From Actinomycetota bacterium (GTDB taxonomy: Bacteria; Actinomycetota; Acidimicrobiia; Acidimicrobiales; Ilumatobacteraceae): a DNA stretch of 32,581 nucleotides. Both the position numbers and the translations under genes were made by a program. How positions within the stretch are numbered: position 1 is the first letter of the stretch; the number at the start of each line of letters is the position of its first letter. The stretch is taken from positions 1-32,581 of the forward strand of contig JAPKZV010000227.1 of assembly GCA_026393585.1 (NCBI GenBank), given 5' to 3'. Shown in pieces: positions 1 to 32,581 of the stretch. The notes beneath the pieces were generated by a model. That model worked only from the letters and a program-made list of their open reading frames with translations. It was not told the DNA's origin and made no database searches.

Positions 1-548
<548 letters not shown>

Positions 549-842
549 TTACTTCGCCACAATGGCGAGAACATCACGGCTGGTGAGAATGAGGAGGTCG
601 TCTCCACCAAAGCTCACTTCAGTACCGCCGTACTTGCTGTACAAAACTGTGTCGCCGACTTTGATGTCGAGCGCTGTGTGCTTGCCCGCATCGTCGCTCC
701 AGCGGCCTGGGCCAACGGCGAGTACGGTGCCCTGCTGGGGCTTTTCTTTGGCTGTGTCGGGGATGACGAGACCCGAGGCAGTGGTCTGCTCGGCTTCGTT
801 TGGCTTCACGACAATTCGGTCGTCCAACGGCTTAAGGTTCAT
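549..842 (-). CDS. groES: GroES co-chaperonin (10 kDa)
   Basis: Heptameric lid of the GroEL chamber, 97 residues, the normal family length. The protein begins [20 protein letters not shown], and the mobile loop that docks on GroEL spans about residues 15-38. The ATG at 842 is preferred over an in-frame ATG at 887 because it matches the family N-terminus and has GGAGG at 851-855, 8 bases upstream. The extra 15 codons have no counterpart in the family. It is the first gene of the groESL unit. Confidence 0.97.
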
Positions 843-850
843 GTCGCAGG

Positions 851-855
851 CCTCC
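851..855 (-). promoter_or_regulatory. Ribosome binding site of groES
   Basis: The minus strand reads GGAGG, 8 bases before the ATG at 842. It settles the groES start against the longer in-frame alternative at 887. Confidence 0.8.
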
Positions 856-912
856 AATGGCGCTGATGTATATGGATAACGGTTCACTCTTTACGTACTT
901 GCGCCAGGGGCG

Positions 913-939
913 TTAGCACTCGCAAGGAGTGAGTGCCAA
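913..939 (-). promoter_or_regulatory. CIRCE operator 1 (HrcA binding site), near consensus
   Basis: TTAGCACTC, a 9-base spacer and GAGTGCCAA match the CIRCE consensus TTAGCACTC-N9-GAGTGCTAA with one mismatch. It covers the predicted transcription start and -10 edge of the groES promoter. This is the usual place for HrcA repression that is lifted by heat shock. Confidence 0.93.
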
Positions 940-968
940 TGATACGGCCAGTTTTGGTCGGTTAGCAA
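939..968 (-). promoter_or_regulatory. Predicted groESL promoter
   Basis: On the minus strand, TTGCTA (963-968) and TATCAT (939-944) are separated by 18 bases and resemble -35 and -10 boxes of a housekeeping sigma factor. The -35 box lies inside CIRCE 2 and the -10 box touches CIRCE 1, so HrcA at either site would block RNA polymerase. Prediction from sequence only. Confidence 0.55.
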
Positions 969-988
969 CCGCAACCCCCGAGTGCTAA
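962..988 (-). promoter_or_regulatory. CIRCE operator 2 (HrcA binding site), degenerate left arm
   Basis: TTAGCAACC, 9 bases and GAGTGCTAA: the right arm is perfect and the left arm has two mismatches to consensus. It starts 22 bases beyond the end of CIRCE 1 and overlaps the predicted -35 box. Paired CIRCE sites at groES are known from other actinobacteria. Confidence 0.82.
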
Positions 989-997
989 GCGATACCT

Positions 998-1052
998 AGG
1001 GTTCTCGGCGCGGTATGTCCCGTTATTCGGGACGTACCGCGCCGAGAACCCT
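998..1052. repeat. Dispersed 25-bp inverted repeat, copy 1
   Basis: Two 25-base arms (998-1022 and 1028-1052) flank a 5-base loop TTATT. The arm core reads GGGTTCTCGGCGCGGTA. The arms differ at one pair, which is G-U in plus-strand RNA and C-A in minus-strand RNA. The same element recurs at 31014-31068. It sits between maf and the groES operators; the maf stop codon lies in the loop, so the right arm is coding sequence. Neither side carries a T tract, so it is not a classical intrinsic terminator. It could be a U-less terminator, an mRNA 3'-end stabiliser or a REP-like mobile palindrome. Confidence 0.93.
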
Positions 1053-1601
1053 TAAAAGATGGGCGGTGGGGGCTAAAGGCAGCCCGATGACGGTCGACAT
1101 TGAGCCCTGGACCCGTTCCACGAGTACTCCCCCGAACCCCTGCATGCCATAGGCCCCGGCTTTCCCGAAAGACTCCCCCGTATCGAGATACCACTCCATG
1201 AGATGGGTAGAGATGGGCACCATGGTGACCCGAGCGGTGTCGATGATGGTGGTGCGCCCCTTTTCCGACAGGCAGGTGACGGCTGTATGCACTTGGTGAG
1301 TGCGGCCCGACAAGATGCTCAATGTGCGGCGCGCAGCTTCTCGATCGGCGGGTTGATCGTGCACCACGCCATCGAGCTCGACACAAGTGTCGGCACCAAG
1401 AAAGACAACACCGCCCGCGATGCCCAACTCATCTGCAATTTTTTGCACTTTTTCTTGAGAGAGGCGTTGCACATACTTTGTTGCAGGTTCATGCGCGTGT
1501 TGTGTCTCATCAATATTTGCTGGCATTACCTCAGGGAATATTCCGATGCGCTCTAACAACTCAAGTCGGCGCGGTGAACGCGAAGCAAGGACTACACGCA
1601 T
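1023..1601 (-). CDS. maf: Maf-family nucleotide pyrophosphatase
   Basis: Hydrolyses (modified) nucleoside triphosphates to monophosphates as a house-cleaning enzyme. 192 residues, the usual length. Visible motifs: ASRSPRR (residues 6-12), GADTCVELDG, LSGRTHQVHTAV, and AYGMQG with the Gln typical of the YhdE-like dTTP/UTP branch. The usual GKP after the GADT strand is DQP here, so a commonly conserved Lys is replaced by Gln; activity may be altered. The last nine residues (RVLGAVRPE) are encoded by the dispersed palindrome, and the stop falls in its loop. It starts 5 bases after the dusB stop and is the last gene of the rplM-maf unit. GC rises from about 44% near the start to about 60% over the last 400 bases. 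Confidence 0.93.
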   Translation of the reverse strand: MRVVLASRSPRRLELLERIGIFPEVMPANIDETQHAHEPATKYVQRLSQEKVQKIADELGIAGGVVFLGADTCVELDGVVHDQPADREAARRTLSILSGRTHQVHTAVTCLSEKGRTTIIDTARVTMVPISTHLMEWYLDTGESFGKAGAYGMQGFGGVLVERVQGSMSTVIGLPLAPTAHLLRVLGAVRPE

Positions 1602-1606
1602 ACTTC

Positions 1607-2749
1607 TTATCCGCCGCTGAGTTGCATCTCATTGTTGTCGTCGGGGACAACCATGTCATCGAGACTCTCGAGATACCCAGGTGGCAATGCAACTTTGATA
1701 GGCCCGTTGGTGTGACCTCGTGTAAAGCGTTCGCCACCTTCAACAATGGCAATATTTCGGTCAACGTCTGCGAAGAGTTCTTCTAACTCTTGAACGGTTG
1801 AACAATTCGATGCTCTTCTGCGAACTTCTCCGCCAACGGGGTAACCCGTGAGATACCAGCCGGCATGTTTACGGAATTCTTTCGCACCACGAATGTTTTC
1901 ACCAGGCAACGCAGTTGTGGCGTGCGCATCGAGCATGCGTGCATGTTGCAACATGACATCTACTACTTCACCTAATAGTGGGGTGGGTTGAGTGGAACGC
2001 CCTTCAAATACATCAACAAGATCACGAAACAACCATGGTCGCCCAAGACACCCACGACCAACCACCACGCCGTCACATCCTGTTTGTTCCATCATTTTCA
2101 CTGCATCGTGCGCATCCCAAATATCGCCGTTACCGAGAACCTGCAGGTCGGGAAAGTGTGACTTCAAAGTAGCAATAGCTGGCCAACGTGCTTGCCCTGC
2201 ATAATGCTGTTCGACAGTACGAGCATGCAAAGCAACCCACGCAACACCTTCTTCGCCAGCAATTTCTGCCGTATGCAAATACGTCAATAGGTCGTCGGTG
2301 ATTCCCATGCGGAATTTACAGGTGACCGGAATACCACCTTTTTTACCTTCACTTACTGCGGCACGAATGATGGCGCGCAATAAATTTTTCTTGAGTGGTA
2401 CTGCTGCTCCGCCACCCTTGCGCGTCACCTTGGCTGCAGGGCAACCAAAATTGAGGTCAATGTGGTCAACTGCATTGTTGGCAACAAGTTGCGAAACTGC
2501 ACGCCCCATAATTTCTGGGTCAGAGCCGTACAGTTGCACACTGCGCAGATCTTCATCGGGGCTAAAGGTAATGAGACGCTGTGATTTAGGACTGAAACGC
2601 ACTAAGCCAGTAGCCATCACCATTTCATTCACGTATACAAGCCCTGGCCCAAATTGCCGGCACAACGAACGAAATGGAGCATTAGTAACGCCCGCCATTG
2701 GAGCTAAGACCACGGGTGTTTGAAGTGTGTGCGAACCAAGTTTCAACAT
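1607..2749 (-). CDS. dusB: tRNA-dihydrouridine synthase (Dus family)
   Basis: FMN- and NADPH-dependent enzyme that reduces uridines in the tRNA D-loop; 380 residues. The TIM barrel opens with VVLAPMAGVTNAPFR (about residues 13-27). The catalytic Cys is at 103 in LNFGCPAAKV, followed by a GGGAA stretch. CKFRMG, LHARTVEQHYAG and GNGDIWD are the flavin- and tRNA-contacting loops. An acidic tail of about 50 residues follows the helical domain. Start ATG at 2749 gives MLKLGSHTLQTPVVLAPM, 10 bases after the tsaD stop. Longer in-frame starts would overlap tsaD by more than 100 bases and add sequence unlike the family. The dusB symbol is by family resemblance; dusA/dusC-type function is less likely. 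Confidence 0.92.
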   Translation of the reverse strand: MLKLGSHTLQTPVVLAPMAGVTNAPFRSLCRQFGPGLVYVNEMVMATGLVRFSPKSQRLITFSPDEDLRSVQLYGSDPEIMGRAVSQLVANNAVDHIDLNFGCPAAKVTRKGGGAAVPLKKNLLRAIIRAAVSEGKKGGIPVTCKFRMGITDDLLTYLHTAEIAGEEGVAWVALHARTVEQHYAGQARWPAIATLKSHFPDLQVLGNGDIWDAHDAVKMMEQTGCDGVVVGRGCLGRPWLFRDLVDVFEGRSTQPTPLLGEVVDVMLQHARMLDAHATTALPGENIRGAKEFRKHAGWYLTGYPVGGEVRRRASNCSTVQELEELFADVDRNIAIVEGGERFTRGHTNGPIKVALPPGYLESLDDMVVPDDNNEMQLSGG

Positions 2750-2759
2750 GAGGTTGTTT

Positions 2760-3803
2760 TCACTTTCTCCCCGCGCGGTTACCACGCACGGTGGAACCGG
2801 TAAGCGAGAGATGCGGAATAGCGCCAACATCGAGCCCCGATGGCCCATGATCGCGAAGTCGATACCAACCAGCTGATGCAATCATTGCTGCGTTGTCGGT
2901 ACACATTGCCTTGCTCGGCAAAGCAACATGAAAGCCCGCCGCACTGCCTACTCGCTGCATTTCGCTGCGCAAGAGTGAGTTTGCAGCAACTCCTCCACCG
3001 AGCACAATGCTTTTCGCATCAACTTGTTGCGCTGCTCTCAATGTCTTTGCCACGAGAACATCAACCACTGCGCATTGAAACGAAGCGGCAACGTCATGGG
3101 AAGCGACACCAGGATTTTTGCGGACATAGTTAATGACCGAGGTCTTCAGACCACTGAAAGAAAAATCGAGCCCGTCGTGCAACATTGCTCTCGGAAATTC
3201 AATACTCTGCGGGTTGCCCTGTTGTGCCGCAGCATCGATAGCCGGGCCACCCGGGTAACCGATATCGAGGAAACGAGCGATTTTGTCGAATGCTTCACCT
3301 GCAGCGTCGTCGATTGTTGCCCCCAATAACGAATACTCACCAGGAGCAGTCATGTGAATGAGCAAGGTGTTGCCACCCGATACCAAAAGCACCACCGCAG
3401 GGAATGGCAGCTGTGGTTCTTCAAGAAGCGCTGCGTAGAGATGTGCTTCAAGATGATTCACGCCAATAAAGGGAACATCTAACCCGTAAGCCATTGCCTT
3501 GCCCGCAGAAACACCTACGAGGAGTGCACCAATGAGCCCAGGTCCGATGGTGGTGGCGACTGCATTAATGCGCTCCGCACCAATGCCCGCAAGTTGAATT
3601 GCCTCGTTAATGACAGGTTGGATGAGTTCAAGATGTGCACGGCTTGCAACCTCAGGAACTACTCCACCAAATTTTGCATGGATATCAATTTGGCTAGAAA
3701 CAACCGAGGAGAGAACATCGTTTCCTCCCATCACAATTGCAGCAGCAGTTTCATCGCAGCTGCTTTCAATACCTAGCACGACAGTTGAGTTATCGATGTG
3801 CAT
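2760..3803 (-). CDS. tsaD: tRNA threonylcarbamoyladenosine synthase subunit TsaD (Kae1/YgjD)
   Basis: Transfers the threonylcarbamoyl group to A37 of ANN-decoding tRNAs, acting with TsaB and TsaE. 347 residues. GIESSCDETAAA (residues 11-22) begins the ASKHA fold, the metal-binding HLEAH is at 117-121, and SFSGLKTSV and GGGVAAN lie in the C-terminal half. Start ATG at 3803 is chosen because it places the family N-terminus correctly and overlaps the rimI end by only 14 bases; an upstream ATG at 3848 adds unrelated residues. It sits with tsaE, tsaB and rimI in the normal actinobacterial order. Confidence 0.96.
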   Translation of the reverse strand: MHIDNSTVVLGIESSCDETAAAIVMGGNDVLSSVVSSQIDIHAKFGGVVPEVASRAHLELIQPVINEAIQLAGIGAERINAVATTIGPGLIGALLVGVSAGKAMAYGLDVPFIGVNHLEAHLYAALLEEPQLPFPAVVLLVSGGNTLLIHMTAPGEYSLLGATIDDAAGEAFDKIARFLDIGYPGGPAIDAAAQQGNPQSIEFPRAMLHDGLDFSFSGLKTSVINYVRKNPGVASHDVAASFQCAVVDVLVAKTLRAAQQVDAKSIVLGGGVAANSLLRSEMQRVGSAAGFHVALPSKAMCTDNAAMIASAGWYRLRDHGPSGLDVGAIPHLSLTGSTVRGNRAGRK

Positions 3804-4329
3804 TGGCGCGTTCCATTTCAATTTCGCGCAATCGCGCACCATATTCAAAACTGCTCACTTCATGGCACCACATCACCATGGCATCTTCAACATTTTCGTA
3901 ATACTTCTTGCGCACCCCTGCCGGCACAAAGCCAAAACGCCGATACAGCTCTTGAGCCGGAGTGTTACTCATGCGCACTTCTAGCGTGAGTGCTTGGCAT
4001 TCACGTTCACGGGCTTTCCAAGCAAGTTCCAATAAAAGATCTGTGGCAATGCCGCGCCGTTGCCACTCAGGGTGAACGGCAATGTTGGTGACATGAGCAT
4101 CATCGGGGGTGAACAACAAACCGCCGTACCCCACTACCTCTTCACCAATTTGACCAACGATGTAGAAGCGCTGCTCTCTACGCACTAATTCAATTTCGGC
4201 ATGAAACACTCCGAGCGTCCATGGTCGGGGATACACCACTTCTTCAATTGGCATAATTGCCTTCAAGTGCTTACGGCGCATCGGGATGATGTCGAGTACA
4301 GGCGTGCGCAGTTCATCTGGCTTTCTCAT
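3790..4329 (-). CDS. rimI: RimI-like GNAT N-acetyltransferase
   Basis: GNAT-fold acetyltransferase, 179 residues, named after the enzyme that acetylates the N-terminus of ribosomal protein S18; actinobacterial RimI may have wider targets. The acetyl-CoA loop reads HPEWQRRGIATDLL, preceded by the strand VTNIAV and followed by LEVRMSNTPAQELYRRFGF, all hallmark segments. ATG at 4329 has GGTGAG shortly upstream and lies 5 bases after the tsaB stop. An in-frame start at 4350 would overlap tsaB. The gene is embedded between tsaB and tsaD, as in many actinobacteria. The tail after about residue 150 is longer than in E. coli RimI. Confidence 0.9.
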   Translation of the reverse strand: MRKPDELRTPVLDIIPMRRKHLKAIMPIEEVVYPRPWTLGVFHAEIELVRREQRFYIVGQIGEEVVGYGGLLFTPDDAHVTNIAVHPEWQRRGIATDLLLELAWKARERECQALTLEVRMSNTPAQELYRRFGFVPAGVRKKYYENVEDAMVMWCHEVSSFEYGARLREIEMERANAHR

Positions 4330-4334
4330 GATGC

Positions 4335-5078
4335 TCACCGCGTTAACCACTGAATTTCCGCATCGGGGGCCCGCAGGTAAATGGGGGCAATAGGGCTTCC
4401 CTCTAAACGGCCAGCTGCATATTTCTTGGCCGCAAGCGAAACCAAAGTGGACGCGTGAGGAAGATGCGCATTGAACGCAAAATGACGCACTCCACTGCGC
4501 TCTCCAAGAAGTGCAAGGTCGGGAATTTCAATGAGCGAATCGATGTATTTCACTGCACCAGTTCCGAGCACTACTGACCTTTGTGATCTGTCGAGGAGAT
4601 CTTCAATGAGTTCTTCGACCTCTCCAACACGCGGCTCTCGTATTTCTTCTAATGCCCCACCTGAGGAGTGATCTATACGATGCATCGACCAATACACCTG
4701 GTTGCGTCGAGCATCAAGAATTGGCACAATAATTTCTGCATCATCTAATTCTTGTAACGCAACACGCTCAACACCATGAGCAAGCACTTGCAAACTGTCT
4801 AATCCGATGAGTGGAAGCTCTGCAATGTCTGACAATGTCGAGGCTGTAGTAATTCCGACTCGCATCCCAGTGAAAAGTCCTGGCCCTAGATCTACCGCAA
4901 TGGCACTTATCTCATGAATGCTGATGCCGATATTTCGTAAGAGAAGTTCAATTGCAGGAATGAGTGACTCCACATGGCGCCGATCGCTCGCCAGTTGAAA
5001 ACTTGCAGAGATGCTTTCGTCATCTCCAACGGCAACACTCACTTGTTCGCTCGATGTATCGATACCTAGAATTTTCAT
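4335..5078 (-). CDS. tsaB: tRNA threonylcarbamoyladenosine complex subunit TsaB (YeaZ)
   Basis: Inactive ASKHA-fold partner that dimerises with TsaD in t6A synthesis. 247 residues. The N-terminus ILGIDTSSEQVSVAVG and the later DLGPGLFTGMRVGI match the family; as expected for TsaB, the HxExH metal site of TsaD is absent. Its ATG overlaps the tsaE stop in an ATGA arrangement (4 bases), so translation is probably coupled. Confidence 0.94.
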   Translation of the reverse strand: MKILGIDTSSEQVSVAVGDDESISASFQLASDRRHVESLIPAIELLLRNIGISIHEISAIAVDLGPGLFTGMRVGITTASTLSDIAELPLIGLDSLQVLAHGVERVALQELDDAEIIVPILDARRNQVYWSMHRIDHSSGGALEEIREPRVGEVEELIEDLLDRSQRSVVLGTGAVKYIDSLIEIPDLALLGERSGVRHFAFNAHLPHASTLVSLAAKKYAAGRLEGSPIAPIYLRAPDAEIQWLTR

Positions 5079-5575
5079 AGGTCATCCCACTCTGCATCGG
5101 TACTTGCGTACATCTTGGTAGCAGCTACCAAGCGTGGCCAGCGAAGTTCCCAACGCTTTCCCACAGCACGTACAGAAATATCGCGTGATTCATCTTCTTC
5201 GCCAAGTGAAATACGTATTTCAAGATGCTCACCAATGATGTCATCTCCGACATCGCCCCATTCAATGAGAACGATGCCACCTTGTTGAGAGAACTCTTCA
5301 AGTGCAAGATCGGCGATTTCATCTGTATTTTTTAGGCGGTAGAGGTCGGCGTGGTACACCGTTGCATCGTTGCCCGCATATGAATGCACCAAGTTGAACG
5401 TTGGCGAAGTAACTGGGTCGGTTACTCCCAGTGCTGTACAAATTCCTTGTGCGAGCAGCGTTTTTCCTGCTCCCATTTCACCTGCAAGTACCACGGTGTC
5501 GCCAAGGCGCAAATAGGAAGCAACTACTGCAGCAATTTCGCGCGTCACAATGGGAGAAGGTGCAAATAAATTCAT
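5075..5575 (-). CDS. tsaE: tRNA threonylcarbamoyladenosine ATPase subunit TsaE (YjeE)
   Basis: P-loop ATPase that resets the TsaBD complex during t6A synthesis. 166 residues. Walker A GEMGAGKT is at 32-39, followed by DPVTSPTFNLVHSY and VYHADLYRL, then the IVLIEWGD strand with the conserved Glu-Trp. The ATG at 5575 lies 18 bases after the alr stop. It is the first of the tsaE-tsaB-rimI-tsaD set. Confidence 0.95.
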   Translation of the reverse strand: MNLFAPSPIVTREIAAVVASYLRLGDTVVLAGEMGAGKTLLAQGICTALGVTDPVTSPTFNLVHSYAGNDATVYHADLYRLKNTDEIADLALEEFSQQGGIVLIEWGDVGDDIIGEHLEIRISLGEEDESRDISVRAVGKRWELRWPRLVAATKMYASTDAEWDDL

Positions 5576-5593
5576 AAAAAGATGTAACCGATG

Positions 5594-6745
5594 CTAGTGA
5601 GGCACTTCGACATATTGGCGTTCAATGCGAGCACCAATGCCACAAGTAACTTCATAAGCAATGGTGCCCAATGCATCGGCCCATTCGGCAGCGCTAATGA
5701 CTTCAGATCCTTGTTTGCCAATGAGGACCACTTCGTCGCCTACTTCCACTGGGCAGTTCCCTACTGGGCCACAATTCACCATGAGTTGGTCCATGGTGAT
5801 GACCCCCATGATAGGAAAACGTTTTCCACCAATGAGCACCTCTCCGCCTGCACTCCACAACCTACGCGGCACTCCATCGGCGTATCCCAAGGGGACGGTG
5901 GCAATAACGCATTCCTCTGTGGTGATTGCCCGGTGTCCGTATGACACACCTTGGCCAGGCTGCACCACATGAACATGTGACACTCGGGCCTTTAGCGACA
6001 TCACTGGTTCTAACTCAGTGCAGTTGTCGCTGAGCTGAGGGCCAGGGCTCATGCCATAACTGGAAATTCCTACACGGACCAATGATCGTCTTTCGTGTGG
6101 GAGGGTGATTGCCGCCGCGGAGTTGCAACTATGGATTTTTAGGCTGTCGGTAAGATTGCCCATCTGGCGCAGAGACTCTGTGAATAAACGACTTTGTTCA
6201 TTGTTTGCCGGATGCTCTGGCTCATCGGCATTAGCAAAGTGTGTGTAGATTCCTTCCAACACAATGAGCGGAGAAAGTTTTTGCACATGGTGTACAAGTT
6301 CCATCAGCAACTGTGGTGCAACTCCAACACGATTCATTCCGGTATCAACTTTGATGTGCACGGGAACTTGCGATACTCCCAATGCGGTTGCACATTTCGC
6401 CAACTCGTTGACGTAGTCAATGGAATACACGGTATGCGTTGCCGATTGTTGCAACAGGGCAGATAATGATTCGTAAGGTTGTTGACTCAACACAAGTATT
6501 GGTCCCTGCACGCCAGCATTTCTCAGCTCTACAACTTCGCCAGCTAATGCAACACACAAACCCGAGGCGCCTGCATGAAGCGCAGATTTTGCAATGACCA
6601 CTGCACCGTGTCCGTAAGCGTTTGCTTTCACTACAGCCCACACTGCAGCCGGCGCTACAAGAGATTTCAAATACTCAATGTTGTGTGCATAAGCAGTGAG
6701 GTTTACTTCGGCCCATGCCCAGCGCTCTACATTTACTTCACTCAT
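5594..6745 (-). CDS. alr: Alanine racemase
   Basis: PLP enzyme that supplies D-alanine for peptidoglycan. 383 residues. The PLP lysine is K40 in AVVKANAYGHG. The second catalytic base, the Tyr of the VSYGH segment in the C-terminal domain, is present, with GYADGVPR and MGVITMDQLMV further on. Start ATG at 6745 overlaps the end of nnr by 8 bases; an upstream ATG at 6784 would add 13 residues unlike the family. With glmM and glmS upstream, the unit carries several steps of wall precursor supply. Confidence 0.96.
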   Translation of the reverse strand: MSEVNVERWAWAEVNLTAYAHNIEYLKSLVAPAAVWAVVKANAYGHGAVVIAKSALHAGASGLCVALAGEVVELRNAGVQGPILVLSQQPYESLSALLQQSATHTVYSIDYVNELAKCATALGVSQVPVHIKVDTGMNRVGVAPQLLMELVHHVQKLSPLIVLEGIYTHFANADEPEHPANNEQSRLFTESLRQMGNLTDSLKIHSCNSAAAITLPHERRSLVRVGISSYGMSPGPQLSDNCTELEPVMSLKARVSHVHVVQPGQGVSYGHRAITTEECVIATVPLGYADGVPRRLWSAGGEVLIGGKRFPIMGVITMDQLMVNCGPVGNCPVEVGDEVVLIGKQGSEVISAAEWADALGTIAYEVTCGIGARIERQYVEVPH

Positions 6746-8120
6746 TGCCACCAACTTGAATTTCTCGAACAATATCTGATGCAACTACACCACATTGAGG
6801 AAGCCGCTCTAAGGCATTTCCATGGATAAATGCCCCAGCAGCAGCAGCGTGGAAGGCATCTAGCCCCACAGCGAGTAGCGCTGCAATGACCCCAGTTAAC
6901 ACGTCGCCCGACCCTGCTGTTGCCAGACGCGCATCTCCGTTTGTGATGCAAAGTACGTTTCCACCCGGTTCTGCCACCACCGTCGTGGAACCCTTCAACA
7001 GAACCACTGCCTGCAAGGCTGCTGCAGCCTTACGCGTGTCTGCAATGCGATCTGCACTTGGGCGCTCACCTGTGAGAGTACTGAATTCGCCATCGTGGGG
7101 TGTCAGTACCGTTTCTGCGGTGCGCTGCGCAAAAAAGTTTGCCATATTTCGCCGTTGGCCATCACGCGAAGAAGCAAGTATCTGTAAACCATCTCCGTCA
7201 ATCACTAAGGGCACAGGACAACGCGATACAAATTGGAAGACTTCTTCCACCAGTTCATCACCACGACCCATTCCTGGGCCAATGAGCGCAGAAGCAAAGC
7301 GTTCAATATCGGACAAGCACTGGTCGGCCCAATGGGTTTCCGAAACCGACCGGTACACCACTTCGAGCGGAGCAATGATTTCTGGTGTACCGCCAATAGA
7401 TGACAAGTGCACGATGCCAGCACCAGCTCTATACGCAGCAGCGCAACTCAGCTGAGCAGCGCCCATCATTGTCTTGCTCCCCGCAATTGCACGTACTCCC
7501 GATTTCCATTTGTGAGTTGTTGGAGCACGTGGCGGAACCCATTGTTCAACATCGTTGCGTGTCACCACGTTGATTGTGTTCTCATCTACTTGCACACCTA
7601 GGTGCACTGGTAGATCTAAAGACACAACGGTGATCTGACCTGCATAGGTTCGCCCCGGTTGCAAAACAACTCCCGGCTTTAAACCACCAAATGTGATGGT
7701 CTCGTTTGCTCGAAGTGGGACACCACGACATTCGCCTGTTGTTGCATCAATCCCGCTGGGAATATCAACTGCAAGCACGGGAGCATTGGGTGTTGGCGCA
7801 ACAAAATCGCTACGCAGTCCTGTTCCATAAACAGCATCAATCACTAAATCACATTCTGGAAGTTGTGTGGGCATCTCACTTGATGAGAACACCGACACCT
7901 TTACTCCTCGAGCTCGGAGAAAATCGCTAGCTACTCGCCCATCTTCACCGTTGTTGCCTTTGCCCGCAAGCACAATGACGTGTTTACCGTACGACCCACC
8001 CAACATCCGCAATGCTGTTTGCGCAACCGCATAACCAGCTCTACGAATGAGCACCCCAACATCTACCCCGCTGTGAGCATCGATGCAACGCATCTGCTCT
8101 GGGGTATACACGGCCTCCAT
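6738..8120 (-). CDS. nnr: Bifunctional NAD(P)H-hydrate repair enzyme (epimerase plus ADP-dependent dehydratase)
   Basis: Repairs hydrated NAD(P)H: the N-terminal YjeF_N domain epimerises R/S hydrates and the C-terminal ribokinase-like domain dehydrates the S form. 460 residues, the usual length of the fusion. Epimerase motifs: GKGNNGEDGR (usually GNNGGDG, so one Gly is Glu here), DAVYGTGL and AVDIPSGIDATTG. Dehydratase motifs: LIGPGMG, VLTPHDGEFSTLTGE, LLKGSTTVV and the catalytic-Asp loop AGSGDVLTG near the end. ATG at 8120 (MEAVYTPEQM) is preferred; the in-frame ATG at 8201 would overlap acpS by about 60 bases. Placement between acpS and alr is usual in actinobacteria. Confidence 0.94.
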   Translation of the reverse strand: MEAVYTPEQMRCIDAHSGVDVGVLIRRAGYAVAQTALRMLGGSYGKHVIVLAGKGNNGEDGRVASDFLRARGVKVSVFSSSEMPTQLPECDLVIDAVYGTGLRSDFVAPTPNAPVLAVDIPSGIDATTGECRGVPLRANETITFGGLKPGVVLQPGRTYAGQITVVSLDLPVHLGVQVDENTINVVTRNDVEQWVPPRAPTTHKWKSGVRAIAGSKTMMGAAQLSCAAAYRAGAGIVHLSSIGGTPEIIAPLEVVYRSVSETHWADQCLSDIERFASALIGPGMGRGDELVEEVFQFVSRCPVPLVIDGDGLQILASSRDGQRRNMANFFAQRTAETVLTPHDGEFSTLTGERPSADRIADTRKAAAALQAVVLLKGSTTVVAEPGGNVLCITNGDARLATAGSGDVLTGVIAALLAVGLDAFHAAAAGAFIHGNALERLPQCGVVASDIVREIQVGGNE

Positions 8121-8140
8121 GGCTTTAGCGTACGGCGTGA

Positions 8141-8506
8141 TTAGGAAGCGGCAACAACTGCCACTGCAACAATGTGTGTATGGCTGAGAGATACCCGCCA
8201 CTGCGTAATACCAAGTTGGTCAGCTAGTTCTTGAGCACGACCAGAAACAATGAGTTCAGGAGCGCCCGAAGCGGCTTTACGCAAAGAAACATCATGAAAG
8301 TCAAATGCCCCCAAGCCCACACCGAGTGCTTTCATAGTTGCCTCACGCACTGCGAATCGTGCCGCTAACGCTGCAGTTGCATCTTTTCGAGTGTCGGCAA
8401 GTTCAAGCTCTGCACTGGTAAATACTCGAGTCTTGAGCGATGGAGTACGGCTCAATACGTCGCGAAAGCGTTCAATATCTACAGCATCTACCCCAAGCCC
8501 AATCAT
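8141..8506 (-). CDS. acpS: Holo-[acyl-carrier-protein] synthase
   Basis: Transfers 4'-phosphopantetheine from CoA to acyl carrier protein. 121 residues. MIGLGVDAVDIERF carries the Mg-binding Asp (residue 7). The second signature reads ARFAVREATMKALG, in which the usual Lys before Glu-Ala is Arg; the Glu that binds metal is present. ATG at 8506 overlaps the stop of the preceding glmS half by four bases (ATGA), which makes it a better start than the in-frame ATG at 8524. Confidence 0.94.
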   Translation of the reverse strand: MIGLGVDAVDIERFRDVLSRTPSLKTRVFTSAELELADTRKDATAALAARFAVREATMKALGVGLGAFDFHDVSLRKAASGAPELIVSGRAQELADQLGITQWRVSLSHTHIVAVAVVAAS

Positions 8507-10389
8507 GATTGCTGGGTCTGCCATCTGTTTGCAGTATCAGAGATCGGCAAGATGAGAGCATCGACAACATCGATGTCGGCAAGAAGGTCGTCGCGGAACT
8601 CGCTTTCAGTTTCTTTCACCCAGTCGACGAGCCGGTTGTAGCGGTCGTCATAGCCTTGCAGAACCGATTTCATCACACTTGCACTGAGTCGTTGCGCAAA
8701 GGTGACATGCAGCAATGTGATTCCTGTTGTTTCGCCAGACTTCAATTCAGGTATGAAAATAACAGTGCGATTATCGGATCTTCCGCGAGCGACTAATACT
8801 TCTTGGTTGCTAGCGACGCGGTGTTTTGTTCCGACCAAGCGAGCAACTCCATCTACTCGCGATTTCAAATCAAGTGAAATACCACCGCGCTCAATAATGG
8901 AAATATTGGCTTCATCAATTTCGCTACCATCTATGCCGTAGCGCGTGAACCCGTTCACTGAAAGAACGGCGGCATCGAGATCGGCCAAAATTTTGAGTGT
9001 GCGATACGCGAGGCGATCTCGCGAAACACCTGCGGCTAAGACTGCTTGTACCAAGGCTCGATCCATGAGGCCTTCATCGTTACGCGAGATTCCTACTGTC
9101 ACTGTTTTTGCTTGATGCTTAATGGCATCAATGGGTCGAGTGAGTTCATCAATTGCCTTCGTTAAAGCATTAATGAGATCGTCAAGCAAGACGGCAGGAG
9201 TAACTACTTTTCCAGAGTGGCGCTGATAAGCATCAATTGGGTCTTTCGACAAAACATCGTAGAGAATTGACGTTAAACGCACTGCTGTTGAAGCCTCGAG
9301 CGTTCCGTCGTATTGCCCCATTGAAAGTGCGTCGAAGAATCGCCCTGCAGGTTGTACAGCATGGCGGCGAATGTGTGTAACCACCTGCGTTGACTCTGTG
9401 TAAGTACCCGCAATTTCTTTGATGGACTCGCGGATTTCGCGCAAGGGTCGAGCTGTTGCATCGATAGCGAGTGCTGCTTCGTACCCGAAGAGATGCCCAA
9501 CCATGGCCGAAAGTATGAAAGCAACCGACGGGTCTACTTCTGGAACCATTAAGACAGCCGACGCCGCATCGAAACGCTGGTCGCCACGTGTAGCCACAAC
9601 GATTGGAGTTGCCTTATGCGCCTTATAGATGGCAATTTCTTTTGCCACGTCTGCTGCTGTGCCACCAACAAGCCCAGCGGCACAGACCAAAATCATTGGC
9701 TCGCAAGAAAGATCAATATGCTTTTTGTCTTCTGTGATGTCACAAGAAATTGATTTGTAACACAATTCAGAAAGTTTGATACGCACTTCGTTCGCAGAGA
9801 CCGCATTGGGGCCATTGCCCACGACGGCCCAATATCTTTTCGCCGGAGCGAATCGATGCGCTGCTTCGGCAATTTGTGGTCGCTCACGAATCACTTCGCG
9901 CATCGCATCGGGAATGGACTTCAGAGAATTCAATACACGATGGCGAGCTTGACTGCTCCCTACACCTGCTGCAGCAGAAATGGCACAAGAAAGTAAAACT
10001 CCGGCTGCCACTTGTGCATAAAAAGCCTTTGTGCTCGCCACGCTCATTTCAAGATCGCGCCCGTCTGATGTGTACAACACGCCATCGGCTCGCATCGCAA
10101 GGTCTGAATTACGACGATTCACAATTGCAATAACGTGAGCTCCACGGCCACGCGCAAGATCGACTGTTCTATTGGTGTCGGTTGTGGTTCCACTTTGGCT
10201 TACTGCAATCACCAACGTGTCGCTCATATCGGTCAAAAGACCAAACCCGGAAAACTCAGTTGCAGTTAACGCATCGACATCGAAGGCGTCTTCAGACAAA
10301 GAATTAAGAAGTGCCACCATGCTGCTTCCTGCAACTGCAGCAGTTCCTTGACCAATAACTCGAATACGTCGAATTTTGCGTGATACCAA
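8503..10389 (-). CDS. glmS: GlmS-like protein, C-terminal part: two SIS (isomerase) domains plus long unknown tail
   Basis: Sugar-isomerase half of a glucosamine-6-phosphate synthase-like enzyme, 628 codons. SIS domain 1 has GQGTAAVAG (14-21), SQSGTTTDT (64-72) and VASTKAF (117-123). SIS domain 2 has GNGPNAVSANE (191-201) and a DKKHIDL segment (221-227) matching the catalytic ELKHGPLAL region. The usual GlmS C-terminus ending in LAKSVTVE is not recognisable; instead about 300 further residues of no recognised family follow residue 330. The frame is continuous with the glutaminase half upstream: only one TAA (10390-10392) separates them. The first possible start is TTG at 10389, directly after that stop, and no strong ribosome binding site precedes it. 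The next ATG would delete the first SIS motif. Expression by coupled re-initiation, by readthrough, or loss of function are all open. Confidence 0.85.
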   Translation of the reverse strand: MVSRKIRRIRVIGQGTAAVAGSSMVALLNSLSEDAFDVDALTATEFSGFGLLTDMSDTLVIAVSQSGTTTDTNRTVDLARGRGAHVIAIVNRRNSDLAMRADGVLYTSDGRDLEMSVASTKAFYAQVAAGVLLSCAISAAAGVGSSQARHRVLNSLKSIPDAMREVIRERPQIAEAAHRFAPAKRYWAVVGNGPNAVSANEVRIKLSELCYKSISCDITEDKKHIDLSCEPMILVCAAGLVGGTAADVAKEIAIYKAHKATPIVVATRGDQRFDAASAVLMVPEVDPSVAFILSAMVGHLFGYEAALAIDATARPLREIRESIKEIAGTYTESTQVVTHIRRHAVQPAGRFFDALSMGQYDGTLEASTAVRLTSILYDVLSKDPIDAYQRHSGKVVTPAVLLDDLINALTKAIDELTRPIDAIKHQAKTVTVGISRNDEGLMDRALVQAVLAAGVSRDRLAYRTLKILADLDAAVLSVNGFTRYGIDGSEIDEANISIIERGGISLDLKSRVDGVARLVGTKHRVASNQEVLVARGRSDNRTVIFIPELKSGETTGITLLHVTFAQRLSASVMKSVLQGYDDRYNRLVDWVKETESEFRDDLLADIDVVDALILPISDTANRWQTQQS

Positions 10390-11928
10390 TTACTTGACTA
10401 CGTCTTTCGGTAAAACATCTTCGTCAAGGTCTGCTGCACAAACACCATTAACTTCGTGAATGCGACCACGCAACGTTTTACGGAAGCTTTCAGGTGCTTC
10501 AAGAATTTCTTTCAACAAGAAGTGTGGCGATGTTCCGCGGTCGATATCGCGCGTTGTTACTCCAGCATCGACAACGTCATTACTTGTGACCGGCAGAGAG
10601 GATCCGTCGTAACTCACGCGTTCCATGCCTGCGATATTTCCGGCATTACTTGCTAGCAGTTGAATAACCTGCCCGCGGCTTGCAGGTTGGTCGGGTGACA
10701 CCAACGACTCACCATCCATGCGCACGATGTTTACTGTGTCTTCGACTGTTCCATAGGGCTCGCTAGCAACAATGAACCGATCTTCGGCGAGACCAATACA
10801 CATACCTTGGCCGCTCCCGCGCAAGGCAAGCATCACACTGTCGGGGTGATCGACACTCAATGCAGCAATAGCCACTGAACCGTCGAATTGTGTTACTGCA
10901 TTGAGGAAACTTTGTTGCAGTGGTTGGCCTGCTTGTAAACCACGGGCAACCAAACTGGGAATGACTTTGGCATCGGTGGTGATGGAAGCTGCTACAGAAA
11001 TATCGTGTTCCACTTTGAGATCTGCGTAATTGTCGACATCGCCATTTAAAACCGCCAAAACCAGAGGCTGTTTTTTGTTGACTTCTTCGCCAGTTACAGG
11101 ATGCGCATTGGGCTCAGAAATAATTCCAACACTTGCCCAGCGCGTATGCCCGATGACACTGACCTGTGCATTTTTTGCTGAGACAACACGTCGCAACAAA
11201 GCATCTTGCAGAATATGTTGCCGCATGGTTTTTGTGTTGTCGCCTAGTTCACCAATTTCTGCTGCCGCCTTGTACACAAATACCCAGGCATCACCTTCTA
11301 CACGCACAGAGCGTGAGGTAAAGAGAGCATCTTCATGACGTGGAACAAATGCATTTCGTAATGCAGGGTCGCCCAACACCACATCTTCGGTAAGGCCATG
11401 GCCCCATACCACTACACCGATGCCGGCGGAATCTCTGCCACGGACTTCCATACGGTCGATAGCGGAGAGAGCTTGTTGAATGGAGAGATAGCCATGAAGT
11501 GACTCTTCAGATGCATGCATTCCGGCAAGCAAGGAAACTTCGCGTGCGGTACGTAGACGATCTTCAGATATTGACCACAGCGCATCTTTGATTGCAGAAA
11601 CGGTGTGCGACGCATTCTCAATGAGATGTGCATCTTGGCTTGCCTCCAACGCAGCTTCGTACTTCTCTACTTGAGGAGCCAATTTCGCCAGCGCAGCGCG
11701 AACGCCGTCGACCAACTCTGGGCTACCCACCATGGCACGAACCCCAGCGTCGCCTTTGAGCAAGGTATTGACTGCTTCGAGCGCCTCGGCGGCACGTTCT
11801 GCACTCGTGAAGTCGGTTGAAGCATGCTCCATCAGAGTTTGAGCTTCAAGAAACTGATTAAAAATATCGTCGTGTGTAGGGGTGGCGCGGTCGCCTTTAC
11901 GGCTGAGGACACAGATAATTCCACACAT
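10390..11928 (-). CDS. glmS: GlmS-like protein, N-terminal part: class II glutamine amidotransferase domain with large helical insertion
   Basis: Glutaminase half of a glucosamine-6-phosphate synthase-like enzyme (fructose-6-phosphate plus glutamine to glucosamine-6-phosphate). 512 residues. The nucleophile Cys2 is in MCGII; RGRDSAGIGV (163-172) replaces RGYDSAG; GHTRWAS is at 260-266; NGDVDNYADL replaces NGIIENY. In ordinary GlmS the DSAG motif is near residue 30, so about 130 residues rich in Ala, Glu and Leu (roughly 20-155) are inserted and look alpha-helical. The end, FLLKEILEAPESFRKTLRGR, is the normal join to the SIS domains, but a TAA stops it about 25 codons later. glmM lies 9 bases upstream, so substrate supply and use are adjacent. 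Confidence 0.88.
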   Translation of the reverse strand: MCGIICVLSRKGDRATPTHDDIFNQFLEAQTLMEHASTDFTSAERAAEALEAVNTLLKGDAGVRAMVGSPELVDGVRAALAKLAPQVEKYEAALEASQDAHLIENASHTVSAIKDALWSISEDRLRTAREVSLLAGMHASEESLHGYLSIQQALSAIDRMEVRGRDSAGIGVVVWGHGLTEDVVLGDPALRNAFVPRHEDALFTSRSVRVEGDAWVFVYKAAAEIGELGDNTKTMRQHILQDALLRRVVSAKNAQVSVIGHTRWASVGIISEPNAHPVTGEEVNKKQPLVLAVLNGDVDNYADLKVEHDISVAASITTDAKVIPSLVARGLQAGQPLQQSFLNAVTQFDGSVAIAALSVDHPDSVMLALRGSGQGMCIGLAEDRFIVASEPYGTVEDTVNIVRMDGESLVSPDQPASRGQVIQLLASNAGNIAGMERVSYDGSSLPVTSNDVVDAGVTTRDIDRGTSPHFLLKEILEAPESFRKTLRGRIHEVNGVCAADLDEDVLPKDVVK

Positions 11929-11937
11929 AGGAGTACT

Positions 11938-13272
11938 TTACCTGTCTTGCCCAGAGGCAGGGTGGCTCAACATTTGGGCAATGCGTTCGGCATATTCTTG
12001 GGCTTCTGTCGATGTTTGAGCTTCCACCATGACACGCACGAGCGGCTCGGTTCCGCTCGCCCGCACCAACACTCGCCCTTTGCCATCGAGCAACTGTTCT
12101 ATTTCAGAAATAGCTGCACGATTCTTGAGCAACAGATCTTGCGGTGCGATACCCCCCTGTATGGGCACATTAATGAGCACTTGCGGAAGTGACGTCATGA
12201 CCTCTTGTGCTGCTGTTCGCAAATTTTGTTGCCGAGAATGAAGTACGGAAAGAAGTTGCACAGCAGCAAGCAAGCCGTCGCCAGTAGTTGCATGTTGTGT
12301 AAAAACAATGTGGCCACTTTGTTCGCCACCCAAGCAAGCTTGTGCTTCTTGCAAGGCCAGCAGTATTGATCGATCACCAACGGGAGTGACAAGTACATCA
12401 ATGCCGGCATTTTGCATGGCGATATGAAAACCCATGTTGGTCATCACGGTCACCGCAACAGCGTTGTTTGCGAGGGCATTACGCGCTTTGAGTTGTAGCG
12501 CAAAAAGTGCGATGAGTTGATCGCCGTTGACCACTTCGCCATTGCCGTCGACGGCAATGATGCGGTCGCCATCGCCATCAAATGCAATTCCGAGATCTGC
12601 CTTGCTGCGTATTACTTCTTGCATTAACGACTCAGGGTGGGCTGCACCACAAGCTTCATTAATGTTTTTTCCATCGGGTGAGCAGTGAATAAAACTCGGG
12701 CTCATCCCCAGTTTCTTAAAAACTCGCGGCGCAACTTCGCTCATGGCTCCGTTGGCACAATCAATAACAAGTTTGACTTCGGTTGCAACTTCCGTGATAG
12801 ATGCACAAACATGTGCGCAATATGCATCGAGGTCTAATGCGCCTTCCTCGGCACCCGCATTGACGAGCTCTGTTGTTTCGCTTTGCACAAGCGCTTCATA
12901 AGTATTTTGAATACGCGATTCTTGGTCGTCGGTGAGTTTGATTCCACCCTCACCAAAGAACTTCAATCCATTATCTGTATAGGGGTTATGCGAGGCGGTA
13001 ATGACCGCAGCACCTGCCAGACAATGTTCGGCATAGAAGGCAACCGCAGGTGTGGGGCACATTCCGGCCCACAAGACCTCGACGCCTTCGGCAATAAAGC
13101 CAGCTTCTACTGCGCGCGCAAGTGGAACGCTTGATTCACGGGTATCGAAGCCAACAACAAAAAGCGAGCAACGAAGTTCACGCGCAGCTGCGCGGGCATA
13201 TAACTGAACGGCATGAGTGGTGATGTCGCGAAGTGCAACGCCACGAACTCCGTCGGTGCCGAACCGCAGCAA
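11938..13272 (-). CDS. glmM: Phosphoglucosamine mutase
   Basis: Interconverts glucosamine-6-phosphate and glucosamine-1-phosphate on the way to UDP-GlcNAc. 444 residues. FGTDGVRG is at 4-11, the phosphorylated active-site serine is S94 in TASHNPYTDNG, the metal loop is FDGDGDR, and the phosphate-binding RASGTEPLVRV is near the C-terminus. The start must be TTG at 13272: the rpsI stop lies in the same frame only three codons upstream and no ATG or GTG is available nearby. It sits between rpsI and glmS. Confidence 0.96.
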   Translation of the reverse strand: MLRFGTDGVRGVALRDITTHAVQLYARAAARELRCSLFVVGFDTRESSVPLARAVEAGFIAEGVEVLWAGMCPTPAVAFYAEHCLAGAAVITASHNPYTDNGLKFFGEGGIKLTDDQESRIQNTYEALVQSETTELVNAGAEEGALDLDAYCAHVCASITEVATEVKLVIDCANGAMSEVAPRVFKKLGMSPSFIHCSPDGKNINEACGAAHPESLMQEVIRSKADLGIAFDGDGDRIIAVDGNGEVVNGDQLIALFALQLKARNALANNAVAVTVMTNMGFHIAMQNAGIDVLVTPVGDRSILLALQEAQACLGGEQSGHIVFTQHATTGDGLLAAVQLLSVLHSRQQNLRTAAQEVMTSLPQVLINVPIQGGIAPQDLLLKNRAAISEIEQLLDGKGRVLVRASGTEPLVRVMVEAQTSTEAQEYAERIAQMLSHPASGQDR

Positions 13273-13278
13273 GGCTCT

Positions 13279-13674
13279 TTAGCGCTTGGTGAACTGAGGG
13301 GCTTTACGTGCCTTCTTGAGGCCGTACTTCTTGCTTTCCTTGCGGCGTGAGTCACGCGTGAGGAGCCCTGCTTTTTTCAGTGCTGGGCGAAGTTCTTCAT
13401 CGAGTTCAATGAGCGAACGGGCAATTGCCATGCGCAACGCACCGGCTTGACCATTGACGCCACCGCCGTGCATTGTTGCATCGACGTCGTAAGTTGTTTC
13501 AGAGTTGGTAACACGAAGAGCTTCAACAACCACCATGCGCTGAGTTGCCATGGGGAAATAGTCTTCAAATGCACGGCCATTCACCGTTACTACACCGGTA
13601 CCGGAACGCAAACGCGCGCGTGCAACAGCTTCTTTACGACGACCAGTTGTTTGGGTGAGAGGCTTTGTTGCCAC
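13279..13674 (-). CDS. rpsI: 30S ribosomal protein S9
   Basis: Small-subunit protein whose C-terminal tail reaches the P site. 131 residues with the family features TGRRKEAVARARL, GGGVNGQAGALRMAIARSL and the basic end KKARKAPQFTKR, where the final Lys-Arg touches P-site tRNA. It follows rplM in the conserved L13-S9 pair. Confidence 0.98.
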   Translation of the reverse strand: MATKPLTQTTGRRKEAVARARLRSGTGVVTVNGRAFEDYFPMATQRMVVVEALRVTNSETTYDVDATMHGGGVNGQAGALRMAIARSLIELDEELRPALKKAGLLTRDSRRKESKKYGLKKARKAPQFTKR

Positions 13675-13716
13675 GGTGATTCCTTTGATACGAGTGCGAG
13701 TGAGACGGACGAAAAA

Positions 13717-14163
13717 TTAACGTGCTTTTGCGTGAGCAAAAACAATAGGAGTAGGAGCCTGTGCAGTATGTGGATGTTCTGCACCTGCATAGATTTTGAG
13801 CTTGGTCATTTGCTGACGGCCGAGTGGGCCTTTGGGCAACATGCCTTTAACCGACAAACGAACTGCTTCTGCAGGCTTACGACCTAACAACTGCGCATAG
13901 CTTTCGCTCTTGAGACCACCTGGGTAGCCGCTGTAGCGATAGAACATCTCTTTGTCGGCTTTACCCGAAGTAAGAACTACCTTGTCGACGTTGATGATGA
14001 TGACGTGATCGCCAGTGTCGATGTGTGGAGCGAAAGTTGTTTTGTGCTTTCCGCGCAATAAGCGAGCAGCTTCAGTGCAAATACGACCAAGGACCATGCC
14101 TTCAGCGTCGATGACGTGCCAAGCGCGAGTGATTTCAGATGCTTTGGGAGAATATGTACGCAT
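13717..14163 (-). CDS. rplM: 50S ribosomal protein L13
   Basis: Early-assembling large-subunit protein, 148 residues. Segments [55 protein letters not shown] and [19 protein letters not shown] are typical. It is the first gene of the rplM-maf unit, preceded by a 116-base gap after the glycosyltransferase that contains a plausible promoter. Confidence 0.98.
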
Positions 14164-14242
14164 TGTTGTACTTCGTTTTTCTTTCTGAGCCTCGAAGAAG
14201 CCTTGTCGATGGCCACCGAACCTGACAGATCGGGGCTGTTAA

Positions 14243-14272
14243 AGGATAGGGGCGTTCAGCCCAATTCGGCAA
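14243..14272 (-). promoter_or_regulatory. Predicted promoter of the rplM-rpsI-glmM unit
   Basis: On the minus strand TTGCCG (14267-14272) and TATCCT (14243-14248) are separated by 18 bases. It lies just after the glycosyltransferase stop and about 80 bases before the rplM ATG. A small GGGC/GCCC hairpin (loop TGAAC) lies in the spacer. Weak matches to consensus; predicted only. Confidence 0.4.
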
Positions 14273-14279
14273 TCTGCCC

Positions 14280-15368
14280 TCATGAAACCGCATGAAACTG
14301 CCGTACAGCCTCCCGCAGCCACATTTCACTGCGGATCGCGAACGCCTTGGTGGAAAACTCCGTTTCTACATGGGTTCGGCACCTCTGGCGCGACAGGGCG
14401 GGCACCCCCGCGAGCGCTGCCACCATCCCCACGATGTCGTCTGGTTCCACCAGAAATCCGGTTTCCCCATGGAGAATGACCTCACTTGGCCCTCCCCGGC
14501 GATACGAGACCACAGGCACCCCGCAGGCCATTGCTTCAATGGCCACATTGCCAAAGGCCTCGACCCATTTTGAGGTCATGAGCACAGCCGCACACTGCCC
14601 TACCTCGCCTTGCAGCTGATCGGTGGGGAGAAACCCTTCATACGTGACATTGGCCGTGGGGTATGCCCGCCGCGCTTCTTCCCAGCACAAAGCGTCTTGC
14701 ATGAGCCCCCACACCTTCACATGGCGCTTCGTCACCGATGCAATGTGAAAGAGATCCAATATTCCTTTTTCTGGTGACACACGCCCGATGAAACCCAAAG
14801 GGGCATTATCGGCCACCTGTTGTACGAAGTCATAACGCTCCACGGCAACACCACTGCCAATAATGCGTGCTTGGTGACCCAACGCAAACGTCTCGGCTTG
14901 TGCCTTGCTGTGCATGGCCACTGAGAAGGGCGCGTTGAGTAGTCGCTCTTCGATGGCATCGTCCATTGCATCGGTAATAGATGCCATCGACACCAAATGC
15001 GCAATAGGAACATGGAACGTATTGCTGATGTACAGCGGCAACCAGTCGTAAGCAAGGTTCACAATGACATCGAAGCGATGTTGTTGTTCACGGGCAAAGG
15101 CCCACATATTTGCCAGCACCGAATGTGGTGGAATGCAAATTGCTTCATTGCGTTGTGCGAGATGACCAAGGGGTTGCAGTGTTCCTGCAATGTGATGTGT
15201 GTGTTCCCCCACATGCAATGAATTTTCTGGCGCCATCACTTCAACACGATGACCGCGATCACTTAAACCCAAAACCAAGTTGTGCAATGTCAGTTCAACT
15301 CCGCCACCAATGCCAGAGCCCAAAGGGCCAACGGGCGTCGAGCCAATGAGAATACGTAACGCGGTCAT
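14280..15368 (-). CDS. GT4-like glycosyltransferase, GT-B fold
   Basis: Transfers a sugar from a nucleotide-sugar donor to an unknown acceptor. 362 residues. The N-terminal Rossmann half opens with LRILIGSTPVGPLGSGIGGG and has the VELTLHNLVLGLSDRGH helix. The donor half starts near LGFIGRVSPEKGI and ends with the EX7E signature in EAFGNVAIEAMACGVPVV, then GGPSEVI and GETGFLVEPDD. No signal peptide or membrane segment is seen. ATG at 15368 overlaps the truA stop (ATGA), so it is preferred to the in-frame ATG at 15395. It lies between truA and rplM, where I would not expect a glycosyltransferase. GC rises to about 61% over the last 420 bases versus about 52% before. Substrate cannot be assigned; envelope glycan or trehalose-like glycoside synthesis are guesses. 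Confidence 0.88.
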   Translation of the reverse strand: MTALRILIGSTPVGPLGSGIGGGVELTLHNLVLGLSDRGHRVEVMAPENSLHVGEHTHHIAGTLQPLGHLAQRNEAICIPPHSVLANMWAFAREQQHRFDVIVNLAYDWLPLYISNTFHVPIAHLVSMASITDAMDDAIEERLLNAPFSVAMHSKAQAETFALGHQARIIGSGVAVERYDFVQQVADNAPLGFIGRVSPEKGILDLFHIASVTKRHVKVWGLMQDALCWEEARRAYPTANVTYEGFLPTDQLQGEVGQCAAVLMTSKWVEAFGNVAIEAMACGVPVVSYRRGGPSEVILHGETGFLVEPDDIVGMVAALAGVPALSRQRCRTHVETEFSTKAFAIRSEMWLREAVRQFHAVS

Positions 15369-16156
15369 GATGGATACCCGACGTCCATTAAACACAGCCC
15401 TTGCGGAGGTGCAATATGGGGCGTATTTAAACGGCTCATTGCGCGCAAAACACCCGACATCTCGCCGGCTTTACGGCGACCAAGACCAACATCAACAAGA
15501 GTGCCAACAATGGAACGCACCATCTGATGACAAAAAGCATTTGCGCGAATATCGAATGTGAGAATTCCATTTCCGGCGTCGTGCCACTGCGCATGATGCA
15601 CACGGCGCATCATTGAAGGACCCTCAGCATTACGGTTCACGCCCGACTGTTGTGGCTGTCGACAGAACGAAGAAAAATCGTGTAGACCAATGAGTGAGTC
15701 TGTTGCTAATTGCATGAGAGGCATAGAAAGCGGCCGACGAATATGCCAACTTGTTGCAGCGAGAAATGGATTGTTGACCGGAGCATTCAAAACGGTGTAG
15801 CGATACTCACGCCATAAGGCAGAATGACGCGCATCAAAATCTTGCGAGACCCATTCACATTCGCGAATCACAATGTCGGGGTCGAGCAACGAGTTCATAC
15901 TAAAAACAACGCGGTCGAGGTCTGTGGTGTCGGCAAGATCGACATGCACTACTTGGCCCCATGCATGCACACCAGCGTCGGTTCGTCCTGCACCGAGCAC
16001 GGCAACTGGGCTGCCGGTGATTTGCTCAATGGTGTCGTTCAAAGTTTGAGCAACGGTGACTGTGCCAGGGGTGAGTGCAAACCCATGGAAAGCGGCTCCG
16101 TTGTACGCAACTAACAAACGAGCCCGCCGTAAGGCGGGCTCAGTGTTTGTATTCAT
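15365..16156 (-). CDS. truA: tRNA pseudouridine(38-40) synthase
   Basis: Isomerises uridines 38-40 in the anticodon arm of tRNA. 263 residues. The catalytic Asp is D60 in GAGRTDAGVHAWGQV; YNGAAFHGF, the RYTVLNAP segment and NAFCHQMVRSIVGTLVDVG are family features. The first 12 codons lie before the conserved core and are largely made of a GC-rich hairpin (16120-16141), so a downstream TTG start, giving LLVAYNG, is possible. It follows rplQ by 35 bases, the usual place. Confidence 0.95.
   Translation of the reverse strand: MNTNTEPALRRARLLVAYNGAAFHGFALTPGTVTVAQTLNDTIEQITGSPVAVLGAGRTDAGVHAWGQVVHVDLADTTDLDRVVFSMNSLLDPDIVIRECEWVSQDFDARHSALWREYRYTVLNAPVNNPFLAATSWHIRRPLSMPLMQLATDSLIGLHDFSSFCRQPQQSGVNRNAEGPSMMRRVHHAQWHDAGNGILTFDIRANAFCHQMVRSIVGTLVDVGLGRRKAGEMSGVLRAMSRLNTPHIAPPQGLCLMDVGYPS
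16120..16141 (-). terminator. Terminator-like hairpin inside the 5' end of truA
   Basis: GAGCCCGCC, loop TTAC, GGCGGGCTC on the minus strand: a perfect 9-bp GC-rich stem, followed by GTTTGTTAGTT. It has the layout of an intrinsic terminator after the ribosomal genes ending in rplQ, but it lies in codons 6-13 of truA. It could attenuate transcription into truA and the glycosyltransferase when truA is not being translated. The T tract is interrupted, so strength is uncertain. Confidence 0.5.
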
Positions 16157-16191
16157 GACTGTTTGTTTTAACCGAAACGGTTATTTATGCA

Positions 16192-16563
16192 TTACACAAG
16201 TTCAATGCGCGCCATTGGAGCATTGTCACCGTGACGCTCACCCAGCTTCAAAATACGTGTGTAGCCACCATTGCGCTGTGTGTAACGAGGAGCGACTTCA
16301 TTCACCAACTTGTTGGTCATGTCTTTGTCACCGAGGTAACCCTGAATGTGACGAATGCGGTGAACACGCATTGGTGATTCTTCTTGAGCCTTTTTTGCTT
16401 TGGTGATGAGCTTCTCAGCGATAGGGCGCAATGCCTTAGCTTTAGCTTCTGTAGTAACAATGCCCTCTGCTGCAAAAAGCGAAGCAGCAAGGTTTGCCAA
16501 AAGAAGGCGCTGATGAGCTGCGCTGCCGCCGAAGCGCTTTGAACGACGTGGTGTTGCTGGCAT
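16192..16563 (-). CDS. rplQ: 50S ribosomal protein L17
   Basis: Large-subunit protein near the exit tunnel, 123 residues. It begins MPATPRRSKRFGGSAAHQR, with LLANLAASLFAAEGIVTTEAKAK and GGYTRILKLGERHGDNAPMA typical of the family. Last ribosomal gene of the alpha-type operon, 45 bases after rpoA. Base composition stays near 52% GC at its end, unlike the true unit ends in this window. Confidence 0.98.
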   Translation of the reverse strand: MPATPRRSKRFGGSAAHQRLLLANLAASLFAAEGIVTTEAKAKALRPIAEKLITKAKKAQEESPMRVHRIRHIQGYLGDKDMTNKLVNEVAPRYTQRNGGYTRILKLGERHGDNAPMARIELV

Positions 16564-16608
16564 GACTAGTCCTTTAGTACCGAATGATTGTTAATGGAAA
16601 CGTTGCGC

Positions 16609-17541
16609 TTACGGGCGCAATGTCAACCCGCGCTCGTCGAGCTTGGCGATTACTTCGTCAAGGCTCTTTTGCCCAAAGTTGGTGATATTCAAAAGATCGT
16701 CGTAGCTCTTCATGAGCAGCTCGCCGATGGTGTTGACCTGTGCACGCTTCAAGCAGTTGCGTGGACGCTCTGAGAGATCGAGGTCTTCAATTGCAAGATC
16801 GAGGTCTGGTGAACCGATGTTGTGGCCAATGACTTCACCGAGTTCAAGCCCCTGTGGCTCATCGGACAAGCTGGCAACAAGGTCAACGAGTGCACGCAAG
16901 GTTGCACCAGCAGAAGACAATGCTTCACGTGGCTCAATGCTGCCATCAGTTTCAATGTCGAGAACAAGGCGCTCGTAGTTTGTTGACTGCTCTACGCGTG
17001 TTGGCTCGATGTCGAACATCACGCGACGTACTGGTGAGAAAATGGCATCGATGGGAACAACACCAATGACGCGGTTCTCTGAATCGCGGTCGCTGGAAAC
17101 ATAACCACGACCACGCTCGACGGTGAGGTCGACAGTGAGTTGTGCTTTTCCGTTGAGCGAAGCAATGTGAACGTCTTTGTTCAAGATTTCAATACCAGTT
17201 GGCAAAACAATGTCGCCCGACTTCACTTCAGCTGGGCCTTTGACATCGAGACGCAAAACAACTGGCTCGTCACTTTCAGACACAACAACGATGTCTTTCA
17301 AGTTCAAGATGATTTCTGTTACATCTTCAGCAATGCCTTCGATGGTGTCGAACTCGTGAAGAGCAGCTTCGAAACGCACCGTAGTAATGGCAGCACCTGG
17401 GATGGACGACAAAAGCGTACGACGAAGTGAGTTGCCGATGGTATGACCGAAGCCTGGCTCGAGTGGACCCACAGCAAAACGCTGGCGGTTGTTCTCGGGT
17501 TCTCCGATTGCTTCGATTGTTGGACGTTGGATGACGAGCAT
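16609..17541 (-). CDS. rpoA: RNA polymerase alpha subunit
   Basis: Assembles beta and beta' and contacts promoters and activators. 310 residues. The N-terminal domain (to about 230) has FGHTIGNSLRRTLLSSIPGAA and DGSIEPREAL. The C-terminal domain (about 245-310) has LDLSERPRNCLKRAQVNTIG and FGQKSLDEVIAKLDERGL, the DNA-binding helices. ATG at 17541 (MLVIQRPTIEA) is chosen because it matches actinobacterial RpoA and follows AAGGAGAG at 17546-17553; the in-frame ATG at 17556 lies upstream of that site. Confidence 0.98.
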   Translation of the reverse strand: MLVIQRPTIEAIGEPENNRQRFAVGPLEPGFGHTIGNSLRRTLLSSIPGAAITTVRFEAALHEFDTIEGIAEDVTEIILNLKDIVVVSESDEPVVLRLDVKGPAEVKSGDIVLPTGIEILNKDVHIASLNGKAQLTVDLTVERGRGYVSSDRDSENRVIGVVPIDAIFSPVRRVMFDIEPTRVEQSTNYERLVLDIETDGSIEPREALSSAGATLRALVDLVASLSDEPQGLELGEVIGHNIGSPDLDLAIEDLDLSERPRNCLKRAQVNTIGELLMKSYDDLLNITNFGQKSLDEVIAKLDERGLTLRP

Positions 17542-17566
17542 GATGCTCTCCTTCAATTACTGAGAT

Positions 17567-18184
17567 TTATTTCGAGTACAACTCAACGATGAGTTGTTCG
17601 CGGACGGGTACATCGATGTGTTCGCGTTGTGGCAGATCGCGCACAGTTACTTGCTTGCCACCATCGCCAGTTTCCAACCAACCAATGACTGAACGATCGA
17701 GAACGTCAAGGTTGTGCTGAATGACAATCATGTTGCGAGCTTTTTCACTGAGGCTGATAACCATGCCTTTTTTCACTGTGAATGACGCAATGTCGACGCG
17801 CTTGCCATTGACGTTAATGAGTCCGTGGTTGACGAATTGACGTGCTTGCGGGCGAGTACTTGCCCAACCTGCGCGGTACACAATGTTGTCGAGGCGCTGT
17901 TCAAGCAGACGCAAAAGGTTTTCACCAGTTGGTCCGGCAAGACGGTTTGCCTCTTCATAGGTTTTGCGGAATTGACGCTCAAGCAAGCCGTAGATGTACT
18001 TAGCTTTTTGCTTCTCTTGCAACTGAGCTAAGTATTCGCTGCCTGCACCACGACGACGGGTGCGGCCGTGCTGGCCTGGTGGGAAAGGACGACGCTCGAG
18101 CGCCTTGCTTCCCTTTTCATTTTCGAAAATGTTGACATTGAGGCGGCGCGAAATGCGCACCTTTGGTCCGGTGTAGCGAGCCAT
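17567..18184 (-). CDS. rpsD: 30S ribosomal protein S4 (zinc-free form)
   Basis: Primary 16S rRNA binder and translational regulator, 205 residues. The N-terminus ARYTGPKVRISRRLNVNIF lacks the Cys cluster, so this is the zinc-independent form. The S4 RNA-binding domain is seen in RLDNIVYRAGWASTRPQARQ and VNHGLINVNGKRVDI. Three bases separate it from rpsK. Confidence 0.98.
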   Translation of the reverse strand: MARYTGPKVRISRRLNVNIFENEKGSKALERRPFPPGQHGRTRRRGAGSEYLAQLQEKQKAKYIYGLLERQFRKTYEEANRLAGPTGENLLRLLEQRLDNIVYRAGWASTRPQARQFVNHGLINVNGKRVDIASFTVKKGMVISLSEKARNMIVIQHNLDVLDRSVIGWLETGDGGKQVTVRDLPQREHIDVPVREQLIVELYSK

Positions 18185-18187
18185 GAG

Positions 18188-18586
18188 TTATGCCCTCCGA
18201 CGCTTTGGCTGACGGCATCCATTGTGTGGAACCGGGGTGACATCTTTAATTCCTGAAACTTCAATACCAAGGTTCTGAATGGAACGCAACGCAGTGTCGC
18301 GACCAGAACCTGGACCTTTTACGTGTACTTCAGCGCGACGAAGACCGTGCTCCATTGCAGCCTTACCAGCTTTTTCTGCAGCCATTTGTGCAGCAAAAGG
18401 AGTGGACTTACGTGAACCTTTGAAACCAACTGCACCAGATGATGCCCATGAAATGACATTGCCCTGCGCGTCGGTGATTGACACGATGGTGTTGTTGAAA
18501 GAACTCTTGATGTGAACAACGCCGGTTGAGACGTTTTTGCGTTCGCGCTTACGTGGACGACGTCCACCTGCTGCTGGCTTAGCCAT
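18188..18586 (-). CDS. rpsK: 30S ribosomal protein S11
   Basis: Platform protein near the E site, 132 residues. [39 protein letters not shown] and the C-terminal [13 protein letters not shown] are characteristic. Its ATG overlaps the rpsM stop by one base (TAATG). Confidence 0.98.
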
Positions 18587-18966
18587 TACTTCCTCGCTGC
18601 CTTTTTCTTATTGGCGACTGTTTTCTTAGGACCTTTACGTGTGCGCGCATTGGTGTGTGTGCGCTGACCATGTACAGGCAGACCTTTACGATGGCGGATA
18701 CCTTGGTAGCTACCAATTTCGATTTTGCGCTTGATGTCTTGTTGTACATCGCGACGAAGGTCGCCTTCTACAACTAACTTCGCATCGATAAAACCACGAA
18801 TACGGTTGACTTCTTCCTCGGTGAGGTCACGAACACGTGTGTTGTGATTGAGGTCAAGTTCTTTGCACATCTTGAGCGCGGTTGAACGACCAACGCCAAA
18901 GATATAGGTGAGTGCAATCTCCAACCGCTTCTCGCGCGGGATGTCGACGCCTGAAATACGAGCCAT
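18586..18966 (-). CDS. rpsM: 30S ribosomal protein S13
   Basis: Head protein contacting P-site tRNA and 50S L5, 126 residues. It begins [31 protein letters not shown] and [19 protein letters not shown] are typical, with a Lys-rich tail. Two adjacent ATGs occur (18969 and 18966). The second is chosen for its family-like N-terminus and 7-base distance from GGA; the first is possible. Confidence 0.97.
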
Positions 18967-18992
18967 CATTTTTCCTTTTGAATTGCCTGGGG

Positions 18993-19106
18993 TCAGCCCT
19001 GGCGCTGCTTGTGTCGCGGATTTTCGCAAATGACCATCACGTTGCCGTGGCGACGGATGACTTTGCATTTTTCACAAATTTTTTTAACGCTTGGACGGAC
19101 CTTCAT
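18993..19106 (-). CDS. rpmJ: 50S ribosomal protein L36 (zinc-ribbon form)
   Basis: Smallest large-subunit protein, 37 residues: [20 protein letters not shown] at the start and NPRHKQRQG at the end. Zinc ligands C11, C14, C27 and H32 are all present, so this is the zinc-binding (C+) paralogue. It lies 7 bases after the infA stop and 26 bases before rpsM, the normal position. Confidence 0.97.
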
Positions 19107-19113
19107 GGCCTTC

Positions 19114-19338
19114 TCACTTAAATCGGTAGGTGATACGACCACGGGTGAGGTCGTAGGGGGTGAGCTCTACTTGCACTTTGTCGCCGGGAAGAATTCGGAT
19201 GTAATGCATACGCATTTTTCCGGAGATATGCGCGAGGACTTGATGACCGTTTTCGAGCTCAACACGAAACATCGCATTGGGTAACGACTCGGTGATAGTG
19301 CCCTCGAGCACGATCGCATCTTCCTTTGGTTTTGCCAG
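19114..19338 (-). CDS. infA: Translation initiation factor IF-1, apparent CTG start
   Basis: Binds the A site of the 30S subunit during initiation. 74 residues if started at CTG (19336-19338), the normal length. The OB-fold core is clear: [37 protein letters not shown] and [16 protein letters not shown]. The frame has no ATG before the core. CTG is followed by GCAAAACCA (Ala-Lys-Pro, as in family members starting MAKP) and preceded 6 bases by a perfect AAGGAG at 19345-19350. The in-frame TTG (19410) and GTG (19407) would add about 24 unrelated residues and have no ribosome binding site. First gene of the alpha-type unit; map, often found before infA, is absent. Confidence 0.93.
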
Positions 19339-19344
19339 AAGAGA

Positions 19345-19350
19345 CTCCTT
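19345..19350 (-). promoter_or_regulatory. Ribosome binding site of infA, indicating a CTG start
   Basis: The minus strand reads AAGGAG, perfectly complementary to the 16S tail, exactly 6 bases before CTG at 19338. No ATG, GTG or TTG lies at a usable distance downstream. It is therefore the main evidence for the CTG start. Confidence 0.8.
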
Positions 19351-19438
19351 AAGACGGACAGAATTATGAACTGACGGGTGAATATTGAGACTTACAATGC
19401 CGCCCACCAACCATGACGGCTAATAGGGGCGAAGTGAA

Positions 19439-19467
19439 ATGCTATCGGTAGGCATGAAAAACGCCAA
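19439..19467 (-). promoter_or_regulatory. Predicted promoter of the infA unit
   Basis: TTGGCG (19462-19467), a 17-base spacer and TAGCAT (19439-19444) on the minus strand. Transcription would begin about 90 bases before infA. A second possible -10 box, CATAAT (19363-19368), lies closer but has no good -35. The -35 box coincides with one arm of the adk terminator. Confidence 0.45.
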
Positions 19468-19477
19468 TGGCCTTGGC
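19456..19477 (-). terminator. Predicted intrinsic terminator after adk
   Basis: The minus strand reads GCCAA, loop GGCCA, TTGGC, then GTTTTTC. A 5-bp stem, extendable by one U-G pair, is followed by five T. It lies about 40 bases after the adk stop and before infA, where the spc-type and alpha-type units separate. The stem is short, so efficiency is uncertain. Confidence 0.5.
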
Positions 19478-19516
19478 AGATTTGCTACGGTTCCGCCCAA
19501 ATTATCTTTGGCACGG

Positions 19517-20182
19517 TTACGAGCCTCCCCCGGCCCGGTCGATGACCTCGGTAATGCGGTCAAAGACCTCATCTTGGCTGCCTACCCCGTCGACCTCGTG
19601 AAGTCGCTGGGTTTGGCCGTAGAAGGAGATCAAGGGAGCCGTTTGACTCTCATAGAGGTCGAGACGGAGGTTGATGGCATCGGGGGTGTCATCGTCTCGC
19701 AAGACCACGTCACCTCCACAGGTGTCACAGCTCCATGTCGAGCGCACTACCCCAGTTGCGGTGTAGTTGGCGCCACAGTCGCGGCACACGCGCCGAGCCG
19801 AGAGACGGCTCAGTACGAGGTCTCGTGGCACCACTAAATCGACCGCTCCCAGCAAAGGGAGATCTTGGGCAATGAGGTCGAGGGCTTCTGCTTGCACCAC
19901 AGTTCGCGGGAAGCCATCCAAAATGTATCCACGTTGCTGCGTGTCGGCTTTTTTTAACCGCTCGCGCACCACTTCAATAATAAGTTCATCACTCACTAAG
20001 CCGCCGCCGCCAATAATTTTTTCGACGCTACGACCAAGAGCTGAATCTTCACGCACTGCTGCGCGCAACATGTCGCCCGTGGAAATATGTGGCACAACAT
20101 AGTGGCGCGACAAACGCAAACACTGTGTGCCTTTACCTGCGCCTTGACGACCAAGTAAGACGATGCGGGTGCCGCTACTCAT
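19517..20182 (-). CDS. adk: Adenylate kinase, zinc-lid type
   Basis: Interconverts ATP plus AMP with two ADP. 221 residues. The P-loop is GRQGAGKGTQ (11-20; usually GPPGAGKGTQ), then HISTGDMLR, and GYILDGFPRTVVQAEAL for AMP binding. The lid carries two Cys pairs (CRDC and CDTC) that form a zinc site. It follows secY by 47 bases, the standard place. The last 400 bases are about 60% GC against 51% nearer the start. Confidence 0.97.
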   Translation of the reverse strand: MSSGTRIVLLGRQGAGKGTQCLRLSRHYVVPHISTGDMLRAAVREDSALGRSVEKIIGGGGLVSDELIIEVVRERLKKADTQQRGYILDGFPRTVVQAEALDLIAQDLPLLGAVDLVVPRDLVLSRLSARRVCRDCGANYTATGVVRSTWSCDTCGGDVVLRDDDTPDAINLRLDLYESQTAPLISFYGQTQRLHEVDGVGSQDEVFDRITEVIDRAGGGS

Positions 20183-20229
20183 GAGCTTGCGAGGTGTCCT
20201 GCAGAAGTCCTTTTAGCAATGCCGCAGCA

Positions 20230-21549
20230 CTACTTCAAGAAGCCCTCGTAATTACGCAACATCAATTGACTGTCGATTTGACGCATCAATTCAAGCGCCA
20301 CACCTACTGCAATGAGCACGGTTGTACCGGCGAATGGGAACGACTGCACGTCGCCAATCCACAAAATGATGTACGGGAGAATTGCGATAAATGCAACGAA
20401 AAGTGCACCTGGCAAGGTGATTCGGTTCACTGTTTTTGCAAAGAACCGTTCTGTTTGTGGCCCGGGTCGAATACCGGGAATGAATCCACCTTGACGTCGC
20501 AACTGGTCGGCCTGACGGATGGGGTCGAACGCAATGGAGTTGTAGAAATAGGCGAAAGCCACAATGAACGCGAAAAACACTGTGATGTACAACATGTTCT
20601 GGCTATTCACAAGATAGTCGTTAACAAATTTGGCAATGCTTCCGCGCCAACCTTCGGCGCTTCCCAACATGTTCGAAAAAAGAACAGGGAGCAACAAAAT
20701 AGAAGAAGCGAAGATGATAGGAACTACACCAGCTTGGTTGACCTTCAGTGGGATGTAGGTGCTTTGTCCGCCATACATGCGCCTGCCAACTACTCGCTTT
20801 GCGAACTGCACCGGTATGCGTCGTTGTCCTAGTTCTACTCGCACTACTGCAGCAAGAATTCCGATTGAAGCAATGACAAGAATTGCGAACACAATGAATT
20901 TCTTACTCTGCAAAATGGAGTAGTAGCTGTAAGGCAAACCGCTCACGATGGAAGCGAAAATGACCATCGACATTCCGTTTCCAATACCGCGTTGGCTGAT
21001 GAGCTCGCCAAGCCACATGAGAAATGCGGTTCCTGCAACAAGCGATGGAATCACCAAAAGCGCACGCGGCATGAACGGATCGAGCAGAACAACATCGGGG
21101 GCTTGAGTTGCAGCGCCAAAGAACGCTGAACCACGACCTTGTCCGAAAATGAATGTGAGACCTGCACCTTGCAAGGTGGCAATACCGATGGCTACGTAAC
21201 GAGTCCACTGTGTAATTTTGCGCTGCCCAGTGGCACCTTCTTGTTGCCATTCTTCAAGCTTGGGAATAACAACTTGCAACACTTGCATGATGATGCTGGC
21301 AGTGATGTAAGGCATGATGCCCAATGCAAAGATCGAGAACGACCCAAAAGCACCGCCCGAGAACAAGTTCAAAAAGCCAAGGGCTCCTTGTGAATCGGCC
21401 GCTTCACGCAGTTGCCGAACAGCACCTGAATCGACACCGGGAACTCGCAGCGCAACACCGAATCGGTACACCGTCACAATAAAAAGTGTGAAGATGATTT
21501 TATTGCGCAGGTCAGCGACCTTGAAGATGTTCTTCAGGTTCGACAGCAC
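20230..21549 (-). CDS. secY: Protein translocase subunit SecY
   Basis: Channel subunit of the SecYEG translocon in the cytoplasmic membrane. 439 residues with ten hydrophobic segments. It begins LSNLKNIFKVADLRNKIIFT; FALGIMPYITASIIMQVL and GIGNGMSMVIFASI are typical, and the cytoplasmic loop after TM6 (GQRRIPVQFAKRVVGRR) and the loop FIPGIRPGPQTERF contact the ribosome and SecA. The start codon is GTG with GGAGCG a few bases upstream. It sits between rplO and adk as in most bacteria. Confidence 0.98.
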   Translation of the reverse strand: MLSNLKNIFKVADLRNKIIFTLFIVTVYRFGVALRVPGVDSGAVRQLREAADSQGALGFLNLFSGGAFGSFSIFALGIMPYITASIIMQVLQVVIPKLEEWQQEGATGQRKITQWTRYVAIGIATLQGAGLTFIFGQGRGSAFFGAATQAPDVVLLDPFMPRALLVIPSLVAGTAFLMWLGELISQRGIGNGMSMVIFASIVSGLPYSYYSILQSKKFIVFAILVIASIGILAAVVRVELGQRRIPVQFAKRVVGRRMYGGQSTYIPLKVNQAGVVPIIFASSILLLPVLFSNMLGSAEGWRGSIAKFVNDYLVNSQNMLYITVFFAFIVAFAYFYNSIAFDPIRQADQLRRQGGFIPGIRPGPQTERFFAKTVNRITLPGALFVAFIAILPYIILWIGDVQSFPFAGTTVLIAVGVALELMRQIDSQLMLRNYEGFLK

Positions 21550-21594
21550 GGACGCTCCTTTAAGCCTTGTTGAAAGATGGTAACGAAGAAACTT

Positions 21595-22083
21595 TTAACG
21601 GTTGGTGAATTGGTTGCCCTTGGCAGGCGGACGTACACCTTTGTACGACGGTGGCAAGATCGTGACAGTTCCACCGGCGGCAACAATTGCTGCCTCTGCT
21701 GCTTTAGAAACAGCATGAGCGTGCACGTTCACCGCACGTGTGATTTGACCACGAGCAAGAATTTTCACTGCTTGGCCTTTATGCGCTGCACCACCAGCCA
21801 CCATGATTGCCGGGGTGACGTCGGTTTCGGTGAGTTCATTCAAAGCATCAAGATTCACCGCGTAATATTCCACGCGGAAAGGGTTATTAAAGCCCTTCAA
21901 CTTTGGTACACGTTGCTTCAAAGGCATTTGTCCACCTTCGAAACCACGAGCAACTGTGTTACGTGCGTATTGACCCTTGGTACCACGGCCGGCAGTTTTA
22001 CCGCCACGACCACCGATACCACGAGCTACACGCTTGCGACGTTTGTTTGACCCTGGGGCCGGAGCGAGTTCATCGACGCGCAT
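21595..22083 (-). CDS. rplO: 50S ribosomal protein L15
   Basis: Large-subunit assembly protein, 162 residues. VARGIGGRGGKTAGRGTKG, FEGGQMPLKQRVPKLKGF and the C-terminal ILARGQITRAVNVHAHAVS stretch are typical; the N-terminal half is Gly-Arg-rich. It starts 3 bases after the rpmD stop. Confidence 0.98.
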   Translation of the reverse strand: MRVDELAPAPGSNKRRKRVARGIGGRGGKTAGRGTKGQYARNTVARGFEGGQMPLKQRVPKLKGFNNPFRVEYYAVNLDALNELTETDVTPAIMVAGGAAHKGQAVKILARGQITRAVNVHAHAVSKAAEAAIVAAGGTVTILPPSYKGVRPPAKGNQFTNR

Positions 22084-22086
22084 GAC

Positions 22087-22272
22087 TTAGTTCTCCTTCA
22101 CTTCAATGAGGTGTGGAACACGTGCGATCATGCCACGAATTTCGGGGCGATCAGGCAAGGTATTGGTGTTGCCAATACGGCCAAGCCCAAGAGCACGCAA
22201 GGTGCCCACGGTCTTTGGCTTTGCTCCAATTTTGGAACGAATTTGTGTGACGGTAATTGTTTTTTCAGACAT
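22087..22272 (-). CDS. rpmD: 50S ribosomal protein L30
   Basis: Small large-subunit protein, 61 residues. ITVTQIRSKIGAKPKTVGTL and LGRIGNTNTLPDRPEIRGMI match the family. It lies between rpsE and rplO with 2-3 base gaps. Confidence 0.97.
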   Translation of the reverse strand: MSEKTITVTQIRSKIGAKPKTVGTLRALGLGRIGNTNTLPDRPEIRGMIARVPHLIEVKEN

Positions 22273-22274
22273 GA

Positions 22275-22862
22275 CTAGTGAGCCCCTCCTGATGTGCGAC
22301 GCTCGTTATAAGCGCGCAACATTCCCTTTGGAACAAAATCTTCTGCAAGAAGTCCGCGACGTGCAGCAATAACATCGGGGCGTTGCAAAGCTTGCAAACC
22401 CTGAATGGTGGCACGAGCAACGTTGATTGCATTAGCTGAACCCAACGACTTTGCAAGTACGTCGTGAATGCCTGCTTCTTCCAAAATGATACGAGCAGCA
22501 CCACCGGCAATAACTCCGGTACCAGGTGTTGCTGGCTTCAAAAGAACACGACCTGCACCCATCACGCCAATCACTGGGTGAGTGATGGTGGAACCGGCAA
22601 GAGCAACATCGAAAAGATTCTTCTTTGCTTCTTCAGTTCCTTTTTGAATAGCAAGTGGAACTTCTTTTGCTTTTCCGTAGCCAAGACCGACACGACCATT
22701 GCCATCGCCCACTACAACGAGTGCAGTGAAAGAGAAGCGGCGTCCGCCCTTAACAACTTTTGCAACACGGTTGATGGTGATGACGCGTGATTCACGCAAC
22801 CCACCTGGTTCAACAGCTGCTGGTGCATTGTTGTTGGAATTGTTATATGTGACATTGCTCAT
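22275..22862 (-). CDS. rpsE: 30S ribosomal protein S5
   Basis: Small-subunit protein important for decoding accuracy and mRNA unwinding, 195 residues. After an Asn-rich N-terminus (residues 4-13), the double-stranded RNA-binding fold [20 protein letters not shown] and [15 protein letters not shown] follow. The C-terminal domain has [19 protein letters not shown]. Its ATG overlaps the rplR stop by one base (TAATG). Confidence 0.98.
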
Positions 22863-23230
22863 TAGAACTCCAACCCTGCTGCGCGGGCTGCTTCAGCAAC
22901 CGCTGCGACTCGTCCGTGATACTTGTAACCACCACGGTCATAAACAACTTTGCTGACACCAGCTGCTTTTGCGCGCTCTGCCACTACCTGGCCAACGCGG
23001 GTTGCTGCACTGACATTGGCGCCAGTTTCTGAGCCACGAACTGATGGTTCTGTTGTTGATGCCGAAGCAACGGTACGACCAAGATCGTCGTCGATGAGTT
23101 GCACCGTAATATTTTTGTTGCTGCGATGAACAGCCAAGCGAGGACGCTCGGCAGTTCCGTAGACCTTTTTGCGTACGCGACGGTGACGACGCAGGCGTGA
23201 TTCGCGGCGCTGTTGTCCAACGTTTCCCAT
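22862..23230 (-). CDS. rplR: 50S ribosomal protein L18
   Basis: 5S rRNA-binding protein, 122 residues. The basic N-terminus [15 protein letters not shown] is followed by [20 protein letters not shown] and the end [20 protein letters not shown]. It lies between rplF and rpsE. Confidence 0.98.
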
Positions 23231-23242
23231 AATGCGGTCTCC

Positions 23243-23785
23243 TTACTTCTTTCCGGCTTTGCCAGCTTTGCGGATGACCCGCTCGCCGACATAACGAACG
23301 CCCTTGCCTTTGTACGGCTCGGGCTTGCGAATGGAACGGATGTTGGCAGCAACTTGGCCGACAACTTCTTTGTTAATGCCTTTCACGATGACTCGTGTTG
23401 GCACTGGTACTTCAAAAGTGATTCCTTCAGGAGCATCGATGAGAACGGGGTGAGAAAATCCAAGTGCAAGACGCAACTTGTTTGCTCCTTGTGGTTCTGC
23501 GCGGTAACCCACGCCCACAATTTCCAATTCTTTGACGAAGCCTGCTGTAACACCTTCAACCATGTTGGCTACAAGTGTGCGAGTGAGACCATGGAGCGCA
23601 CGATTATCGCGCTCGTCGTTCGGACGCTCGACAAAAATAGTGGACTCTTCTTTGCGCACGATGATGTCGCCAGGAATAGGTCGCGAGAGTGTTCCCTTTG
23701 AACCTTTTACTGTGACATTGCCTTGCGCAATGGTGACTTCGACACCACTTGGAATGGTGATGGGAGATTTACCGATACGTGACAT
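23243..23785 (-). CDS. rplF: 50S ribosomal protein L6
   Basis: Protein near the factor-binding centre, 180 residues with the two repeated L6 domains. [20 protein letters not shown] and the C-terminal [20 protein letters not shown] are diagnostic. Fifteen bases separate it from rpsH. Confidence 0.98.
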
Positions 23786-23800
23786 GATGAATCTCCTTAA

Positions 23801-24202
23801 TCACCAAACGAAGCAGAGCACTTCGCCGCCCACTTTGCGCTTGCGCGCTTCGCGGTCGGTCATGAGCCCTTGACTGGTGGACAGGACAGCAACACCAAGG
23901 CCACCCAAAACACGGGGAACCGAAGTGGCATTGCGATAAACACGAAGACCAGGAGTCGATACGCGCTTCAGACCAGAAATGGTGCGATGGCGGTCGTCTG
24001 AGTACTTCAAGATTACGGTGAGTTCTTCGCCTGGGCCTTTACGAGCAGGTGCGATCGAGAAGCTCTCGATGTACCCCTCTTTTTTCAGCACTTCAGCAAG
24101 AGCACGCTTTTGTTTGGAAGACGGCATGATCACTTCATCGTGCATTGCCGTATTGGCATTGCGGATGCGTGTAAGCATGTCGGCGATTGGGTCAGTCATC
24201 AT
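23801..24202 (-). CDS. rpsH: 30S ribosomal protein S8
   Basis: 16S rRNA binder and, in E. coli, regulator of the spc operon. 133 residues. [18 protein letters not shown] and [16 protein letters not shown]-like C-terminal segments are present. Two adjacent ATGs occur (24202, 24199); the first has GAGG 7 bases upstream and is used here. Confidence 0.97.
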
Positions 24203-24211
24203 AGTGTTACC

Positions 24212-24397
24212 TCACCAACTCGCCTTCGTTACACCTGGTACTTCACCTGCGTGAACGAGTTCACGCAAGCAGAGACGGCATAAACCGAACTTCCGGAATA
24301 CTGCACGAGCACGTCCACAACGCTTGCAGCGTGTGTAGCCCCGTACTTTGTACTTGGGCTTGGCGTTTGCCTTATTGATCAATGATTTTTTTGCCAT
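24212..24397 (-). CDS. rpsN: 30S ribosomal protein S14, zinc-binding type Z
   Basis: Head protein, 61 residues. The short form with two Cys pairs (CKRC and CRLC) is the zinc-binding type Z S14, found in the spc operon of actinobacteria and others. It ends [11 protein letters not shown], typical for this type. A zinc-free paralogue may exist elsewhere in the genome. Confidence 0.97.
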
Positions 24398-24416
24398 TGT
24401 TGTATTTGCCCTCTAA

Positions 24417-25046
24417 TTACTTCTTGCCCTTGCCGGGGCCACCAGGACCACGACGACGAACGACTTTTTTAGGCTTAGGACCAGCGTCCTTGCCACGCTT
24501 GAACGGAAACCCGAATGCATCGAGTAGTGCTTTGCCCGCATCATCAGATGTGGCGGTGGTGACAATTGTGATGTCCATTCCGTGTGGAGCATCGATCTTG
24601 TCGTATTCGATTTCGGGGAACATGATTTGTTCAGCGAGACCAAAGGTGTAGTTGCCGCGGCCATCCCACGAGTGAGCTGGCAGTCCGCGGAAGTCGCGGA
24701 TACGAGGAATTGCGACCGATACGAGACGGTCGAAGAACTCCCACATACGATCGCCGCGGAGTGTGACCTTGCAACCAATGGCTTGATCTTCACGCAACTT
24801 GAATTGTGCAATGGAGATTTTTGACTTGGTCACGATTGGCTTTTGTCCGCTGATTTTTGTGAGGTCTGCAACAGCGCCTTCGAGCAACGAAGGTTGTTGC
24901 GTCGCACGACCAACACCCATGTTGATGACGATCTTCTCGAGCGTTGGAACCTGCATCACATTTTTAATGTCGAGCTGAGTTTGCAGAGCTGATTTGATTT
25001 CACCCTGGTACTTCAACTTCAAACGGGGGGACGTAGATGTAGTCAT
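24417..25046 (-). CDS. rplE: 50S ribosomal protein L5 with basic C-terminal tail
   Basis: 5S rRNA-binding protein forming a bridge to the 30S head, 209 residues. [35 protein letters not shown] and [20 protein letters not shown] are typical. The usual protein ends near GFPFK; here about 25 further residues rich in Lys, Arg, Gly and Pro follow. One-base overlap with rplX (TGATG). Confidence 0.97.
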
Positions 25047-25348
25047 CAGATCTCCTCACCAGTTGACTTTGCGATACGCACTTTGGTGCCATCGGCTTTG
25101 ATTTTGTAACCCACACGAGTTGGCTTGCCTTTATGTACAAGCATCACGTTTGAAGCGTCGACAGGAACTTCCTTGTCGATGATTCCACCCTGCTGATTTG
25201 CAGCACGAGCTTTTGTGTGACGCTTAGCGATATTGAGACCACCAATGAGCACTTTGTTCAACTTAGGAAGAACAGCTTGGATTTCTCCTTGTTCACCTTT
25301 GTTTTTGCCAGCGATGACAACGATGGTGTCGCCTTTTTTCAGTTTCAT
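25046..25348 (-). CDS. rplX: 50S ribosomal protein L24
   Basis: Assembly initiator protein near the tunnel exit, 100 residues. The KOW motif lies in [20 protein letters not shown], followed by [15 protein letters not shown] and the Cys-free C-terminus. Its start directly follows the rplN stop. Confidence 0.97.
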
Positions 25349-25717
25349 TTAGAGCACCTCCGGTGCCAGGGAAACGATACGCATGAATTTCTTATCGCGA
25401 AGTTCACGACCAACAGGGCCAAAAATACGTGTACCACGTGGTGTGAGGTCTTCTTTAATAAGCACTGCAGCGTTTTCGTCGAAACGAATGTAACTGCCGT
25501 CTGGACGGCGCTTTTCTTTTTTCGTGCGTACTACTACGCAACGAACTACTTCACCTTTTTTGACGCCAGCACCTGGGATGGCATCTTTAACGGTTCCGAT
25601 AAAAACGTCACCAATAGATGCGTAACGGCGACGTGTACCACCGAGCACTTTGATAACGAGAACTTCACGTGCGCCACTGTTGTCGGCAACACGAAGTCGA
25701 GACTCTTGCTGAATCAC
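25349..25717 (-). CDS. rplN: 50S ribosomal protein L14
   Basis: Protein at the inter-subunit face, 122 residues. [20 protein letters not shown] and [20 protein letters not shown] are near-invariant. The start codon is GTG and overlaps the rpsQ stop by four bases (GTGA), suggesting coupled translation. Confidence 0.98.
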
Positions 25718-25986
25718 TTTGCACGCTCCAAAACTTCAATGACGCGCCAGCGCTTCTGCTTGGACAAAGGACGAATTTCCATGACACGAACACGGTCACC
25801 AATATTGACGTCATTGGTTTCATCGTGTGCATAGAGCTTCTTGGTACGAAGTACGAACTTTGCGTACTTCGGGTGACGAACGCGTTCAATTACTGCAATG
25901 ACCGCTGTCTTGTCCATTTTGTTGGACACGACAACGCCTTCGCGTACTTTGCGCGCGTTACGTTCTGCGACAGTTTCTACAGTCAT
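25714..25986 (-). CDS. rpsQ: 30S ribosomal protein S17
   Basis: Primary 16S rRNA binder, 90 residues. [20 protein letters not shown] and [20 protein letters not shown] are typical OB-fold segments. It lies between rpmC and rplN. Confidence 0.97.
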
Positions 25987-25994
25987 AGTTTCCC

Positions 25995-26213
25995 TTACTT
26001 CCCTGCTCCGCTCGCGGCAGCAATTTCGCGCTGACGAATGAGCATGTTGAGTCGGGCGATGTGCCGGCGAACTTTACGAAGTTCGCTTGTTTTGTCGAGC
26101 TGGCCTGTGGCATGACGGAAACGCAAGTTGAGTGCCTCTTGTTTTGAAGCGCGCAACTCTTGCACCAATGCTGCAAGGTCGAGTTCGAGAAGGTCATTAA
26201 TTTTATTTGCCAT
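25995..26213 (-). CDS. rpmC: 50S ribosomal protein L29
   Basis: Helical protein at the tunnel exit that helps dock the signal recognition particle and trigger factor. 72 residues, nearly all helix. [20 protein letters not shown] and [16 protein letters not shown] match the family. It starts 2 bases after the rplP stop. Confidence 0.96.
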
Positions 26214-26215
26214 GA

Positions 26216-26632
26216 TCAGATTGGCTCCTCACGCGTAATGATGCGTGCCTTGATGGGCAACTTCTGTACAGCACGTTCAAGTGCTTCACGAGCGGTTGTC
26301 TCTGATGGGTAAGACAATTCAAAAAGAATGCGACCAGGCTTCACAACAGCAACCCAAAATTCAGGGTTACCTTTTCCTGAACCCATGCGAGTTTCCGCAG
26401 GCTTCTTCGTGACAGGCTTGTCTGGGAACACGTTGATCCAGACTTTGCCACCACGCTTGATGTGGCGGGTCATGGCAATACGAGCAGCTTCAATTTGACG
26501 AGCGGTTAACCAACCTGGCTCGAGAGCTTGAATACCGTATTCACCAAATGCGAGTTCGGTTGCACCCTTTGACATACCACCAGTGCGACCACGGTGGTGT
26601 TTGCGGTGTTTTACTTTACGAGGCATCAACAT
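26216..26632 (-). CDS. rplP: 50S ribosomal protein L16
   Basis: Protein that helps place A-site tRNA, 138 residues. [40 protein letters not shown] and [20 protein letters not shown] are typical. The ATG at 26632 has GGAGGA 9 bases upstream (in the rpsC end); an in-frame ATG two codons later (26626) matches the family N-terminus slightly better but is 15 bases from that site. Confidence 0.96.
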
Positions 26633-26637
26633 GATGA

Positions 26638-27522
26638 TCAGTCCTCCGCGCCGCGGAAGTGCGGTGTCTCGTGAGCATCGGTGATACGACGCTCGATGTC
26701 TTCTTCTTCAGCAAGCAAACGTTCAAATTCTGGGTCTGCTTCTTTAATGAGTGGCGCAACTTCTGGCTCAAGAACATCGACGCTCTTTGGCCCGGCGCTC
26801 GAAACTACTTTGCGACCAGCTTGTGACTGACCGGAAGTTTCACCGACTGCCATTGCTGCTTCACGAGTAATTTTGTCATCGTTCTGGCTCTTGTAAGGAA
26901 GGATGTCGCCTTTGTACAGCCACACCTTGATTCCGATACGACCAGAAGATGTACGAGCTTCGCGGAATCCGTAATCGATGTCGGCACGCAAAGTATGAAG
27001 TGGAACACGGCCTTCGCGGTACCACTCTGTGCGGCTCATTTCTGCGCCGCCCAAACGACCTGAGCACTGAATACGAATGCCGAGGACACCATTTTTCTGT
27101 GCATTTTGTACGGCACGCTTCATGGCGCGACGGAAAGCAATGCGGTTCACCAATTGGTCGGCAACACCTTGTGCAACAAGAGCAGCATCGAGTTCAGCTG
27201 TCTTAATTTCCACAATGTTGAGTTGTACTTTTTGGTTGCCAGTAATGCGTGTAAGACCTGTGCGCAGCTCATCGGCTTTTGCACCCTTACGACCAATGAC
27301 GATGCCAGGACGTGCAGTGTGCACATCGATACGCAATTTGTCGCGGGTCCGCTCTACTTCAATGCGGCTTACTGCGCCGTCAGACAAAGCTCCCATAAGG
27401 TACTCACGAATTTTCCAGTCTTCGGTGAGATATTCCTTATATTCGCGTGTGCTGAACCAGCGGCTCTTCCAGTCGGTAGTAATACCGAGACGGAAGCCGT
27501 AGGGATTGACCTTCTGGCCCAT
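26638..27522 (-). CDS. rpsC: 30S ribosomal protein S3 with acidic C-terminal extension
   Basis: mRNA-entry protein with helicase activity, 294 residues. [20 protein letters not shown], the KH motif [15 protein letters not shown] and [13 protein letters not shown] are typical. The family core ends near [12 protein letters not shown] (about residue 215); about 75 more residues, rich in Glu and Asp towards the end, follow. Such extensions are seen in other actinobacteria. One-base overlap with rplV (TGATG). Confidence 0.97.
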
Positions 27523-28079
27523 CAGTTCTCCTCGTTCGTTTCTGGAGCGTCAGTTGACGTGTTGTCAGATTCTGTTGTTGCTGCAGCGCTTGCTGCAGCA
27601 CGTTGCCGGCTGCGCTCTACGCGAGCACGACGTGCAGCGGTTGCTGGTGCCACTCCGCGACCAGCATTTTTTGCTTGCAAGACTGCAAGACGATCGTCAC
27701 CAAGTTGAGCAACAACCACAGTGATGTGGCAAGTGCGCTTGTTGATACGACCAGCACGACCTTTTGCGCGAGGACGGAAACGCTTGAGCGTTGGTCCTTC
27801 ATCGGCAAAACATGCCTTGACATAAAGTGTTTCAGGGTCGAGTTGATCGTTGTTCTCTGCGTTAGCTACTGCAGATGCGAGCAACTTACGCACAACGTGT
27901 GCTGCTTCACGAGTAGTGAACTGCAAGATCTCGTCTGCTGATTGCACATCTTTCTCACGAATGAGATCGAGTACAGGGCGAACTTTTTTGGCCGACATGC
28001 GTACCCAGCGGGCTACAGCTTTCGTACCTGTTTTCTCGCCTGCAACGAACGAGAACTCATTGAGCTTTGGTCCGGTCAT
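27522..28079 (-). CDS. rplV: 50S ribosomal protein L22 with Ala/Thr-rich C-terminal extension
   Basis: Tunnel-lining protein, 185 residues. [40 protein letters not shown] and [20 protein letters not shown] give the family and the beta-hairpin loop. After about residue 125 a tail of some 60 residues follows, first basic, then rich in Ala, Thr and Glu. One-base overlap with rpsS (TAATG). Confidence 0.97.
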
Positions 28080-28360
28080 TACTTGCCCTTCACATTCTTT
28101 TCTTGGCCAGCGTGGAAACGGAAGGTACGTGTTGGCGCAAATTCACCAAGCTTGTGACCCACCATTGATTCGCTGATGTAGACAGGAACGTGCTTGCGTC
28201 CGTCGTGAACACCGATGGTGTGACCCACCATGTCGGGGATCACTGTGGAACGACGCGACCACGTTTTGATGATGCGGCGCTCTGTTTCAGAGTTCATTGC
28301 ATCGACTTTCTTGAGCAAGTGCTCGTCGATGAATGGACCTTTTTTAAGACTGCGAGACAT
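28079..28360 (-). CDS. rpsS: 30S ribosomal protein S19
   Basis: Head protein contacting 23S rRNA bridge elements, 93 residues. [40 protein letters not shown] and [18 protein letters not shown] are near-invariant. Three bases after rplB. Confidence 0.98.
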
Positions 28361-28363
28361 GGA

Positions 28364-29200
28364 TTACCTCCGACCCTTGCCGGAACGACGCCGGCGAACA
28401 ATGAGTTGCTGTGATGGCTTGTTCTTGTCGCGTGTACGACGCTCGGGCTTACCCCAAGGCGACACTGCAGGACGTCCACCAGAAGTTTTACCTTCACCAC
28501 CACCAAGTGGGTGGTCGACTGGGTTCATGGCAACACCACGAGTTTGTGGCTTGACACCCTTCCAGCGGTTACGACCAGCCTTACCGATTTTGATGAGCTC
28601 GTGCTCAGAGTTGCCTACTTCGCCAACAGTGGCGCGGCAATCGATGAGTACTCGACGCATTTCAGTACTTGGCATACGCAAAGTGGCGAACTCGCCTTCC
28701 TTTGCAACAAGCTGAACTGCCATACCTGCAGAGCGTGCAATTTTGCCACCCTGGCCTGGGCGCAACTCAACGTTGTGCACCGTGGTACCAACCGGCATGT
28801 AACGCAACGGCATTGCGTTACCTGGCTTGATGTCTGCACCTTGACCTGAAGAAACATGCTGGCCTACTTCGAGACCCTTAGGAGCCAAGATGTATGCCTT
28901 TTCACCGTCGGCGTAATGCAAAAGTGCAATACGGCACGTGCGGTTTGGATCGTATTCAATAGCAACAACTTTTGCAGTGATTGCATCTTTGTTGCGCTTG
29001 AAGTCGACAATGCGGTACTGCTGCTTGTGGCCACCACCGCGGTGACGAGCAGTCTTGCGACCATATGAGTTACGTCCACCAGTTCGTGGACTTGGAGCGA
29101 GAAGTGTCTTTTCAGGAGTGCTCTTTGTGATTTCTGCGAAATCGGAGACTGTCTGAAAGCGACGACCGGCGCTCGTTGGTTTACGTTTGCGAATTCCCAT
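28364..29200 (-). CDS. rplB: 50S ribosomal protein L2
   Basis: Core 23S rRNA-binding protein needed for peptidyl transfer, 278 residues. [40 protein letters not shown] and the conserved-His loop [19 protein letters not shown] are all present. It starts 25 bases after the rplW stop. Confidence 0.98.
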
Positions 29201-29225
29201 GACGTGGTTCCTTGGTTCCTAACGA

Positions 29226-29516
29226 TCAGCTCTCGAACAACGGAATTTCGTTGCCGGCTACAAGCGTGACGACTGCGCGCTTTGAATCTTTACGTGCGCC
29301 AACGCGGTTGGTACCACGTGTGCGACGTACTTTGCCCTTACGGTTCATTGTGTTCACTTTTGCAACCTTGACGCCCCAGATGGCTTCAATTGCATCGTGA
29401 ATTTCTGGCTTACTTGCAGCAGGTGAAACTTCGAAGGTATACACACCGCGTTCGATGAGGGCGTATGACTTCTCTGAAACAATCGGCTTCAAGATGATGT
29501 CGCGTGGATCTTTCAT
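29226..29516 (-). CDS. rplW: 50S ribosomal protein L23
   Basis: Tunnel-exit docking site for trigger factor and SRP, 96 residues. DPRDIILKPIVSEKSYALIE and AIEAIWGVKVAKVNTMNRKG match the family. The ATG at 29516 overlaps the rplD stop by one base (TGATG); the preceding in-frame GTG (29519) lies inside that stop overlap and is less likely. Confidence 0.97.
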   Translation of the reverse strand: MKDPRDIILKPIVSEKSYALIERGVYTFEVSPAASKPEIHDAIEAIWGVKVAKVNTMNRKGKVRRTRGTNRVGARKDSKRAVVTLVAGNEIPLFES

Positions 29517-30136
29517 CACTGAGCTGCTTTCTCAACTGGAAGAGTGGACTTCGAAAAGATGATCCACTCATTGCACAACACGTCGTACGCGTTGAGCTCG
29601 TTCACTTGAATAACTTGTGCGTGAAACAAGTTGCGGAAGCTTTTTGCTACTGCAATATCTTTTGAATCAACCACAATAAGAACTGACGTTGTAATACCGA
29701 GTGCTTCTAAAGTTGCAATTGCTTTTTTAGTGCTTGGCTCGGCGAAACCCCAATCGTCAACAACAACAAGACGCTCGGTGTTGACGCGATCAGATAGTGC
29801 CGACTTCAACGCAAGACGCACCATTTTTTTCGGTGTGCGCTGTGTGTATTTGCGAGGCTTTGGCCCCAGCGCAATACCACCACCGCTGTAATGAGGTGAA
29901 CGGGTTGAACCCTGACGAGCTCCACCGCCACCTTTTTGGTTTCCTGGCTTGTGACCACCACCGGAAACTTCTGCACGAGTTTTCGTGCTTTGCGTACCTG
30001 CACGACGATGTGCAAGCTGCGCAGTAACAACTTGGTGCATTACAGGAACATTTGGTTGAACACCGAAAGTTGAAGCGTCGAGTTCAACTGTTCCTGAATC
30101 TTTACCTGAAGTGTTTTTAATAGTTATGGTTGTCAT
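29516..30136 (-). CDS. rplD: 50S ribosomal protein L4
   Basis: Tunnel protein and, in E. coli, repressor of the S10 operon through its leader. 206 residues. The extended loop THRRAGT-like region with GGGHKPGNQKGGGGARQGST and YTQRTPKKMVRLALKSALSD is diagnostic. It starts 4 bases after the rplC stop. Whether it regulates the structured leader before rplC is unknown. Confidence 0.97.
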   Translation of the reverse strand: MTTITIKNTSGKDSGTVELDASTFGVQPNVPVMHQVVTAQLAHRRAGTQSTKTRAEVSGGGHKPGNQKGGGGARQGSTRSPHYSGGGIALGPKPRKYTQRTPKKMVRLALKSALSDRVNTERLVVVDDWGFAEPSTKKAIATLEALGITTSVLIVVDSKDIAVAKSFRNLFHAQVIQVNELNAYDVLCNEWIIFSKSTLPVEKAAQ

Positions 30137-30140
30137 GACG

Positions 30141-30779
30141 TCACTTCGCCTTCACTGCGTTGCGCACAATGACAACGCCACCGTTTGGTCCGGGAACCGA
30201 ACCCTTTACCAACAACAAACCACGCTCCATGTCGGCTTGGACAACTTCCAAGTTGAGAGTGGTGACTTGGTCGTGACCCATGTGACCAGCCATTTTCAAA
30301 CCTTTGAAAACGCGACCAGGAAATGAGCATGAACCAATTGACCCTGGGGCACGGTGATGCTTGTGGTTACCATGGCTTGCGCCTTGGCCAGCGAAGTTGT
30401 GACGCTTCATACCACCGGCAAAACCTTTACCGCGGCTCACTGCAGTGACGTCGACGCGCTCGCCGACTGTCAATGTGTCGACGGCAATTTCTTGACCGAC
30501 AACAAAGCCATCGATGGAGTCGAGTCGTAACTCAACTATACGACGACCAGGAGCAACGCCAGCTGTAGCAAAATGCCCAGCTTCTGGTTTGGTTAATTTC
30601 TTTGCGTCCTTGGAGCCATAGGTAACTTGCACGGCGGTGTACCCGTCGCGCTCACCTGTTTTGACTTGGACAACGCGAGCAGGTTCGACACGAAGCACAG
30701 TGACGGGGATGACGCGCTGGTCATCGCCCCACACTTGTGTCATGCCGACCTTTTCGCCGACGATCGCTTTTTGTGCCAT
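30141..30779 (-). CDS. rplC: 50S ribosomal protein L3
   Basis: Early-assembling protein near the peptidyl transferase centre, 212 residues. AIVGEKVGMTQVWGDDQRVI, the long loop SRGKGFAGGMKRHNFAGQGA, and GSCSFPGRVFKGLKMAGHMG are typical. ATG at 30779 has GAGGG 8 bases upstream. It is the first gene of this ribosomal unit because rpsJ, normally directly upstream, is not there. Confidence 0.97.
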   Translation of the reverse strand: MAQKAIVGEKVGMTQVWGDDQRVIPVTVLRVEPARVVQVKTGERDGYTAVQVTYGSKDAKKLTKPEAGHFATAGVAPGRRIVELRLDSIDGFVVGQEIAVDTLTVGERVDVTAVSRGKGFAGGMKRHNFAGQGASHGNHKHHRAPGSIGSCSFPGRVFKGLKMAGHMGHDQVTTLNLEVVQADMERGLLLVKGSVPGPNGGVVIVRNAVKAK

Positions 30780-31013
30780 AACGGCAGCCCTCTTCGTTGT
30801 TGTATTAGTGGGTTGTTGTGTCTTCTAGTTGTCTATTCACGCAAATGCTCCGCGCGGCAGGCCGGCGGAGCACGTATTTCAGTTGTTGCTATGTGGTACC
30901 CGCCGGACGGGCGCACACAGACGTCGGTTGTAGAACAGTTGCCGTTGGGTCTCCCCTCGGGCAGACGGAAACTCTATCGGGGGGAACTCCTCGTCCCACC
31001 CCCCAATCCAAGA
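30780..31013 (-). other. Non-coding leader of rplC in place of rpsJ, with predicted hairpins
   Basis: 234 bases with no convincing gene. On the minus strand from the dioxygenase side: a hairpin with six G paired to six C (30999-31004 with 30979-30984, 14-base loop), then a strong hairpin at 30846-30872 (8-bp stem starting TGCTCCGC, one bulge, 3 more pairs) about 70 bases before the rplC ATG, then an A/C-rich unstructured stretch before the ribosome binding site. I found no promoter I trust. The layout resembles an autoregulatory ribosomal-protein leader, but no known class is recognised. Confidence 0.5.
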
Positions 31014-31068
31014 AGGGTTCTCGGCGCGGTATGTCCCGGAAAACGGGACATACCGCGCCGAGAACCCT
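31014..31068. repeat. Dispersed 25-bp inverted repeat, copy 2
   Basis: Perfect 25-base arms (31014-31038 and 31044-31068) around a 5-base loop GAAAA. The arm core is the same GGGTTCTCGGCGCGGTA as in copy 1 at 998-1052; arms differ from copy 1 at a single base. It abuts the dioxygenase gene: the first base of the TGA complement (31068) is the last base of the arm. No T tract follows on the minus strand (TTCTTGG). Confidence 0.95.
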
Positions 31069-31871
31069 CAGTTTGTGAGGGGGAAACGGGCTTCGTCGAG
31101 GAGATCGCCTGGGTTGAGGCCATTGTCAGGGAATGGCGGCGAGGTGGTCCAGGGTCGCTGCGCCCAGCGCGCATCGTCACCCACATAGCGAAAACTCACC
31201 ACTCTGCGGCCTGCGTTGTGGTGCTCTGTACCCGGGGCGCTGTGCAGGGTGCGAAAGTGAAAAGCGACGACATCGCCCACTTCGGCGGGGAAAAGACCGA
31301 TATTAGGGTCATTTTCCAATATTTCGTGGTCGGGCAGGTGTTCAAAACCTTGTGCATTTGTGATATATGCCTCTTGGTTCACAAATTTTCGGGGAATGAA
31401 GCGCTTCCCCCAGCGGTGGCTCCCCCGGATGCAGCGCAGGGCAATGGACGCAGGAACGGGGTCGAGGGGAACCCATAAGCTGACGTTTTCCACTCCATCG
31501 ACCCCGTAATACGGGTCGTCATGGTGCCAAGGGGTGGGGGTCACGGTTCCTGCTTCTTTCACCAGTACGTGCTCGTGGAAGAACCGTGGTCGTGCCACCC
31601 CCAAGAGCCCAGCAGCAAGGCCTGGGAGGACCCCAGTGAGCGCCGCGCGTTGAAACGCGGGAATGGTGTGCCAATTCACATAGTCGTCGAAAAAGCGACC
31701 CCCTGAACCTGAGGGTGTGTACTCATTGGCCAACGCACTTGGTGAGCTCATATTGGCCCTCACTCCAGCACCCAGTTCTTCAATGAGTTCGCTCGGCAAC
31801 ACATTGCGCAACACCACCACACCATCTCGTTCATATAACTGAACGTGCTCTTGTGTGACGTGTTGTTGCAT
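31068..31871 (-). CDS. PhyH-family Fe(II)/2-oxoglutarate dioxygenase
   Basis: Non-haem iron hydroxylase of the phytanoyl-CoA dioxygenase family, 267 residues, cytoplasmic; substrate unknown. The iron ligands His and Asp are in TPWHHDDPYYG (about residues 116-126), and the distal His is in FRTLHSAPGTEHHN; the following RRVVSFRYVGDD has the Arg expected to bind 2-oxoglutarate. The N-terminus YERDGVVVLRNVLPSELIEE is typical of the family. ATG at 31871 lies 3 bases after the htrA stop; GTG at 31874 is also possible. The gene is about 59% GC, clearly above htrA (about 46%), and its stop overlaps the dispersed palindrome. It could act on a lipid or a compatible solute; the sequence does not decide. 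Confidence 0.88.
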   Translation of the reverse strand: MQQHVTQEHVQLYERDGVVVLRNVLPSELIEELGAGVRANMSSPSALANEYTPSGSGGRFFDDYVNWHTIPAFQRAALTGVLPGLAAGLLGVARPRFFHEHVLVKEAGTVTPTPWHHDDPYYGVDGVENVSLWVPLDPVPASIALRCIRGSHRWGKRFIPRKFVNQEAYITNAQGFEHLPDHEILENDPNIGLFPAEVGDVVAFHFRTLHSAPGTEHHNAGRRVVSFRYVGDDARWAQRPWTTSPPFPDNGLNPGDLLDEARFPLTN

Positions 31872-31874
31872 CAC

Positions 31875-32581
31875 TCAGCCTGTTGTTGTGCGTTCGGTGA
31901 GTGTTGCCTTCACAGTGATGATCTCTTTGCCGCGTTCCAATTTCATCGTGATGGTTTCTTCTGGCAATGCATCACGAACGATGGCAATCATTCCTGCACG
32001 TCCGGTAATGGGTTCATCATTAATTGCCAACACCACATCACCTTCCTTCACACCAGCTTTTGCTGCTGGTGATCCAGATTGAACGTTTGCGATAACTGCG
32101 CCTTGCCCACCGTCATCACGATCAGAAAGACCTACGCCTAAATAACCTTCCTTGCGTTTTTCACCATTGGCCTGCTTCCGCAAAAGTTCCACAACGCGTA
32201 AAACTTCTTTTGTAGAAACTGCAAACCCAATATTGTTTGCCGCAGTGGAGTTGTCACCACGAGCAACAGCAGTATTGATGCCAACAACTTCTGCTTTGTA
32301 ATTCACTAATGGTCCGCCTGAGTTACCCGATGAAATTGCTGTGTCGGTTTGAATCAAACCATTTAATGCGCCATTTTCAGTGGTAATAGTGCGATTCAAC
32401 GCAGATACGATCCCCGTTGTCACACTTGGTCCACCGTCGAGAGTCAGTGCATAACCCCTTGCAATAACAGCCTCACCAATACGACTAGCTTGCGGATCGG
32501 CGAATTGTGCTGCCTTGAAAGGGGTGCCTTCAAGTTTTCCGAGTGCACGGTCATTGCCAGCCTCAGCTGCTAACACCTTTC
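31875..32581 (-). CDS. HtrA/DegP-type serine protease with PDZ domain, 3' part only
   Basis: Envelope quality-control protease of family S1C; the N-terminus lies outside the window. About 235 residues are visible: the strand with the triad Asp (AGNDRALGKLEG), the nucleophile loop TAISSGNSGGPLV, NNIGFAVSTKEVLRVVELLR, then one PDZ domain beginning GYLGVGLSDRDD and containing GSPAAKAGVKEGDVVLAIND. The His of the triad and any signal or membrane anchor would be upstream. It is probably cotranscribed with the dioxygenase. Confidence 0.94.
   Translation of the reverse strand, partial: KVLAAEAGNDRALGKLEGTPFKAAQFADPQASRIGEAVIARGYALTLDGGPSVTTGIVSALNRTITTENGALNGLIQTDTAISSGNSGGPLVNYKAEVVGINTAVARGDNSTAANNIGFAVSTKEVLRVVELLRKQANGEKRKEGYLGVGLSDRDDGGQGAVIANVQSGSPAAKAGVKEGDVVLAINDEPITGRAGMIAIVRDALPEETITMKLERGKEIITVKATLTERTTTG

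Follow-up and report, generated by a model that had tools for sequence, protein, structure and literature searches.

An interrupted reading frame between glmM and acpS

The window (the whole stretch of DNA analysed here, 32,581 nucleotides) comes from a fragmented draft genome of the family Ilumatobacteraceae according to the GTDB. On its minus strand, from 11928 to 8506, it carries a single reading frame consisting of 512 codons, a TAA and a further 628 codons, with that TAA as the only interior stop. Read on the minus strand, the junction is ...GTC AAG TAA TTG GTA TCA CGC.... A first-pass annotation, made from the letters alone, had described this stretch as one gene cut by a single in-frame TAA with TTG as the very next codon, a description that held, the interrupted frame being 99% identical to the nearest uninterrupted member of its family. 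The features of the locus are as follows.

11938..13272, minus strand: glmM (phosphoglucosamine mutase), directly upstream and coding for the next step of the pathway (NCBIfam TIGR01455)
11928-10390, minus strand: first open frame including the TAA (10393..11928 without the stop), 512 amino acids, starting MCGII (ORF)
10393..11928, minus strand: first piece, an Ntn-type glutaminase domain (Cys2 nucleophile) followed by ca. 47 residues from the start of the isomerase domain (ORF, PDB matches to GlmS and AlphaFold2 model; boundary inferred)
11449..11901, minus strand: helical insertion in the glutaminase domain, at about residues 10 to 160, not in E. coli GlmS (model helices at 19 to 160; E. coli GlmS gapped in the alignment)
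10390..10392, minus strand: in-frame TAA where the nearest relative has a Leu codon (most likely a draft error)
10387..10389, minus strand: TTG immediately 3' of the TAA, with zero codons between them
8506..10389, minus strand: second piece, 628 amino acids, with tandem SIS (isomerase) domains, a C-tail motif and a C-terminal extension (own stop at 8505-8503)
9991-10377, minus strand: PF01380 (SIS) match within the second piece (Pfam)
9139..9459, minus strand: helical insertion, ca. 107 residues long, that separates the second SIS domain from the C-tail motif (alignment with E. coli GlmS; model helices)
9094..9138, minus strand: C-tail motif RPIDAIKHQAKTVTV, aligned with E. coli ...AKSVTVE (alignment; low model confidence here)
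8506..9093, minus strand: conserved C-terminal extension of ca. 196 residues, without a convincing Pfam match
8141..8524, minus strand: acpS (holo-ACP synthase), which overlaps the second piece at its end (TIGR00516, 76.7 bits, above cut-off)

For the second piece, the TTG at 10387-10389 is the sole in-frame start that retains the first SIS motif, GQGTAAVAG (codons 13 to 21); as had been noted from the letters, the next in-frame ATG (codon 24) lies beyond it. In the near relatives, this TTG corresponds to an ordinary Leu codon.

The glmM gene scores 441 bits against TIGR01455, slightly below the cut-off of 447.55. Downstream of the interrupted gene come acpS, an NAD(P)HX repair gene and alr, and this neighborhood, together with glmM, fits a cell-wall sugar locus. 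An Rfam scan of the window gave no family at the gathering score, and the glmS ribozyme was not seen.

A divergent long form of GlmS

In NCBIfam and the PDB, the matches of the two pieces fall in opposite parts of glucosamine-6-phosphate synthase, and the interrupted frame is one gene that codes for a divergent GlmS of 1141 residues. The GlmS-like identity given by the first-pass annotation stood, but the protein is not a standard GlmS; it is a long form with extra segments. Since the whole interrupted frame reaches only 233.8 bits against TIGR01135 (the GlmS equivalog), below the cut-off of 418.05, we use the name GlmS-like and do not count the protein among the tested members of that family; the other long forms listed also score under this cut-off.

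The residues expected of a glutaminase are strictly kept. M1, C2, G3, I4, H261, T262, R263, W264, N295, G296 and D319 are invariant in 41 sequences, a set chosen for a start codon followed by Cys (which holds for 66 of 67 near-complete loci), and Cys2 and the glutaminase motifs line up with E. coli GlmS. On the isomerase side, positions 714, 718, 721, 737 and 941 of the frame align with E. coli 482, 486, 489, 505 and 604, residues whose catalytic roles we take as given, and their counterparts in the second piece (E201, K205, E208, H224 and K428) do not vary across 57 long sequences, one of them from the window. The C-tail Lys is the second one in RPIDAIKHQAKTVTV; its E. coli counterpart in the alignment is K604 (603 in the numbering of the mature protein). 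Judging from these conserved residues, Cys2 would free ammonia from glutamine, and the SIS domains would isomerize fructose-6-phosphate and add the ammonia to it.

Predicted structures agree with this assignment. The AlphaFold2 model of the first piece (pLDDT 87.7) has as its best match the glutaminase domain of E. coli (1xff_B, Z 29.5, rmsd 1.9, 234 residues aligned), and that of the second piece (pLDDT 85.1, pTM 0.64) matches best the SIS domains of GlmS, with Z of about 30. Pfam recognizes one SIS domain only, and the tandem SIS fold comes from the match of residues 1 to 311 of the second model with the E. coli SIS chain 7dnr_B (Z 30.4, rmsd 2.7, 297 aligned). The loop bearing the C-tail Lys is modeled with low confidence. 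For the C-terminal region, a Pfam scan of 22 members over 8536-9468 gave a best E-value of 0.026 and a sequence search of the PDB a best E of 2.3, neither of them convincing; structure searches were run with the whole second half and barely probe the C-terminal extension.

Compared with E. coli GlmS (b3729) and the GFAT family (TIGR01135), the long form shares the Cys2 nucleophile, the HTRWA, NG and TD motifs, the SQSG motif of the SIS domain, and the E, K, E, H and C-tail K found at E. coli 482, 486, 489, 505 and 604. It differs in size (1141 versus about 609 residues in E. coli), and the surplus includes the helical insertion in the glutaminase domain, the insertion of ca. 107 residues before the C-tail and the C-terminal extension of ca. 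196 residues. The interruption by a TAA at this site is a further difference, found in this record only.

The TAA in relatives, other lone stops in the draft and their origin

A search with the second half found a match in 60 of 61 genomes (its own included), seven of these matches being weak and to shorter proteins; the genus relative G002, with no match there, gave a weak one in the family search described below. In family members without an interruption, a single open frame runs for 1108 to 1256 codons, except in G007, where a contig end cuts it at 733. The first-pass annotation had called for an alignment with the closest relatives, and in that alignment none of the 11 genus relatives covering the site has a stop there. 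The codon is Leu in six and Ser in one of the seven closest genomes, and Glu in four more distant ones. In the nearest relative, G004 (99% protein identity), it is a Leu codon from which TAA is one substitution away.

Wider searches gave a similar picture. From a GTDB scan, the best 80 of 573 relatives were kept, some of them also present in the genome set compared above; 74 cover the site, and the aligned parts of these best 80 of 573 loci contain no interior stop. In the family search, 210 of 221 genomes gave a match. Among the 150 of these 210 that were listed there were 10 stop flags, eight of them terminal and two interior (this genome and G241); the search with the second half also flagged the order-level match G059. 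G241 is another fragmented draft, and on its contig C81 the same gene has a lone interior TAG, which lies 333 codons into the match and at a different place from the TAA described here. As separate observations, the long glmS of GTDB locus L080 has a frame break and is split between two frames, and that of G046 (L182) is also split between two frames.

Substitutions in the gene are largely silent. Compared with G004, this genome has 71 synonymous and 9 nonsynonymous differences in the first piece, and 84 and 4 in the second. Of the changes that it alone carries in a set of eight near genomes, 15 are synonymous and 1 is nonsynonymous (the TAA was left out of this last count because one relative differs at that position). 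The mostly synonymous change after the TAA, and the lack of any further stop inside the second piece, speak against a decaying pseudogene.

The test that decided between the explanations was a survey of lone stops elsewhere in the same draft, in which the counts are small. The sample comprised 37 contigs (whole or their first 20 kb) totaling 248 kb, of which 36.6 kb are N and 212 kb unmasked, and was compared with 80 stretches of G004, aligning over 64.5 kb at 93.4% identity. Seventy ORFs of G004, some of them spurious, had a homologue in the sample at an identity of at least 85%. Nine flags resulted; four were dropped and five breaks, glmS included, were left, while pyrC was found separately. 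Besides glmS, three genes of the 212-kb sample (efp, pyrC and one that is ygfZ-like) each have a lone in-frame stop, and two more have frame breaks. The efp gene (contig C2, about 4422-4982) is interrupted by a TAG, its halves matching positions 1 to 59 and 62 to 184 of TIGR00038; it is present as a single copy in the draft, has two further amino acid changes within ten codons after the TAG, and is uninterrupted in all 12 of the other genus genomes. On the same contig, pyrC (about 1088-2413) is cut by a TAA into halves that match positions 9 to 287 and 289 to 429 of the dihydroorotase model; it is uninterrupted in the 10 other genus genomes with an above-cut-off match, a match that G004 and G007 do not have. 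The ygfZ-like gene (contig C23, about 3274-4077), compared with G004 only, has an early in-frame TAG. The two frame breaks relative to G004 lie on contigs C29 (about 4984) and C9 (about 1408), one lacking about 88 bases and the other 2.

Of the four dropped flags, one was a stop that precedes the probable real start (L257_2688), two concerned ORFs regarded as spurious on account of their frame and sequence (L145_1647 and L144_14403), and the last an ORF taken to be antisense solely because of where it lies (L144_13712). The reverse comparison, in search of breaks in G004, gave four flags: two, on contig C73 (L257), are scaffold joins made of ten Ns with duplicated bases on either side, and two fall within one ORF (L187, 85.5% identity). 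Leaving L187 aside as a low-identity candidate, the G004 sample has no clear base-level break. A scan of our own sample for in-frame ORF pairs flagged 17, mostly neighboring genes; the L181 pair was rejected as an interrupted gene, its halves matching two different families, and the L186 pair was left out of the family test. There was no base-damage signature in the form of a G>T excess (62 versus 70, counting nonsynonymous differences in single-difference codons between this genome and G004).

Because the relatives are whole at this locus and similar lone stops occur in other housekeeping genes of the draft, the TAA is most likely a draft error. We consider it very probable that the living species has an intact, probably essential long-form GlmS and that the TAA is a single-base error of the consensus, the source of which would be low coverage, mixed strains or read error. 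The stop would then be absent from the organism itself, and among the genomes compared it is private to this record. In-frame stop and frameshift errors are found in metagenome-assembled genomes, and the breaks seen here resemble them in being lone, private and unconserved, scattered across conserved genes of one fragmented draft, although here the cause is one that we infer. The TAG of G241, at another point of the same gene, is what random errors would give. Against an error, the glmS locus shows no other suspicious change and its local error rate is not high, and such errors are not in every draft, as the sample of G004 illustrates.

The first-pass annotation had offered sequencing error side by side with recent mutation, readthrough and fission; the first of these is now favored, and the weight placed on re-initiation, fission and loss of the gene has not survived the uninterrupted genus relatives and the other stops of the draft. 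A real nonsense mutation of recent date, present in the cells sampled or in part of their population, leaving an allele that is dead or kept only with external uptake of amino sugars, would agree with a TAA one substitution away from the Leu codon, in a gene that is otherwise intact and without other decay. It is nevertheless unlikely, as three more conserved genes of this record, efp, pyrC and the ygfZ-like one, would have had to acquire their stops just as recently. Fresh stops arising at once in several conserved genes of a free-living cell are far less likely than a few wrong bases, and for this reason we prefer the latter. A true fission of the gene, with re-initiation at TAA/TTG giving a separate glutaminase and isomerase, can draw on the TTG directly after the stop and on the catalytic residues kept in both pieces. 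Yet the 45 bases before the stop contain no clear Shine-Dalgarno-like sequence (the lack of a good ribosome-binding site for the second half had been noticed before), the TTG is a plain Leu codon in unsplit near relatives, and the split is seen in no genus relative. Besides, the join had been placed in the normal linker, which proved incorrect: codons 512 to 514 align with E. coli GlmS residues 288 to 290, and with the isomerase domain starting near residue 241 (inferred from the 368-residue length of the crystallized construct 1moq), the cut falls ca. 47 residues inside that domain and not at its boundary, so that the second piece would miss the start of its own domain. We therefore give fission hardly any credence.

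The number of lone stops in the draft could in itself suggest that they are translated, either by readthrough or through a UAR suppressor tRNA, to give full-length GlmS and full-length efp, pyrC and ygfZ-like proteins, all four being UAR, with zero UGA, in otherwise conserved frames of one genome. But efp and the ygfZ-like gene have their stops at Glu codons of G004, from which one change can lead only to TAA or TAG, and thus the missing UGA says little (the pyrC codon fell outside this comparison). In addition, the stops of glmS, efp and pyrC are not conserved in relatives, TAA or TAG is the terminal codon of several ordinary neighboring genes in the window, and 31 of the 36 tRNAs were read, all with ordinary anticodons and none for a stop (five were unread, in a draft that is 83% complete). 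Readthrough is consequently a very improbable account of the TAA, and we attach scarcely any probability to the broader proposition that the stops are real and that several essential genes (glmS, efp, pyrC and the ygfZ-like gene) are decoded by an unrecognized readthrough or suppressor mechanism. Preferring a draft error keeps an essential gene from being wrongly reported as lost or split. By extension, a lone stop in this draft should be given no biological meaning unless reads back it.

Long and canonical glmS across the class

The first-pass annotation had seen no other glmS, and none was found in the draft either: a profile search returned one SIS match and one glmS match, both of them this gene. 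With the draft at 83% completeness a second copy may have been missed, but the distribution of the two forms in the class makes this less likely. Across the class, 57 of 148 genomes have the long form and 83 a canonical glmS above the cut-off, with none having both and eight having neither. Given that no genome combines the two, the long form most likely performs the GlmS job in the 57 genomes that have it, judging from gene content. Like the GlmS/GFAT enzymes, it adjoins glmM, and it occurs in the place of canonical glmS. A useful by-product of this analysis is therefore a long GlmS, with conserved segments of its own, that apparently replaces the ordinary enzyme in part of the class; we found no publication on such a protein among literature listings and the openings of abstracts. 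In wider draws of genomes, its C-terminal region was matched in 115 of 296 from the class and in 27 of 296 from the phylum.
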